Shown here piece after piece: positions 1-64,000 of a stretch of 64,000 nucleotides of DNA (the first letter of the stretch is position 1; every line of letters begins with the position of its first letter). Source of the stretch: Synechococcus sp. LA31 (GTDB taxonomy: Bacteria; Cyanobacteriota; Cyanobacteriia; PCC-6307; Cyanobiaceae); NCBI RefSeq assembly GCF_018502385.1, contig NZ_CP075523.1, positions 1,860,001 to 1,924,000 on the forward strand. The letters are read 5' to 3'. The position numbers were made by a program, and so were the translations under genes. The notes beneath the pieces are model-generated. The model searched no databases. It saw only the letters and a program-made list of their open reading frames with translations, and had not been told where the DNA came from.

Positions 1-50
1 GCGCTGCGATCGCACCGCAGAGGTCAGGGGTTCGAGTCCCCTATTCTCCA
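1..50 (+). tRNA. tRNA-Ala(CGC), 3' part only
   Basis: The 5' half lies outside the window. The anticodon stem pairs CTGCG with CGCAG around the 7-base loop ATCGCAC, which puts CGC at the anticodon with T33 before it and A37 after it. The T arm is AGGGG-TTCGAGT-CCCCT, followed by the 3' acceptor strand ATTCTCC and discriminator A. Position 70 is T, which allows the G3-U70 pair that marks alanine tRNAs, but position 3 is not visible. CCA is not encoded. The anticodon stem and loop contain a GCGATCGC (HIP1) octamer. Confidence 0.85.
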
Positions 51-81
51 TCCACCCAATGAAGGCTGAGCAACGGCAGCG

Positions 82-243
82 ATGAACTGGAGCGCAGACG
101 CCGAAGCCAAATTGAAGGAGATTCCTTTCTTCGTGCGCCCAGCCGTGCGCAAGCGCATCGAAACCCTGGCCAAGGAGGCGGGCCACCACTGCATCGAGCT
201 CGCCTTTTATGAACAAGCCAAAGCCCAATTTGGCCAGAAGTAA
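82..243 (+). CDS. PCP reductase domain small protein (PCP_red family)
   Basis: The 53-residue product starts MNWSADAEAKLKEIPFFVR and carries a run of basic residues and a later HHCIE segment. This is the short domain found at the C-terminus of light-independent protochlorophyllide reductase subunit B and as stand-alone proteins in cyanobacteria. The stand-alone form has no established function that I know of. ATG is the only sensible start, 31 bases after the tRNA. No membrane segment or signal peptide is visible. Family assignment is from the conserved W..EA...L..IPFFVR pattern; any role in chlorophyll synthesis is inference. Confidence 0.75.
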   Translation: MNWSADAEAKLKEIPFFVRPAVRKRIETLAKEAGHHCIELAFYEQAKAQFGQK

Positions 244-358
244 GGCGACACGACCCCATCTGTAACGGCTGTGGGATTCACTGGGCTGACCACGGCCCGG
301 TCTCTGCTAGAGGGCGATGCGGTAAAAGAGACTGATCAGTCCGTTCCTGATCACAGGC

Positions 359-556
359 ATGTCGCAGTCGAAACGCGAGCAAGTGGTGAGCCATCTGCGC
401 TACATCCGACAGGAACTGCGCGAGATGCACCAGGGCGTGATGGACGACGGCCTGCTGCCTGAAGCCGGCGAGGTTCGCGGTGTGATGGCTCAGATGGAAG
501 CCCTGCTGGAGCTGCTGGAAGGCAAAGGCTCCCGCAAGAAAGACGCCGACAGCTGA
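359..556 (+). CDS. Conserved hypothetical small protein
   Basis: The 65-residue, strongly charged, probably all-helical protein starts MSQSKREQVVSHLRYIRQEL and ends in a Lys/Asp-rich tail. There is no signal peptide, membrane segment or cysteine. It reads like a small cytoplasmic protein conserved among picocyanobacteria, but I do not recognise a named family. It lies 7 bases upstream of the DUF565 gene on the same strand, so the two may be co-transcribed. The overlapping frames on either strand look like shadows because they are rich in Arg, Ala and Pro. Confidence 0.6.
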   Translation: MSQSKREQVVSHLRYIRQELREMHQGVMDDGLLPEAGEVRGVMAQMEALLELLEGKGSRKKDADS

Positions 557-563
557 GCCCTGA

Positions 564-911
564 TTGAACAGCTCCCGCCCACTGCAGCGCACCCGCCTTC
601 AGCAGAGCCTGGGCGGTGCCTGGCCGCGGCTTGAGCAATGGTCCACCAACCCCTGGCGCCGACTGTCACTCCTGCTGATCGTGCTTTTGAGCACGTTTTT
701 CATCGGCAATGCTGTGAGCACGATCATCGGGGCACGGGCTTTTCTTGATCCGCCCGCCGCTCTGATCTGCGTGGCGATGATCGAGCTGGCGGTCCGAGCG
801 CGCCGCCCCTTGCTGCGCCGAAGCGGCGACCGCCTGGGGTTGCAACTGCTCGACATGAGCCGTATCGGCTTCTGCTACGGACTGCTACTCGAGGGTTTCA
901 AGCTGCTCTGA
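564..911 (+). CDS. DUF565 / Ycf20-like membrane protein
   Basis: The 115-residue protein has hydrophobic segments near residues 34-56 (LSLLLIVLLSTFFIGNAVS), 63-78 and at the C-terminus. The pattern FIGNAVSTIIGARAFLDPP with a following aliphatic helix matches the Ycf20/DUF565 family of cyanobacteria and plastids. Algal and plant relatives have been linked to non-photochemical quenching, but the biochemical role is not settled. The start is a TTG directly after the upstream gene; no better ATG exists in frame. It is convergent with pyrB, 15 bases away. Confidence 0.75.
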   Translation: MNSSRPLQRTRLQQSLGGAWPRLEQWSTNPWRRLSLLLIVLLSTFFIGNAVSTIIGARAFLDPPAALICVAMIELAVRARRPLLRRSGDRLGLQLLDMSRIGFCYGLLLEGFKLL

Positions 912-926
912 ACGGCCCACAGCCGA

Positions 927-1949
927 TCAACTGGCTGCCATCAGATACAGCAATGCCATCCGAACCGCGATGCCGTTAGTGACCTGCTGCTCCACCAAGG
1001 AGCGCTGAGGATCGTCAAGCAGGGCGCCGCTCATCTCCACGCCACGGTTCACCGGACCTGGGTGAAGCACTGGCACATCGGGAGAGCAGCCGCTGAGGCG
1101 TGCATGGGTGAGGCCATAGGCGCGGTGGTAGCTCTCCAGGCTGGTGAGCAGATGCTGGTTCATGCGCTCCTGCTGCAGCCGCAGGGTCATCACTGCATCA
1201 GCACCAGCCAAGGCTTGATCCAGATCGCGCTCCACCCGGATCGAGCCACGCTGAACCACTGGATCCACGGCCTGCCCTGGGGGTGGAGCATCAGCGAACT
1301 GCGCGAACGTCTCCGGCAGGAGCGTGGCGGGCCCACACAAAACCACCTCGGCTCCGCAGGCGGTGAGGGCCCAGAGGTTGGAGCGTGCCACACGAGAATG
1401 GAGGATGTCGCCCACGATCACGATGCGGCGCCCGCGCAACGCCTCCGGGGTGGGGGCATCCGGGCTGAAATGGCGCGCCAGGGTGAACAGATCGAGAAGG
1501 CCCTGGCTGGGATGGCTGTGCAGGCCATCGCCACCATTGAGCACTGCAACCCGCTCGCCACTGGCATCGAGATCACGCGCTAGAGCTGCAGGCACGCCCG
1601 TGCAGCGATGCCGCACCACCAGCAGATCCGCACCCATGGCCACGTAGGTGCGCACCGTGTCGAGCAAGCTTTCGCCCTTGCTTAACGAACTGGAGGACGG
1701 TGAGAAGCTCTGCACGTCAGCCGAGAGACGCTTGGCAGCGAGCTCAAAGCTGCTGCGCGTGCGGGTGCTGGGCTCAAAGAACAAGGTGGTCACAAGCCGG
1801 CCCTGCAAGGCCGGTAGCTTGCGCGCACCGGACGTCGGCATCACGCGGAAGCGCTGAGCCAGCTCGAGCACCGTGGCGAAATCATCGAGCGAGAAGGCCG
1901 ACAGATCCAGCACATGGCGATGGGTCCAGTCGCTCAAGGTGGTCTGCAA
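927..1949 (-). CDS. pyrB: Aspartate carbamoyltransferase catalytic subunit
   Basis: The enzyme joins carbamoyl phosphate and aspartate to form carbamoyl aspartate, the committed step of pyrimidine synthesis in the cytoplasm. The 340-residue product has the carbamoyl-phosphate loop [13 protein letters not shown] (STRTR at 61-65), the SLSKGES loop with its active-site Lys near residue 91, the [12 protein letters not shown] motif, and the late [10 protein letters not shown] signature. Length is slightly above the usual 310. The start is a TTG giving [12 protein letters not shown]; no ATG precedes the conserved region. No pyrI regulatory subunit is adjacent. pyrE of the same pathway lies far away at 61.9 kb. 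Confidence 0.95.
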
Positions 1950-1963
1950 GCGTCGACTTCAGG

Positions 1964-2623
1964 CTAAGAGTCCATCGGCAGCGGGGCCACGAAAAGGGCA
2001 TCCGCCAGAGCAGGCAATCGATCACCTCTGGCTCGCTTACTCACGCTGCGACTGGCCCGCAAGTACCAGCGCCAGGGAAGCTCCTGCCCCTGACTGATGC
2101 CAATACGGGTGGTTTGCACCAATTCCTTAGGCCCCAATGCCTGGAGCTGCGGCGGCCGAGGCGCGAGCCACAGCCCGTTGGCTGGATCCACGGGCTGCGC
2201 GTCGTAGCCGCAATCAAGAGCAAAACGGCGCGCCAATAAGGCGGGCCCCGCCGCCACCCGCTCAGATTCCCCTGCCATGGCTACCGCCCGCAGCAACACG
2301 CCATTGGCCCAATCCGGCTTGTATGTCACCACATTCACGCAGTGGTGGATGCCGTAGCTCACATAGACATAAAAACGCCCTGGCTCACCAAAGAGCGTTT
2401 CGTTGCTGGGGGTGCGGCGGCGGTAGCCGTGGCAGGCGGGGTCGTCTTGGGAATACGCCTCCGTTTCCACAATCGCGCCCCACAGGAGGTCGCCATCGGG
2501 TTGGCGTTTCACCAGAAGGCAGCCGATGAGGTCGGGAGCAACCTGTTCGGCGGGGCGGGCGAAGAAGGATTGGGGAAGAGATTGATCGCGATGAGTTGGC
2601 ACAACTACACCACGCAGCAACAT
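1964..2623 (-). CDS. mpg: DNA-3-methyladenine glycosylase (AAG/MPG type)
   Basis: This base-excision-repair enzyme removes alkylated purines such as 3-methyladenine from DNA. The protein carries [19 protein letters not shown], the catalytic IVETEAY block, [19 protein letters not shown], and [14 protein letters not shown], all typical of the AAG fold. The C-terminal [14 protein letters not shown] is the usual end of the family. The ATG at 2623 (MLLRGVVV) gives 219 residues; an ATG 30 bases upstream is also open. Its end lies 14 bases from pyrB, so the two may share a transcript. Confidence 0.9.
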
Positions 2624-2765
2624 GGAAGAAAGATGAATGACTTGACTTCCCAAAAATCATCAAGCACAAGAGCCCTCAAAACCGCGAAGCAGATCGTCAC
2701 GAATCATTTCAGAACCCTGCGAACCAAGCCGTCGCGAGGAGCATGAAATTATTCGACTTTTGACA

Positions 2766-3218
2766 ATGGGGCGTATCAAGTGGCTGTGGCAGTATGCCAA
2801 CACAGAAGGGGATAGCCCAATAGGCAAAGGCAAGCTGTTCACCAACAGCAAACCGAATGACGAAGGCTTCTACCGCGTGAAGGCCATCAAAGGGAAAGTT
2901 GATGGCGTCAAAATTGACGAACTGCTACCCGCCGGCACAGGCATTCCAGGGAATGTAGATCCGATCACCGGAACGCCCTACCTCGGAGACAACAGGCTGC
3001 GGCCAAAAAGCTTTAACGACAGTGAGGCACAGCTCACAGGTGGAGGGATCATCTTCTCGCTGAAAGACGCAAACTATTCCAATCTATTCTTTGGCAACTA
3101 TCCGCCCCAACCAAGCTATTACGAATTCCACACTGCGCCCCCCTATCCCGACGGGCTGGTACCACCTAATACGCAATCCTTCATCAACTTCAACGCCTGG
3201 ATCAGCGAAGTAGGCTGA
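2766..3218 (+). CDS. Orphan PEP-CTERM-like secreted-protein domain, no signal peptide
   Basis: The 150-residue product starts MGRIKWLWQYANTEGD. It contains the order of motifs seen in many cyanobacterial PEP-CTERM-type exported proteins: a W-x-Y opening, GFYRVKAIKGKVDGVKI, LLPAGTGIPGN, a DNRL block, LTGGGIIFSLKDA and a FFGNY/YYEF block. Unlike those proteins it has no signal peptide and no C-terminal sorting motif. An alternative TTG start lies 6 bases upstream; the frame is open further up to 2646 without another usual start codon. Base composition is visibly lower in GC than its neighbours, suggesting transfer or a decayed gene. Function unknown. Confidence 0.55.
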   Translation: MGRIKWLWQYANTEGDSPIGKGKLFTNSKPNDEGFYRVKAIKGKVDGVKIDELLPAGTGIPGNVDPITGTPYLGDNRLRPKSFNDSEAQLTGGGIIFSLKDANYSNLFFGNYPPQPSYYEFHTAPPYPDGLVPPNTQSFINFNAWISEVG

Positions 3219-3238
3219 AGGCCATCGCCCAGCCAAGC

Positions 3239-3376
3239 ATGCACTCCAGCGGCTTCACACTCGCCACCGTGCTGATCGGAGGCAGCGGCCTGTTCGTTCT
3301 GGCCACACTCTTTTTCGGCACCAAAGGCGGCTACTACGACACCGACGACTACGACGGCAACGGGACGGCCCACTGA
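3239..3376 (+). CDS. Small conserved membrane protein
   Basis: The 45-residue protein starts MHSSGFTLATVLIGGSGLF and has a single hydrophobic helix at residues 7-26. This is followed by a Gly/Tyr/Asp-rich tail (GGYYDTDDYDGNGTAH). The tail pattern is familiar from short picocyanobacterial membrane proteins of unknown role; this is recollection and not a search result. It sits 20 bases after the orphan PEP-CTERM-like gene and 17 bases before the chaA-like gene, so it may belong to the antiporter transcript. Confidence 0.55.
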   Translation: MHSSGFTLATVLIGGSGLFVLATLFFGTKGGYYDTDDYDGNGTAH

Positions 3377-3393
3377 AGACGCTCAGGTTCAAC

Positions 3394-4524
3394 GTGGGCA
3401 CGTCCATCGTTAGCTTGATTCTGGGCGCTGCTGTTCTGGCAGGGCTGAAAGCCACAACCGTGCTGGCTTGGCTGCTCGTCCAGCCACCGCCACTAGTCTT
3501 GCTGGGACTGGTCTTACTCAGTGGCGTCGTGCTCTTAATGGCAACCCGGGTTGCCCATCACGCCGATGAGCTGGCCTTGCGGCTGGGTGAGCCCTACGGC
3601 ACTTTGATCCTCACGGGCTCGGCGATCGTGGTGGAGCTGGCGCTAATTGCCAGCACCATGACCACTGGCGAACAGAATCCAACGCTGGCGCGGGATTCCA
3701 TGTTCGCCGTTCTGATGATCGCCCTGACTGGAGTGAAAGGCATCAGCATCTTTCTGGCCTCCCAGGAACAAGAGCGACAGCTGGACGAACCGGTTGATGA
3801 CAGCAATTTGGCCAGCATGAACCTCAGTGGTTCAGCCACCTACTTAAGCCTGATCTCAGCGATCAGCGTGCTGGCACTGGTGACACCCAACTTTGCACAC
3901 CTCACCAATGAAGCCAACTTCACCACGTCTGTGAATGTCGTACTGAGCTTGGTGGCGATTGGGTTGTATGCCGTGTTTCTCAGCTATCAAACAGGCTCCT
4001 ATCGACCTCTCTTTACAGAGAGTGCAAGTCAGGCGGAGTGGCTCAGCACAAGCTTCAACATTGATGACAACAACCACAAGCGGGGAATCCTGCCCACAGC
4101 TGCACTGATGGCAGGTGGATTGCTGTTGTTAGTGCTGATCACCGAATCGATGGGTCAGCTGATCGAAACCAGCATCACCGATTTGGGACTTCCCAGCTCC
4201 ATGGGTGGTGTACTGGTGGGCCTACTCGTGCTGGCGCCGGAAGCTCTCAATGCGTTCCAGGCTGCTTCCCGTGGCGAAGTTCAGCGATCACTCAACACGC
4301 TGTATGGCTCGGTGCTCTCCACCCTGTGCCTCACCGTTCCAGCGGTGTTGCTGATCGGAGCGGTGATCCACAGCGATGTGATTCTCGGGCTCGACCCACT
4401 CGAGATGGTGCTTCTAGCCCTCACACTCTTTCTCGTCCGCCCCACCACTGGCCGCGTCAGCCGCCTCGATGGATTGGTGCTTCTGGCGATTTTTCTGTTC
4501 TGGATTGCCCTTCAGGTGGGCTGA
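3394..4524 (+). CDS. chaA: Ca2+/H+ (Na+/H+) antiporter, ChaA/CAX family
   Basis: This 376-residue polytopic inner-membrane protein of about eleven helices should exchange Ca2+ or Na+ for protons. The first alpha-repeat is GEPYGTLILTGSAIVVELALI (residues 65-85) with its key Glu81, followed by NPTLARDSMFAVLM. The second repeat is MGGVLVGLLVLAPEALNAFQ. An acidic linker (EQERQLDEPVDDS) lies between the halves. These match E. coli ChaA closely in layout. The start is GTG; there is no obvious ribosome site. The ion specificity cannot be read from sequence. Confidence 0.88.
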   Translation: MGTSIVSLILGAAVLAGLKATTVLAWLLVQPPPLVLLGLVLLSGVVLLMATRVAHHADELALRLGEPYGTLILTGSAIVVELALIASTMTTGEQNPTLARDSMFAVLMIALTGVKGISIFLASQEQERQLDEPVDDSNLASMNLSGSATYLSLISAISVLALVTPNFAHLTNEANFTTSVNVVLSLVAIGLYAVFLSYQTGSYRPLFTESASQAEWLSTSFNIDDNNHKRGILPTAALMAGGLLLLVLITESMGQLIETSITDLGLPSSMGGVLVGLLVLAPEALNAFQAASRGEVQRSLNTLYGSVLSTLCLTVPAVLLIGAVIHSDVILGLDPLEMVLLALTLFLVRPTTGRVSRLDGLVLLAIFLFWIALQVG

Positions 4525-4533
4525 AGGAAGGCC

Positions 4534-4833
4534 TTATCCCTGGCTGGGGAGCTGCTCCGATTCAGGGCAGTCGCCCGTTACTTCGATGTCGTCAGCATCT
4601 GCGCTGCGGCTGAAGAAAGCCAGGCGGGTGCTGATCGCGCCGATGGAATCGAGCCGCACACATTCCTCCCAGCTGTGCAACTCGTCATCGTCCTCAGCGT
4701 CGTAGCGGAGGGTGACCAGATCGCCCTCGAGTTCCACCACCAGCGCCTCTTCAATCCAGCGCTGCTGATCGCGCAGAAACACCCAGATCGGGCGTTGCTC
4801 GCACTGGAAGCGATAGAGCTTGCGCTGCAGCAT
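4534..4833 (-). CDS. Conserved cyanobacterial protein, DUF6679-like
   Basis: The 99-residue acidic soluble protein starts MLQRKLYRFQCEQRPIWVFL and contains RDQQRWIEEALVVELEGDLV and a Glu/Asp-rich stretch before HSWEECVRLDSIGAI. I recognise it as a conserved cyanobacterial family (probably DUF6679) with no known function. It has no signal peptide or membrane helix. It is convergent with the antiporter (9-base gap) and divergent from the creatininase-family gene, leaving about 70 bases for both promoters. Confidence 0.7.
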   Translation of the reverse strand: MLQRKLYRFQCEQRPIWVFLRDQQRWIEEALVVELEGDLVTLRYDAEDDDELHSWEECVRLDSIGAISTRLAFFSRSADADDIEVTGDCPESEQLPSQG

Positions 4834-4902
4834 GGGGTGCCCTCAGGAACCACCTGTCTCAGATCCTAGAGATACTGAGCCGAAGTGAGCTGATGTGTCG
4901 TC

Positions 4903-5679
4903 GTGGTTGCCACCAGTACTGAGGACATCCGTCTGCAACTGCGCAGCTGGCCGGAAGTGGAGGCCTACCTGGAGGGCTGCAAAGGCGTGATCGTGCCTCT
5001 GGGCTCCACGGAGCAGCACGGCCCCACCGGCGCCATCGGCACCGATGCACTCACCGCTGAAGCGGTGGCACTGGAAGTGGGCTGCCGCACAGGCGTGCTG
5101 GTGACCCCGGCTCAAGCCTTTGGCATGGCTGAACACCACCTCGGCTTCGCCGGCACGATGAGCCTTCAGCCGGCCACGCTGCTCGCCGTGATTCACGATC
5201 TGGTGCTCTCCTTGGCCCGTCACGGCTTCGAGCGCATTTACGTGATCAATGGCCACGGGGGCAACATTGCCACCACCAAGGCCGCCTTCGCCCAGGCCTA
5301 CGGCACCGCGGCCAGCCGCGGCCTCGACAATGCGGGATCCCTGCGCTGCAAGCTGGCCAATTGGTTCATGGCTCCCGAGGCAATGACGCTGGCCAAGGAG
5401 CTCTACGGGAAGAAGGAGGGTCATCACGCCACCCCGAGCGAAATTGCCATCACCCTCGCTCTAGAGCCAAGCCTGCAAAGCAAACAGCGCCCCTTGCCAG
5501 AGCCCGCTCCAGCCGGACCGATCCACAGCCCTGAGGATTTCCGCCGTCGTCACCCCGATGGACGCATGGGCTCCCACCCCTCTCTGGCCACAGCCGAGCA
5601 CGGCAACCGATTCCTGGATGTGGCCGCCACAGCCTTGGCTGCCGATCTGCAACGCTTCCTGGATGAGCCCTCCAGCTAG
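4903..5679 (+). CDS. Creatininase-family metal-dependent amidohydrolase
   Basis: The 258-residue protein belongs to the creatininase/creatinine amidohydrolase family. It shows the metal-binding set: GSTEQHGP with Glu-x-His, GTDAL with the Asp, the INGHGGN loop, and a later KKEGHHATPSE with His and Glu. True creatininase activity is not expected in a picocyanobacterium; relatives include enzymes acting on cyclic amides in cofactor pathways, so the substrate is open. The start is GTG at MVATSTEDIRLQLRSW. It lies 9 bases before gatC. Confidence 0.85.
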   Translation: MVATSTEDIRLQLRSWPEVEAYLEGCKGVIVPLGSTEQHGPTGAIGTDALTAEAVALEVGCRTGVLVTPAQAFGMAEHHLGFAGTMSLQPATLLAVIHDLVLSLARHGFERIYVINGHGGNIATTKAAFAQAYGTAASRGLDNAGSLRCKLANWFMAPEAMTLAKELYGKKEGHHATPSEIAITLALEPSLQSKQRPLPEPAPAGPIHSPEDFRRRHPDGRMGSHPSLATAEHGNRFLDVAATALAADLQRFLDEPSS

Positions 5680-5688
5680 GTTCTGCTC

Positions 5689-5982
5689 ATGAGCAACATC
5701 AGCGCTGACGACGTTCGCAAGGTGGCCAAGCTGGCCCGCCTTGACCTCCCTGAGGAGAAGATCGCCACTTACACCACCCAGCTCGAGCGGATCCTTGGCT
5801 ACGTGGATCACCTACAGGCGGTCGACACTGAGGGCGTGCCTCCCACGACCCGTGCGGTGGAAGTGGTCAACGCGACCCGCGACGACGTGGTAGTGACCAC
5901 TGACGTGCGCGAGCAATTGCTCGACGAAGCGCCTCAACGCGAGGGCGACTTCTTCCGCGTGCCGAAAATCCTGGCTGACTGA
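5689..5982 (+). CDS. gatC: Aspartyl/glutamyl-tRNA amidotransferase subunit C
   Basis: GatC is the small subunit that wraps GatA and GatB in the amidotransferase that converts Glu-tRNA(Gln) to Gln-tRNA(Gln). The 97-residue protein has the family opening [17 protein letters not shown], the [20 protein letters not shown] block and the ending [11 protein letters not shown]. Length is normal. gatA and gatB are not in the window, as is usual in cyanobacteria where the genes are dispersed. It follows the creatininase-family gene closely. Confidence 0.95.
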
Positions 5983-5986
5983 ACCA

Positions 5987-6014
5987 GGCCGACTTGCACC
6001 GGCCGGCTTGCACC
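5987..6014. repeat. Tandem 14-base duplication between gatC and crtR
   Basis: GGCCGACTTGCACC at 5987-6000 is followed directly by GGCCGGCTTGCACC at 6001-6014, differing at one base. It fills nearly the whole gap between the convergent ends of gatC and crtR. It is probably a local slippage duplication; no stem-loop with a T run is evident. Confidence 0.7.
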
Positions 6015-6016
6015 TC

Positions 6017-7042
6017 TCAGCGTCTGGGCGAAACGGCTGTGCGATGCAGCAGCGCGACAACATGGCGTCGCGCCTTGAAGCTGGGCAGCAACCCTGCGAT
6101 AGGCCGCAATTTGCTGCGGCGGCGCTTGTGGCTGCGCACTCCCAGCAGGACGTCGTAGATGAAGTTCGTGAAATCACCCTTGCTTTCAAACAAGCCAAGC
6201 CTCTGCGGTGAGCCCTTGGCATCAAGGATCGGTTTTGTGGCTTCGTAGGCCGGTTTGTATTCAAACCAGGGAATCGAAGGCCAGAGATGATGCACCAAGT
6301 GATAGTTCTGACCCATGATCAGCCAATTCATCAGCCTGCCGGGGTAGATGCGGGCGTTATGCCAGCGATTGCGGGAGAGAAACGGGCGGTGGGGTAAGTA
6401 GTCGAAGAACAAACCCAAGGTCACGCCCACCATCAGGGCCGGAGCGAACCAGCAATTGAAGATGAAGTCGATAAAGCCATATTGAATACCGGCGAACACA
6501 ATCATGAAGAAGATGCCGCGGCCTAAGCCCCACTCCAGCAGTTCATAGCGGCGCCAGAGGCGGCGCTGAAAGAAGAAATACTCGTGATAGAAGAAGCGGG
6601 GTGCAATCAGCCACAGCGGGCCAAAAGTGCTCACGATGTGATCCGGGTCGTTCTTCGGATCGTTCACATGGGCGTGGTGTTGCAGGTGCACCCGCGTAAA
6701 CACGGGGAAGCTGAACCCCAGCAACAGGGCCGCACCATGGCCCATGAAAGCGTTCCAGAAGCGATTCGGATGGGCGGCGTTATGGCAGGCGTCGTGAATC
6801 ACGGTGCCCTCAAGATGCAGGGCTAAAAAACCGGTCGCCAACAGCGGCAGCAGGGGCCACTCCCACACAAACCAACCCGCGATCGTGATCGCAGCCAGCA
6901 CGTAGCCACCCAAAAACAACCCCACCGTGGGGTTCCAGGCCGACGGTGGATCGAGGTACTCACGCGGCACCGCACTCACCGATGCCCGCAGCTCCCTGGG
7001 AGATCCATCCATCTCCAGCGACTGAACCAGAGCTTGCGTCAT
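6017..7042 (-). CDS. crtR: Beta-carotene hydroxylase (fatty-acid-desaturase superfamily)
   Basis: CrtR hydroxylates the beta-ionone rings of beta-carotene to make zeaxanthin in the membrane. The 341-residue protein has the diiron histidine boxes HDACHN (83-88), HLQHHAHV (119-126) and NYHLVHHLWPSIPW in the C-terminal third. Hydrophobic helices lie near 40-75 and 165-215. The N-terminal PREYLDPPSAWNPT is typical of cyanobacterial CrtR and not of acyl-lipid desaturases. Start is an ATG at MTQALVQSLEMDG. A basic tail rich in Arg and Lys ends the protein. Confidence 0.88.
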   Translation of the reverse strand: MTQALVQSLEMDGSPRELRASVSAVPREYLDPPSAWNPTVGLFLGGYVLAAITIAGWFVWEWPLLPLLATGFLALHLEGTVIHDACHNAAHPNRFWNAFMGHGAALLLGFSFPVFTRVHLQHHAHVNDPKNDPDHIVSTFGPLWLIAPRFFYHEYFFFQRRLWRRYELLEWGLGRGIFFMIVFAGIQYGFIDFIFNCWFAPALMVGVTLGLFFDYLPHRPFLSRNRWHNARIYPGRLMNWLIMGQNYHLVHHLWPSIPWFEYKPAYEATKPILDAKGSPQRLGLFESKGDFTNFIYDVLLGVRSHKRRRSKLRPIAGLLPSFKARRHVVALLHRTAVSPRR

Positions 7043-7101
7043 TCCCTGGCTGCACCGGCCAACAGTGAAGCCACCTTAGGAAGTTGGGGCCTTTGCCCCG
7101 A

Positions 7102-7183
7102 TGCCCACCGGGGGACTTGAACCCCCACAGCCGAAGCCACTGGAACCTAAACCCAGCGCGTCTACCAATTCCGCCAGGTGGGC
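7102..7183 (-). tRNA. tRNA-Leu(TAG)
   Basis: The minus strand folds into a class II tRNA of 82 bases: acceptor GCCCACC/GGTGGGC with discriminator A, an anticodon stem CTGGG/TCCAG around loop TTTAGGT (anticodon TAG), a long variable arm with a TGGC/CTTCGGC hairpin typical of leucine tRNAs, and a T arm GGGGG-TTCAAGT-CCCCC. CCA is not encoded. Confidence 0.95.
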
Positions 7184-7235
7184 ATGGCGCAACTGTAGGG
7201 ATACGCCAAGAATGGGGTCAATCTTCAGCAGACCC

Positions 7236-7784
7236 ATGGTTGCCAGCCTCAGCGGGACGCTTGCCCTAGCGGTGGGCCTGGCCGTGCTGCTGCTGCCATT
7301 GATGGCCAGCGAGCTGTCGCGCCCCCGCGATGCCATGTGGGGGGCGGTGGTGCTGTTGCTTGGGCTCACCCTGGTGACCAGCGCTGATCGCCTCACCGGC
7401 TCCCCGATGCTGGCGGTGCTCTGCGGCGGGCTTCTGATCGGTCGCCTGGGCCTTGAGGTGCTGCAACTGCGCTGGCGTGCCCTCACCCCCGAGGAGCAGC
7501 AGCGTCTGCTCTCGATCGAACGCTGGCAGACCAGCCTCAGCGAACTCCTGGTCACGGTCGCCAGGGGAATTGCAACGGTGAGCGCAGCCGCCGGCACCGT
7601 GCTGGCTGCCCTCAAGCGCGGCGGCGGCAAAGCCAGCAGTGGCAAGCGCTGGGTGAGAACCGAAACCACGGCTGAGCCTGTGCCTGCAAAGCCGGAAGCC
7701 ACGAGCCCAGAACCCACGCACGTGGTGCATTCCTTCGCCGAGATCGATCAGCTGCTGCAAGCCGCCGGCAGCCAGGCGGGATAA
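7236..7784 (+). CDS. Conserved membrane protein, possibly Ycf66-like
   Basis: The protein of about 182 residues has three hydrophobic helices in its first 75 residues (GTLALAVGLAVLLLPLMAS, AVVLLLGLTLVTS, AVLCGGLLIGRLGLEVLQL). A basic segment and a Pro/Glu/Thr-rich cytoplasmic tail follow. The arrangement of helices and the ending LQLRWRALTPEEQ resemble Ycf66 family proteins, but the match is weak. An ATG 24 bases upstream is also possible. It lies 24 bases before ileS and may be co-transcribed. Function unknown. Confidence 0.6.
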   Translation: MVASLSGTLALAVGLAVLLLPLMASELSRPRDAMWGAVVLLLGLTLVTSADRLTGSPMLAVLCGGLLIGRLGLEVLQLRWRALTPEEQQRLLSIERWQTSLSELLVTVARGIATVSAAAGTVLAALKRGGGKASSGKRWVRTETTAEPVPAKPEATSPEPTHVVHSFAEIDQLLQAAGSQAG

Positions 7785-7808
7785 TCGGCCCTTGCTGCCC
7801 AAGGCGCC

Positions 7809-10720
<2,912 letters not shown>

Positions 10721-10742
<22 letters not shown>

Positions 10743-11212
10743 TCATTCAGCTTGGTCTCCAGCCCCATCCAGAAGGAGGCCATTACCGCGAGACCTACAA
10801 AGCCGAGCATCAGGTGATAACTCCGCGGGGCCCGCGGGCAGCCTGCACGGCCATCCTGTTTCTGCTGCGAGCGGGCGAACGCTCCCATTGGCATCGGATC
10901 CACTCCGATGAGATCTGGCACATCCACGGAGGCGGCCCGCTGGTCGTGCATGAACTCAACCGCAGCGGCATCGCCCGGAGCACCCACCTCGGCATGGATT
11001 TGGCCCATGGCCAGCAGCCCCAGCATGTGGTGCCAGCCGGCAGTTGGTTCGCCGCAGAACCATGCCCCGGCTCAGCCTGGTGTCTGGTGAGCTGCACCGT
11101 GGCCCCAGGCTTTGACTTCGCCGACTTTGAACTGGCCCAGGCTGACCAACTGGCTGCCCACGCCCCAGCACTCAGGCAGCTCTGCGGGGCATGGGAGCGC
11201 TTCTGCGTTTGA
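10721..11212 (+). CDS. Cupin-fold protein, DUF985 family
   Basis: The 163-residue protein starts MRDSAELIIQLGLQPHPEGG, the standard DUF985 opening, followed by HYRETYKAE. It has the cupin strand set TAILFLLRAGERSHWHRIHSDEIWHIHGG with possible metal ligands His and Glu, then LGMDLAHGQQPQHVVPAGSWFAAEP. Family members are single-domain beta-barrels of unknown substrate. Its ATG lies 22 bases inside the ileS reading frame, so translation is probably coupled. Earlier in-frame starts lie deeper in ileS and are unlikely. Confidence 0.85.
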
Positions 11213-11215
11213 GCT

Positions 11216-11527
11216 TCAAGCCCAGCGGAGCGGATCGAGCAGCTCTTCGGCCGCCATCGGCCCTGCCAACACCTGCTCAGCCGCGGGGTTGAGGGGCCCT
11301 GCCAGCAGCTGAGCCGCTTCGATGCGCGCCGCCTCAGACAAAGCTGGCTGATCAGGATCAAAGGCGGTGGGATGGCTGACGCTGCTGGAGAAGCCGCGGA
11401 AGATCAGCAGCTCAAACAACTCCTCACCGTGATCTCCGGGCAGATGCCCTGTGAGCCGCAGCACCCGATCCGGGCGGCTGCGGCTGATGGCTTCAAGCTG
11501 AGCCAGAAGAGCGGCGATAGTGCTCAC
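11216..11527 (-). CDS. Conserved cyanobacterial protein, possibly DUF7734
   Basis: The 103-residue soluble protein starts MSTIAALLAQLEAISRSRPD and includes the distinctive ELLIFRGFSSSVSHPTAFDPDQPAL, which I associate with a short cyanobacterial/plastid family of unknown function (perhaps DUF7734). The C-terminal third is rich in Ala and Leu and ends with LLDPLRWA. It lies 9 bases downstream of the DUF3177 gene on the same strand and only 3 bases from the convergent cupin gene. Confidence 0.65.
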   Translation of the reverse strand: MSTIAALLAQLEAISRSRPDRVLRLTGHLPGDHGEELFELLIFRGFSSSVSHPTAFDPDQPALSEAARIEAAQLLAGPLNPAAEQVLAGPMAAEELLDPLRWA

Positions 11528-11536
11528 AGCAACACC

Positions 11537-12154
11537 CTAAAAACCACCGGCGACCCGCCCCTGCTTGGGCAACCGCACCAACAGCCATTGGAGGGCACCC
11601 ACGCTGTAGGCCACCAGTGCCACATAGCCGGCAAAGGCAGCGATGGTGCCAGTCCAACTGCCACCAAACACAAAACCAAAGAAGTTGGCCGCTCCGCCGT
11701 GCAGGTCGTCGGGAGCTTCCAGCCAAACCCGGCAGAAGGGGCGCGTGACACCACCGCGCACACAATCGAGGGCTCGGGCACTGAGCAAGCCCCCCAGCAC
11801 GCCAAACACGCTTAACCCCCAGCGCCAGGCACGCACCACAAACGGCAGAGGCCGCCAGGGGGGCAGATCGGCAAGCTCTTCATTGAGATCCACCCAGAAC
11901 CACACGCTCACGACCACAAGCAACTGAGCCAGGAAGGCCAGCAGGTAGCCCAGGGGTTTGTTGTCCGTCAGCAGAAGCACGGTGATCAGCAGCAGGCTGG
12001 CCACCTTCCAGTAGATGCCCATCAGGCGCACCAACGCCTGCTCTTGCTTCCAGGCCGACCAGATCAGCAGCACCAGGGGGAGCCCCACGGCGAACAGCGC
12101 CGCCAAGCGGTAATCCAGCCACACAAGAGTGCGGTAGAGCTGCAGGTCTGGCAC
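11537..12154 (-). CDS. DUF3177 family membrane protein
   Basis: The 205-residue protein has about five hydrophobic helices (LAALFAVGLPLVLLIWSAW, ASLLLITVLLLTD, LLAFLAQLLVVVSVWFWV, SVFGVLGGLLSAR, IAAFAGYVALVAYSVGALQW). The motifs WLDYRLAALF near the start and WLEAPDDLHGGAANFFGFVFGG in the last loop identify it as the cyanobacterial DUF3177 family. Function unknown. It is divergent from the FIST-domain gene with about 70 bases between starts. Confidence 0.8.
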   Translation of the reverse strand: MPDLQLYRTLVWLDYRLAALFAVGLPLVLLIWSAWKQEQALVRLMGIYWKVASLLLITVLLLTDNKPLGYLLAFLAQLLVVVSVWFWVDLNEELADLPPWRPLPFVVRAWRWGLSVFGVLGGLLSARALDCVRGGVTRPFCRVWLEAPDDLHGGAANFFGFVFGGSWTGTIAAFAGYVALVAYSVGALQWLLVRLPKQGRVAGGF

Positions 12155-12223
12155 GCAGAGGGGGGCGGCAAGCCGTCATTATCCCGAGCCTGACGCTGCA
12201 ACCAGCAGCAGTAGGGTCCAGCC

Positions 12224-13534
12224 ATGGCTCGGATGTTCCCCCTCCCCCACTCGCTGCTGCGGCGTTGGCCAGGGCAACAGGCCCACTGCTTCACAGCCTT
12301 GAGCAACCAACCGGCCCTGGAGGCCGCTGTGGCTGACCTCAAGCAGCAACTGCGCGCAGCAGGCCAACGCGGACCGGCTGATCTGGCGCTGGTGTTCTGC
12401 TCCACCGCCTACGCGACCGACCTGCAGCGTCTGCTGCCGCTGTTGCGCGACGCCATCCCCAGCCACAACTGGATCGGCTGCGCCGGTGGCGGCGTCGTGG
12501 GCACCGATTCAGGCGGGCAACCGCATGAACTGGAACATCAGCCGGGGATCAGCGTCAGCCTGTTTGAACTGCCGGGCAGCGAACTGCAGTTATTCCATCT
12601 CGAGGCTGGAGGCCTGCCCGATCTCGATGGCCCCAGCCAGCAGTGGGTGGATTGGGTGGGCGCTCAACCGGAAGACGCGCACTCGATGCTGCTGTTCATC
12701 GACCCGGGTTGTCCAGCCATCAACGACCTGATCAGTGGCCTCGATTACGCCTACCCGCAGGCGGCCAAGGTGGGCGGCATCGCTGGCCAACACAACGCCA
12801 GTCACGGATCCCTGCTACTCAACGACCGCGTTGTGGAGGGAGCAGTGGGCTGCCTGATCAGCGGCGCCTGGCGCATCGAGCCTGTGGTGGCACAAGGCTG
12901 CCGACCCATTGGCCCGGTGTTCGAGGTGGAGAAAGCCGAGCGCAACGTGGTGCAGCGCCTCAGCGATGGGCACAACCAAGGCACCCCTGTGGCCTGCCTG
13001 CAAGCGATTCTCGAAGGCCTCAATCCCCAAGAGCGCGAGCTAGTGCGCCACTCGCTATTTCTGGGGGTGGCCAAGAGCAGCTTTCAGCTCAGCAGCAGCG
13101 ACACCCCCGATGATTCCGCCTTTCTGGTCCGCAACCTGATCGGCGTGGATCCCCGCACCGGTTCGGTCGCCGTGGGCGAACGGCTGCGGGTAGGCCAGCG
13201 TGTGCAATTCCAGCTGCGCGATGCCAACGCCTCACGCCAGGAGCAACGCCAACTGCTCAGCCTGCAGCGCCGGCGCCAGCCCGAACCCTTGGCCGCCCTG
13301 CTGTTTGCTTGCCTGGGGCGGGGCGAAGGGCTCTACGGCCAACCCGATGGCGATGTGAACGCCTGCCGCGAACTCTTCGCACAGGTGCCTGTAGCCGGTG
13401 CCTTCTGCAATGGCGAGATCGGCCCGGTGGCTGGTGCAACCCACCTGCATGGCTACACCGCCAGCTGGGGCTTCCTTGTTCCCAACACGCCCCCGGCCGT
13501 CAGCGACATGCCGTCGGGTGCCACAGCCTCCTGA
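12224..13534 (+). CDS. FIST-domain (FIST_N/FIST_C) sensor-type protein
   Basis: The 436-residue soluble protein has an N-terminal FIST domain: [21 protein letters not shown], then [11 protein letters not shown] and [25 protein letters not shown] domain includes [19 protein letters not shown] and ends [11 protein letters not shown] near residue 400. FIST domains are thought to bind small ligands, possibly amino acids; here there is no attached output domain, so the partner is unknown. Its stop is 5 bases from trmB, and the order FIST-trmB-ictB suggests one transcript. Confidence 0.87.
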
Positions 13535-13539
13535 GCCGC

Positions 13540-14265
13540 ATGGTGCGTCAGCACGTCAATCCCCTCAGCCGCTTCTTCCAGCTGCCCCTGGAGCTGCCGC
13601 CACCGGCTGAACTGTTCAGCACGCCGGCGCTACCGCTGCACCTCGACATCGGCTGCGCCCGCGGGCGCTTCCTGCTGGCCCTGGCCCAGCAGCAACCGGG
13701 GGTCAACCATCTGGGCGTAGAGATCCGGCGGCCGCTGGTGAGTGCCGCAGAGGCCGACCGGCAAGCTCTGGGCCTGAGCAACCTCCATTACCTGTTTTGC
13801 AACGCCAATGTGAGCCTTGAGGCCTGGCTGGAGGCACTGACGAAGGAGCAGCTGGAGCTGGTCTCGATCCAGTTTCCCGATCCCTGGTTCAAAAAGAAAC
13901 ACCACAAGCGACGCGTGCTTCAGCCGGCGCTGCTGCTGGCCATTGCCACCGCCCTGAAACCCGGCAAGCGGCTGTTCTTGCAAAGCGATGTGCCAGCCGT
14001 GATCGAACCGATGGTGGCTCTCACCGAAGCGAGCGGCTGTTTCACCCGGCCCTCCGCTGATCCACGCCCCTGGCGGGCCGACAATCCCCTACCGGTACCC
14101 ACCGAACGGGAAACCTATGTGATCAGCCAGGGGCTGCCGGTGTATCGGGTGCTCTACGAGCGCAACGAAGAGCCGCGTCCGGAGCTGCAGCTGCTGGAGC
14201 AATGGATGGAAGCCGCCGACAAACAGACCGATAATCCGCTCGACCCTGAAGCCCCCATGGCATGA
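13540..14265 (+). CDS. trmB: tRNA (guanine-N7-)-methyltransferase
   Basis: TrmB uses S-adenosylmethionine to make m7G46 in tRNA variable loops. The 241-residue protein has the SAM-binding [17 protein letters not shown], a GVEIRRPLV segment, and the family signature [18 protein letters not shown]. The ATG at 13540 gives [13 protein letters not shown]; the frame runs open upstream into the FIST gene but that part is a shadow. Its stop overlaps the ictB start in the sequence ATGA. Confidence 0.93.
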
Positions 14266-15587
14266 GCCTGGCCCCGGTGCCGTCCACCACTCCCTGGCTG
14301 CTGCGCTGGCAAGGGCTGCTGACCAGAGCCGCCAACGGACCCATCAGCTCGCGCCTGAGCCTGATCGCCGGGATTGTGCTCTGTGCCCTGATGGCCGGCC
14401 TGCCGCTGGTAACGCGGGGGGGATTGAGCTTGTTGATCCTGGCCGCCGGACTGCTCTGGCTGCTGTGGGCTCTATGCACCCCGGCTGGGCGCATTGGCAC
14501 GATCAGTGGCTGGCTGCTGCTGATGCTTGGCATCGCAGTGCTGGCCACGGGCTTTTCGCCGGTGCCGATGGCGGCCTTCAAGGGGCTGCTGAAGCTGCTC
14601 AGCTATCTGAGCGTGTACGCCCTGATGCGCCAGCTGCTGGCTGCAGCACCTCCTTGGTGGGATCGGATCGTGGCAGCGCTGCTCGCTGGAGAGCTGGTGA
14701 GTGCGGTGCTGGCGATCCGTCAGCTTTATGGGGATACCACTGAGCTAGCCCGCTGGGCCGATCCCAACTCCGTGGCGGATGGCACGATCCGTGTCTACGG
14801 CCCCCTGGAGAACCCCAACCTGCTGGCGGGTTATCTCATTCCGATCCTGCCCATCGCTCTGGTGGCATTGCTCCGTTGGCGCAGCTGGCCCCAGCGCCTT
14901 TTCGCTGCAACAGCGCTGCTGAGCGGCAGCGCAGCCCTCTTTTTCAGCTACAGCCGCGGTGGCTGGCTAGGCATGCTGGCCGCCCTGGGAGCGGTCGCTC
15001 TGATGCTGGTGCTGCGGCAGACCCGCCACTGGCCAACGCTTTGGCGACGGCTCTTTCCCCTGCTGCTGGTCAGCGCCGCCGTGGCCGTACTGGTAGTCGC
15101 CGTGACCCAAATCGAACCACTGCGCATCCGTGTGATGAGCCTGCTGGCCGGCCGCCAGGACAGCTCCAACAACTTCCGCATCAATGTGTGGCTGGCGGCG
15201 ATCGACATGATCCAGGCCAGGCCCTGGCTGGGGATCGGCCCCGGCAACACCGCCTTCAACCTGATTTATCCGCTGTTTCAGCAGCCCAAGTTCAATGCCC
15301 TCAGCGCTTACTCGGTGCCGCTGGAGCTACTGGTGGAAGGGGGCATTCCCAATCTGCTGGCCGGGCTGGGCCTGCTAGCGGCCTGCATCCGGGCAGGCTG
15401 GGCCCAGTTGAAGGGGGAATCAGCCTGGGCGTTACCCGCCATTGCCGCACTGGCCGCCATCGCCGGGTTGTGCGTTCAGGGCGTAACCGACACGATTTTC
15501 TTCCGGCCTGAGGTGCAGCTCACCGGCTGGTTTTGCCTGGCCACCTTGAGCGTGAGCCGCAGCGCACAGACCAGCAGCGATGCCTGA
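14262..15587 (+). CDS. ictB: IctB-type O-antigen-ligase-fold membrane protein
   Basis: The 441-residue polytopic protein of about ten helices matches IctB of Synechococcus and Synechocystis, originally described as a putative bicarbonate transporter. The diagnostic stretch [20 protein letters not shown] with [16 protein letters not shown] is present near residue 300. IctB belongs to the Wzy/O-antigen ligase (RfaL) superfamily and its direct role in carbon uptake is disputed; it could act in polysaccharide assembly. It overlaps trmB by 4 bases and the sugar-kinase-like gene by 8. Confidence 0.85.
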
Positions 15588-16542
15588 CACGGAGCACCGG
15601 CTGATCGCCGGTTTCGATGCTGGCCAAACCCACACCACCTGCCGGCTAGCCACGCTGCAACCCGATGGCTCCTGGCAAGTGCTCAGTGAAGGCCAGGGCA
15701 CGGGCGTCTCACACCTCGCGGCCGAGGGTGGAGCCCCACGTTTTGAAGCTGCACTGGGCAGCAGCCTCAGGTGGGCGCTGGATGCAGCAGGTCTACCGGC
15801 CAACGCCACCCTTTACGCCACCGGCATCGGGGCCAGCGGCATCGAATCGGGCAGCACCGTGCAGGAGCAAGGCACCCACCTGGCTTCGGCGTGTCTAGGT
15901 CTGGCTCAGCAGCGAGTGGTGGTGGTGGGGGATGAGTGCACCGCACTTGCGGGAGCGTTCAACGGCGGCGCGGGGATCTTGGTGATCAGTGGCACCGGCT
16001 GCATCGCCCTCGGCAGTGATGGCCAGGGGCACAGCCACCGCTGCGGCGGGTGGGGCTGGCTCTTGGATGGGGCTGGATCCGCCATGGACATTGGCCGCGA
16101 TGGCCTGGCCCTGAGCGTGCAGATGGCCGATGGGCGCCTGCCGGAAACGGCCCTGCGCCAAGAGCTCTGGCAGGCCCTGGGGGCTAGCAGCGCCCAGGCG
16201 GTGAAAGCCGCCGTGGTGGCCCCACACTTCGCTGCGGCAGGGTTCGCCCGACTGGCCCCTGTGATGCATCAACTAGCCCTCGGCGGCGACCCCCACGCCC
16301 AAGCGGTGATCCAACGCTCGGCGGAGGCACTGGCAGCGATGGTGCACACCATTGCCGAGCGCTTGAAGCTGCCTGAGCCTGCCGTGTGCGGAGTGGGGGG
16401 AGCCCTGCATCACCTCAGCGTCCTGCGGCAGGGATTCAGCAGAGAGCTGAAGCGGCGGCTGCCGCAGGCCGAGCTGCAACCACCAGGGGGCGATGCCTGC
16501 AGCGGCGCTCTCCGCTTAGCCGCTCAGGCAGCGTTGAGGTAG
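15580..16542 (+). CDS. BadF/BadG/BcrA/BcrD-type ATPase, N-acetylglucosamine kinase-like
   Basis: The 320-residue protein has the ASKHA actin-like fold: phosphate-1 motif LIAGFDAGQTHTTCRLA, a connecting VVVVGDECTALAGAF, phosphate-2 motif GILVISGTGCIALG with GGWGWLLDGAGSAMDIG, and an adenosine motif AVCGVGGALHH. The closest characterised relatives are N-acetylglucosamine kinases, so a sugar or amino-sugar substrate is the best guess. Its end overlaps the end of glmM by 19 bases, an amino-sugar gene on the other strand. Confidence 0.85.
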   Translation: MPDTEHRLIAGFDAGQTHTTCRLATLQPDGSWQVLSEGQGTGVSHLAAEGGAPRFEAALGSSLRWALDAAGLPANATLYATGIGASGIESGSTVQEQGTHLASACLGLAQQRVVVVGDECTALAGAFNGGAGILVISGTGCIALGSDGQGHSHRCGGWGWLLDGAGSAMDIGRDGLALSVQMADGRLPETALRQELWQALGASSAQAVKAAVVAPHFAAAGFARLAPVMHQLALGGDPHAQAVIQRSAEALAAMVHTIAERLKLPEPAVCGVGGALHHLSVLRQGFSRELKRRLPQAELQPPGGDACSGALRLAAQAALR

Positions 16543-17930
16543 CGGTCAGCCAGCGCGGCTAGCTGCTGGCTCCAGTGATCCACGTCGCTCTGCTCAGCCG
16601 CCTCCACCATCACCCGCAGCAGCGGTTCGGTGCCGCTGGCCCGCACCAGCACCCGGCCGCAGCCCTGCATCGCCGTTTCCGCCTGGTGCACAGCCTCTTG
16701 CAGGGGCTCACAGCTCTGCCAGCCCGTGCGGCGCCCCTGATCGGGCACGGTTACATTCACCAATTTTTGCGGATAGGGCTGGAAGCTGCCGTCCATCCAA
16801 TCGGTCAGGGATCCACCCTGGGCCTCGATCAACGTGGCCACCTGCAGGGCGGTGAGCAGGCCGTCGCCGCTCATGCCATGCCGGGCCGAAAGGATATGGC
16901 CGGATTGCTCGCCCCCGAGGGCCGCCCCCAGCTCCTCCATAGCGGCATAGACATATTGATCGCCCACCGCGGTGCGCTCCAGCACGCCACCAGAGGCCTG
17001 CCAAGCGCGCTCGAAACCCAGGTTGCTCATCACCGTGGCCACGATGCGATTGCCCGGTAAGGCGCTCTCGGCCATCAGCGCCTGGCCCCAGAGATACAAG
17101 ATCTGATCGCCATCCACGATCCGGCCGCGGCCATCCACCGCCAGCATCCGGTCGGCATCGCCATCAAAGGCAAAGCCCATCGCCGCTCCCTGCGCGATCA
17201 CGGCCTGCTGCAGCGGCTCCAAGTGGGTACTGCCGCAGCCCTGATTGATGCGGTTGCCATCGGGAGCGCCGTGCAACACGGTGAGGTCAGCCCCCAACGC
17301 CCTGAACAGCGCCTCCCCGCAGCTGCTGGCAGACCCCCAGCAGAGATCCAGCACAATCCGGCAACCATCCAGACGCGCAGCGCCCACGCTCTCCAACAAA
17401 CGCTGCTGGTAGTCCTGCATCAGGTCGGGGCGCTGCTGCAAGCGGCCGCTTCCGCAAAACCCCTTGTGATCCTGGCCGACTCCATGCAAACCGGCCTCAA
17501 TCGCAGCCTGTTGCTGCTTGCCGAGTTTGGCGCCGCAGGCGCCAAACACCTTGATGCCGTTGTCGTGTGGGGGGTTGTGGCTGGCGCTCACCATCAGGCC
17601 GCCGCTGCCACCGAGCTGGCGGATCGCCCCGGGCACAGCGGGCGTGGGGCACAAGCCGAGATCCAGCACCTCGCGCCCCGCCGCCGTGAGCCCGGCCGCC
17701 AGGGCCGCCACCAACATCGGCCCGCTGCTGCGGGAATCACTCCCGAGCAAAATCGGGCCACCCTGTGGCAGCACCTGCCCACACCAGTAGCCCAATTGCA
17801 GGGCCAGAGCAGGCGTGATCTGGCTGCCCACCCGGCCGCGGATGCCATCGGTGCCGAAGGCTGCAGTGCCCTGGGGCAACGGCGCACCCAATGGAGAGGC
17901 AGCCAAGGAGAACGCAGCCGGCTCGGCCAT
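16524..17930 (-). CDS. glmM: Phosphoglucosamine mutase
   Basis: GlmM converts glucosamine-6-phosphate to glucosamine-1-phosphate for UDP-GlcNAc, the precursor of peptidoglycan and lipopolysaccharide. The 468-residue protein has AFGTDGIRGRVG, the phosphoserine loop GLMVSASHNPPHDNGIKVFG, the Mg-binding FAFDGDADRML, GGEQSGHIL and the sugar-phosphate loop RASGTEPLLRVMVE. The start at 17930 (MAEPAAFSL) is chosen because the frame upstream, open for another 730 bases, is antisense to the lytic transglycosylase and has shadow composition. Confidence 0.94.
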   Translation of the reverse strand: MAEPAAFSLAASPLGAPLPQGTAAFGTDGIRGRVGSQITPALALQLGYWCGQVLPQGGPILLGSDSRSSGPMLVAALAAGLTAAGREVLDLGLCPTPAVPGAIRQLGGSGGLMVSASHNPPHDNGIKVFGACGAKLGKQQQAAIEAGLHGVGQDHKGFCGSGRLQQRPDLMQDYQQRLLESVGAARLDGCRIVLDLCWGSASSCGEALFRALGADLTVLHGAPDGNRINQGCGSTHLEPLQQAVIAQGAAMGFAFDGDADRMLAVDGRGRIVDGDQILYLWGQALMAESALPGNRIVATVMSNLGFERAWQASGGVLERTAVGDQYVYAAMEELGAALGGEQSGHILSARHGMSGDGLLTALQVATLIEAQGGSLTDWMDGSFQPYPQKLVNVTVPDQGRRTGWQSCEPLQEAVHQAETAMQGCGRVLVRASGTEPLLRVMVEAAEQSDVDHWSQQLAALADRYLNAA

Positions 17931-17983
17931 TACAACAATGCACCTATGGCGGCCTGCAGGGTAGGCCGCGGCCTCAAGCCCGC

Positions 17984-18208
17984 TCAGCGCCAGCGCCGCG
18001 GCCACCAGGCCCAAACCAGCAGCTCGATCACCGCCCAGAGCAACACAGCACCCATCACCCAACCCGGCAGCAATCGCAGCGGCCAGAACGCCCGAAACAG
18101 CATCAACAGGCCCGCCAAAGCCCACACCTGCAGCAGCCGGCGCCGCTGACGCCACCCCGGCAGCAACGTGAGGCTCGGCGGAAGCGATGGCAAACGCAGC
18201 CGGCCCAT
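17984..18208 (-). CDS. Small two-helix membrane protein, hypothetical
   Basis: The 74-residue product starts MGRLRLPSLPPSLTLLPGW, is very basic at the N-terminus and has two hydrophobic helices (LLQVWALAGLLMLFRAFWPL and WVMGAVLLWAVIELLVWAWW). It sits 53 bases upstream of glmM on the same strand. I do not recognise the family. The amphipathic, positive-inside layout is what a real membrane protein would show, unlike the Arg-rich shadow frames nearby, but the evidence is limited to that. Confidence 0.5.
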   Translation of the reverse strand: MGRLRLPSLPPSLTLLPGWRQRRRLLQVWALAGLLMLFRAFWPLRLLPGWVMGAVLLWAVIELLVWAWWPRRWR

Positions 18209-18257
18209 GGCTCGAGGTTGAGATCTCCTCAAGAATGCCAACACTCGTTTCACCCCG

Positions 18258-20201
18258 TTGCCCCAGCTGCGCCCCGCCGCCACCCTGCTGATCGGCGCCA
18301 CCTGCCTGGGCAGCGGCATCGCCTTGGCCGCTGCCCGCCAGGCCTTGGTGCAGCTGGCTCCACCGCTCACTCCCAACAGCACCACCGCCCAGCTGGAGGC
18401 AGCCCGCTTCCGCGGCATCAATCCGCAACGGCGCCGCGAGGCCGCTTTGCTGCTCAGCGCCCAACCCCAACGCAGCGAGCAGGAACGCAAGCGCCTGCTG
18501 CTGGGCCAGGGCTGGGGTCACTCCCCCCTGGCTGCCGTGGTGCTCAAGCAATCGGGCCGGTGGCAGGCGCTGCTGCGCCGCTTCCCGCAGGAGCCCGCCA
18601 GCGCTGATGCCCTCTACGCCCTGGGCCGCCGCAACGAGCTGCTGCAGCGCTTCCCGGCCCACCCAGCCGCGCTAGCAGCGGCGCTGGAAGCTGGCGACGG
18701 CCTGCACCTGGCCCGCTGGGGGGCCCGCTGGCCTGGGGCAGAACCGCTGCTGCTCCAGGCCTGCGAAGCAGCGCAAACCACGGTCAAGCCGCACGAACGC
18801 CACTGGCTGGCCGCTGGCTTGCTGCAGCTGGGCCAGCTGGAGGCGGCGCGCCGCTGCCTTGGAGAGCCGCCGTGGCCGCCGGAGCTCACCCTGAACCTGA
18901 GCCGAAGCCTGCTGCGCGGGGATGCTGCCGAGCGGGCCGAAGGCCAGCTGTTGCTCCTGCGGATGGCCCAGCGACAGCCCAACAACACGTTTAGCCAGGA
19001 GGCCGCAGCTCTGCTGGCTGAAGACCCAGGCGAGGTAGCGCTCACCCTGCTGGATCAATTGCCCGAGAACCTCAACAGCAGCGCAGCGGTGCAGGCGCGG
19101 TTGGCGCTGGAGGGGCTCATCCCCTGGCAACCGGTGCTGCAGCGCTGGCCTAAGGAGCCCTCCAGCTGGGAGCTGCAATGGGAGCTGGCCCGCCAAGCAC
19201 TGCTGCAGCGGCGCTGGGTGCAGGCCAGCACGATCCTCACGGCCATCAACAGCCAGGAGCTGCCGGCGCCCCTGGCTGCGCGGCAGTTGTTCTGGCAGGG
19301 CTACAGCGCCCAGCAGCAGGGCCAGCGCCAGCAGGCCGAACGCCTGTGGCAAGCCGTGCTGCAGGCCCAGCCGATGGGGTACTACAGCTGGCGGGCGATG
19401 GTGCGGCTGGGCCGGGTGCTGCCGCCCACCAACGCCAGCCAACCAACAGGAGGGAAGGAGTTGCTCTGGCGCCCCTTGGCCAGCGGCAACCAACGCCTCG
19501 ACGACCTCTGGCGCACGGGCCAGGCGCTTGAGGCCTGGGAAAGCTGGCGCAACCTGCGGGGGGGTGCAGCGCCAAAAGACGCGCAGCAACGGCTGCTCGA
19601 AGGTCGCCTGCGGACCGGCATCGGTGATGACTGGACAGGGCTGGGCCAGCTGGAGTTCGCCAATCTGCGCCTGCCACAGCCTGGCTGCCGGCAGCAGTGG
19701 CTGCGGGAGACCGATCAGCACCCGCGCCGCTTCCAAAGCGAGCTGGGGGAAGCAGCCCAGCACGAAGGGGTGGATCTCGAGCTGCTCTGGGGTGTAGCAC
19801 GGCAGGAATCGCGCTTCAGCCCAGGGGTGGCCTCCCCGGTGGGCGCCATCGGCCTGCTGCAGCTGATGCCCGACACCGCCGCCGAACTGGCCAGGCGCGA
19901 GCTCAGCACCCAGGAGCTGCAAAACCCTGCGCTGAATGCTCAGCTGGGCGCGCGCTATCTGCGCCAACTGCTGGAGCGCTGGCAGAGCCAACCCTTTCTG
20001 AGTGCGGCCAGCTACAACGCTGGGCCAGGCGCCGTGGCCAGCTGGTTGAATTCAGCCTTACCAGACCCGCAGCGGGAGCCGGAACTGTGGACCGAAGCCA
20101 TCCCTTACCCGGAAACACGCCTCTACGTGAAAAAGGTGCTCGGCAACCGCTGGAGTTATCAGCTGCTGCAGCACGATCCGGCTCTGATCTGCGGCCGTTA
20201 G
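18258..20201 (+). CDS. slt: Soluble lytic murein transglycosylase (Slt family)
   Basis: This periplasmic enzyme cleaves peptidoglycan glycan strands to 1,6-anhydro products. The 647-residue protein opens with a hydrophobic signal segment (LLIGATCLGSGIALA), then a long helical superhelix rich in Leu/Ala/Gln. The C-terminal transglycosylase domain reads LLWGVARQESRFSPGVASP with catalytic Glu517, then GAIGLLQLMPDTAAELA and AASYNAGPGAVASWL. The start is TTG at MPQLRPAATLL. Its stop overlaps the stop of the convergent membrane-protein gene by 4 bases. Confidence 0.88.
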   Translation: MPQLRPAATLLIGATCLGSGIALAAARQALVQLAPPLTPNSTTAQLEAARFRGINPQRRREAALLLSAQPQRSEQERKRLLLGQGWGHSPLAAVVLKQSGRWQALLRRFPQEPASADALYALGRRNELLQRFPAHPAALAAALEAGDGLHLARWGARWPGAEPLLLQACEAAQTTVKPHERHWLAAGLLQLGQLEAARRCLGEPPWPPELTLNLSRSLLRGDAAERAEGQLLLLRMAQRQPNNTFSQEAAALLAEDPGEVALTLLDQLPENLNSSAAVQARLALEGLIPWQPVLQRWPKEPSSWELQWELARQALLQRRWVQASTILTAINSQELPAPLAARQLFWQGYSAQQQGQRQQAERLWQAVLQAQPMGYYSWRAMVRLGRVLPPTNASQPTGGKELLWRPLASGNQRLDDLWRTGQALEAWESWRNLRGGAAPKDAQQRLLEGRLRTGIGDDWTGLGQLEFANLRLPQPGCRQQWLRETDQHPRRFQSELGEAAQHEGVDLELLWGVARQESRFSPGVASPVGAIGLLQLMPDTAAELARRELSTQELQNPALNAQLGARYLRQLLERWQSQPFLSAASYNAGPGAVASWLNSALPDPQREPELWTEAIPYPETRLYVKKVLGNRWSYQLLQHDPALICGR

Positions 20202-20704
20202 GCCGCCACCGCTACGACGCGCTCATGCAGCAGGTAGCCAAGGCCAATGCCCAAGAGCACCCAGCTGCTCAGCCCAGCGGCCCCCACAAGCGGCGCAGGA
20301 GCGATGCGCAGGCGGCTGAGATCAAGGCGGGCCAACAGCACGGCTGAAGCCAGCACCAAGACCTCCGCCAGCACCGCCAGGTGCAACAAATACAGACCAC
20401 CGGTGATCACGATCAGCAGGGTCACCACCAGGGTGAGGGCCTTGCTCGCAGCCATCAACTGCGAGAGCTCGCGTAGCAACAGATCGGGCATCGCACACAC
20501 CACCACCACCACAAGGGCTTGCAGACACTGCAGAGGCCAGAACAGGGGGCCGGCCAGCTCCAGCTGTAAGGGCGTTTCGGCGCGACTGAGCAGCAGAGGG
20601 GCCACCTCCGCCCAATGCAGCCCCATGTAGCCACTCACCAGCAGCAGCACCAGCAGCATCGGTGCCCGCACAGGCAGGAACAGCAGACCAAACACAGCTT
20701 TCAC
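20198..20704 (-). CDS. Hypothetical membrane protein coupled to NIL-ferredoxin
   Basis: The product of about 168 residues has four or five hydrophobic helices (VFGLLFLPVRAPMLLVLLLV, FWPLQCLQALVVVVVCAM, ALTLVVTLLIVITGGLYLLH, EVLVLASAVLLA, LSSWVLLGIGLGYLL). The GTG start overlaps the TGA of the upstream ferredoxin gene in GTGA, so translational coupling is likely. The longer ATG start at 20758 would lie within the ferredoxin gene. I do not recognise the family; the pairing hints at a membrane partner of the ferredoxin, which is inference. Confidence 0.7.
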   Translation of the reverse strand: MKAVFGLLFLPVRAPMLLVLLLVSGYMGLHWAEVAPLLLSRAETPLQLELAGPLFWPLQCLQALVVVVVCAMPDLLLRELSQLMAASKALTLVVTLLIVITGGLYLLHLAVLAEVLVLASAVLLARLDLSRLRIAPAPLVGAAGLSSWVLLGIGLGYLLHERVVAVAA

Positions 20705-21117
20705 GGGGATGGCTCCAGCACCAGGGCGATGGCCTCGAACGGACAGGTGGGAATGCATTGTTCACACACCAGGCAGCGTTGCGCGTCGAACTGCAGCTGC
20801 CAAGAGGGTGCGGCGGAACTCAGAGCCCCGCTGGGGCACACGCTGGTGCAGATGCCGCAATCCACGCACCGATCACGATCCACCCGGATCTGGCCAGAGG
20901 CGCGGTTGAGACCGAGGCCTTGGGCTTCAAGCCACTGCTCAGCAGCGACGAGATCGTCGATATCGCCAGAGAGCTCCACCACCATGGTGCCGCTCTGGTT
21001 GGGAGCGATCTGGGCGCGCAGGATCTTGGCAGCGATATCGAACTCCACGGCCAGCCGGTAGGCGATCGGCTGATGCACCGCTTCGCGGGGGAAGTGGAGG
21101 GTGATGCGGCGCTTCAC
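20701..21117 (-). CDS. NIL-domain ferredoxin with two 4Fe-4S clusters
   Basis: The 138-residue protein has an N-terminal NIL domain (RRITLHFPREAVHQPIAYRL through LEAQGLGLN, residues 2-72) fused to a bacterial-type ferredoxin. The cluster motifs are CVDCGICTSVCPSGAL and CLVCEQCIPTCPFEAI, eight cysteines in all. NIL domains otherwise occur in methionine ABC transporter ATPases and sense ligands; NIL-ferredoxins are common in cyanobacteria with no settled role. The GTG at 21117 is chosen because it begins exactly at the conserved domain; the upstream frame is Arg-rich and non-homologous. Confidence 0.88.
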   Translation of the reverse strand: MKRRITLHFPREAVHQPIAYRLAVEFDIAAKILRAQIAPNQSGTMVVELSGDIDDLVAAEQWLEAQGLGLNRASGQIRVDRDRCVDCGICTSVCPSGALSSAAPSWQLQFDAQRCLVCEQCIPTCPFEAIALVLEPSP

Positions 21118-21197
21118 GCTGGCTAGCCCACCAGGGTTACAGGCTAACCAGCCTCGAAAAACTGGCAGATTGAGGGCTCCGCGATCCTGGTTTCGGC

Positions 21198-21758
21198 GTG
21201 AGCGCACCCAGCACCAACTCCACAGGCCAGCCGTTGCTTGGCCGCCGCGGCCGCATGCTGCTGGCGGCTCTTGGCGCCGTGCTGGCCTTGGCCCTGTTTG
21301 CCCTGCGCGGCGGTCTTCAGCCCGCCGCACCACTGGAGAAACTGGCGCGCCAATCGCTGGATCTCTCGGTGGCCCTTGGCGATGGGCGACCCACCTTGGT
21401 GGAGTTTTATGCCGATTGGTGCGAGGCCTGTCAGGCCATGGCTCCAGCGATGGAGACGATCGAGCAGCAACACCATGGCGAGATCGACGTGGTGTTGCTC
21501 AACGTGGACAACCCGCGCTGGCAACCCGAAATCGATCGCTACGACGTGAACGGTATCCCGCAGCTGGAGCTGTTCAACGCCTCCGGTGATGCCATCGGTC
21601 GGGCCCTTGGCGCCCGCAACAAACCGGAGCTCGAAGCCCTCACCACCGCGTTGATCGCCAACGCGCCCCTGCCGCAACTGGCGGGCCTCGCCAACCAGAG
21701 CAGCCTGCAACCCACCCTGGCCGCCACGCCGGTGGCCGGCCCGCGCAGCCACAGCTAA
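21198..21758 (+). CDS. txlA: Membrane-anchored thioredoxin, TxlA/HCF164 type
   Basis: The 186-residue protein has a short basic N-terminus, a membrane helix at about 20-36 (MLLAALGAVLALALFAL) and a thioredoxin fold with active site YADWCEACQAMAP (Cys75, Cys78) and the cis-Pro loop VNGIPQLELFN. The WCEAC active site and the anchor match cyanobacterial TxlA and plant HCF164, which carry reducing power across the thylakoid membrane for cytochrome b6f maturation. The start is GTG. It is divergent from the NIL-ferredoxin gene, about 80 bases away. Confidence 0.88.
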   Translation: MSAPSTNSTGQPLLGRRGRMLLAALGAVLALALFALRGGLQPAAPLEKLARQSLDLSVALGDGRPTLVEFYADWCEACQAMAPAMETIEQQHHGEIDVVLLNVDNPRWQPEIDRYDVNGIPQLELFNASGDAIGRALGARNKPELEALTTALIANAPLPQLAGLANQSSLQPTLAATPVAGPRSHS

Positions 21759-21796
21759 ATCCGCATCTACCCTTCAGCCATCCGGCGCCTTACCCC

Positions 21797-22519
21797 ATGA
21801 ACCGCTTCCGGGTTGAGCTGATCGCCGCCACCCCCAACCCCCAGCAGTGCATCTACGCCGCGATGCACCAGGACTACAGCGAGGGGTTCGTCGCCGCCGA
21901 TCGCGCTGAGTGGCCCGAGGAAACAAAGGCCGGTGAAATCTGCGTGAAGCGCCTGCTATCCGGCGAGCGAGGCCATTACGGCCCCTTGGAACACGCCCAG
22001 ATTGTGCTCAACGTGGGCTGGTTTCCCCATTCGGTGATGCAGCAGGCCCGCACCCACCGGGTGGGGGTGAGCTTTGATGTGCAATCGATGCGCTACACGG
22101 GCGATCGCATTTGCCGGGCCGCCAATGGCGAACTCGACCTCGAAGAGGTGTTCTATCTGCGTCCCGAAGGTCACTACAGCGATCGCCAAGGCAAGAAATA
22201 CGCCTACACCGCCGAAGAGCGCAGCAAGGATCTTGAGCTCTGCAAGCTCGCTGCCGAGCGCTACCGCGACATGCTCGCTGCCGGCTTCGCCGAGGAGCAC
22301 GCCCGCGGCATCCTCCCCTTCGACTACCGCCAGCACTTCGTGGTGAGCTTCTCGCTACGGGCCTTCCTGCACTTCATGGACCTGAGAGCCAAACTCGATG
22401 CCCAGGAGGAAATCCGGGTGCTGTGCGACCTGATGTGGCCCCACATGCAGGCATGGGCTCCAGAAATCGCCGGCTGGTACGAGAAGAGCCGGCTGCACAA
22501 AGCGCGCCTGGCCCCTTAA
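21797..22519 (+). CDS. thyX: FAD-dependent thymidylate synthase
   Basis: ThyX makes dTMP from dUMP with methylene-tetrahydrofolate and FAD. The 240-residue protein carries the ThyX signature RTHRVGVSFDVQSMRYTG (R-x-H-R followed by the conserved Ser), EHAQIVLNVGWFPHSVMQQA upstream of it, and the C-terminal FSLRAFLHFMDLRAKLDAQ. The ATG start is clear. It is convergent with dcd, which supplies deoxyuridine nucleotides to it, only 3 bases apart. Confidence 0.95.
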   Translation: MNRFRVELIAATPNPQQCIYAAMHQDYSEGFVAADRAEWPEETKAGEICVKRLLSGERGHYGPLEHAQIVLNVGWFPHSVMQQARTHRVGVSFDVQSMRYTGDRICRAANGELDLEEVFYLRPEGHYSDRQGKKYAYTAEERSKDLELCKLAAERYRDMLAAGFAEEHARGILPFDYRQHFVVSFSLRAFLHFMDLRAKLDAQEEIRVLCDLMWPHMQAWAPEIAGWYEKSRLHKARLAP

Positions 22520-22522
22520 CGC

Positions 22523-23116
22523 TTAGACCTTCGCGAGCGTGACCCGCTCAGGTTGGTGCTGGTATTTCCCAGCGCGATCTTGATAGGTGGTTTCACAGGG
22601 ATCACCTTCAAAGAACAACAACTGGCAAATGCCCTCATTGGCATAGATACGACAATCTGCTCCCGAGGAGTTGCTGAACTCCAAAGTGAGATGCCCTTCC
22701 CAACTAGCCTCAGCGGGGGTGGTATTCACGATGATGCCTAGGCGGGCGTAGGTGCTCTTGCCCAGGCAAATCACGGTGATATTGGGCGGCACCTTCATCT
22801 TCTCTAGGGCCACACCAAGGCCATAGGAATGCGCAGGCAAGATGAAGTAGTCGCCGTCGTCGTCACGGCGCAAGGGAGCGGGCTCCAAGTTGGCAGGGTT
22901 GAACCGCTTGGGGTTCATCACCGTGCCCGGCACATGCTTGAAGATCAGGAATTCCTGGGGCGACAGGCGCAGGTCATAGCCATACGACGAGCAACCGAAG
23001 CTGAGCACCGGCTGGGCCCCGTTATCGGGATCGAGGTGGCGCACCAGCTTGGGCTGGAAGGGCGCGAGCATGCCAGCGGCAGCCTGCTCATTGATCCAGC
23101 GGTCGTTCTTGAGCAT
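22523..23116 (-). CDS. dcd: dCTP deaminase
   Basis: Dcd deaminates dCTP to dUTP, feeding dUMP to thymidylate synthase. The 197-residue protein shows MLKNDRWINEQAAAGML, GCSSYGYDLRLSPQEFLIF, the catalytic segment NTTPAEASWEGHLTLEFSN, and GICQLLFFEGDPCETTYQDR. Length is normal for the monofunctional enzyme. Its ATG shares one base with the stop of the upstream CobO-like gene, so the two are very likely translated from one message. Confidence 0.95.
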   Translation of the reverse strand: MLKNDRWINEQAAAGMLAPFQPKLVRHLDPDNGAQPVLSFGCSSYGYDLRLSPQEFLIFKHVPGTVMNPKRFNPANLEPAPLRRDDDGDYFILPAHSYGLGVALEKMKVPPNITVICLGKSTYARLGIIVNTTPAEASWEGHLTLEFSNSSGADCRIYANEGICQLLFFEGDPCETTYQDRAGKYQHQPERVTLAKV

Positions 23117-23736
23117 CAGAAACCTCGGCGCAGCTGGGTGACCTGATCCGCCATCGCCAGCAGGGCGCTCGGTATGGACGGCCCCGTCAGGATCACATCC
23201 AGGTGGGAGGGTCGCTGCTCCAACGCGGCCACTACTTCAGCTTCCTCAAGGAAACCCAGCTCAACCGCCAACCCGAGCTCATCGAGCACCAGCTGATCAA
23301 GCTGCCCGGCCAGCATCTGCTCACGGGTGAAGCTCCACACCTCCAGCACTGCCTCGCGTTCAGCGCGACCCACCTCATCCATCGCCGCAGGCTGCGCTAG
23401 GCAACTCGCCACCGCAGGGCGCAGCCACTGCAGCCGGCCGCACAACCACACACTGCGCTCCAGCCCTTGCTCCACCCCACCTTTCAGAAACTGGCTGATC
23501 AGCACGCGGCTGCCCAAGCCAGCACTGCGAAGAGCCTGGCTGAACACCCCACTGAAGCTGCCGCGGAAGGGAGCGGTGTGAACCTGCAGCAGCCCCTCCT
23601 GCTGGGCCACGAGGCGCAGGCTGCGCCCAGCCGCCGGCGGCGCCGCGCTGAAGGCGCGCGCCGCACCCCCGCGGTGGCCGGGGCGGGATGGGCCTCCGGA
23701 GCCACCGCTGGGAAGAGCTGCAATGCTCGCCGTCAT
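23116..23736 (-). CDS. CobO/CobA-like protein without a P-loop
   Basis: The 206-residue protein aligns by eye with ATP:cob(I)alamin adenosyltransferases of the CobA/CobO family. It keeps VLISQFLKGG (residues 78-87), the Walker-B-like LDQLVLDELGLAVELGFL (146-163) and the late VILTGPSIPSALLAMADQVT. Where the family has the Walker A loop, this protein reads HTAPFRGSFSG (53-63), with no Gly-Lys-Thr/Ser. ATP binding in the normal way is therefore unlikely. It overlaps dcd by one base. I recall similar P-loop-less paralogues in picocyanobacteria; role unknown. Confidence 0.8.
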   Translation of the reverse strand: MTASIAALPSGGSGGPSRPGHRGGAARAFSAAPPAAGRSLRLVAQQEGLLQVHTAPFRGSFSGVFSQALRSAGLGSRVLISQFLKGGVEQGLERSVWLCGRLQWLRPAVASCLAQPAAMDEVGRAEREAVLEVWSFTREQMLAGQLDQLVLDELGLAVELGFLEEAEVVAALEQRPSHLDVILTGPSIPSALLAMADQVTQLRRGF

Positions 23737-23857
23737 CTCCGCTGGCCGCCGCGCTGAAACCTGAATGTAGCGGCGTCAGACCACAGGGCAAGCATTCACC
23801 ACTACCTGTAGTGCAAACACCCGTACCATCGGAGCGCCGCTCACCTTGCTGCCGTTC

Positions 23858-24592
23858 ATGTCCGCCGCCCCCTCCCGCAGCGATGGCCGCAGCCCTAGCG
23901 AACTGAGGCCCACCCGTTTCAGTTGGGACCCGATGGGATTTGCCCTGAGCTCGGTGACCGTGCACACCGGCCGCACCGCCGTGATCTGCAGCGTGTGCCT
24001 CGAGGAGAGCGTGCCCAAATGGCGGCAGGGCTCGGGCAAGGGCTGGCTCAGCGCCGACTACCGCCTATTGCCCGCCAGCACCCCCAGCCGCCAGCCCCGA
24101 GAGCTGATGAAACTCTCCGGCCGCACCCAAGAGATCCAGCGGCTGATCGCCCGAAGCCTCAGAGCCTGCTTGGACCTTGAGGCCCTGGGGGAGCGCAGCC
24201 TCCACATCGACTGCGACGTGCTGCAGGCCGATGCCGGCACCCGCACCGCTTCGATTACCGGCGCCTGGGCCGCCCTGGCCTTGGGCCTGCGGCGCCTAGA
24301 GGCCAGAGGCGTACTGGAGCGATCCCCACTCCTGGAGCAAGTGGCGGCTGTGTCGGTGGGGCTGGTGGATGGGAGCGGTCTGCTCGATCTCGACTACAGC
24401 GAAGACAGCCGCGCCGCCGTGGATCTCAACGTCGTGATGAACAGCCAGGGCCAGCTGCTGGAAGTGCAGGGCACCGCTGAAGGCGCACCGTTTTCACGCC
24501 AACAGCTCAACGGGTTGCTGGATCTCGCCGAAAGCGGACTGCTGCAACTTCGGCACAGCCAGCAGCAGGCGCTCGAGCAAGCACCGAATTAG
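23858..24592 (+). CDS. rph: Ribonuclease PH
   Basis: RNase PH trims tRNA 3' ends by phosphorolysis. The protein of 244 residues has RSDGRSPSELRPTRF at its start, VTVHTGRTAVICSVCLEESVP, the RGWLSADYRLLP-like segment, the Arg-containing SGRTQEIQRLIARSLRA, and DCDVLQADAGTRTASITGA, the phosphate-binding block. The ATG at 23858 (MSAAPSRSDGR) is preferred over one 12 bases upstream. Its stop codon sits on the first base of an NtcA-type binding site for the next gene. Confidence 0.92.
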   Translation: MSAAPSRSDGRSPSELRPTRFSWDPMGFALSSVTVHTGRTAVICSVCLEESVPKWRQGSGKGWLSADYRLLPASTPSRQPRELMKLSGRTQEIQRLIARSLRACLDLEALGERSLHIDCDVLQADAGTRTASITGAWAALALGLRRLEARGVLERSPLLEQVAAVSVGLVDGSGLLDLDYSEDSRAAVDLNVVMNSQGQLLEVQGTAEGAPFSRQQLNGLLDLAESGLLQLRHSQQQALEQAPN

Positions 24593-24633
24593 TGTCAACC
24601 ACTACAAGAGCCCGTCAGGGTGATCCGTAGGGT
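24592..24633 (+). promoter_or_regulatory. NtcA-type activated promoter of ntcA
   Basis: GTG-TCAACCAC-TAC at 24592-24605 matches the NtcA site GTA-N8-TAC except for the third base. It is followed by exactly 22 bases and then TAGGGT at 24628-24633, fitting the TAN3T -10 box. This is the textbook spacing of class II NtcA-activated promoters. The predicted transcription start is about 17 bases before the ntcA ATG. Autoregulation of ntcA is known in other cyanobacteria; here it is inferred from sequence only. Confidence 0.6.
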
Positions 24634-24656
24634 CCGGCACACATTGCCCCGCCGTT

Positions 24657-25370
24657 ATGGTCGGCGCCCAACCAGGCTTCAGCCGCTACTCCCCCAGCCC
24701 CACGACTGGCGCCACCCCGGCCGCCAATACAACGCTGCTGGATGTGATCCGCGGTCTCAACGGCAGCACCACGGAAACGGTGGAGCGCGGCAAAACGATT
24801 TTCTTCCCGGGCGATCCAGCCGAGAAGGTCTACCTGCTGCGTCGCGGTGCTGTGCGCCTGTCGCGGGTGTACGAATCCGGTGAAGAGATCACCGTGGCCC
24901 TGCTGCGTGAAAACAGCCTGTTCGGCGTGCTCTCGCTGCTCACCGGCCAACGCTCCGACCGCTTCTATCACGCGGTTGCTTTCACGCGGGTGGAGATGGT
25001 CACCGCTCCCGCCACCTCAGTGCGCAAAGCCATCGAAATCGACGCCAGCGTGGGGCTGCTGATGCTGCAGGGCCTCTCCTCGCGCATCTTGCAGACCGAA
25101 ACCATGATCGAAACCCTCACCCACCGCGATATGTCGTCGCGGCTGGTGAGCTTCCTGCTGGTGCTCTGCCGTGATTTTGGCGTGCCCACCAGCGAGGGGA
25201 TCACCATCGATCTGCGCCTCTCCCACCAGGCCATTGCCGAAGCGATCGGCTCCACCCGCGTGACCATCACGCGCCTGCTCGGCGATCTACGCAATGCCGG
25301 GCTGGTGCAGATCGACCGCAAGAAGATCACCGTGTTTGATCCGCTGGCGTTGGCTAAGCGGTTCAGCTGA
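24657..25370 (+). CDS. ntcA: Global nitrogen regulator NtcA (CRP/FNR family)
   Basis: NtcA senses 2-oxoglutarate and activates nitrogen assimilation genes. The 237-residue protein has the cyclic-nucleotide-binding-like barrel ([40 protein letters not shown]), the dimer helix ([19 protein letters not shown]) and a C-terminal helix-turn-helix [20 protein letters not shown]. The end [10 protein letters not shown] is characteristic of NtcA. The Ser/Thr/Pro-rich N-terminal 25 residues are longer than in freshwater forms but match the picocyanobacterial style. Confidence 0.97.
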
Positions 25371-25409
25371 ACGCTTCCAGCCGATACTGAATCGTCGTCG
25401 CGAAAGCGT

Positions 25410-26567
25410 GTGTCGGGCTGGCTGCTGATCCTGGCGTTGCTGCTGCTGGGTGGGGTGCTCTCCACCCTCGGCGATCGGCTTGGCTCGAAGGTGGGCAAAG
25501 CTCGCCTGAGCCTGCTGGGTATGCGACCCCGCCGCACCGCTGTGGTGATCACGGTGCTTACCGGCAGCCTGATCAGTGCCATCTCCCTCGGACTGATGCT
25601 GCTAGTGAGCGACAGGCTGCGCACCGGTTTGTTCGAGCTCGATCAGTTGGAGAGGCGCTTGCGTGATGGACGCGAAGACCTCGAACGCAGCCAGCGGGAA
25701 CTCAGCGCAGCCGAACAGGACCGAGCACTGGCCCGCACACAGTTGGCCATGGTTGAAGACCAGGCCCAGGCGCTGCGCAAGGAGCTCGCCCCACTGCAGG
25801 CGCAACGCCGCCAACTGGAGCTGGAACGCGATCGGCTGACCCAGGAGATCGGCACCAAGGATGCCGACATCCGCCGCAACCGCGATGAGCTGGCGCGGCT
25901 CAACAGCCGCATCAACGCCGGCGCCAGGGAACTGCAGCAGCTGGAAACCAATTTGATCGCCCTGCGCCGTGGCGATGTGGTGATCAGCAGCGGGCAGCCA
26001 TTAGAGATCGCCAAGGTGCGGATCGAGCAGCCCTCGCAAGCCAAACCGGTGATCGAAGCGCTGCTGCGCCAAACCAACATCAACGTGTATCAGCGGGTGC
26101 TGCCGGGCCAAGTTCCCAACCGCCAGATCCTGCTGGTGCCCCGCAGTGACATCACCAAGCTCGAAGGCATCCTCAGCAAGCCGGGTGACTGGGTGGTGAG
26201 CGTGATCTCTGCCGCCAACGTGCTCAAGGGTGAACGACAGGTGGTGGCCTTCCCCGACGTGCGACGCAATAAGCGGGTGGTGCAGGCGGGCGAGCAACTG
26301 GCCAGCACCGTGCTCGAAGGCGATGAGCGCAGCCCCGAACAGGTGCGCAGCCTGCTCAATCTGCTGCTCGCCGCTGCTTACAACACGGTGAAGCGCAACG
26401 GCAGCCTGGCCAGCGGGCTGCAATTCGATGCCGCCAGCGTGAGTCAACTCACCGCAGAGCTGACCAATCGTCCCTCCGGCCAGGTGGTGCAACTGCAGGC
26501 GATCTCGCGCCGCAACAGCGATCTGGTGGACCCGGTGGCTGTGGAGATTCGAGCAGTGAATCGTTGA
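25410..26567 (+). CDS. DUF3084 membrane protein with coiled coil
   Basis: The 385-residue protein has two N-terminal helices (LLILALLLLGGVLSTLGDRL and AVVITVLTGSLISAISLGLM) separated by SLLGMRPRRTAV. A long coiled coil of about 120 residues follows (EDLERSQRELSAAEQDRALA onward), then a globular C-terminal domain with PNRQILLVPRSDITKLEGIL and VVAFPDVRRNKRVV. This is the layout of the cyanobacterial DUF3084 family, of unknown function. Start GTG. Its stop overlaps the TTG of the next gene (TTGA). Confidence 0.85.
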   Translation: MSGWLLILALLLLGGVLSTLGDRLGSKVGKARLSLLGMRPRRTAVVITVLTGSLISAISLGLMLLVSDRLRTGLFELDQLERRLRDGREDLERSQRELSAAEQDRALARTQLAMVEDQAQALRKELAPLQAQRRQLELERDRLTQEIGTKDADIRRNRDELARLNSRINAGARELQQLETNLIALRRGDVVISSGQPLEIAKVRIEQPSQAKPVIEALLRQTNINVYQRVLPGQVPNRQILLVPRSDITKLEGILSKPGDWVVSVISAANVLKGERQVVAFPDVRRNKRVVQAGEQLASTVLEGDERSPEQVRSLLNLLLAAAYNTVKRNGSLASGLQFDAASVSQLTAELTNRPSGQVVQLQAISRRNSDLVDPVAVEIRAVNR

Positions 26568-26995
26568 GTCGCCTAGCCGCCATCGACCCGGGCCGCAGCA
26601 AATGCGGCCTGGTGCTCGCGGATCCGGAGGCATCGCGGGTGCTCGCTGCCGGCGTTCTTCCTCCGTTGCGCTGCCGCGAGCTACTGCTGCAGTGGTGCAA
26701 CCAGCACCCCTTCGCCAAGGTGCTGCTCGGCGATGGCACCGGCAGCCAGCCCTGGTTGCCATGGCTGGCTGAGCAGCAGCTCTCAACGCTGCTCGTGCCG
26801 GAAGCCGGCACCACACTGGCGGCACGGGAGCGCTATTGGCAGTTGGAGCGCCCACGCGGCTGGCGGTGCCTGCTACCCCGAGGCCTGCGCCTACCTCCCC
26901 GCGATGTGGACGACGTGGTGGCCCAGATCCTGTTGGAGCGCCACTTGGACAGGCTGCTGACGCGGACAAGCGATCTGAAACTGCTGGTGCGCTGA
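26564..26995 (+). CDS. YqgF/RuvX-like RNase H-fold protein
   Basis: The 143-residue protein begins with the RNase H-fold strand LAAIDPGRSKCGLVLADPEA, where the Asp would be a metal ligand. A second strand follows (KVLLGDGTGSQPWLPWL), then a late acidic DVDDVVAQILLERHLDRLL. This fits the YqgF/RuvX resolvase-like family that processes pre-16S rRNA, in the short cyanobacterial side branch. A canonical ruvX may exist elsewhere. The start is TTG overlapping the DUF3084 stop, implying coupled translation. Confidence 0.75.
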   Translation: MSRLAAIDPGRSKCGLVLADPEASRVLAAGVLPPLRCRELLLQWCNQHPFAKVLLGDGTGSQPWLPWLAEQQLSTLLVPEAGTTLAARERYWQLERPRGWRCLLPRGLRLPPRDVDDVVAQILLERHLDRLLTRTSDLKLLVR

Positions 26996-27006
26996 AGCAG
27001 GAACTT

Positions 27007-27264
27007 TCAGAACTTGGCTCGCACGGTAAAGACGTAATCGCCGCCAGGCTCCAGTTGATAGTCGGCCTTGAGCAAAAACCGCAGCAGCGCGTCGTGGATC
27101 AAGGCACGACCGAGCGACGGTTCCACCTGGAGCTCCCCGCGATCAAAAAACCAGCTGAAGGTCCACTGAAAGCCACCGGCACTGACCTCGCCCTCCAGAC
27201 GCCGCTGGCTGAAGCTCTGCTGCAGCACCCGCAGCTGAGCAGTCGTGGCGGGTAGGCGACTCAA
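27007..27264 (-). CDS. DUF3146 family protein
   Basis: The 85-residue protein starts (TTG) MSRLPATTAQLRVLQQSFSQ and contains GEVSAGGFQWTFSWFFDRGE and GRALIHDALLRFLLKADYQL, the conserved core of the cyanobacterial DUF3146 family. It is likely an alpha/beta soluble protein; no function is known. It is the last gene of the psbH-tatA-pth-DUF3146 run, 11 bases after pth, and convergent with the YqgF-like gene. Confidence 0.78.
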   Translation of the reverse strand: MSRLPATTAQLRVLQQSFSQRRLEGEVSAGGFQWTFSWFFDRGELQVEPSLGRALIHDALLRFLLKADYQLEPGGDYVFTVRAKF

Positions 27265-27275
27265 GGCAGAGCTCC

Positions 27276-27935
27276 TCAGCAGCTAGAGGGCTCTGCCAGC
27301 TTGGCTGCCGCAGGCGCCACAAACCCGTTCAATCGGTTACCAGCGCGCTCAAAACCGAGCCGCTGAATCAGATCAATGCCGGCCAGCACCTCCTCGAGCA
27401 CCTGATCCAGCACCGGCTGTTCAGCCGGGGCAAAGCGGCCGAGCACATGGCCCACCGTGCGTTGCTTCCGCTCCACCGGATTCAGGGCCGGAGCACCGAT
27501 GCCGATGCGCAGCCGCGGAAACTCTTGACCGCCTAGATGGGAGATCGTGCTGCGCAGCCCGTTGTGGCCTCCCGCCCCGCCGGAGCAGCGGAGCCTCAGC
27601 CGGCCCAGCGGCAAGTCCATGTCGTCAACGAGCACGAGCATCCGCTCAGGCTCAAGGCCAAACCAGTCGAGGGCGGCACGGATTGAGCGGCCGCTGTCGT
27701 TCATGTAGGTCTGCGGCATCAGCAAACGCAGCCGCCGTGTCCCAACGCCAACCTCAGCCAGCAGACCATGCAGCTTGCTCTGCTGCTTGAAGCCGGTGCC
27801 AGCCTGAGCAGCCAGGCGTTCGAGGGCCATGAAGCCAACGTTATGGCGTGTGTCGGCGTACTTCTCGCCGGGATTACCGAGCCCCACAAGCAACTGCAAG
27901 GGAGCAAGGCCTTGATCAGCAGCCATGGGAAGCAA
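27276..27935 (-). CDS. pth: Peptidyl-tRNA hydrolase
   Basis: Pth frees tRNA from peptidyl-tRNAs dropped by ribosomes. The protein of about 219 residues has LLVGLGNPGEKYADTRHNVG with the catalytic His, the MPQTYMNDSGRSI motif, VDDMDLPLGRLRLR and GGAGGHNGLRSTISHLG. The extended C-terminal tail (about 25 residues, Ala-rich) is longer than in E. coli. An alternative ATG lies 9 bases downstream (MAADQGLAP). It is 24 bases after tatA in the same direction. Confidence 0.94.
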   Translation of the reverse strand: MLPMAADQGLAPLQLLVGLGNPGEKYADTRHNVGFMALERLAAQAGTGFKQQSKLHGLLAEVGVGTRRLRLLMPQTYMNDSGRSIRAALDWFGLEPERMLVLVDDMDLPLGRLRLRCSGGAGGHNGLRSTISHLGGQEFPRLRIGIGAPALNPVERKQRTVGHVLGRFAPAEQPVLDQVLEEVLAGIDLIQRLGFERAGNRLNGFVAPAAAKLAEPSSC

Positions 27936-27959
27936 TCGGGTCGATCACGGAGCCTGCGA

Positions 27960-28232
27960 TCAGGCGTCTGCCGGATGATCCACCGCCGACTCCACACTCT
28001 TCGCCTGGGAAGGCTCGGCGGAGGGCAAGGTGCTGGAAGCACTCACCTCAGCTTCCACCGTATCCACAGCTTTTCGGAATTCCTGCTCGAACTCCTTTGA
28101 AGCGCTCTGAAAACCCTTGAGAGTTTTCCCAAGGGTTTTACCGAGCTCGGGCAAACGCTTCGGGCCGAAGACCAGCAATCCGATGGCGGCGATTACCGCC
28201 AGCTCAGGCAGTCCGACTCCGAACACATTCAT
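27960..28232 (-). CDS. tatA: Twin-arginine translocase subunit TatA
   Basis: TatA forms the pore of the Tat pathway for folded proteins in thylakoid and plasma membranes. The 90-residue protein has the short N-terminal membrane helix LPELAVIAAIGLLVFGPKRL with the Phe-Gly hinge. The amphipathic helix LPELGKTLGKTLKGFQSASK follows, and the C-terminal tail is Ser/Ala-rich. It lies 4 bases after psbH and shares its transcript; this psbH-tatA linkage puts a photosystem gene and a thylakoid export gene under one promoter. Confidence 0.93.
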   Translation of the reverse strand: MNVFGVGLPELAVIAAIGLLVFGPKRLPELGKTLGKTLKGFQSASKEFEQEFRKAVDTVEAEVSASSTLPSAEPSQAKSVESAVDHPADA

Positions 28233-28236
28233 CGAA

Positions 28237-28437
28237 TCAGCCTGCGCCGTTCCAATTAACCGTGATGCCGTCGAGCAGCAGCGACTTGTTGTACAGCTGC
28301 AGGATCACCAGCAGGAAGACAAGAAACAGGGCCATGAACACGCCCATCACCGGAGTGGTTCCCCAGCCGGGAACAACCTTGCCGTACTCCGAGTTGAGGG
28401 GGCGAAGCAGATCTCCCAGGCGGGTGCGTTGAGCCAT
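28237..28437 (-). CDS. psbH: Photosystem II reaction-centre protein H
   Basis: PsbH is a single-span PSII core subunit needed for stable plastoquinone binding and repair. The 66-residue protein has [20 protein letters not shown], the stromal arm, then the membrane helix [20 protein letters not shown] and a luminal end [10 protein letters not shown]. It lacks the extended phosphorylated N-terminus of plants, as expected in cyanobacteria. It is divergent from psbN with an 86-base gap. Confidence 0.97.
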
Positions 28438-28523
28438 GACGGGCTGTGCTCTCTGGCAGCGGGGTCAGTCTCGTTACTGTAAGGGTCGCGGCCGCTGCCG
28501 CGGCTTGCCTGTCGAGAGTTGTG

Positions 28524-28664
28524 ATGGAAACGTCGTCCCCAGCCATGTCCGTGGCCCTGGCCGTACTGGCCGTGTTACTGGGCCTCACGGGGTTTGGGAT
28601 TTACCAGGCCTTCGGCCCCCCGTCGAAAGAGCTCACCGATCCCTTCGACGATCACGACGACTGA
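28524..28664 (+). CDS. psbN: PsbN, photosystem II assembly factor
   Basis: The 46-residue protein has a helix (MSVALAVLAVLLGLTGFGIY) followed by the strictly conserved tail QAFGPPSKELTDPFDDHDD. PsbN is not a PSII subunit but is needed for assembly and repair of the reaction centre. The ATG at 28524 is chosen because the upstream in-frame stretch is Ala-rich and non-homologous. The divergent pairing with psbH is the standard cyanobacterial arrangement. The last 13 bases overlap the end of the GH38 gene. Confidence 0.95.
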   Translation: METSSPAMSVALAVLAVLLGLTGFGIYQAFGPPSKELTDPFDDHDD

Positions 28665-31600
28665 CTCAGCTCAGCGCCGCCGCTGACCCGCCAGCGGCCT
28701 AATTGCCAGGGCCTGAGCAGGTCGCCATCGGCCTCCTGCGCGTCTGCGAACGCCCCATCACCCAGGCCCTCACGGCGAGCGCGCCAGCCCTCCGGCCAAC
28801 GCAGGCACTGCCGCTGCGGGCTGAGGTTCTGCAACACCAGCTGCGCTTCGCCAGGCTGCGCCAACGGCTGCAACTGAACGAGCTGGAGTGCGTCGGAGCC
28901 CAGGTCCAGCGGCAGCGGCACTTCAGTTCCCTCGGCTTGAGCCGCCGGCCTGAGCCAGAGCGGTTCGCGGAAGCGCTGAGCCTGCCGCGGCACCGCTTGC
29001 TCCCGCCAACCATCGGCGCAGGGCATCAAGGCCAGCCGGATGCGCTGCAGCCCCTGATCCGCCGAGGGATCGGGCCATGTGGGAGCTCGCAGCAGGGACA
29101 CCCCCAGGCGATCCGCGTCTGCCGAAACACCCTGCGGCCCATCCAGCAACACCGCCAGCCCGCCGCCAGCACTGGCCTGAGACGCCAGCCAGCTGATCGC
29201 CGGCACCTCCCAGCGGGCCTGCTCGCGGGCATTCATGACTGCGGCCGGCCGCTCCAACACACCGCCAGGGGTGTCGGCCGCGTAACGGCAGGCCGCCTGC
29301 GCCAAGGGCAGCTCCAGACGCAGCAGTTCATGGCGTTGCTGCCAATCGACACGCAAACAGAGCTCCAACCAGGGGGACGCCGCGCGCAGCTGCACATCGA
29401 GCCGGAGGCTGCTGTTGCCGCAGCGGCCGCGCCACACCAGGCGGGTGCAAAGCGGCCCCTGCTCTGCCAGGTCGGGGCCCGGCTGCCACTGCAGCGGTAA
29501 AGGCTTGGAGCGGTAATCAGCGGCGATATCCCAGGCATCCCAGAACTCGCCGTGATCACCCCAGCGACACCAGGCCAGGGGCCCACGCAACTGCGCCACG
29601 CCATCGCCACCCCAAAGCTGCTGCAGCCCGCCAGGACCGAACTCAGCGCGCAGAAGCCCATTACTGAGCCACCAGCGCTCCTCACCGATCTCCAGCTGCA
29701 CCGACTGCTGGACGCCGGCGGGCGCCGCCAGAGCTGCATCGCTGCGATGCAGTGGCACGGCCGCCAATCCAGCCGGCATAGCCAGCTGCACCCAGGTGCC
29801 GCCGCCCGGAGCTGGCTGATGCGGCAGCCCAACTGCACCGGCTTGCCAGTGCCCGGGGGGCAATCGCAGCGTGTGCAGGCCTGCAGCCTGCAGCTGCAGC
29901 TGCACCAACCACCAGCCCGAATGCGGCGCCAACAGAGCCTGGAGGGCCTGATCCCGGCAGCGCGCGGCCTGGCGGCGTGCCTGGCGCCACTGGGGCTCCG
30001 CCTGCTCAAACACCTCCGGGATCGACGTGCCCGGCAGGATGTCGTGAAACTGCTGAAACAGCAGCGGGCGCCAATCAACGCCTGGCTCCGCCGCGACGGT
30101 CGGTTGCAGCATGCGCTGCAGGGCCTGAGCCAAATCCGCCTCCCGCAGCAAACGCTCAAGGCTGCGGTTGTGGCGCTTCTGGTCGGGCCGACTGGTGGCA
30201 CAGCCGCGGTGCAGCTCCAGGTAGAGCTCGTCGCGCCAGACCGGCAAGCGCCGGCGCAGGGGCTCGAGCTCCTCCAGATAGGCCCGCAGGGTTCCATGGC
30301 GCTGGGGGCTGGCCAGCGGTTGCTGCTCCCACAGCTGCAGCTGCTCAAGCATCTCAGCGGTGGGGCCGCCGCCGTGATCACCCACCCCTGGCAGCCAGAG
30401 GGCCTGCTCCACCCCTGTGGCGGCTTGCCACTGGCGGCTGTAGCGATCGATGGCCAGAGGATCGCCATCGGTGCCGATCGGCGCTGTAGACAGGGCCATC
30501 AGCTCGGCGCCACAGCGGCCGCGCCAGCGAAACAAACGATGTGGGAACGGTTGAGAGCTGTTCCAGGCCAGCTTGTGGGTGCAGAACCAGGTCACACCGG
30601 TGCTGCGGGCCACTGCCGGCAAGCCGGCGCTGAAGCCAAAGCTGTCGGGCAACCAACAGAGGTGGTGGCGCCACTCGGGGAAACGGCTACGGCTGTAGGC
30701 CTGGCCGAGGGCGAATTGCTGCAACAGCGATGCCGTGCCGATCAACACGCAGTCGCTCTCCACCCAGGGGCCATTCACCGGCTCGAACCGTCCGTCTCGC
30801 ATCGCCTGGCGCAGCCGGGCGAACAGCGCTGGGCGGTGCTGTTCGATCCAGGCATAGAGCGCCGGTGTGGAGTGCGCGAAATGCAGCGCTGGGTAGCGCT
30901 GCATCAGGGCGAGGGCGGATTCAAAGGTGCGCAGTGCCGCTTGCCAGGTGTCGGCCACCGGCCAGAGCCAGGCCAGATCGAGGTGTGCGTGCCCGAGCAC
31001 ATGCACTACCCCTGGCGGACGATCGGCAACCTGCTGCTCGAGCCATGGCTGCAGTGCTGCCGCTGAAGCCGGGTCTGCGGGATCCAACCGCTCAAGCCGG
31101 GCATGCAGCTGCTGCAGGGCACTGGCATTCAGACGCTCGGCGGCCATGGCCAGCTGCGGTGCCGTGAGCACCCTGGTGGGATCGGAGGCCTCAACGGGTT
31201 CCTGCTCCACAGCGCTGGTGATCAGCGCCCCGTCGTCATGCAGAGGCGAGCGCAGGCGCAACTCCAACTGCAGCGGCTGGCCCTGCCACCAGGATGCTGG
31301 CAACGGCCAGCGGCAGGCGGTATCGAACAAATCCCCCTGATGCACCAACGCTCCATTCACCCGCAGCTCCACCGCATCAGCCCACCACCGCAACACCAAT
31401 CGCGCCAGGCGATCCCCCTGCTGACGCTGCTGCCAGGCCACCGGGCACAACACGTCGAGCTGGAGCGACAACCAACGCCCCCCGCGAGGCCAGATCAGCA
31501 AACCGCGGGCATGCCAATCCGGGCGATGCGCCGCTCCCCAGGGGTCAAGTAGCGCCAGATCACCGGCACCGCCTGGGCTGGCCAGGCGCCACTGCGGCCG

Positions 31601-31672
31601 CAGATCCAGCCGCACCTGGCCTTGAAACGTTTCAATCCAGGTGCGAACGGCGCCCTCTGGGCCCTCGGGCAT
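28652..31672 (-). CDS. Alpha-mannosidase, glycoside hydrolase family 38
   Basis: The 1006-residue protein has the GH38 zinc/substrate motif VLGHAHLDLAWLWPV (HAHLD at 228-232) and the nucleophile region NGPWVESDCVLIG with Asp307. CWLPDSFGFSAGLPAVARS and the mid-protein FQQFHDILPGTSIPEVFEQA are also typical. The N-terminal 170 residues form a beta-sandwich-like region and the C-terminal half matches the GH38 barrel. No signal peptide is visible, suggesting a cytoplasmic role in trimming mannose-containing glycans or compatible solutes. The start is the ATG giving MPEGPEGAVRTW. Confidence 0.9.
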   Translation of the reverse strand: MPEGPEGAVRTWIETFQGQVRLDLRPQWRLASPGGAGDLALLDPWGAAHRPDWHARGLLIWPRGGRWLSLQLDVLCPVAWQQRQQGDRLARLVLRWWADAVELRVNGALVHQGDLFDTACRWPLPASWWQGQPLQLELRLRSPLHDDGALITSAVEQEPVEASDPTRVLTAPQLAMAAERLNASALQQLHARLERLDPADPASAAALQPWLEQQVADRPPGVVHVLGHAHLDLAWLWPVADTWQAALRTFESALALMQRYPALHFAHSTPALYAWIEQHRPALFARLRQAMRDGRFEPVNGPWVESDCVLIGTASLLQQFALGQAYSRSRFPEWRHHLCWLPDSFGFSAGLPAVARSTGVTWFCTHKLAWNSSQPFPHRLFRWRGRCGAELMALSTAPIGTDGDPLAIDRYSRQWQAATGVEQALWLPGVGDHGGGPTAEMLEQLQLWEQQPLASPQRHGTLRAYLEELEPLRRRLPVWRDELYLELHRGCATSRPDQKRHNRSLERLLREADLAQALQRMLQPTVAAEPGVDWRPLLFQQFHDILPGTSIPEVFEQAEPQWRQARRQAARCRDQALQALLAPHSGWWLVQLQLQAAGLHTLRLPPGHWQAGAVGLPHQPAPGGGTWVQLAMPAGLAAVPLHRSDAALAAPAGVQQSVQLEIGEERWWLSNGLLRAEFGPGGLQQLWGGDGVAQLRGPLAWCRWGDHGEFWDAWDIAADYRSKPLPLQWQPGPDLAEQGPLCTRLVWRGRCGNSSLRLDVQLRAASPWLELCLRVDWQQRHELLRLELPLAQAACRYAADTPGGVLERPAAVMNAREQARWEVPAISWLASQASAGGGLAVLLDGPQGVSADADRLGVSLLRAPTWPDPSADQGLQRIRLALMPCADGWREQAVPRQAQRFREPLWLRPAAQAEGTEVPLPLDLGSDALQLVQLQPLAQPGEAQLVLQNLSPQRQCLRWPEGWRARREGLGDGAFADAQEADGDLLRPWQLGRWRVSGGAELSQSS

Positions 31673-31772
31673 CGGTTCATGCGATCACGACCCATAGGAT
31701 GATGCCGCTGCCGCGGGGTCATTCAGAGCCCACCTGGCGCCCGTTACTCCCTGTCACCGCCGGACAGAACCA

Positions 31773-31892
31773 ATGCTCGCCCTCAAGATCTCGGTTTACT
31801 CCGTCGTCTTTTTCTTCATCGGGATCTTCGTGTTCGGCTTCCTGGCCAGCGATCCCAGCCGGACCCCCAGCCGCAAAGACCTGGAGGAATGA
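31773..31892 (+). CDS. psbI: Photosystem II reaction-centre protein I
   Basis: The 39-residue protein [19 protein letters not shown] and onward is PsbI, a one-helix subunit beside D1 that assists PSII assembly. The helix is followed by the conserved [16 protein letters not shown] tail. It stands alone between the divergent GH38 gene and the LptD-like gene; the 100 bases upstream must hold its promoter. Confidence 0.96.
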
Positions 31893-31963
31893 TCCGCTCC
31901 TGCATGCCTGCTCTGCGCTTCCGCTGCAGGCGTGTCAGGATCACGCCCTCTTAGATCCTGTCG

Positions 31964-34900
31964 GTGTCCATCCCGCAACGCGTCCGCCGTCTGATTGCGG
32001 TGCTGGGATCGGCATCCGTGCTGGCGGCAGGTGGTGCTCGTGCCGCCGAACCCACCACTCAGCAACCCGAGAGCGCTCAGGCACAGGTTTCTGCTGCGGC
32101 TTCCCCCTCGCTGATCGAGGCCACCCCCAGCCAGAAGCCACCAATCGACATCGAGCTCACGGCTGATAGCCAGGGCTTCGATCTGTTGGCCAACCGCTTT
32201 GTGGCCGTTGGCAACGTGAAAGTGATCCTGGCAGGCGGACGCCTGCTGGCCGATCGCATCGAATACGAAAGCGCGACACGCACGATCTATGCGAGCGGAC
32301 GCATCCGCTTCCAGCGCGGCAACCAATATCTGCAGGCAAGCAAGCTTCGCTACAGCCTGATCGAGAACAGCGGTGAGATCGACGAGGTGTATGGCGTTCT
32401 CGACCTCGACAGCGCTGCCCTCGACCTCAACCCGAGTGAACCGCCCTCCGCAGCACTGCTGCCGCTGAGCTACTGGTCGTCGCCAGCTGCCCCGTTCAAC
32501 GCCAACATTTCCTTCACCGCTGAGGCACTTCCCGCGCCAGACAGCGCGGTGGCCGCGCAGCTGATCAGCAGGCCGCTGAGCGATGGCACCAGCGCCGCTG
32601 CCATTCCGCCAGGCTCACCGGAGCCCGTGCCGAACGACGACTGGCAGATGCCACCGGTGGCGCTCTCTCCGGCAGCGCAAACCATGGCTTGCCCGCCGGC
32701 GCTGCCCCCCGTTCCCAACTGGCGCCCCTATCCGTGGGCCGCCACCGTTTGGGGCGGGCAGATGATCGACGCCAACTTCGGCGACACTTTTCTCTTCAAC
32801 GGTGAACTGAGACCCGAATATCTTTGGGGCGTGGGGTTGAACAAACGCCTGCTGCGCGCCGGCCCACTAGCTCTGGAGTTCGACTCGAACGCCCTAATCC
32901 ACAGCGCTGCCGAGCAACCCGGTGGTGGCTTCAACCAAGACGTTCCCTTCGCCAACACGCCAGCTCAGACCTTCGGCGAATTCACCTGGAGCTTCGGTGT
33001 ACGCGCTTGGCTGCAGCCCTGGCTGAGCCTGGCCTTCTTTGAAGGGGTGAGCCTTAACACCAACGTCAGCAATTACGAGAAGACATTTCGCGAGGATTAC
33101 ACCACCTTCCTCAACTACCTCGGCTTCGAGGTGGAAGCACTGATCAAACCGGAATGGTCGATTGTGGGGCGGATCCACCACCGCTCCGGCGCCTACGGCA
33201 CCTACAGCGGCGTGAGTGAAGGCAGCAACGCCTACCTAGTGGGCATGCGCTATCGCTTCGGTAGCAGCCCACCTCCGCGGTTCAGCGTGGCGATGGACCC
33301 TCCTGATGGGTGCCCAGGAGGCGGTCAGCCCCAGCCCAAACCCCTGAGCGAACAGCTCAATCAGGTGGCACTGGGCTCAGCAGAGCAGGCCACAGGCACG
33401 CCCCCAGCCCCGGCTGGTGCCACTGCTGCCTCAAGCAACCTCAGCCCCGGGCAACAGGAAGCATTGCGGCGCGAAGCGATCGCGGCTGCGGTGGATCAAC
33501 GCGTGAGTGGCCTGCAGTTTCAGCAGAGCCTCAAGGTGCAACGGCAGGCCGGCGGCAACACAGACGATGTGACCATCACTGGCCGGCAGGTGACCTACGG
33601 CAACGTGCGGCCCTGGCAGCTGCAACCACTCACCAATAAGGAAAACCGCAAGTTTGTGAGCGGCATGATCAGCCGCTGGCGCATGCAGGCCAATCAGCTC
33701 AAGGTGACACCCAAGGGCTGGCAGGCCGATCGCGTTGCCTTCACCAACGACCCCTACACACCGGCGCAATCGTGGGTGGATGCCAGCGGTGTGGTGGCGT
33801 ATCAGGAGGCCAACGGCGACTTGGTGATTCAGGCCAAGAGCAACCAGCTGATCCTCGAAGACCGCCTGCCGATCCCTCTGCAGCGCAATCAACGCTTCGA
33901 GAAGGATCGCGAGGTGGAAAACCGCTGGGTGATGGCAGTGGACTCAGAAGACCGCGACGGCTTCTATCTCGGATACAACCTCAAGCCACTGGAGGTGGGC
34001 AAGCGGGGCACCCTCAACCTGCAACCCCAGTTCATGGTGCGGCGGGCCCTTGATGGCACCACCAGCAGCTATGTGCTGCCAGGTCAACCGATCGGCAGCT
34101 CGCCGAAGAGCCAGCCCACGCGCATTGGCGACTTGTTTGGCCTGCTGGCACGCTTCGACACCCGTGTGCTCGGCTTAAACGTGGATGTGGTGGGTGATTT
34201 CTCCACCTTTGATCCCAGCAACTTCGCCAATGGCACCCGTAGCTGGGCTGACATCAGCCGCTCCTTCAACCTGCCGGTGATCGGCAAAACCACCGCCCGC
34301 GGGTTTGCGGCCTATCGCTTCCGGGTGTGGAACGGCTCCCTCGGCGAGCAAGACGTGTATTCCGCTCTGGGCGTGTCGCTGGAGCAGGACGTCGCTCTAC
34401 CCAACCTGGGCAGCATCACCAACCGCATGTTCTGGCGTGCCGGTGTGGGCAACTTCCAGGGCACGCAATTCACCAGCGTGAATCTGGCCGATCTGTGGCG
34501 AGCCAGTGCGTATGGCTCGATCAACAGCCGTTTACAGCTCTGGACTGGCAAGCCGCTCAATCCAGGCACAGAACTGGCCACCCGATTCAGCCCCACTCCG
34601 GTGGTACCTGGCTTAGCACTCAACAGCAACCTCAACATGAACCTCGCCTATTACGGCGATGGCACCAACCAACAGGCCGTGAGCATCAGCGGTGGACCCA
34701 CGCTCACCCTGGGGCATTTGCAGAAGAACTTCTTCGATTACACCCAATTCACCATCGCCGGCGGCGGCACCTTGCGGCAGGGGGTCAGCCCCTTCAGCTT
34801 TGATCGCATCGTGGATCTGGGCACCCTGGGGGTGGGCCTCACCCAGCAGCTCGTTGGGCCGCTGATGATTAGCGGTGGCGTTGGATTCAACGTGGATCCC

Positions 34901-35119
34901 AACTCGGAATTTTTCGGCGATGTTTTGGATTCCTATGTGGAGCTGCGCTGGCAGCGGCGCGCCTATGAGCTGGCGATTTACTACAGCCCGTATCAAGGTA
35001 TCGGTGGTGTTCGCGTGAAGCTCAACGACTTCAACTTCCGTGGCACCGGCCTGCCCTTCGTGCCCTACACACCGCCGGGTCTGGCGGCCGACGCTGCCAT
35101 TCAGCGCCGCGGCTTCTGA
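31964..35119 (+). CDS. lptD: LptD-like outer-membrane protein (DUF3769) with inserted PagL-like barrel
   Basis: The protein has 1051 residues. Residues 1-28 are a signal peptide (IAVLGSASVLAAGGARA). Residues 60-150 form an OstA/LptA-like jellyroll (FVAVGNVKVILAGGRLLADR, IYASGRIRFQRGNQYL). Residues 250-433 look like a separate barrel: FPF-type strands, WSFGVRAWLQPWLSLAFFEG, then RIHHRSGAYG, SEGSNAYLVGMRYRF, resembling PagL/acyloxyacyl hydrolases. Residues 500-1051 are the DUF3769 domain ending in outer-membrane strands and an Arg-Gly-Phe terminus. It should insert lipopolysaccharide into the outer membrane. Start GTG. The inserted region is the unusual part. Confidence 0.8.
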   Translation: MSIPQRVRRLIAVLGSASVLAAGGARAAEPTTQQPESAQAQVSAAASPSLIEATPSQKPPIDIELTADSQGFDLLANRFVAVGNVKVILAGGRLLADRIEYESATRTIYASGRIRFQRGNQYLQASKLRYSLIENSGEIDEVYGVLDLDSAALDLNPSEPPSAALLPLSYWSSPAAPFNANISFTAEALPAPDSAVAAQLISRPLSDGTSAAAIPPGSPEPVPNDDWQMPPVALSPAAQTMACPPALPPVPNWRPYPWAATVWGGQMIDANFGDTFLFNGELRPEYLWGVGLNKRLLRAGPLALEFDSNALIHSAAEQPGGGFNQDVPFANTPAQTFGEFTWSFGVRAWLQPWLSLAFFEGVSLNTNVSNYEKTFREDYTTFLNYLGFEVEALIKPEWSIVGRIHHRSGAYGTYSGVSEGSNAYLVGMRYRFGSSPPPRFSVAMDPPDGCPGGGQPQPKPLSEQLNQVALGSAEQATGTPPAPAGATAASSNLSPGQQEALRREAIAAAVDQRVSGLQFQQSLKVQRQAGGNTDDVTITGRQVTYGNVRPWQLQPLTNKENRKFVSGMISRWRMQANQLKVTPKGWQADRVAFTNDPYTPAQSWVDASGVVAYQEANGDLVIQAKSNQLILEDRLPIPLQRNQRFEKDREVENRWVMAVDSEDRDGFYLGYNLKPLEVGKRGTLNLQPQFMVRRALDGTTSSYVLPGQPIGSSPKSQPTRIGDLFGLLARFDTRVLGLNVDVVGDFSTFDPSNFANGTRSWADISRSFNLPVIGKTTARGFAAYRFRVWNGSLGEQDVYSALGVSLEQDVALPNLGSITNRMFWRAGVGNFQGTQFTSVNLADLWRASAYGSINSRLQLWTGKPLNPGTELATRFSPTPVVPGLALNSNLNMNLAYYGDGTNQQAVSISGGPTLTLGHLQKNFFDYTQFTIAGGGTLRQGVSPFSFDRIVDLGTLGVGLTQQLVGPLMISGGVGFNVDPNSEFFGDVLDSYVELRWQRRAYELAIYYSPYQGIGGVRVKLNDFNFRGTGLPFVPYTPPGLAADAAIQRRGF

Positions 35120-35598
35120 GGCCCAACAGGGGGCAAGGGAGCCGGGCCAGGCTCCTCGCCGCCAATGAACAAATCGCTCCCGGTGAAATCGGCACCCACC
35201 AGCACGGCACCCTGAATCTGGGCACCTGGGGTGAGGGCTTGAATCAACACGGCTTCCTGCAGATTGGCCTGGCGTAGATCCGCATCACTGAGATCAGCAT
35301 TGGTGAGCCAGCTCTGCTGCAGGCGAGCACCACGCAGATCAGCACCGCTCAAATCAGCCCCCTCCAGATTGCTGCCCCGCAGATCGGCGCCCCGCAGATC
35401 GGCCTCACGCAGATCCATGCCGTTGAGCAGCAGGCCCTTCAGATCAGCGCCGCGCAGATCACAGCCTCGGCAATGCTGCCAAGGCGGCGCCGCCGGCGTA
35501 TAGGGCTCCACCGCGATGGGCTGAGCGGCTGCAGCTGCCAAAGGCAGGGCCAAAAGCCAACCCGCCAAGGCCGGCTGTGCATGAGAGAGGAAGCGCAT
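35101..35598 (-). CDS. Secreted pentapeptide-repeat protein
   Basis: The 165-residue protein starts MRFLSHAQPALAGWLLALPL with a signal peptide cleaved after AAAAA. About ten tandem A(D/N)LXX pentapeptides follow between residues 48 and 110 (CDLRGADLKGLLLNGMDL, READLRGADLRGSNLEGADL). They should fold into a right-handed quadrilateral beta-helix. The two cysteines just before the repeats (HCRGC) may form a disulphide. Such periplasmic/luminal proteins are common in cyanobacteria with unknown function. It is convergent with the LptD-like gene and overlaps it by 19 bases. Confidence 0.85.
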   Translation of the reverse strand: MRFLSHAQPALAGWLLALPLAAAAAQPIAVEPYTPAAPPWQHCRGCDLRGADLKGLLLNGMDLREADLRGADLRGSNLEGADLSGADLRGARLQQSWLTNADLSDADLRQANLQEAVLIQALTPGAQIQGAVLVGADFTGSDLFIGGEEPGPAPLPPVGPQKPRR

Positions 35599-35633
35599 CG
35601 GCCATGAACCGTCCTCTCTCCTTGATAGACAGT

Positions 35634-36275
35634 TCAGCGAGTGGCGGCCACGAAGCCGCTCAGATACGGCAAGCGCGCAGCGGCGGCCTCGAGAGCTTTG
35701 CCGTTGGCGAGCAGCTGCCCAGTGGCATCCCACTGGCCGGTGGACAGCATCTGGCGCGGACCCGCTGCCAAATCCAAGGCCCAGCTCTGCTCACCCAGGC
35801 TCAGGCAGGCATTCGCTACATCCACCTCAAACACCGCGGCTGGATCAGCTTGCGCTGCAGCCTGGATGGCCAGCATCGTGTCGTGTTCCGCCGCCAGGCA
35901 GGGGATCCCAAGGGCCAGGCAGTTGCCATAGAAAATCTCCGCGAAGCTCTCGCCCACCACAGCGCGGATGCCCCAGCGCATCAGCGCTTGAGGGGCGTGC
36001 TCCCGGCTGGAACCACAGCCGAAGTTGCGATTCACCAGCAGGATCGCGGCGCCCTGGTGCTCCGGGCGATCGAATGGGTGCGGGCCAACCGGGCTGGCGG
36101 TCAGCTCGGCGCGATCGTCGGCGAAGACGGCGGGGCCCAGGGCGTCAAAGGTGACGCACTTGAGGAAGCGAGCCGGAATGATCCGATCGGTGTCGATGTC
36201 ATCGCCACGCACCACCACGGTGGTGCCGCGGATGCTGCTGATCGGTCCGGTGGGGAAGGGGGTGGAGCTGGTCAT
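35634..36275 (-). CDS. leuD: 3-isopropylmalate dehydratase small subunit
   Basis: LeuD completes the isopropylmalate isomerase of leucine synthesis with LeuC. The 213-residue protein has VVRGDDIDTDRIIPARFLKC, the substrate-specificity segment LLVNRNFGCGSSREHAPQAL and AVVGESFAEIFYGNCLALG. Length and motifs are normal. Its ATG is 4 bases after the leuC stop, so both subunits come from one transcript. Confidence 0.95.
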   Translation of the reverse strand: MTSSTPFPTGPISSIRGTTVVVRGDDIDTDRIIPARFLKCVTFDALGPAVFADDRAELTASPVGPHPFDRPEHQGAAILLVNRNFGCGSSREHAPQALMRWGIRAVVGESFAEIFYGNCLALGIPCLAAEHDTMLAIQAAAQADPAAVFEVDVANACLSLGEQSWALDLAAGPRQMLSTGQWDATGQLLANGKALEAAAARLPYLSGFVAATR

Positions 36276-36279
36276 GACT

Positions 36280-37689
36280 TCAAGCGTTGAGCAGGGTGCG
36301 AACGTCGCTCACGCGGCCGTTAATGGCAGCAGCGGCCACCATCGCCGGGCTCATCAGCAGGGTGCGACCGCTGGCTGAGCCTTGGCGGCCCTTGAAATTG
36401 CGGTTGCTGGAACTGGCGCTGATCTGCCGGCCCTCAAGCCGATCGGGGTTCATCGCCAGGCACATGGAACAGCCGGGCTCACGCCACTCAAAGCCCGCCT
36501 CCACAAACAACTTGTCGAGCCCCTCAGCCTCAGCTGCCGCGGCCACCTGCTCGCTACCAGGCACCACAAAGGCCTTGATCCCAGGAGCCACCTGGCGGCC
36601 CTTCGCGACCGCTGCCGCCGCCTGCAGATCGCTGAGGCGACCGTTGGTGCAACTGCCGATGAAGCACACATCAACCGGCGTGCCGGCGATGGGCGAGCCG
36701 GGCTGCAGATCCATGTAGCGGTAAGCCTCCTCCGCCAGCGGCCGCTCATCGGGCTCGGTTTGCTCGAGGGTGGGTACGGTTTCATCCACGCCGATGCCCT
36801 GGCCTGGCGTGATACCCCAGGTGATCGTAGGAGCGATGGTGGCGGCATCAAAGCGCACCTCGTCATCGAACGAGGCATCAGCGCCGCTGGCCAGACTGCT
36901 CCACCAGGCCACGGCCTGTTCCCAAGCGGCACCGCTGGGGGCAAAGGGCCTGCCCTTGAGGTAATCAAACGTGACGCGATCGGGGTTCACGTAGCCGCAG
37001 CGGGCACCGCCCTCGATCGCCATGTTGCAGAGGGTCATGCGCTCTTCCATCGAGAGCGCCTCAATCGCCGGACCGGCGAATTCATAGGCATAGCCCACGC
37101 CACCCTTCACACCGAGCGTGCGGATCACGTGCAGCACCAGATCCTTGGCATACACGCCGTTCTGCAACTGCCCGTCCACCCAGATGCGGCGCACCTTGAG
37201 CTTGCCCATGGCCAAGCTCTGGCTGGCGAGCACATCGCGCACCTGGCTGGTGCCGATGCCGAAGGCAATCGCACCGAAGGCGCCATGGGTGGAGGTGTGG
37301 GAATCGCCGCAGGCGACAGTCATGCCGGGCTGGGTCAGGCCGAGCTCGGGGGCGATCACATGCACGATGCCCTGACGGCCACTGCCGAGGCCATGCAAGG
37401 TGATGCCGTGCTCAGCGCAGTTGGCTTCCAGTGTGGCCAACATCTCCTCGGCGAGCGGATCGGCGAAGGGACGCGCCTGACTCGTGGTGGGCACGATGTG
37501 ATCAACCGTGGCAACGGTGCGCTCGGGGTGGCGCACACCCAGGCCGAGGTCCCGCAGGGCCGCGAAGGCCTGAGGGCTGGTGACCTCATGAATCAGGTGT
37601 AGGCCGATGAACAGCTGCGTTGCGCCTCCGGGCAGCTGGGCCAGCTGATGCAGATCCCAGACCTTGTCGTAGAGGGTGCCGGAGCTCAC
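36280..37689 (-). CDS. leuC: 3-isopropylmalate dehydratase large subunit
   Basis: LeuC is the 4Fe-4S aconitase-type subunit of isopropylmalate isomerase. The 469-residue protein contains [20 protein letters not shown], the DHIVPTT motif, [33 protein letters not shown] with the first cluster Cys, and [15 protein letters not shown] with the other two. The GTG at 37689 ([12 protein letters not shown]) begins the domain; the longer frame overlaps cinA and is a shadow. It lies 49 bases after cinA. Confidence 0.95.
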
Positions 37690-37738
37690 GTCGCTCGTAC
37701 CAGCAGAACGGATGAGCCTAAAGCCGAACGCGCCTGGC

Positions 37739-38983
37739 TCAATCCAGCAAGGCCAGGCGCAGCCGGTTGAGAGCCTCGCCCGCGCTGAGGGCCTGGATCC
37801 AGCAGCGGCCGCGACTGGCCCCGAAACGCACACCTTCACTGCAGCAGCCATCAGGACCTGCCACAGCGATGTGCACCAGCCCCACGGGCTTCTCCGCCGT
37901 GCCACCGCTGGGGCCTGCCACTCCTGTGATCGCCAGGGCCCAGTCGGCGCCGGTGGCACGGCGGACACCCACCGCCATCGCCTGAGCAACCGAATCGCTC
38001 ACGGCGCCATGGCTCGCGAGCTGCTCTGCTGGCACGCCAAGCAGCTCTTGCTTCACGCGGTTGGCATAGGCAATCACCCCGCCGAGAAACACATCGGAGG
38101 CACCGGGTACCGCCGCCAGAGCCGCCCCCAGACCGCCGCCAGTGCAGCTTTCAGCCACCGCCAGGGTGTGACCGCCACGGCGCAGCTGCTGCAGCACCAC
38201 AGAGGCGAGATCATCCTCGTTCTCGCCAAAGCAGAGCCTGCCGGTACGCGCGCGGATCTCCTGCTCCACCGGCGCGAGCAACTGTTCCGCCTCAGCTGCT
38301 GTGGCCGCCCGGGCCGTGATCCGCAGCTTCACCTCACCGGAGCCGGCGTAGGGCGCCACGGTGGGGTTACTGGCCTCGAGCAGATCGGCCATCCGCTCGG
38401 CCAGATCAGACTCAGCAATGCCCCAGAAACGCAGCATGCGACTGGCGAATACCCCTTCCGCCAGGCCGGTTGCCTGCAGCCAGGAGGCCGCCGTGGCCTG
38501 CCACATCGCCCGCATCTCGCTGGGCACCCCCGGGAAGGTGAGGATCGTGAAACCCGGCCGCGGGGTCCAGATCATCCCGGGGGCGGTGCCGGTGGGATTG
38601 GGGAGCAGTGCGGCTCCTTCTGGCAGGAAGGCCTGCCGGCGGTTGCTGGCGGCGCAGGGCCGGCCGCGCGCCGCCAGGCGTGCCTGGATCTCCGCCCACA
38701 CCTGTGGATGCTCCACCAGCGGCGCGCCGAAGGCTGCCGCAATCGCTTCGGTGGTGAGGTCATCTGGGGTGGGGCCGAGGCCGCCGGTGGTGATCAACAC
38801 CTGACAACGCTGAGCGGCAGCCTGCAACTCAGCGATCAGTCGCTCGCGGTTATCGCCCACCACAGCCTGGCGATGGTGGGCGATGCCCAGGGCCGCCAGT
38901 TGCTCAGCAATCCAGCGCGCATTGCCATTGGTGATGTTGCCGAGCAGCAGCTCGGTGCCGATGCACAGGATTTCAGCCGTCAT
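37739..38983 (-). CDS. cinA: CinA-family protein (nucleotide/NMN amidohydrolase type)
   Basis: The protein of about 414 residues has the N-terminal MoCF-like (COG1058) domain [20 protein letters not shown] with [13 protein letters not shown] and [12 protein letters not shown]. The C-terminal CinA domain includes [20 protein letters not shown] and [20 protein letters not shown]. The C-terminal domain deamidates NMN in other bacteria and the N-terminal part is an ADP-ribose pyrophosphatase; together they recycle pyridine nucleotides. The ATG at 38983 overlaps the end of the wecA-like gene by 11 bases. Confidence 0.92.
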
Positions 38984-40070
38984 GGCTGGCAAGTTGCTCG
39001 CTATTGAGGCTGCGGCGGGCGGCAGTTACCACCACAATCAGCACAGCAGTGGCCAAGCCCAGCCAGAGGAAACGCAGCTCAGCATTGGCCAGCACCAGTG
39101 CCAGGGCTGCAAGCCACTGGGTGAAGGCGTAGATCAGCACCACGGTGCGGCGATGGCTGAAACCGGCCCGCAGCAGGCGGTGATGCAAGTGGCGGCGATC
39201 GGGATAGAAGGGGGAATGGCCCTGGCTGAGGCGGCCCATGATCACCGCCGACATATCAGCCAGGGGGAGCGAGAGGATCAGCAACGGCAACAGCAGGCTC
39301 ACGGTGGTGAGACCTTTGGCCGGACCGACGATGCTGATGGCCGCCAGGGCAAAGCCCAGGAAATAAGAGCCGCCGTCACCCATAAAAATGCGGGCGGGGT
39401 TGAAGTTGTGCCGCAGAAAGCCCAGGCAGCTGCCCGCCAGGGCGGCTGCCAGCAGACCAGGGGCGGGCTGGTTGAGGCTGTAGCTCACCGACAGCAGCCC
39501 AACGGCGGCGATCCCGCTCACACCCGCCGCCAGGCCATCGAGACCATCGAGCCAGTTGATCGCATTGGTGATGCCCACCAGCCAAATCACTGTGGCCAGA
39601 AGGCTCAGGGCAGCGGGCAGCGGGATCGCTCCAGGCGGACTACCGAAGAGAGGGAACGGCACGTCGATGGCACCGATCTGCACCCCCTGGCTCCAGACCG
39701 CCATCGCCACCAACACCTGCCCCCCCAGGCGGGGCAGCGGTGGCAGGGCAAAGAGGTCGTCAGCCAGACCGATCACAAAGAAACAGAGCGCCCCGGCGAG
39801 GGTCGTCCAGATCTGGCTATCGCGCTGGACTGGCAGCTCCACGAAGCCACCCATCAGCCAGATCACGGCCAGCGCGATCACAAAGCCACCCACGATGCCC
39901 ACGCCTCCAAGGCGCACCATCGGCGTGGTGTGCTGCTTGCGGGAATCGGGCTGATCGATCAGGCCCCACCGCAGCCCAGCTCGGCGCACGATGGGCACCA
40001 GCACGGCGGTGAGGAGCGCCGCCATCCCAAACGCCAGAACAGCGGCGAGGTCCGGCCGGCTGGAGATCAT
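38973..40070 (-). CDS. Undecaprenyl-phosphate GlcNAc-1-phosphate transferase-like (WecA/TagO)
   Basis: This 365-residue polytopic enzyme of about ten helices transfers a sugar-1-phosphate to undecaprenyl phosphate, starting a surface polysaccharide. Motifs are the [20 protein letters not shown] loop, [20 protein letters not shown] with the DD pair, [35 protein letters not shown] and [20 protein letters not shown]. These match WecA/TagO and not MraY. A WecG-type transferase that could act next is at 53.8 kb. It lies between glyA and cinA on the minus strand. Confidence 0.9.
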
Positions 40071-40135
40071 CGGGGGCGCTGCGCGGTCGGAATTGGAGCC
40101 TGAAAAGGCCCTGCCGGCCGAAGCTTAAGCGGCGT

Positions 40136-41425
40136 TCAGGCAGGTTGCAGCTCGCGAGCCTCGGCGTAGAGCGGGAAGCGCTCACACAGCGCAGCAACAC
40201 GGTCGCGGCAGCGCTGCTCGATCGCTGCATCCTCAGGATTGAGCAGGCGATCAGCGATCACATCAGCCACCTCACGGAAGGCGGCTTGATCGAAGCCACG
40301 GGTGGTGCAGGCGGCGGTACCCAGACGCAGACCGCTGGTCACGAAAGGTGATTGGGGATCGAACGGAACGGTGTTCTTGTTGGCTGTGATGTGCACATCG
40401 CTCACCAGCAGGTCGGCCACCTTGCCGGTCATACCGATGCCGCGCAAATCGAGCAGCACGATGTGGTTATCGGTGCCGCCGCTCACCACGTCGATGCCGC
40501 GCTCCCTAATTCGGGCTGCCAGGGCCTGCGCATTCGCCACCACCTGTTGGGCGTAGGCGGTGAAGCTGGGCTGCAGGGCCTCACCGAAGGCCACGGCCTT
40601 GGCCGCGATCACATGCTCCAAGGGGCCGCCCTGGCTGCCGGGGAAGACCGCCTTGTCGAACTGCTTGGCGAATTCGGCATCGCGGCAGAGGATCAAACCG
40701 CCGCGGGGGCCGCGCAGGGTTTTGTGGGTGGTGGTCGTCACCACGTCACAGACGGGCACCGGGTTGGGATGCACACCAGCGGCCACCAGACCAGCGATGT
40801 GAGCCATATCGGCCAGCAGGTAAGCACCCACTTCATCGGCGATGGCACGGAAGGCTTGGAAGTCGATGGTGCGGGGATAAGCGGAATAGCCGCACACGAT
40901 CAGCTTGGGCTTGTGCTCGAGTGCCAGCTTGCGAATGCCCTCGAAATTGAGCTGCTGGGTGGTCTCATCCACGCCGTAATGAACCGCCTTGAACCACTTG
41001 CCGCTCACATTCACGGGCGAGCCATGGGTGAGGTGGCCGCCATGGCTGAGGTCCATCCCCATGATCGTGTCGCCGGGCTGCAGCAGCGCCAGAAACACGG
41101 CGAAGTTGGCCTGGGCGCCGCTGTGGGGCTGCACGTTGGCCCAGGCGGCGCCAAAGAGCTCTTTGGCACGCTCGATCGCCAGCTCTTCGATGGCGTCGAC
41201 ATGCTCACAGCCGCCGTAGTACCGCTTGGCGGGCAAACCCTCGGCGTACTTATTGGTGAGCACCGAGCCCTGGGCCTCCATCACGGCCTTGGAGGCGAAG
41301 TTCTCGGAAGCGATCAGCTCAAGGTGCGTTTGCTGACGCTCAAGCTCCTTGCCGATCAGCGCTGCAATCGCGGGATCACCGGCCGCCAAAGACTGGTTCA
41401 CGGCTGTTCCGGTGGACTCCGCCAT
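40136..41425 (-). CDS. glyA: Serine hydroxymethyltransferase
   Basis: GlyA interconverts serine and glycine with tetrahydrofolate, supplying one-carbon units and working in photorespiratory glycine use. The 429-residue PLP enzyme has [40 protein letters not shown], the PLP-lysine segment [16 protein letters not shown], and [17 protein letters not shown]. Length is normal. The ATG at [13 protein letters not shown] is clear. It heads a run of minus-strand genes. Confidence 0.97.
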
Positions 41426-41499
41426 GGCAGATCAGGGGGTTTGAGTGGCTTCAATCGTAAGAAACCGCAGCACTCAGCGCCTGCCCGTCAGACGGACAC

Positions 41500-41523
41500 A
41501 AAAAAACCGCCCAAGGTGGACGG
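41500..41523 (-). terminator. Rho-independent terminator after tRNA-Arg
   Basis: On the minus strand CCGTCC-ACCTT-GGGCGG forms a 6-bp stem (one G-T pair) followed directly by seven T residues (41506 down to 41500). It lies 16 bases past the 3' end of tRNA-Arg, so it most likely ends that transcript before glyA. Confidence 0.7.
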
Positions 41524-41538
41524 CTAGGGGTTGAAAGG

Positions 41539-41612
41539 CGCGCCTGGAGAGATTCGAACTCCCGACCCTCTGATCCGTAGTCAGATGCTCTAATCCGCTG
41601 AGCTACAAGCGC
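41539..41612 (-). tRNA. tRNA-Arg(ACG)
   Basis: The 74-base cloverleaf on the minus strand has acceptor GCGCTTG/CAGGCGC with discriminator G, D arm GCTC...GAGC, and anticodon stem TCTGA/TCAGA around CTACGGA (anticodon ACG, presumably edited to ICG). The T arm is GGGAG-TTCGAAT-CTCTC. CCA is not encoded. A terminator follows 16 bases downstream. Confidence 0.95.
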
Positions 41613-41681
41613 CTGTGCCTGCCCTGACATTGTGCCCATACCGAGGGCCCACCCGTCAACAGACCCCTCGCTCATCCCCCG

Positions 41682-41921
41682 ATGCCGATCCGCTGGTACG
41701 GCCCCGCCGACCCTGAAGATCCCACCTACCGCCATTTCAACCGGATCGTGAATCTGGTGCTGCACACGATGGTGTTTGCCGCTCTGAACAGCGGGCTGTG
41801 GTTCGTGCAGAACATGCGCCACCCGTTCAGCCACCTGGCCTGGCTCACGGAGGTCTGGGCGCTGGTGCTGCTGGTGCAACTGATCAGCGTGGTCGTTAGG
41901 CGCCCACAGACGCCATCCTGA
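41682..41921 (+). CDS. Small two-helix membrane protein
   Basis: The 79-residue protein starts MPIRWYGPADPEDPTYRHFN. It has two hydrophobic helices (IVNLVLHTMVFAALNSGLWF and LTEVWALVLLVQLISVVVR) joined by VQNMRHPFSHLAW. The conserved-looking loop and the Pro/Asp-rich N-terminus suggest a genuine cyanobacterial protein. I do not recognise a named family. It precedes the DUF3181 gene by 23 bases. Confidence 0.6.
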   Translation: MPIRWYGPADPEDPTYRHFNRIVNLVLHTMVFAALNSGLWFVQNMRHPFSHLAWLTEVWALVLLVQLISVVVRRPQTPS

Positions 41922-41944
41922 ACACACGCACAGCCGCCACCGCG

Positions 41945-42232
41945 ATGTCTCTCTCTGCCAGCGAAATCCGCGACCTACAACTGCAGATCGCCGATCGGCT
42001 GTACATCCAGATTGGTGGCTGGCATCTGTATCTCGGCGATGCCGGTGTGGCTGAAGCGCTGGCGATCGAATGCGCTGCCCGGCTTGACCAAGGCGCAGGC
42101 GTCTGTGCCAGACAAGCCCTTGAAGCCGTGCAGGTGCCGATCGGCGGGGGGAGCAGCAAGCTGCCGCTGGCACGGCTGGTGCCCGCGGGCCAACTGCAGG
42201 ATCTCGAGGATCTGCTGGCCAACCACGGTTAG
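41945..42232 (+). CDS. DUF3181 family protein
   Basis: The 95-residue soluble protein starts MSLSASEIRDLQLQIADRLY and has YIQIGGWHLYLGDAGVAEAL plus QVPIGGGSSKLPLARLVPAG, the conserved blocks of the cyanobacterial DUF3181 family. No function is known. No membrane helix or signal is seen. It is followed at 24 bases by another small conserved gene. Confidence 0.8.
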   Translation: MSLSASEIRDLQLQIADRLYIQIGGWHLYLGDAGVAEALAIECAARLDQGAGVCARQALEAVQVPIGGGSSKLPLARLVPAGQLQDLEDLLANHG

Positions 42233-42256
42233 GGTTGCGCATCCCGCTGCGGCCCT

Positions 42257-42511
42257 GTGCTGGTCATCGAGGTCACCAACGCCCGAGAGGTTGTTCGCCA
42301 GCGCATCGGCCCCCTGGGCAGTCGCCTGATCGGCAAGGTGGTTGACGCCGAAGCGCAGGTGGAAAAAGCGCTGATGCAGGAGATGGAAACCGCCTTCCGC
42401 GATTTCGGGATTGAAGCCCGCATCTATTCCGTGGATGGCCCGGCGATGGTGGGACGCAGCCATCTAGAAGTGCCGATCCACGTGCGGGAAGAGCGCGTGG
42501 TGGAGCTCTAA
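42257..42511 (+). CDS. Conserved cyanobacterial hypothetical protein
   Basis: The 84-residue protein starts (GTG) MLVIEVTNAREVVRQRIGPL and includes VDAEAQVEKALMQEMETAFR, an amphipathic helix, and a beta-strand region YSVDGPAMVGRSHLEVPIHV. Composition is balanced and charged, as in a real soluble alpha/beta protein. I believe it is a conserved cyanobacterial family but cannot name it. It is convergent with murJ, 4 bases apart. Confidence 0.6.
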   Translation: MLVIEVTNAREVVRQRIGPLGSRLIGKVVDAEAQVEKALMQEMETAFRDFGIEARIYSVDGPAMVGRSHLEVPIHVREERVVEL

Positions 42512-42515
42512 GTGC

Positions 42516-44201
42516 CTAGCGCCTGAAGGGCAAGCGCCGCAGGATCTGCCCACCGAGCTGTCGGCAGATCTGCGTGGCCTCCGGCACCCGTGCCCAACTG
42601 GCAATCCCCCCGTAAAGCAACAAGCCCGCGGCAGCGCAGATACCGCACTGCAACAGCAAACCGATCAGGTGGGTGGGCCAGGCAATCCACTCCGCCAGGG
42701 CGAAGCTCACCCCACCGGCGGCAAGCGCCGCCAACAGCAGCAGCAGACTGTCGCGACCCCAAACAGCCAGAGGCAAGCCACCGAGGCGGTGCTGCAGGGC
42801 CAGGAGCAGACCCAGGCACGTGATCACATTCACCGCCACCGTGGCCAACACCAGCCCGGGTGCGCCGAAATTGAAGGCCGGCAGCTGCAGCCCCCAGGGG
42901 GTGGGGCCTCCCACCAGCAGCCAATCGAACAGGGCATTGAGGCCGATCCCGGCCATCGAGAAGCGGAAAGGGGTGGTGCCATCCCCAAGCGCATAAAACA
43001 CACGCACCAGCACATCGCGGCCCAAGTAGGCCGGCATGCCGACGCCGTAAGCCATCAGCAACCCCCCCACCAGAGCAGCAGCGCTGGCATTGAAGGCGCC
43101 GCGCTCGTAGATCAGGGCCACAATCGGGCCCGCCAGCGCCACCATCAAGGCCCCAAGGGGCAGCATCGAGGCGTTGGAGAGCATCAGACCCTGGCGGATG
43201 CGCGCAATCAGCTCAGGGCGGTCTTGAGGTGCGGTGAGCCGCGCGTACACCGGCAGCAACGGCACCAACAGAGCGTTAGAGAGCAGGCCAAGGGGCGTTT
43301 GCACCAAGAGGTTGGCGTAGCCCAGACCTGCCGCCGCGCCCACGATGCCGGAGGCGAAAAACAGATCGGTAAACACATTGATCTGCAACATGCCCGACGA
43401 GAGGGTGGCCGGTCCCATGACCCGCAGCACCTCCTGCACACCGGGGTGCTTCCAGTCCCAGACCAGCTGGAATTTGTGCAGCCCCTGCTTGGCCAGCGCC
43501 GGCAACTGAATCAGCCACTGGAACACCGCTCCCAGCAGCGTGGTGCCCGCCAGCACGGCGCCCCCGAGGACGGCGTATTGCGGCAGAGCGATGGCCGAGC
43601 CCAGGTGCAGCCAAAGGATGCCGATTCCTGCGATCACCGCCACGCTCGAAAGCAGCGGGCTCACCGACGGCAACCAGAACTCATCGGCAGCATTGAGCGC
43701 CCCAAAGCCAAGGCCGATCAGACCAGCAAACAGGGCCATCGGCGCCATCCAACGCAGCTGCAGCACAGCGATGGCGTGGCGTTCGGCATCAAGACCTGGC
43801 CCCACCAGATCGATCAGCGGATCAGCCGCCACAAACAGCAGCAGCGTGACCGCGATCAAGCCGGCGCCCACCACGGTGTTGATCGCCGCGAGCACGTGGG
43901 CACCCTCCTGGCGAGGCCGGCGCGCCAGGGCACTCACCATGGCGCTGTGGAAGGGGCCGTTGATCCCGCCCAGCAGGATCAACAGGAAGCCCGGCAGCAC
44001 ATAGGCGTAGTTGTAAGCGTCGTAGGCAGCGCCCACACCAAAGGCCGCCGCAATCGCCTGCTGGCGCACCAGGCCGGCCAGTTTGCTCAGGGCAGTAGCC
44101 ACCGCCACGATCAAGGCAATCCGGCGCAGTGAGCGCACAGGCGCTGGAGTCGAGCCTGGGCTCGAGGATTGGCTCGGGGATTCGCTCGGGGATTCGCTCA
44201 T
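42516..44201 (-). CDS. murJ: Lipid II flippase MurJ (MviN family)
   Basis: MurJ moves lipid II across the inner membrane for peptidoglycan synthesis. The 561-residue protein has about fourteen helices. It shows LSKLAGLVRQQAIAAAFGVG near the start, LLGGINGPFHSAMVSALARR, NLLVQTPLGLLSNALLVPLL and RVFYALGDGTTPFRFS, all typical of MviN/MurJ. The ATG at 44201 begins a Ser/Pro-rich leader encoded by a short tandem DNA repeat (SESPSESPSQSS); a TTG 21 bases upstream is the only alternative. It is divergent from sfsA with 56 bases between starts. Confidence 0.92.
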   Translation of the reverse strand: MSESPSESPSQSSSPGSTPAPVRSLRRIALIVAVATALSKLAGLVRQQAIAAAFGVGAAYDAYNYAYVLPGFLLILLGGINGPFHSAMVSALARRPRQEGAHVLAAINTVVGAGLIAVTLLLFVAADPLIDLVGPGLDAERHAIAVLQLRWMAPMALFAGLIGLGFGALNAADEFWLPSVSPLLSSVAVIAGIGILWLHLGSAIALPQYAVLGGAVLAGTTLLGAVFQWLIQLPALAKQGLHKFQLVWDWKHPGVQEVLRVMGPATLSSGMLQINVFTDLFFASGIVGAAAGLGYANLLVQTPLGLLSNALLVPLLPVYARLTAPQDRPELIARIRQGLMLSNASMLPLGALMVALAGPIVALIYERGAFNASAAALVGGLLMAYGVGMPAYLGRDVLVRVFYALGDGTTPFRFSMAGIGLNALFDWLLVGGPTPWGLQLPAFNFGAPGLVLATVAVNVITCLGLLLALQHRLGGLPLAVWGRDSLLLLLAALAAGGVSFALAEWIAWPTHLIGLLLQCGICAAAGLLLYGGIASWARVPEATQICRQLGGQILRRLPFRR

Positions 44202-44257
44202 CCAATGCGGCCTTGGCCCCAACTCGAGCGATTCTTGCCTGCAGAAGCATCCACGTC

Positions 44258-45052
44258 ATGCCGGCTACCGCCGCGCCCGAAGCCCAGCCCGTGCTGACGC
44301 TCGAGCCCCTGCAGGAGGGGGCCCTGCTCAAGCGCTACAAGCGCTTCCTGGCGGATGTGGAGCTGGACAGCGGCGAGGTGGTGACCGCCCACTGCGCCAA
44401 CACCGGCCCCATGACCGGCGTGCTGCATCCAGGCGGTCGGGTGCGACTCCGCCACGCCCCATCCCCCACCCGCAAGCTCGCCTGGACGTGGGAGCAGGCG
44501 CAGGTGCCCGGCACCAACGGCGAGCCGGTGTGGGTGGGCATCAACACAGCCCTGCCCAACCGCCTGGTGCGGGCCACCATCGAAGCGGGCTGCCTCGAAC
44601 CCTGGCTGGGGCCGATCGGAGCGATCCGGGCCGAGGTGGCCTACGGAGCCAATCGCCGCAGCCGTATCGATCTGCTGCTCACGCCAGCGGAGGGGGCCGC
44701 CGATTCGCGACCGATCTACCTGGAGGTGAAGAACACCACCTGGACCGACGGCGATCTGGCTCTCTTTCCCGACACGGTGACTGAGCGAGGCCAGAAGCAC
44801 CTTGAGGAGCTGATGGGGGTTGTTCCAGAAGCCCGGGCCGTGCTGGTGCCCTGCCTGAGTCGCGCCGATGTGACGCGCTTCGCCCCTGGCGACAGCGCCG
44901 ATCCCCGCTACGGCAACCTGTTTCGCCAGGCCCTTGATGCAGGTGTGGAGGTGCTGCCCTGCCGCTTCGCCTTCAGCCGCGAGGCCGTGCACTGGCTCGG
45001 TGTGGTGCCGGTGCAGCGCCACAGCAGCCCAGCCGCTGAGGGTGCCCCATAG
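44258..45052 (+). CDS. sfsA: SfsA family protein
   Basis: SfsA was named in E. coli as a sugar fermentation stimulation protein; it has an OB-like domain and a nuclease-like fold. The 264-residue protein shows [47 protein letters not shown], the acidic [10 protein letters not shown] and [16 protein letters not shown]. These match the family throughout. The ATG at 44258 ([10 protein letters not shown]) is chosen because the upstream frame overlaps murJ. It lies 2 bases before ispH. Confidence 0.92.
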
Positions 45053-45054
45053 AG

Positions 45055-46275
45055 TTGGCGTCCCCCGTGCCTGCCGCCGTGGACACCCGCGCGTTCAAGC
45101 GATCCCTGCACCATTCGGATCGCTACAACCGCCGCGGCTTCGGCCTTGGCGAGGAAGTGGCCGGCAGCCTTGAGCAGGCTTACCAGAGCAACCTGATCGC
45201 CAGCCTCCGAGAGAACGGCTATCAGCTGCAGCATGGGCGGTTGAGTGTGAAGCTTGCTGAAGCCTTCGGCTTTTGCTGGGGTGTGGAGCGCGCGGTGGCG
45301 ATGGCCTACGAAACGCGCCGCCACTACCCCACCGAGCGGATCTGGATCACCAACGAGATCATCCACAACCCCTCGGTGAACGACCACCTACGAGAGATGA
45401 ACGTGCTGTTCATCCCTGTGGATGGCGGCGTGAAGGATTTCTCCAACGTGGCCAGCGGCGATGTGGTGATCCTGCCGGCCTTCGGCGCCACCGTGCAGGA
45501 GATGCAGCTGCTCAACGAGCGCGGCTGCCACATCGTGGACACCACCTGCCCGTGGGTCTCCAAGGTGTGGAACACCGTGGAAAAACACAAGAAGCACGCG
45601 TTCACCTCGATCATTCACGGCAAGGTGAAACACGAGGAAACGCTGGCCACCAGCTCCTTCGCCGGCACCTACCTGGTGGTGCTGGATCTAGCTGAGGCTC
45701 AGATGGTGTGCGACTACATCCTGGGCAAGGGCGATCGCGACAGCTTCATGGCCCGCTTTGCCAAGGCCTGTTCCCCAGGCTTCGATCCCGACCGCGACCT
45801 GATGCAAGTGGGTGTGGCCAACCAGACCACAATGCTTAAAAGTGAAACCGAAGAGATCGGCCGGCTGTTTGAGCGCACAATGCTGCAGCGCTTCGGGCCC
45901 GCCGAGCTCAACAACCATTTCCTGGCATTCAACACGATTTGCGATGCCACCCAGGAGCGGCAAGACGCCATGTTTGCCCTGGTGGACGAACCGCTCGATC
46001 TGATGGTGGTGATCGGTGGATACAACTCCTCCAACACCACCCACCTGCAGGAGATCGCGATCAGCCGCGGTATCCGCTCGTTCCACATCGACACGCCAGA
46101 ACGAATCGGACCTGGCAACCGAATCGAGCACAAACCGCTCGGCGGCGATCTAGAGGTGGTGGAGCCGTTCCTGCCCGAAGGAACCCTGCGGGTGGGCATC
46201 ACCTCCGGCGCCTCCACACCGGATCGGGTGGTGGAAGACGTGATCGGCCGGCTGATCGATCTGGCAGATGCCTAA
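45055..46275 (+). CDS. ispH: 4-hydroxy-3-methylbut-2-enyl diphosphate reductase
   Basis: IspH is the last enzyme of the MEP pathway, making IPP and DMAPP for carotenoids, chlorophyll tails and quinones. The 406-residue protein is the long cyanobacterial/plant form. The three 4Fe-4S cysteines lie in [22 protein letters not shown] and [27 protein letters not shown] and [14 protein letters not shown] follow. The TTG at 45055 or a GTG 12 bases later could start it. It follows sfsA by 2 bases. Confidence 0.95.
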
Positions 46276-46367
46276 GCGGGCTGTCACAGCCACTGCAATC
46301 CGGGCAGCAGCCGGGCTTTACATTGATTCAATATTCACTGGTTCAGGCCCGGGGAGAACCGACAGCG

Positions 46368-47009
46368 TTGATCTCATCGGTGACCAATCCCCTGTCTGAA
46401 ACCGGCGAGATGCTCCAGCCGGGCCTGCGCCACAGCGGCGACAACCGCGTGCGCTGTTACAGCAGCCACTTCGCCGATCTCATGGAGATGCGGGCCCCAG
46501 CTCACATCGTGGCCGCCTATCTCGATCGTCATGAGGGTTGGTTTCGCCGCTGCGCCGCACCGATGCAGGTGGACTCCCTCGGCCACAACGGCTACGTGCT
46601 CACTCTTGGACGCTTCGGCAACTTCGGCTTTGAAGTGGAGCCCACGATCGGCCTGGAGCTCCTACCGCAAAGCGCCGGGGTGTATCGCATTTGCACCGTG
46701 CCGCCCGAGCAGTTCCAGCCGGGTCTGCGCGACCTCTACGACGTGGAATTCAACGCAGCGCTAAGGCTCGAGGAGCAATCCGCTGATGCCCCCCTCACGG
46801 AGGTGCGTTGGGAGCTGGATTTGAGCGTGTGGATCAAGCTGCCTTCCGTCATCGGCCTGCTGCCGGAATCACTGGTGCAAAGCAGTGGTGATCACCTATT
46901 GCGCCAGATCGTGCGTCAAGTGTCCCGCAAGCTCACCTGGAAGGTGCAGGAAGACTTTCACGCCACCCATACCCTCGACTGCCCACCGCGGCGGCGGGCT
47001 CAGTTCTGA
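46368..47009 (+). CDS. DUF1997 family protein
   Basis: The protein of about 213 residues has VRCYSSHFADLMEMRAPAHI, DSLGHNGYVLTLGRFGNFGF with EVEPTIGLELLPQ, and the C-terminal LLRQIVRQVSRKLTWKVQED. These are the conserved blocks of the cyanobacterial/plastid DUF1997 family, of unknown function (likely a lipid-binding-like beta fold). The start is uncertain: TTG at 46368 or GTG at 46380, since the longer frame overlaps ispH. It is convergent with the DUF4079 gene. Confidence 0.8.
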   Translation: MISSVTNPLSETGEMLQPGLRHSGDNRVRCYSSHFADLMEMRAPAHIVAAYLDRHEGWFRRCAAPMQVDSLGHNGYVLTLGRFGNFGFEVEPTIGLELLPQSAGVYRICTVPPEQFQPGLRDLYDVEFNAALRLEEQSADAPLTEVRWELDLSVWIKLPSVIGLLPESLVQSSGDHLLRQIVRQVSRKLTWKVQEDFHATHTLDCPPRRRAQF

Positions 47010-47021
47010 GGCATCGGCCGA

Positions 47022-47486
47022 TCAGGCCGGGCGGTTTTCCCAGATCTTGTTCACGATCTGCATGCCGGTCACGGCTTGCCAAAGGAACAGGGTGACCACG
47101 CCCATGTTCAGACCAACGTGCACCTTGCGAGCGATCAGATTGCCCTGCTGCATCAGCGGCGAGAGGGCGGCTGCCATCACAAGCATGCTGCTCATCGCGA
47201 TGCCCACCAGCAGGTGCGGGCCAACAAACAGCTTGCCGTTGTTGAGGTAGGTCACCGCCATGCCCCCGAAGGTGCCAAGCACCATCACCGCAAGCACAGC
47301 GCTGCCGTACAGGTAGTGGCGCTTGGCGAACTGCCCTTTGATCAGGGTCTTGCGAGTTTCCGCGTCAGCGGTGCGGGTTTTCTTGGCCTTTATGCCCAGA
47401 AACATCGCATAGCCGCTCAGGGCAAGCAGCGCCCACATCGAGAGGGGGTGCAGGAAGTTGAGGTTGAAGGCGAGGGCTTCCGGCAT
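47022..47486 (-). CDS. DUF4079 family membrane protein
   Basis: The 154-residue protein has four helices (FLHPLSMWALLALSGYAMFL, YLYGSAVLAVMVLGTFGGMA, PHLLVGIAMSSMLVMAAALS, VHVGLNMGVVTLFLWQAVTG). It has paired histidines at helix ends (LHP, GPHL, KVH), as in cytochrome b561-like four-helix proteins. This is the cyanobacterial DUF4079 family; haem binding is a guess. The ATG at MPEALAFNLNFLHPL is clear. It lies 54 bases after purH on the same strand. Confidence 0.82.
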   Translation of the reverse strand: MPEALAFNLNFLHPLSMWALLALSGYAMFLGIKAKKTRTADAETRKTLIKGQFAKRHYLYGSAVLAVMVLGTFGGMAVTYLNNGKLFVGPHLLVGIAMSSMLVMAAALSPLMQQGNLIARKVHVGLNMGVVTLFLWQAVTGMQIVNKIWENRPA

Positions 47487-47540
47487 GGGACGCTGGCCAG
47501 GAGTGCAAGTTGGTGGCGAAGCTAGGGCAGAAGGGTGCCC

Positions 47541-49109
47541 TCAGTGCAGAAAATGGCGGCGGCCGGTGGTGATCATCGCCAGGCCCAGCTCATCGCAGGC
47601 GGCGATGGAATCCGCGTCGCGCACGCTGCCGCCAGGTTGGATCACCGCTCGGATGCCGTACTGGGCCGCCAAGCGCACCGTGTCGTCGAAGGGGAAAAAG
47701 CCATCGCTGGCCAGCACGGCACCTTGGGCTTTCTCGCCGGCTGCTTCTAGAGCAAGACGGGCTGAACCCACACGGTTCATCTGACCGGCCCCAATGCCCA
47801 GGCTCTGGCCGTTTTTAGCCACAGTGATTGCGTTGGAACGCACGTGGCGCACCAGGCGCCACGTAAAACGCAGATCCTCCAGTTCCTGCGCAGTGGGCTG
47901 GCGTTGGCTGACCACCTGCCAAACCGTTTCATCCACAGGCTGATCATCGAGCTCTTGCACGAGCACGCCGCCCAGCACGCTGCGCAGCTGCTGGCGGCTG
48001 GCCCGCTCAATCGCCGCTGGGTCCAGCTCCAGCAAACGCAGGTTGGTCTTGGCAGCGAGCAAATCGCGGGCCGCAGGATCAAAAGCCGGAGCCACCACAC
48101 ACTCCAAAAACAGACTGGTGAGGTGGCCAGCAGTAGCCGCATCTACCGGCCCATTGATCGCCACAATGCCGCCAAAGGCGGACAGGCGGTCGGCATCGAG
48201 AGCCCGCTCAAGCGCGTTGGCACTGCTGCTGCCAGTGGCCACACCGCAGGGGTTGGTGTGCTTCACCACCACCGCTGCGGACTGGAAGGGGTTGCCACCA
48301 GCCGGCTGGCCCCCGTAACCGAACTCACGCACGGTGGCGAGAGCAGCTTCCAGATCCAAAATATTGTTGTAGCTGAGCTCCTTGCCCTGCAGCTGCTCGC
48401 CAGCGCCGAGGCCAGCGTTGGGCTGAGCATACCAGGTGGCGTTCTGGTGGGGGTTTTCGCCGTAGCGCAGGCTTTGGCGCGCCGGCAGGCTCAGGCTCAG
48501 CTGTTCTGCATCAGCCTGGGTGTCAGCGCTGAGCTGGCTGGCCAGCCAGGCGCTGATGGCGGTGTCGTAATCAGCTGTGTGGCTGTAGGCCTCCAGCGCC
48601 AGCTGCCGGCGCAGAGCAGAGCTCAGCGCGCCGGCGGCGACGGCCTCAAGGAAAGCGGGGTATTGGCGAGGGCTAGTGAGCACCGCCACATCGGCATGGT
48701 TCTTGGCAGCAGCGCGCACCATGGCGGGGCCGCCGATATCGATGTTTTCAATCGCCAAATCCCAGGTTACATCGGGCCGGGCGATGGTTTCGCGGAAGGG
48801 ATAGAGGTTCACCACCACCACGTCGATGGTGGCAATGCCCTGGGTCTCCAGATCCGCCTGATGGGAGGGCTCGGAGCGCTTAGCCAGGATGCCGCCATGA
48901 ATGCGGGGGTGCAGCGTTTTCACACGGCCGCCCAGAATTTCCGGGGCGCCGGTGTGGTCAGCCACCTTGGTCACAGGAAGCCCCGCCGCCGCCAGCGCCG
49001 CTGCTGTGCCGCCGCTAGAGATCAGCTGGTAGCCGGCGGCCAGCAGCCCTTCAGCCAGCGGCACCAGCCCTTCCTTGTTCGACACGCTGAGCAGGGCCGT
49101 GGGCGCCAT
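47541..49109 (-). CDS. purH: Bifunctional AICAR transformylase / IMP cyclohydrolase
   Basis: PurH carries out the last two steps of IMP synthesis. The 522-residue protein has the MGS-like cyclohydrolase domain ([52 protein letters not shown]). The transformylase domain has [26 protein letters not shown] and, near the end, [19 protein letters not shown]. Length is normal. ATG start [11 protein letters not shown]. It is divergent from the esterase gene by about 56 bases. Confidence 0.96.
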
Positions 49110-49165
49110 GGCTGTTGAGTGGAGGGCAGAAGAACCAACCTACGCAGCAGCTGCTCGTCTCCCCC

Positions 49166-49777
49166 ATGACCAGCACCACCCCTGATCAGCTCCAACTCGG
49201 CCCGAGCGACGCTCCGCAGCGGCTGGTGCTCCTGCACGGCTGGGGCGCCGATGCCGATGACCTGCTCGATCTGGGCAATCTGCTGGTGGGTCCCCAGGTG
49301 AATGTGGTGGCTCTGCGGGCGCCCGAACCACACCCCTACGGCAGTGGCCGCCAGTGGTATGGCCTGCAGCCGATCGACTGGAGCCAGCTGCCAGCCGCCC
49401 GCGAGGCGCTGCGCTTGCGGCTTGAGACCCTGGCCGGCAGCGTGCCCCTGGCCAACACCGTGCTGCTGGGCTTCTCCCAGGGCGGCGCCATAGCGCTGGA
49501 TGTGGGCAGCAGCCTTCCGCTGGCGGGAATCGTGGCCTGCAGCGGCTACCCCCACGAAGGCTGGCAGCCGGCTGCGCTACAGCCCCCGGTGCTGCTCAGC
49601 CACGGCCGCGAGGATCCCGTGGTGCCCTTCGCCGCCAGTGAAGAGGTGCAACGTCGGCTGGAACAGGCCGGCACAAAGACCGCACTGCTCGCTTTCGACG
49701 GCGGCCACACGATTGACGCCAGCGTGCTGCCCCGCATCAGCGCCTTTGTGCGCCAATCGCTGGGGACGATGGGCTGA
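49166..49777 (+). CDS. Alpha/beta hydrolase, carboxylesterase/phospholipase type
   Basis: The 203-residue protein has the small-esterase layout: RLVLLHGWGADADDLLDLGN (oxyanion region), the nucleophile elbow LLGFSQGGAIALDVG with the Ser, the acid in SHGREDPVVPFAA and the final His in FDGGHTID. It matches the carboxylesterase/acyl-protein thioesterase family. The substrate is unknown. The ATG at 49166 is chosen; the upstream in-frame ATG at 49115 lies in the purH promoter side. It ends next to a hairpin terminator. Confidence 0.88.
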   Translation: MTSTTPDQLQLGPSDAPQRLVLLHGWGADADDLLDLGNLLVGPQVNVVALRAPEPHPYGSGRQWYGLQPIDWSQLPAAREALRLRLETLAGSVPLANTVLLGFSQGGAIALDVGSSLPLAGIVACSGYPHEGWQPAALQPPVLLSHGREDPVVPFAASEEVQRRLEQAGTKTALLAFDGGHTIDASVLPRISAFVRQSLGTMG

Positions 49778-49786
49778 AATCCGCCA

Positions 49787-49814
49787 TCAAAAAACCGGCC
49801 CCGCGGGGCCGGTT
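49787..49814 (-). terminator. Terminator of the DUF3155 gene (possibly bidirectional)
   Basis: A perfect inverted repeat AACCGGCCCCG-CGGGGCCGGTT occupies 49793-49814. On the minus strand it is followed by a run of six T residues (49794 down to 49789), so it is a strong intrinsic terminator for the DUF3155 gene at 49837. On the plus strand there is no T run, so it is a weaker stop for the esterase gene. Confidence 0.8.
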
Positions 49815-49836
49815 GCTCACACCAGCGGAGGCGTGA

Positions 49837-50208
49837 TCAAACGAAGGCGTATTCGTATTCCTCCATCTCTTCCCAGTCGTCGGAAGCAAGAGCTTCCAGG
49901 CCGGCGAAGAGGGTGTCTTCACCGATGCGATCCACGATCTCGCGCAGGGAGGGGAACAGGAAGTGGTTCTCCTCCGCGTACTGGGCGCTGAACAGACCCT
50001 TCTCGCCCCAGAAGAAGCGGTCAGTGGTGTGCTCGTTGCGACGCACGTTGAGGAGCGCCGGGGGCACGATGTTGGTCTCAGCGATGTAGCGGCGGGCGGC
50101 CGTGACCGGCTTGTACTCACCGGTTTCAAGGTTGTGGGTGGCCACGTGGGCGAGAACCCGCTGGCCGGCCAAACGGCGACGACTGATGCGCTTGCGCTTC
50201 TTGGACAT
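49837..50208 (-). CDS. DUF3155 family protein
   Basis: The 123-residue protein starts MSKKRKRISRRRLAGQRVLA, very basic, and ends in an extremely acidic tail (DDWEEMEEYEYAFV). The middle has HNLETGEYKPVTAARRYIAE and EENHFLFPSLREIVDRIGED. This matches the cyanobacterial DUF3155 family. The basic-acidic polarity suggests a nucleic-acid or ribosome contact, but that is a guess. The ATG at 50208 is chosen over the longer frame (to 50535), whose extra part is Arg/Cys-rich and unlike a protein. Confidence 0.82.
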   Translation of the reverse strand: MSKKRKRISRRRLAGQRVLAHVATHNLETGEYKPVTAARRYIAETNIVPPALLNVRRNEHTTDRFFWGEKGLFSAQYAEENHFLFPSLREIVDRIGEDTLFAGLEALASDDWEEMEEYEYAFV

Positions 50209-50549
50209 GGAGCTAAGCCCGTATGGGCAGGGTGGATGGAGACGGACGATGAGCGCCGGCAACAGAAGCCGGTGAGCCCGGAAACGCCCACACACCTGCA
50301 ACCCGGGTGGGCGGCACGACGGCACCGCTCCGAACAGCAGAGGACGCAACACCCACTGCTGTAGCCTTGATTGCAGAAAACTGCAACAAGGTCGGAGGTC
50401 CGATCGCCGCGCCGCCCGAACTCGGACCGCGAGGTATTGGTCGATACCGGGAATCTTAAGACTTTTTCCCAGATTTCGAACATGTGTCGGGACAATTTCT
50501 CCTGCGCTCGCGCTGACGAGCCCTGACGGCAGCACCAGTCCCCGCTCAG
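50209..50549. other. Intergenic region between divergent genes, two small inverted repeats
   Basis: No convincing gene is seen in these 341 bases. TTGCAG-AAAA-CTGCAA at 50371-50386 is a perfect 6-4-6 palindrome. Read on the minus strand it overlaps a possible -35 TTGCAG, 17 bases before TACAGC, a weak -10 for the DUF3155 gene. GGTAT-TGGTCG-ATACC at 50433-50448 is a second inverted repeat on the histidine kinase side. Both could be operators; nothing more specific can be said. Confidence 0.4.
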
Positions 50550-51656
50550 ATGCAGGTCTCCAAGCGGTTTCTGGCCCTCCTCGAGCAGCAGCTGGCCCAA
50601 TTCACGGATCGCCCTGATCTGCAGGCCCTGGTGGTGTACGTGGCCGTGCCCGAAACCAGCGGGCAACCTTCACTGGTGGCGATCGGCCACTGGCCCCGCT
50701 CACTGGCCCTGGCCGAACGCTCCAGCGCCAACAACACTGCAGCCAACGCGCGCCGCTGGCTGGCACTGCGCGATGACTCCCTGCTGCTGGGAGCCTTACG
50801 GGTGGATGCCGACCGCTGGCCCTGGCCCGACAGTCTGAGCGAGCGGCTCGAGGCCACGGCCCGCTGCCTCACCGAAGCGCTGCGCCTCGATCTCGAACAG
50901 CAGCGCCTGGGCCGAGAGCTCAGCCAGCGCGACGATCAGCTGCGCCTGCTCGTGCATCAACTACGCAACCCACTCGCGGCGCTGCGCACCTTCGGGCAGC
51001 TGCTGCGCCGCCGCCTCGATGGCGATCCCCGCAACCTGCCCCTGGTGGACAGCCTGCTGGGCGAGCAGCGGCAGATCAGCCGTTATGTGGAAGCGATCGA
51101 CCATCTCACGGACGCCCCAGCCCTGGTGAGCAGCGAGGGAGCAACGGCTGCGCTGCTGTTGCCGCCGGCCCTGAGCCAAGGAGAAACCCAGACCCTCGAG
51201 CAGATCCTCAGGCCCCTATTCGATCGCGCCGCGGCCACCGCCAACCTGCAGGGGCGCCCATGGCAGGCCCCCACCGAGCTACCGGCTTGGCAGGGCGACG
51301 GCAGCGCCCTCTCCGAGATCGTGGCCAACCTGCTGGAGAACGCCTTCCGCTACAGCCGCAGCGGCGGCGGCATCGGCGTACATCTCAGCCAAAACGAGCG
51401 TCTTGAGCTCAGCATCTGGGACAGTGGCCCACCCATCCCGGCAGATGAGCGCGAGCGGATCTTCGCCAAGGGTGTACGCGGCAGCAGCGGCTCAACGCTG
51501 CAAGGCAGCGGACTGGGCCTAGCCCTGGCTCGTGATCTGGCCCAGAGCCTCGGTGGCGATCTGGACCTCGTGGTGCCAGCCAACACCATCAATCCCGCGT
51601 TGCCCGCCGAGGGCAACGCCTTCCAGATCAGCCTGCCGCTCCAGCCGCCCAGTTGA
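50550..51656 (+). CDS. Orphan sensor histidine kinase
   Basis: The 368-residue protein has an N-terminal GAF-like region without membrane helices (residues 1-110). A dimerisation/phosphoacceptor helix follows with LLVHQLRNPLAALRTFGQLL (His136). The HATPase domain has the N box EIVANLLENAFRYS, G1 box WDSGPPIPADERERIF and G2 box GSGLGLALARDLAQSLGG. It is cytoplasmic and has no receiver or regulator beside it, so its partner is elsewhere. Its last 29 bases overlap the end of cobS on the other strand. Confidence 0.9.
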   Translation: MQVSKRFLALLEQQLAQFTDRPDLQALVVYVAVPETSGQPSLVAIGHWPRSLALAERSSANNTAANARRWLALRDDSLLLGALRVDADRWPWPDSLSERLEATARCLTEALRLDLEQQRLGRELSQRDDQLRLLVHQLRNPLAALRTFGQLLRRRLDGDPRNLPLVDSLLGEQRQISRYVEAIDHLTDAPALVSSEGATAALLLPPALSQGETQTLEQILRPLFDRAAATANLQGRPWQAPTELPAWQGDGSALSEIVANLLENAFRYSRSGGGIGVHLSQNERLELSIWDSGPPIPADERERIFAKGVRGSSGSTLQGSGLGLALARDLAQSLGGDLDLVVPANTINPALPAEGNAFQISLPLQPPS

Positions 51657-52422
51657 TCAAGCCCATCAACAACAGGCTCCAGCTCACGCTCCACTCCACA
51701 CAAGCGCCGTAGCTGTCACCGCTATGGCCGCCCAGCCGCCGCCCAAGCTGCCAGGGCACCAGCACAGCCGGCACCAGCCCCAGCCAGCCCAGCCACCACC
51801 AAGAGCCAGCCGCCAGAGCACCAGCCAGAGCGCTGAGCCCAGCCAAGGCCAGCAGAGCCGGCGTGAGCTCCGGCAGCAACCCGCGCCAGTGCTGCCGGTG
51901 AAAGGCAGCGGTGCCGGCGCCTGGCTCCCGGAGGTAGGGGAAGGCCTGCATCGCCAGCAACGGTGCGATCCGGCCCCAGAGTGCCGCCCACACCAACCCC
52001 CAGGGAGCTGCCGCGGCCAGCAGGGCCAGGCCACCCGCCCGCAACAACAGCAATTGCAACAGGGCCTGCACCCCGCTGGCACCCACGCGGCTGTCATCCA
52101 TCGCTTCCAGACAGCGCTTGGGGCCTGCTGCCAGGCCATCAGCGGTATCCATGGCCCCATCGAGATGCAACCCACCGCTGAGCCAGCTGCTGAGGGCCAA
52201 CACCAGCGCCAGCTGGGGCACGAGACCAGCCCCCGCGAGCAGCCACCAGAGCAGCGCCTCAAGCCCCCCGATCGCCAGCGCCACCCAGGGGGCGAAGCGG
52301 GCAATGCGCTCAAAGCGGGGCCTGATTCCCGGCGGCAGCGGCAGCACGCTGTAGAAGATCCAGGCCCCGGCCAGATCCCCCAGCCAGGCGGCGCGAAACG
52401 AGGCCTTGGCCACGGCCAGCAA
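51628..52422 (-). CDS. cobS: Adenosylcobinamide-GDP ribazoletransferase
   Basis: CobS joins adenosylcobinamide-GDP with ribazole (phosphate) in the last steps of cobalamin synthesis, in the membrane. The 264-residue polytopic protein has [20 protein letters not shown], the conserved acidic block [40 protein letters not shown] and [20 protein letters not shown]. The start is TTG (or a GTG 9 bases on). It is divergent from tgt with only 2 bases between their start codons. Confidence 0.93.
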
Positions 52423-52424
52423 CG

Positions 52425-53573
52425 ATGGGATCAGCCAATCCTGCTGCCTCGCTGGTGTTCGCGTTTGAGATCACGGCCCACTGCCCGAACACCCGCGCCC
52501 GCTGCGGTTGCTTTCACACCCCCCATGGGGTTGTGAAAACACCGCGGTTCATGCCGGTGGGCACCCTGGCCACGGTGAAGGGTGTGACGCCCGCCCAGCT
52601 CCAGGCCACCGGCGCCGAGATGGTGCTCTCCAACACCTTTCATCTGCACCTGCAGCCCGGCGAGCAGATCGTGGCCGACGGCGGCGGCCTGCACCGCTTC
52701 ATGGCCTGGGATGGGCCAATGCTCACCGACTCCGGCGGCTTCCAGGTGTTCAGCCTGGGCGACATCAACACCATCAACGACCGGGGCGTGGTGTTCCGCT
52801 CCCCCCGCGACGGCGCCCGCATCGACCTCACCCCCGAGCGCTCGATGGCGATCCAGATGACCCTGGGCGCCGATGTGGCGATGGCCTTCGATCAGTGCCC
52901 GCCCTATCCCGCCAGCGAAAGCGAGGTGGCCGCCGCCTGTCGCCGCACCCACGCCTGGCTGGAGCGCTGCATCAGCAGCCACACCAAAGCCGATCAGGCC
53001 CTGTTCGGCATCGTGCAGGGGGGCTGCTTCCCGCATCTACGCGAGGAATCGGCGCGGGTAGTGAGTTCCATGGGCTTGCCCGGTATTGCCGTGGGCGGGG
53101 TGAGCGTGGGCGAACCGGCTGAGGAGATGCACCGGATCGTGCGCCAGGTGGGGCCGCTGCTTCCCGAGGACAAACCTCACTACTTAATGGGGGTGGGCAC
53201 CCTGCCGGAGATGGCGATCGCGGTGGCCAATGGCTTCGATGTCTTCGATTGCGTGCTGCCCACCCGCCTCGGCCGCCACGGCGCCGCGCTGGTCGGGGGC
53301 GAACGCTGGAACCTCAAGAACGCCCGCTTCCGCCACGACCACACCCCGCTTGATCCGAGCTGCCCGTGCCCGGCCTGCACGGTGCACAGCCGCGCCTACC
53401 TGCACCACCTGATCAAGACCGATGAACTGCTGGGCAAGATCCTGCTGAGCCTGCACAACATCACCCAGCTGGTGCGCTTCAGCAGCGCCATGGCACGCGC
53501 CATTCGCGACGGCTGTTTTGCAGAGGATTTCGCTCCCTGGAAACCCGACTCTCCAGCTGCACACACGTGGTAG
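52425..53573 (+). CDS. tgt: tRNA-guanine transglycosylase
   Basis: Tgt exchanges guanine-34 for preQ1 in tRNAs with GUN anticodons. The 382-residue protein has [33 protein letters not shown] with the catalytic Asp, the second Asp in [13 protein letters not shown], and the zinc site [18 protein letters not shown]. Length and motifs are normal. The ATG is placed at 52425; an internal start closer to the domain is possible. psbK follows 30 bases downstream on the same strand. Confidence 0.96.
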
Positions 53574-53603
53574 CGTCCGCCTCTAGCTCATGCACGTTTC
53601 GGG

Positions 53604-53747
53604 ATGGCCGCCTACGCCCTGCAGACCATGGCCCAGCTGCCCGAGGCCTATCAGGCCTTTGGGCCCCTAGTGGACATCCTGCCGATCATTCCGGTGCTGT
53701 TCCTGTTGCTGGCTTTTGTGTGGCAGGCCTCAGTGGGCTTCCGCTGA
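53604..53747 (+). CDS. psbK: Photosystem II reaction-centre protein K
   Basis: PsbK is a one-helix PSII subunit near CP43. The 47-residue precursor starts [20 protein letters not shown] and the mature part [20 protein letters not shown] ends in VGFR. The cleaved leader of about ten residues is typical. It follows tgt by 30 bases and is ended by a long hairpin 22 bases downstream. Confidence 0.96.
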
Positions 53748-53769
53748 AGCCAAGTTTCAGCTCTGATGC

Positions 53770-53806
53770 GAACAAGCGGCAGAGGCTGAGCTTCTGCCGC
53801 TTGTTC
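53770..53806. terminator. Long hairpin between convergent psbK and wecG-like genes
   Basis: GAACAAGCGGCAGA (53770-53783) pairs perfectly with TCTGCCGCTTGTTC (53793-53806) around a 9-base loop, a 14-bp stem. It lies 22 bases past the psbK stop and 20 bases before the stop of the convergent glycosyltransferase gene. There is no long T run, so it may stop transcription from both sides or protect the psbK message. Confidence 0.65.
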
Positions 53807-53826
53807 ATGCGCCACCGGCCAGCTGA

Positions 53827-54594
53827 TCAGCCCCTGCGCAGCACCGCCCAGGCGAAGGCCGGAAGGGCGAGCATGCGCCGCCAGCGACTGGGCTCCTGAA
53901 TCAGGCGGTAGAGCCATTCGATCTGCAGCCGCCCCATCCATTCGGGCGCGCGCTGCTTGCAGCCCGACCACACATCAAAACTGCCGCCCACACCCATCCA
54001 CAGCCCCGGCTGACCGGGATGCAGGTGCTGAATCCAGGTTTCCTGGCGCGGCACGCCGAGAGCCGCGAGCACCAGATCCGGTTGGGCCGCCAGCAACTGC
54101 TGCTCGATGCCAGGCCATTGCTCAGGATCCTGGTAGCCATGGATGGCAAAGGCCACATCCAGATCAGGGATCTCGGCCTGCAGCCGCGCGACCAGCAGAT
54201 CCATCACCTCTGGGCTTGCTCCCACCAAGGCCACCCGCCAGCGGTGAGCGGCGGCATACACCAGGAGCTGGCGAGCCAGCTCAATGCCGGGACTGCGGCG
54301 CACCCGGTAGCTCTGGCGGCCCAGAGCCCACACCACACCGGCGCCATCGGGAATCACCAGATCTGCATGGGCGATGGCGCTGCCGAGGGCCGGATCGGCC
54401 TTGGCGGCCATGGTCATCTCGGCATTGAGGGTCACGATCTGGCCGCCGCCGCGCTGCTTGAGCTCGAGGGCAGCCGCGAACACATTGGGGCTCACAGCCA
54501 CCTGAACGCCCAGCACCTGGGTCACCGTCCATGACGGGGGTTTAGTGGGCCCCGTGAAGCCGGTGCGAGCCGCATCCGTCGCCATTGATGCCAT
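53827..54594 (-). CDS. WecG/TagA/CpsF-family glycosyltransferase
   Basis: The 255-residue enzyme belongs to family GT26, which adds ManNAc or ManNAcA to undecaprenyl-linked GlcNAc. Motifs are IVTLNAEMTMAAKADPALG, ADLVIPDGAGVVWA, VALVGASPEVMDLL, LVLAALGVPRQETWI and LWMGVGGSFDVWSGCKQRAP. The C-terminal WLYRLIQEPSRWRRM is the membrane-contacting end of the family. It probably works after the WecA-like enzyme at 39-40 kb. Two ATG starts 9 bases apart are possible. Confidence 0.92.
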   Translation of the reverse strand: MASMATDAARTGFTGPTKPPSWTVTQVLGVQVAVSPNVFAAALELKQRGGGQIVTLNAEMTMAAKADPALGSAIAHADLVIPDGAGVVWALGRQSYRVRRSPGIELARQLLVYAAAHRWRVALVGASPEVMDLLVARLQAEIPDLDVAFAIHGYQDPEQWPGIEQQLLAAQPDLVLAALGVPRQETWIQHLHPGQPGLWMGVGGSFDVWSGCKQRAPEWMGRLQIEWLYRLIQEPSRWRRMLALPAFAWAVLRRG

Positions 54595-54650
54595 CGAGCG
54601 CAGGGGCCACGCGAGAGAATCTATGGCTGCACCCTTGTTCCGTTGCGCCG

Positions 54651-57600
54651 ATGATGCTCAGCAGCGCACCCATGGCCGGCCCAACGGAGCCCATGCAGCT
54701 CACAGCAGCCGAAGCCTGGCAGCGCCTGCAGGAGCTCGATGGTCAGATCGAGCAGGTGGTGCTGCAGCGCCAGGATCCGATCACCGGCCTCTTGCCCGCC
54801 AGCACGGCTCACACCGTGCACGGCAACTACGGCGATGCCTGGGTGCGCGACTGCGTGTATTCGATTCAGTGCGTGTGGGGGCTAGCCCTGGCGCACCGCC
54901 GCCTGAGCGGTGCCACCACCCGTGTGTTTGAACTGGAGCAGCGGGTGCTGCAGCTGATGCGCGGCCTGCTCAACGCCATGCTGCGCCAAGCCCACAAGGT
55001 GGAGCGCTTCAAACACAGCCTTGAACCGCTCGACGCACTGCACGCCAAATACGACACCGCTAGCGGCGCACCGGTAGTGCCGGATCACGGCTGGGGCCAT
55101 CTGCAGCTCGATGCCACCGCTCTCTTTCTGCTGCAGCTGGCGCAGCTCACCCGCTCCGGCCTGGTGGTGGTGCAGACCAGCCATGAGCGCGACTTCCTGC
55201 AAAACCTGGTGTACTACGTGGCGCGGGCCTACCGGGTCCGGGATTACGGCATCTGGGAGCGGGGCGACAAGGGCAACCACGGCCTACCGGAGCGCAACGC
55301 CAGCTCGATCGGCCTGGTGAAAGCCGCACTGGAAGCCCTGGAGGGCCTTGACCTCTACGGCCCCCACGGCAACGGCCAGTGCAGCCTTCACATTCCCCAC
55401 GACGCCATCGTGCGCCTGCGCCGCGCCCTCACGGGCCTGCTGCCGCGCGAATCGGCCAGCAAGGAGGTGGATGCCGCCTGCCTCTCGGTGATCGGCTACC
55501 CCGCCTGGGCCGTGGAGGATCCAGCCCTGGTGGAGCGCACCCGCACCAAGATCCGCAACGAGCTGGGCGGGCCCTACGGCTACAAGCGCTTCCGCCGGGA
55601 CGGCCACCAGACCGTGGTGGAAGACCACAACCGACTTCATTACGAACGGGAAGAGCTGGCCCAGTTCGAGCACATCGAATGCGAGTGGCCGCTGTTTCTG
55701 GCCTACGAATTGATCACCGCCTGCTGTGAGGAGCGCTGGAGCGAGGCCTGGCAGTGGCGCGAACGGCTCGACCGGGTGGCGGTGCAGGTGAACGGCGTGC
55801 CGCTGCTGCCTGAGCTTTACGTGGTGCCACAAGACGCTGTGGAGGCAGAGCGGCGCCGGCCCGGCAGCCAGGCGCGCATCCCCAATGACAACGTGCCGCT
55901 GCTCTGGACCCAGAGCCTCACCTGGCTGGGTGATCTGATGCTCCTGGGCCTGCTCCAACCCAACGACCTCGACCCCAGCGGACGCCGGCTCGGCTACAGC
56001 GTTGGCGCCGAGCAGGTGCTGGTGAGCTTCGTGCCGGCGCGGGAGCACATCGCCACAGCCCTGGAGCAGGCCGGCCTGGCGGTCACCCGCCCGAGCTCGG
56101 TGGCGATCGCCAGCTCGGCGGAGCTGGGCGAACGCATGGCGGCGGTGGGGGCCAACCCACGCCTGGGGCTGAGCGGTCACCCGCCGCAGCGGATGGAAAC
56201 GATGGCGACCGCCCGGCTCTACCGCCAAAGCGGCACCCCCTTGGCCTTCCTGCCGGCGGTGCTCGAGGAGAGCACCTACTACCTCTCCGACGACCCCGAG
56301 TTGCTGGTGGATGCGGTGGAGAACGAGATCAGCCAGCTCCAGCGCCATTGGCGGGGTGTGGGTGCACCGTTGCTGTTGATCCCGGTGGAGGAAGGCCCCT
56401 TCCAGCGCAGCGCCGACTCCTTCCTGCGCCTGGGCGAGCGACTACGCAGCGGGCTGGTGAATGGTGTGGCCGTGCAACTGGCTCCGCTTCAGGAGCTGAT
56501 GGAGCAGGCCAGTTGGGCCGAGCTACCGGCCCATGCCCAACCCCAGGGACAACAGCGCAGCCAGCCGGCGCCAGCTCTGCTGCGGGCCAGCACCGAGCAG
56601 CAACCACTCACCGCTGAAGAAGAGCAGGAGCTAGAGGAATCACCGCTCGAACACCTCACCGATCGCCTCTGGCAAAGCACCTCCCTGCCGGAGCAGGCGG
56701 AGCTGCTCGAGCAACTGGTGCATCGCCTCGGGCTTCAAGCAGCCCTGAGCGGGCCAGGCGGCACCGCCACACCCCAGGCCCTGCTCGAAGAGATCTACCG
56801 CCGCGCTCTGGCCGATGCCAACTGGAACGTGGTGCGCCGCTGCGCTGGCTCGCTGGGCCTGATTCACCCCCAGCTCGAAGATGCCCTCACCGATCTTCTG
56901 GTGCGCCAGAAGCAAGTGGTGGTGGGGCGCAACTACACCAACAACTCACTGCTGAGCCAACCCACCGACAGCCTGGGAATCGCCGCGATGATTCAGCGCT
57001 TCAGCGGTGAAGACGGCCGCGAATGGATGCTGCAGCAGGAGCTGCTGCTGGCCCTCGATGGAGTGGCCCGGCGCGAACCCGCCCTGCTCAGCGGCAGCCT
57101 CACCCTGCAATTGGGTCAGCTGCTGCTCCTGCTCACCAGCGAACTGGCCGGGGAGCGCGATCTCACACCGATCGAAGCCTTCGAAGCGCTCTGCGATGAG
57201 CCACCCCATGCGATCTGCCGGCGCTTAAGGCAGGTGCTGCAAGACGTGGAACATGCCAAGGCGGCGCTGCAGCGCAAAGAGCAGCTGCATGTGAGCGGCC
57301 GGGTGCGCTGGGAAGCCCCCGACCCGCTCGAGGAGCTGCCCAAGAGTGGCTGCTGGCTCAAGCACCGCCAGCGCATGGGTGCACTGCAGATCGTGCCGCG
57401 CAACTTCCACCCCGGCATCTGGGAGCTGCTGCACCACTGCCGCGGCCTGGTGATCGGCGACAAGCTTGAGCGCCGCAACCGACTCGAGAGCGCCCTGCTG
57501 AAGGAGAAAACCCCCGGCGAGCGCAACTTCGCCACCCACGTGGAGCACCTACTCAGCAAGATTGAAGCCGCGGAATACCGGCGGCTGTGCGTGGAAACGT

Positions 57601-57848
57601 TGATCACGCTGATCGCCTTCGTGGATGCCAATCCCCAGGTGGGCTTCGACGACGACCTGGCCCTCGATGTGGTGATCGGCCACGCCGTGCGGGTGGGGTG
57701 GCAGCAGCAACATCCCGAACAAGCCGCCGCGAATTACCCCTCCCACAAGGCCGAAGCTTGGGATGGCTTCTACCGCTCTTCACCGGCCCAGTGCCGCCGC
57801 TGGCAGCTGCTGGCGCTCAAGGAGCTGGCGGAACTGCAACCGGCCTAG
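54651..57848 (+). CDS. GH15 / phosphorylase-kinase-alpha-like protein
   Basis: The protein of about 1065 residues has an N-terminal (alpha/alpha)6 glucoamylase-like domain with TVHGNYGDAWVRDCVYSIQC, KYDTASGAPVVPDHGWGHLQ, YGIWERGDKGNHGLPERNAS and RIPNDNVPLLWTQSLTWLGD. A C-terminal region like phosphorylase kinase regulatory subunits follows (WYR-type helices to the end). Cyanobacteria encode one such protein; it may act on glycogen or regulate glycogen use, but no activity is known to me. ATG at 54651, 54654 or 54672. Its stop overlaps that of the next gene by 4 bases. Confidence 0.85.
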   Translation: MMLSSAPMAGPTEPMQLTAAEAWQRLQELDGQIEQVVLQRQDPITGLLPASTAHTVHGNYGDAWVRDCVYSIQCVWGLALAHRRLSGATTRVFELEQRVLQLMRGLLNAMLRQAHKVERFKHSLEPLDALHAKYDTASGAPVVPDHGWGHLQLDATALFLLQLAQLTRSGLVVVQTSHERDFLQNLVYYVARAYRVRDYGIWERGDKGNHGLPERNASSIGLVKAALEALEGLDLYGPHGNGQCSLHIPHDAIVRLRRALTGLLPRESASKEVDAACLSVIGYPAWAVEDPALVERTRTKIRNELGGPYGYKRFRRDGHQTVVEDHNRLHYEREELAQFEHIECEWPLFLAYELITACCEERWSEAWQWRERLDRVAVQVNGVPLLPELYVVPQDAVEAERRRPGSQARIPNDNVPLLWTQSLTWLGDLMLLGLLQPNDLDPSGRRLGYSVGAEQVLVSFVPAREHIATALEQAGLAVTRPSSVAIASSAELGERMAAVGANPRLGLSGHPPQRMETMATARLYRQSGTPLAFLPAVLEESTYYLSDDPELLVDAVENEISQLQRHWRGVGAPLLLIPVEEGPFQRSADSFLRLGERLRSGLVNGVAVQLAPLQELMEQASWAELPAHAQPQGQQRSQPAPALLRASTEQQPLTAEEEQELEESPLEHLTDRLWQSTSLPEQAELLEQLVHRLGLQAALSGPGGTATPQALLEEIYRRALADANWNVVRRCAGSLGLIHPQLEDALTDLLVRQKQVVVGRNYTNNSLLSQPTDSLGIAAMIQRFSGEDGREWMLQQELLLALDGVARREPALLSGSLTLQLGQLLLLLTSELAGERDLTPIEAFEALCDEPPHAICRRLRQVLQDVEHAKAALQRKEQLHVSGRVRWEAPDPLEELPKSGCWLKHRQRMGALQIVPRNFHPGIWELLHHCRGLVIGDKLERRNRLESALLKEKTPGERNFATHVEHLLSKIEAAEYRRLCVETLITLIAFVDANPQVGFDDDLALDVVIGHAVRVGWQQQHPEQAAANYPSHKAEAWDGFYRSSPAQCRRWQLLALKELAELQPA

Positions 57849-58837
57849 ATCGGCTGGGCGAGGGTCATGCAGAGCGTGGGCTGCTCCACGCACTGCTCAA
57901 TCAGATCCGCCAGCAGCAGGGCGCGGGAGGCCTGGGGACCATCCACCGCCGGCTGCTCCTCACCCCGAATGCATTGAAGAAAGTGCTCTAACTCCGCCAC
58001 CAGCGGATCCACCGGCGAGGTGCTCACCTCTTCGATGAAGCCGTCGTTGCGGTAGAGGAGCTCGCCGTGATCAGCCGTGAATGACAGCTGGGTGCGGCGG
58101 TGAATCTGAAGGCTGCGGTTGAGGAAATCCGTTTCCACCAGCGCACTGCGGCAGTGGGCCGAAAGGCTGCGGATCTTGCGGTGCGCCATCTTGCTGGCCG
58201 TGAGGCTGGCCACCACACCATTGGCAAAACCAAGGGTGGCATTCACGTAGTCGATCGGACCCTCGGCGCTGCGGCCACCGGCGGCGGCCAGGCGCACCAC
58301 CTTGGAGCCGGCCAATTCGAGCACCAGGTCGATGTCGTGAATCATCAGATCCAGCACCACCGACACATCGTTGGCGCGATCGGGATTGGGGCTGTGGCGA
58401 CGCGCCTCCAGCACAACCACCTCCTCGTTAGCCACCACCTTCACCAACTCGCGGAAGGCAGGGTTGAAGCGCTCGATGTGCCCCACTTGCAGCAAGCGGC
58501 CGGCTTTCTCGGCAGCAGCGCTGAGCTGGGTGGCCTCCTCCTGGGTGGCAGCGATCGGCTTCTCGATCAGCACGTGCACGCCGGCGTTAAAGCAGGCCAT
58601 GCCCACGCGGTGATGCAACAGGGTGGGGACAGCGATGCACACCGCCTCCACCTCGCTGAGCATCTCCTCGTAGCCGGCGAACCAGCGGCAGCCGAATTGC
58701 TCCACCGCCAGCTTTCCTCGGTGTGGATCGGGATCGGCCACACCCACCAGCTCGGCATCGCGCAGCAGGCTCAGCACCCGGGCGTGGTGCCAGCCCATAT
58801 TTCCGATTCCGACCACTCCAACGCGAACCGGCTGCAT
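57845..58837 (-). CDS. Gfo/Idh/MocA family NAD(P)-dependent oxidoreductase
   Basis: The 330-residue protein has the Rossmann start RVGVVGIGNMGWHHARVLSL, the AVCIAVPTLLHHRVGMACFN segment, and the characteristic VLIEKPIAATQEEATQL with the active-site EKP. DLMIHDIDLVLELAG provides the catalytic His and Asp. The family acts on sugars and inositols; the substrate here is unknown. It is convergent with the GH15-like gene, and both may serve sugar metabolism. Confidence 0.9.
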   Translation of the reverse strand: MQPVRVGVVGIGNMGWHHARVLSLLRDAELVGVADPDPHRGKLAVEQFGCRWFAGYEEMLSEVEAVCIAVPTLLHHRVGMACFNAGVHVLIEKPIAATQEEATQLSAAAEKAGRLLQVGHIERFNPAFRELVKVVANEEVVVLEARRHSPNPDRANDVSVVLDLMIHDIDLVLELAGSKVVRLAAAGGRSAEGPIDYVNATLGFANGVVASLTASKMAHRKIRSLSAHCRSALVETDFLNRSLQIHRRTQLSFTADHGELLYRNDGFIEEVSTSPVDPLVAELEHFLQCIRGEEQPAVDGPQASRALLLADLIEQCVEQPTLCMTLAQPI

Positions 58838-58893
58838 GGCGCTGGCGATCAGACGCTGAAATTATCGACGATCAGGGGCCTCCACCACGACGA

Positions 58894-60186
58894 TCAGGTG
58901 TCGTCTGATTCAGGTTCGATGGCCCGACGGGTGATCTCCACCCGTTCAATGCGAGGGCCGTCCATGGCCATGATCAAGAACTGATGGCCTTTCCAGCGCA
59001 AGCTCTCGCCCGGTGATGGGATGTGCTGCAGCCGCTCCAGCAGGAAGCCGGCCAGGGTGTGGTGCTCATCGGATTCGGGCAACTGCAGGCTCAGTTCACG
59101 GTTGAGCTCGTAGATCTCCAAATCACCAGCCACCAGCCAGCTGTGCTCCTGCAGTTGCTGCAGGTCGTCTTCCGGGTTTTCCGGGTCTTCCTCGTCGCCA
59201 ACGATCTCGCTGGTGAGATCGGAAATCGTCACCAGGCCCTCGGTGCCGCCGTGCTCATCCACCACCAACAGCAGCGGCTCGCCGCTGCGGATCACGGGGA
59301 GCAACTCAGCCAAAGGGGTGGTTTCCTGCACCTTGGTGACCGGGGTGACGTAAGGCGCCAGGGGTGAATCACTGCGCAGTAGCCCCTTAGCGATCGGCTC
59401 TGCCAGGCGACGCAGATCGAGCAGGCCGCGCACATCATCAAGGGAGGTGCCGATCACGGGGAAGCGGGCGTGATGGGTGCTGTGCACTGCTTCCATCAAC
59501 TCCGCAAAGCGCACCTCCAGCGGCAGGGTGACCATGCCGGAGCGGGGCACCATCACCTCGCGCACTTGGGTGTCGCGCAGGGAAAAGAGGCCCTCCAGCA
59601 TGTCGCGCTCGTCGGGCATCAGCCCGATCACGCTGTTGGATTCGATCAGGGTTTCCAGCTCTCCAGCCGAGAGCGCCGGCACCAACTCATCCCAGTTGCG
59701 CGGCAGCCCCAGCAGACGCAACAGGCCATTGCCAAGCCGTTCGAGCAGCACGAGCAATGGGCCCAGGCTGCGCATCACTGCCTCGAGCACCGGCGCCAGA
59801 CGCAAGGCCGTTGCCTCAGGGCGATGCAGCACCCAGGCCTTGGGCACCAGGCCACCGAGCAACGTGGCCACCAGCACCAGAGCCACAAACACCAGTACAT
59901 CCAGCCAGGCCTGCCCCAACCAGCGGCCAGCCGCACCGCTGCCCCAGCGTTCCGCCAACCCGCGGCCGCTCCAACCGAGGGCCACGAGGGCCAGAGTCAT
60001 CCCGAGCTGAGTGGCCAGCAGGGCCCGGCGCAGGCGGCGCTGCAGCCTCGCGACCGCCGTGGCACCTCGCTCACCATCGGCCTCGAGCAATTGCACCCGC
60101 GTGGGCCGCAGCCGGATCAGGGCGAATTCCGAGGCAGCGAAGAAGGCCAGCAGAACCAGCAGGGCTGCCGGTGCCAGGAATCGCAT
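58894..60186 (-). CDS. CNNM/CorC-type membrane protein with CBS domains (hemolysin family)
   Basis: The 430-residue protein has a DUF21 (CNNM) transmembrane domain of three or four helices (FLAPAALLVLLAFFAASEFA, ALLATQLGMTLALVALGW, VLVFVALVLVATLLGGLVP). A CBS pair follows (VREVMVPRSGMVTLPLEVRF and LLLVVDEHGGTEGLVTISDL), then a C-terminal CorC_HlyC domain (LPESDEHHTLAGFLLERLQH). The family is linked to Mg2+ or Co2+ efflux. ATG start MRFLAPAALL. The FKBP-RTX gene upstream is on the same strand. Confidence 0.92.
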   Translation of the reverse strand: MRFLAPAALLVLLAFFAASEFALIRLRPTRVQLLEADGERGATAVARLQRRLRRALLATQLGMTLALVALGWSGRGLAERWGSGAAGRWLGQAWLDVLVFVALVLVATLLGGLVPKAWVLHRPEATALRLAPVLEAVMRSLGPLLVLLERLGNGLLRLLGLPRNWDELVPALSAGELETLIESNSVIGLMPDERDMLEGLFSLRDTQVREVMVPRSGMVTLPLEVRFAELMEAVHSTHHARFPVIGTSLDDVRGLLDLRRLAEPIAKGLLRSDSPLAPYVTPVTKVQETTPLAELLPVIRSGEPLLLVVDEHGGTEGLVTISDLTSEIVGDEEDPENPEDDLQQLQEHSWLVAGDLEIYELNRELSLQLPESDEHHTLAGFLLERLQHIPSPGESLRWKGHQFLIMAMDGPRIERVEITRRAIEPESDDT

Positions 60187-60195
60187 CGGGTTCAG

Positions 60196-60291
60196 ATGGG
60201 AGTCGAACGGATCGAACTCACCGAAGAGGAGGTAGCAAGTCTGCTTCAGCAGGGCCTAGTCCGGAAGGATCAGGCCGATCCGCAGATCTGA
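60196..60291 (+). CDS. Possible 31-residue small protein
   Basis: The ORF MGVERIELTEEEVASLLQQG and onward fills most of the gap between the CNNM and FKBP-RTX genes, on the opposite strand. The peptide has a balanced, helix-forming, charged composition unlike the Pro/His/Arg-rich frame that precedes it. It could be a real small protein, but there is no ribosome site and no known family. The frame is also open upstream as a shadow of the CNNM gene, so chance is possible. Confidence 0.3.
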   Translation: MGVERIELTEEEVASLLQQGLVRKDQADPQI

Positions 60292-60302
60292 TCGAGACAG
60301 AC

Positions 60303-61169
60303 TTACAGCACAAGACTGCCACCACTGAAGCGCTTCACGCCCGTCAGAAGGATCTCCAGCTCCGCCCGCCCATCACCGTCGTGATCCAGCAGCAGAGAGC
60401 CTTTGGCAAACCGCACTTCTCCAGCTGTTTGACTAAATGCACGCTTGCCGATGTAAACCAGAGAATCGCCGAGCAGCGAAAGATCAATCGAATCGCTGGA
60501 AGACTGGAATCCCAAAATGCTGTCCTGGCGGCCGCGGCGGGCAGGGGAATCATTCAGATCGGCATACACATAGCGGCTCCCACCGGGGCCGCCAATCAAC
60601 ACATCGGCTTGGCCGTTGCCCTGGAGCACATCATCACCGCCAAGGCCGATCAGGAGATCTTTAGAAGTACCCCCAGTAAGGAGATCAGCAGCATCGGTTC
60701 CAATCTTTCGCTCGGCAACTTTGGGCTTGGCTGCCTTGAGCTGCTTGAAGAGCTTCTTGCTCAAACCCAACTCTGAGTAGGAGGGATAGATCGCCTCAGA
60801 CTCGCCAGCCGGAATGGAGCCAACCAGCTCAACACGGAAACGCAAGGGCGCATTTGGAGGGATCGAGGGCGGAGCGCCAGCACTGCCGTAGGCCAACTCG
60901 GATGGAATCGTGAGATCAAGCACCTCACCGAGTCGACGACCAGCAAGAGCCTGATCCCAACCCTGGATCACTTGAGCGCCACCGAGCTCAAACGTGAACA
61001 GCTGCCGCGCCGGAATTGCCGAAAAGGTCGCGAAGTCGTAATTGGCGTCAAAGGGCGCACCATCTCCATCCAATAAAGAGCCCGAATAGAGCACACCAAG
61101 CACATCGCCTGCACGCACCCTGGCTCCCTTCGACGAGCGAAGAACATTGATTCCAACTTCGTTCGCCAT
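60303..61169 (-). CDS. FKBP-type peptidyl-prolyl isomerase fused to RTX secretion domain
   Basis: Residues 10-118 of the 288-residue protein are an FKBP domain: GDVLGVLYSGSLLDGDG, PFDANYD, FTFELGGAQVIQGWDQAL, IPSELAYG and LRFRVEL. The FKBP12 pocket residues are all present (Tyr28, Phe40, Asp41, Phe60, Val67, Ile68, Trp71, Tyr94, Phe111). Residues 157-194 hold RTX nonapeptides (GGTSKDLLIGLGGDDVLQG). Residues 195-288 look like a serralysin M10_C type secretion end (DHDGDGRAELEI, then VL terminus). No N-terminal signal is seen, so type I secretion is expected. No transporter is adjacent. Confidence 0.85.
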   Translation of the reverse strand: MANEVGINVLRSSKGARVRAGDVLGVLYSGSLLDGDGAPFDANYDFATFSAIPARQLFTFELGGAQVIQGWDQALAGRRLGEVLDLTIPSELAYGSAGAPPSIPPNAPLRFRVELVGSIPAGESEAIYPSYSELGLSKKLFKQLKAAKPKVAERKIGTDAADLLTGGTSKDLLIGLGGDDVLQGNGQADVLIGGPGGSRYVYADLNDSPARRGRQDSILGFQSSSDSIDLSLLGDSLVYIGKRAFSQTAGEVRFAKGSLLLDHDGDGRAELEILLTGVKRFSGGSLVL

Positions 61170-61240
61170 AACCCTCGGTGTGCAGGCTCTCAGGCCTGGG
61201 AATTCAACACTTTAGGCGGACTTAAAGGTCTTTTCATCCA

Positions 61241-61313
61241 TGGGGGTCGCGAGGATCGAACTCGCCTAAGGCGGATTATGAGTCCGCTGCATTCACCAGA
61301 TTGCTAGACCCCC
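61241..61313 (-). tRNA. tRNA with CAT anticodon (elongator Met or Ile2)
   Basis: The 73-base cloverleaf on the minus strand has acceptor GGGGGTC/GACCCCC with discriminator A, a short D stem GCA/TGC, and anticodon stem GCGGA/TCCGC around CTCATAA (CAT). The T arm is GCGAG-TTCGATC-CTCGC. The paired first base excludes initiator tRNA. Sequence alone does not tell elongator methionine from lysidine-modified isoleucine tRNA. CCA is not encoded. Confidence 0.88.
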
Positions 61314-61336
61314 GTGCGGCGAACCGCAGTGGGTGT

Positions 61337-61900
61337 CTACCACAGGCCGCGGATCCCGCGTGAACCCGGTTGCGGCCAACTGGTGGGCGAGCTCTGGCTG
61401 TTGCAACGGCCCTGGGGCAAGCCCTGGCAGAAACCGTTGTTCACATCGGCCGTGCGCCAGGGCATCGGATTGCTCTGCTGCTCGAGCAGCACCTGATACG
61501 TGTTTTCAAGGGCGGAGCCATCCCACACGATCGTCTGATCGGGGAAGCCGAATCCCATCACTTTGGTGCCATCGCCGCCGCCCATGGCGATGCCAAGGAT
61601 GTCGGTGATCTGATGGGTGATATCGATGCCGCGGGCGTAGGGCGAGGTGTAGCTGTAGAAGCGGCGCTCTACCAGCTGCGGCGTGGACACCACCGGACCG
61701 CAGCGCGTGACCGCCACAGGGCCAGAGCCGGCCAGTGGAGCTTCCAAGGTGGTGGTGCACACCACCGGGCCCGCCTGGACGGGCAGCCCTTGCCAGCCCA
61801 CTGCAACTGCAGCCGCAGCAACAGCTGCCGCTCCTGCCAAGGATCCACTCCCGGCCATTGCCATCACTCGCGCACGCTGGGCGCAAACTAGACAGCTCAA
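61337..61900 (-). CDS. Conserved cyanobacterial secreted protein, unknown function
   Basis: The protein of up to 187 residues has a signal-like N-terminus ([21 protein letters not shown]). A mature part follows with [69 protein letters not shown] and [19 protein letters not shown] recall this block order in a conserved family of cyanobacterial exported proteins without known role. Two mature cysteines could pair. Start is uncertain: the ATG at 61900 or 61864. It is divergent from pyrE with 18 bases between. Confidence 0.68.
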
Positions 61901-61918
61901 CCGCCTAACGCCAGAGGC

Positions 61919-62512
61919 ATGACCCAGCTGCTAACCCTCCCCCAGGCCAGCGCTGATCAACGCCAGCTGCTGCTGCGGCTGTTGGCAGAGCGGGCCTACC
62001 GGCACGGCAGCTTCACCCTCGCCTCGGGCCGCACCAGCAACCACTACGTGAACTGCAAACCAGTGAGCCTGAGCGGCCAGGGCCTGGCGCTGCTCTCGGC
62101 TCAGATGCTGGAGCTGGTGGAGCCAGACGCCGTAGCCGTAGCCGGCCTCACCCTTGGCGCCGACCCCCTGGTGAGCGGCGTGGCGGTGGCCGCCGCCCTG
62201 AGCGGCCGTGCCCTCGATGCGCTGATCGTGCGCAAAGAGGCCAAGGGCCATGGCACCGGCGCCTGGCTGGAGGGCCCATTACCGGAGCCCGGCAGCTGCA
62301 TCACCGTGCTGGAAGACGTGGTGACCACCGGCGGCTCTTCGCTCAAGGCCGTGAACCAGCTGCGGGAAGCGGGCTACACGGTGAAGCGGGTGGTGACGAT
62401 CGTGGATCGGCAGGAAGGGGGCCTCGAGGCGATGACCGCCGCGGGCCTGGAGCTGCAAAGTTTGTTCCTGCTGGAAGAGGTGGCCGCCGTCTCTGCCGCG
62501 GCCCGCTCATGA
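61919..62512 (+). CDS. pyrE: Orotate phosphoribosyltransferase
   Basis: PyrE makes orotidine monophosphate from orotate and PRPP. The 197-residue protein has [58 protein letters not shown] and the PRPP loop [20 protein letters not shown]. All are standard. The ATG start is clear. Its stop overlaps the ygfZ start in ATGA, so the pair is translationally coupled. Confidence 0.95.
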
Positions 62513-63423
62513 GCAGCGCAGCCTCAGCCCGCTGGAGCACCCCCATCCACCGCATGCGGCTGGAGGGGGCCGATGCGCGCCGCTTTCTGCACGGCCAGAG
62601 CAGCCAGGCGATTGAGCTGGCCGCAAGCGGTGCCTGCCTGCCCACCTGTTTGATCAGCCCCACCGGCCGCATGCGCGCCCTGGCACTGGTGCGCGTCGAC
62701 GACAGCGGCACCGATCTGCTGGTGCTGGCCGGCGATGGCCCGGCGGTACATCAGGCCCTTGATCGGGTGCTCTTCCCGGCAGACCGCGTCAAGCTTGGTG
62801 CGGTGGAAGCCGCCACGCTGGTGCGATGGATGGGGGCTGCAGCGCCAGACGGCAGCCACGCCAACCTGATGGCACCGGGGGTCAACCTTGGCGCCGGCGC
62901 CAACCAACCCGCCTGGCTGCAAACCCACGGCGAGGCTCTCCCTGCCTGGCTGGAGGCACTGCCGGAATTCGATCCTGAGGCCGCTGAACGCCAGCGCATC
63001 CGCCAGGGTTTCCCGGCTGCACCAGGCGAACTCAACGACAGCACCAACCCATTCGAGCTGGGACTGGCGCCGTGGGTGAGCCTCAACAAAGGCTGCTATG
63101 TAGGCCAGGAAACCCTGGCCAAACTCGCCACCTACGACGGTGTGAAACAGCAGTTGCGCTACTGGCGCTGCAGCCACACCGGCGCCATCACCCCCGGAAC
63201 CACCCTCACCGCAGCGGGAGGCGAGCGGGCCGGCGTGATCACATCAGCGTTGGTGGGGCCTGAGGGCCTGGAGGGGCTGGCCTTGGTGCGGCGCGGCGCC
63301 CTGGAACAAGCTCAGCTGCTCACCAGCAGCGGCGATGGGCAGGGCTCCACAGCGATCACCCTTGAGATCAGCGTCCCGGCCGGGTTTGTGGCACCACCGG
63401 TGGGCGCCGGCGGTCAGAGCTGA
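62509..63423 (+). CDS. ygfZ: YgfZ/GcvT-domain protein (folate-binding, Fe-S assembly)
   Basis: YgfZ is a tetrahydrofolate-binding protein that helps Fe-S cluster assembly or repair. The 304-residue protein has the GcvT fold start [20 protein letters not shown]. The diagnostic motif [20 protein letters not shown] carries the conserved Lys-Gly-Cys-Tyr. A C-terminal GcvT beta domain follows ([20 protein letters not shown]). It overlaps pyrE by 4 bases. It is convergent with the nuclease gene, 3 bases apart. Confidence 0.9.
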
Positions 63424-63426
63424 ACT

Positions 63427-64000
63427 TCAAAGCTCAACAGGCTCGTCTTGCTCCAGCAAACAGCGGGCCACCGCCCAGGTGGCCAAGGCGTCATCGTGGT
63501 TGTAGCAAAAAATGCGCCGCAGGTTTTGGCGGGAGCCGCGGCCCTCGGGGCCGTCACCGCCGAGGCGCCAGCGCCGCCACCACAGCAGCGCCCGTGCTCC
63601 ATCCACCCCCTGCTGGCGCCAACGGAACCCCAGCCAGCTGGCGGTGGCCTTGAGGCCATAACTGTTGGTGGGCATCCACCAATAGCGCCGCAGACGCAGG
63701 TGTACATCGATCATCCGGCTGCGCAGCGCAGCGATCTGGCGCTCTTTGGCGCCCTGGCGCTGGGCCAGGCGCACCAGCGCCAGAAGTTCGGTTTCGCCGT
63801 AGTGCAACACCGGCCAATCGGGGTAGGCCGCCAGCAGGCGCTGCAGCCGCTGCCACAGCCGTGCTTCCCCGTGCTCCTGTAGCGCCAGCAAGGGGTGATA
63901 CGGAGCCGCGGCGGCTTCAGCCACGCTGGGCCAGCCGCCATCCCCATCTCGTGGCAGCCGCACAAAGCCATGCAGGAAATCGTCGCGGGCGTCGGGGTCA
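63427..64000 (-). CDS. TM0106-type RecB-like nuclease, C-terminal part
   Basis: The frame is open through the end of the window, so the N-terminal RecB-like nuclease domain lies outside. The visible C-terminal part has an RNase-H-like exonuclease end: PVLHYGETELLALVRLAQR, MPTNSYGLKATASWLGFRWR and RIFCYNHDDALATWAVARCL. The YN-x-DD-x-x-AT signature marks the TM0106 family found in many cyanobacteria. The GTG at 63963 is internal to the family alignment and is not the true start. Confidence 0.8.
   Translation of the reverse strand, partial: DPDARDDFLHGFVRLPRDGDGGWPSVAEAAAAPYHPLLALQEHGEARLWQRLQRLLAAYPDWPVLHYGETELLALVRLAQRQGAKERQIAALRSRMIDVHLRLRRYWWMPTNSYGLKATASWLGFRWRQQGVDGARALLWWRRWRLGGDGPEGRGSRQNLRRIFCYNHDDALATWAVARCLLEQDEPVEL

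Follow-up and report, generated by a model that had tools for sequence, protein, structure and literature searches.

What is a second, complete membrane barrel doing inside the protein that exports lipopolysaccharide in a picocyanobacterium, and could it act on the lipid that the exporter delivers? The question is raised by a locus of Synechococcus sp. LA31 (contig NZ_CP075523.1), which lies within a stretch of 64,000 nucleotides (positions 1,860,001 to 1,924,000 of the forward strand). This stretch is referred to below as the window, and its features are given in its own coordinates.

A second barrel in the linker of a cyanobacterial LptD

The open reading frame at 31964-35119 (plus strand, GTG start, 1051 residues) encodes a cyanobacterial LptD. 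In a profile search of the protein, PF12600 (DUF3769), a family that has been named LptD (PMC4365693), matches residues 567-1024 with an E value of 2.1e-124, and LptD structures make up the first ten Foldseek matches of the full-length model in the PDB (best E value 5e-11; mean pLDDT of the model 69). As in other LptD proteins, an OstA-like jellyroll is combined with a C-terminal barrel. Strands of the OstA/LptA-like jellyroll are modeled at residues 64-147 (32153-32404, plus strand), which OstA_2 and LptD_N profiles match weakly and under cut-off in searches of the whole protein. A second jellyroll or taco-like stretch of model strands occupies residues 571-640 (33674-33883, plus strand), and the LptD barrel itself, delimited by model strands and PF12600, spans residues 655-1026 (33926-35041, plus strand). 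A convergent pentapeptide-repeat reading frame on the minus strand (35101-35733) overlaps the final 19 bases of the LptD frame. The protein differs from other LptD proteins in having a second complete eight-stranded barrel in its linker, between a conserved pair of cysteines.

This embedded barrel comprises residues 258-432 (32735-33259, plus strand). When modeled alone with AlphaFold2 (48 homologues), the domain reaches a pLDDT of 89.7 and a pTM of 0.84 and forms eight strands, at residues 258-269, 281-299, 302-315, 335-351, 354-365, 382-395, 398-408, and 421-432; the full-length model also shows it, as an island amid low-confidence linkers. A complete small barrel at about residues 250-433 had been proposed by an earlier, sequence-only reading of this DNA, whose coordinates correspond to residues 251-433, and the model bears that proposal out. 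The same reading had placed the barrel between the LptA-like jellyroll and the LptD barrel; it does follow the OstA-like strands, but it does not directly precede the LptD barrel, since the taco-like stretch intervenes. Because that stretch follows it, the embedded barrel interrupts the periplasmic part of LptD. The linker that separates it from the OstA-like strands is disordered in the full-length model, and the second linker (residues 434-570; 33263-33673, plus strand) has a pLDDT mostly below 60, with a median identity of 31% over residues 434-530. The barrel probably sits in the outer membrane, adjoining the LptD barrel.

Searches of Pfam, NCBIfam, PHROGs, and PDB sequences returned nothing above threshold for the embedded barrel. 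Its closest Foldseek matches are the eight-stranded barrels of OmpA, Ail, and OmpX, which share the fold but are without the His-x-Ser...Asn patch described below; PagL, the lipid A deacylase to which the sequence-only reading had likened the domain, is absent from the best 50 of 962 matches. These closest structural relatives are non-enzymatic, which favors the main rival to a catalytic role, namely that the domain is an accessory barrel that aids the folding, anchoring, or orientation of LptD or shapes the membrane at its lateral gate, for instance as a substitute for LptE. We regard this as a serious possibility, though one held at less than even confidence. The fold is also generic enough to suit an ordinary surface barrel, porin-like or serving as a phage receptor, that became part of LptD by accident and is now drifting. 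Conservation speaks against drift and makes this very improbable: the embedded barrel is the best conserved domain of the LptD protein (its median identity to the window is 58%, while the LptD barrel has 49% and the linkers have 21-31%), purifying selection on it is strong (dN/dS 0.05-0.08 in comparisons with five close relatives), its motif is invariant across two phyla, and no phage relative was found by sequence. A viral origin of the barrel was considered and rejected, its matches by fold being generic barrels only.

Occurrence, insertion point, and history of the insert

DUF3769 is present in all 95 near-complete Cyanobiaceae genomes, and the LptD-fused barrel in about 61 of them. The view that every DUF3769 protein normally contains the insert is thus rejected, the insert being missing from about one-third of these genomes; the family survey agrees in this with the earlier view of the domain as an insertion. 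The barrel domain as such was detected in 92 of 151 Cyanobiaceae genomes, 63 of the 95 near-complete ones included; the two non-fusions among those 63 are a free-standing copy in genome G030 and, in G149, a weak fragmentary hit (L050) about 54 residues long, with an E value of 0.002, that was taken as chance. Such breadth of occurrence, together with the conservation and purifying selection noted above, indicates that the barrel is not a chance feature. Open frames with the insert are mostly about 950-1230 residues long and those without it about 650-910. Beyond Cyanobiaceae, a survey of about 390 genomes of the class turned up no fused copy, and four of these genomes had free-standing copies of the barrel.

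The insertion point is shown by insert-less orthologues (L102, L104, L106-L111). These have a proline-rich linker with an ACPP motif, followed about 30 residues later by GCPG, and the embedded barrel is inserted exactly between the cysteines of these two motifs, which in the window are Cys243 (32690-32692, plus strand) and Cys450 (33311-33313, plus strand). Both are invariant in 31 aligned fused proteins, and a disulfide between them, closing off the linker loop, is likely. In several Prochlorococcus-like orthologues the linker has been lost entirely, along with both cysteines.

A tree built from the LptD domain shows six changes of state for the insert, and insert-less sequences are nested among fused ones; in a tree built from the barrel, the fused copies come close to forming a single group, and the free-standing copies fall outside it or next to it, though several long branches make this tree indicative. 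Taken from the sequences, these patterns suggest that a free-standing eight-stranded barrel was captured, probably once, between the two linker cysteines in Cyanobiaceae and was lost several times later.

Genome G030 encodes an insert-less LptD and, at another locus, an exported free-standing barrel that carries the HHRSG motif described below (L044 3634-4599 and L109; 44% identical), which means that barrel and LptD can function separately. In G108, a fused copy (L046) is accompanied by fragments, at two contig ends, of another barrel gene of the free-standing kind (L045 4704-5033 and L047 112-837). The patchy occurrence weighs against the accessory-barrel explanation: insert-less LptD works in close relatives, and the barrel is therefore not needed for LptD assembly in general.

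The HHRSG residues and the comparison with PagL

Free-standing relatives of the embedded barrel are proteins of about 215-360 residues with signal-peptide-like starts. A few other cyanobacteria have them (L086-L088), as do Alphaproteobacterial plasmids of Agrobacterium, Chelativorans, and Aminobacter (L117 2001-2525; L118 2872-3522; L119 2863-3513; L132 463-1113), where they are called 'hypothetical protein' wherever annotated; none of those scanned exceeded a Pfam or NCBIfam cut-off. They differ from the embedded form in being single-domain exported proteins and agree with it in domain length and in the motif set G, S, E, HHRSG, N, G, and R. The assembly that holds a further copy (L089, 1501-2121) is cyanobacterial, with 5% contamination; this copy clusters with those from Alphaproteobacteria and probably lies on a foreign contig. 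By their shared motifs, the HHRSG barrels are an unannotated family common to cyanobacteria and Alphaproteobacteria, and retention of the motif by members that are not attached to LptD is a second point against a purely accessory role.

The residues behind the name lie at positions 405-409 (33176-33190, plus strand). Among 88 distinct sequences, H405, R407, S408, and G409 are present in all and H406 in 87, and G361, S363, E389, HHRSG 405-409, N422, G427, and R429 are invariant in fused, cyanobacterial free-standing, and Alphaproteobacterial members alike. The sole fused member without H406 (L062, 3415-3993; H406Q) also has N422T but keeps H405, R407, and S408; it comes from a genome that is 62% complete. 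The sequence-only reading had seen in His406, Ser408, and Glu419 an echo of the PagL triad. Its His-Ser pair has proved well founded, as H406 (87 of 88) and S408 (no exceptions) occupy the same alignment column as the PagL His-x-Ser. Its third residue has not: Glu419 (33218-33220, plus strand) is a loop position right before strand 8, lies outside the PagL register, and is not conserved, being G, D, or A in 12 of the 88 sequences and a gap in one (several fused members and most of the free-standing ones have G or D there, and several marine lineages have Gly). The column of PagL Glu140 is instead held by Asn422 (33227-33229, plus strand), with a single exception among the 88.

Strand alternation puts H406, S408, and N422 on the same side as the hydrophobic, lipid-facing residues. 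The H406-x-S408 pair would accordingly face lipid at the extracellular end of strand 7, and the three residues would be grouped in space near the extracellular rim of the outer wall, where PagL has its His-Ser-Glu site. Much of the invariance is inward-facing, however (E389, H405, R407, R429, and, in the fused forms, R403). Catalysis leaves these residues unexplained, so there is room for the structural role that an accessory barrel implies, in which the HHRSG residues would belong to a charge network closing the barrel interior. Structural need alone, on the other hand, would not fix a histidine, a serine, and an asparagine on the lipid face.

PagL (PF09411, PDB 2erv) likewise has an eight-stranded barrel, a His-x-Ser where strand 7 reaches the extracellular side, and a G-x-[E/D/N] at the beginning of strand 8. 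The C-terminal pattern of PagL proteins is R-x-x-H-x-S-N/G-[AG]...P-N-x-G-x-[E/D/N]...F, or one closely similar, and the embedded barrel ends R-I-H-H-R-S-G-A...G-S-N...R-Y-R-F. N422 stands ten residues ahead of the final Phe, as does Glu140 in the 150-residue mature PagL (2erv). PagL differs in having a Glu as its third residue where the HHRSG barrels have Asn, although five of the PagL proteins collected have Asn in that column, and in its H-x-SNAG and PNPG (P-N-x-G) motifs, in place of which the insert has HHRSG (RSG[AVIG]) and no PN-x-G.

In profile comparisons with hhalign, the insert family aligned with 17 PagL proteins collinearly, over nearly the full length and in register (E 0.0007-0.01, probability 4-24%), compared with E values of 0.07-0.46, taken as no similarity, against an OMP_b-brl control of 18 other cyanobacterial barrels; PagL matched the same control at about 1e-6 to 6e-5. 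When columns were shuffled 200 times with strand alternation preserved, the global insert-PagL score of 20.3 exceeded every shuffle (maximum 16.8) and the local score of 22.3 was beaten by one. The Pfam cut-off for PagL (23 bits) was reached by no HHRSG member, and the insert of the window gave no match; the best score, 16.2 bits, belongs to a free-standing relative, and the best E value among such relatives is 0.012, their alignments being partly out of register. The 2erv sequence was recognized by true PagL proteins only. The PagL resemblance claimed for the domain thus stands in the barrel and in the His-x-Ser register and falls short of the Pfam threshold, with the profiles suggestive of kinship, so that the HHRSG barrel may be homologous to PagL. 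With no Pfam match above threshold, with PagL outside the 50 best Foldseek matches, and without the SNAG and PNPG motifs, it is not filed as a PagL member; it may nevertheless work like one.

True PagL homologues were found in five of 194 genomes of the class, all non-picocyanobacterial (L037-L041); they exceed the PF09411 cut-off and carry R-W-H/Y-HISNA...NPG-x-D. Two further matches of the PagL profile, L042 and L043, were OmpA-like false ones and were removed.

Lipid A and a putative editing role

The LA31 genome contains LpxC, and lipid A is thus made; no late acyltransferase (PF03279), separate PagL, or LptE (PF04390) was found in it. The lack of LptE is a point in favor of an accessory barrel that takes its place. 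LptE is, however, a partner of proteobacterial LptD and no feature of the DUF3769 family, and its absence from the genome puts it outside the cyanobacterial version of LptD, as far as detectable here.

The explanation we favor, while considering it about evenly balanced between right and wrong, is that the lipid-facing His-Ser-Asn site edits acyl chains beside the LptD gate. The putative activity would most likely resemble that of PagL, with an ester-linked acyl chain hydrolyzed from lipid A, or from some other lipid of the outer leaflet, while lipid passes out of the gate; PagL itself, by comparison, is a separate enzyme and not a barrel fused into LptD. As a third residue, Asn is weak compared with Glu or Asp, and this counts against PagL-like catalysis.

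Cyanobacteria are credited in the literature with lpxA, C, D, and B only (PMC3087551), and in a review table marine Synechococcus CC9311 and WH8102 have a lipid A with four acyl chains and no phosphate (PMC4113827). An LpxACDB product left unedited would be expected to have four chains, whereas a 3-O-deacylase at the LptD gate would take off one of the four. If those strains carry the fusion, their four chains argue against complete trimming in culture and add to the case for a non-catalytic accessory barrel. Salmonella PagL is latent in the membrane, and for this reason four-chain lipid A is not fatal to PagL-like editing. A lipid A that is already low-acylated, in a genome lacking PF03279, could point the same site at another substrate, as an esterase or acyltransferase of glycerolipids (phospholipid, sulfolipid, or galactolipid) that keeps leaflet asymmetry near the gate. 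This shares the site evidence of the PagL-like explanation, but nothing indicates a particular substrate and covalent fusion to the lipid A exporter favors lipid A; we judge it unlikely.

In its most specific form, editing at the gate would make most picocyanobacterial LptD proteins one-chain lipopolysaccharide exporter-editors, in which a His-Ser-Asn deacylase barrel trims lipid A at insertion. We advance this form tentatively, with somewhat less confidence than acyl-chain editing in general. Two separate membrane barrels within one chain are unusual in themselves, and the insert-less orthologues that occur naturally allow clean comparisons. An outer-membrane barrel family that had gone unannotated in cyanobacteria and Alphaproteobacteria gains a testable function, and, if the proposal is true, an enzyme-like barrel in an essential lipopolysaccharide exporter would link the export and the editing of lipid A in the most abundant phototrophs.
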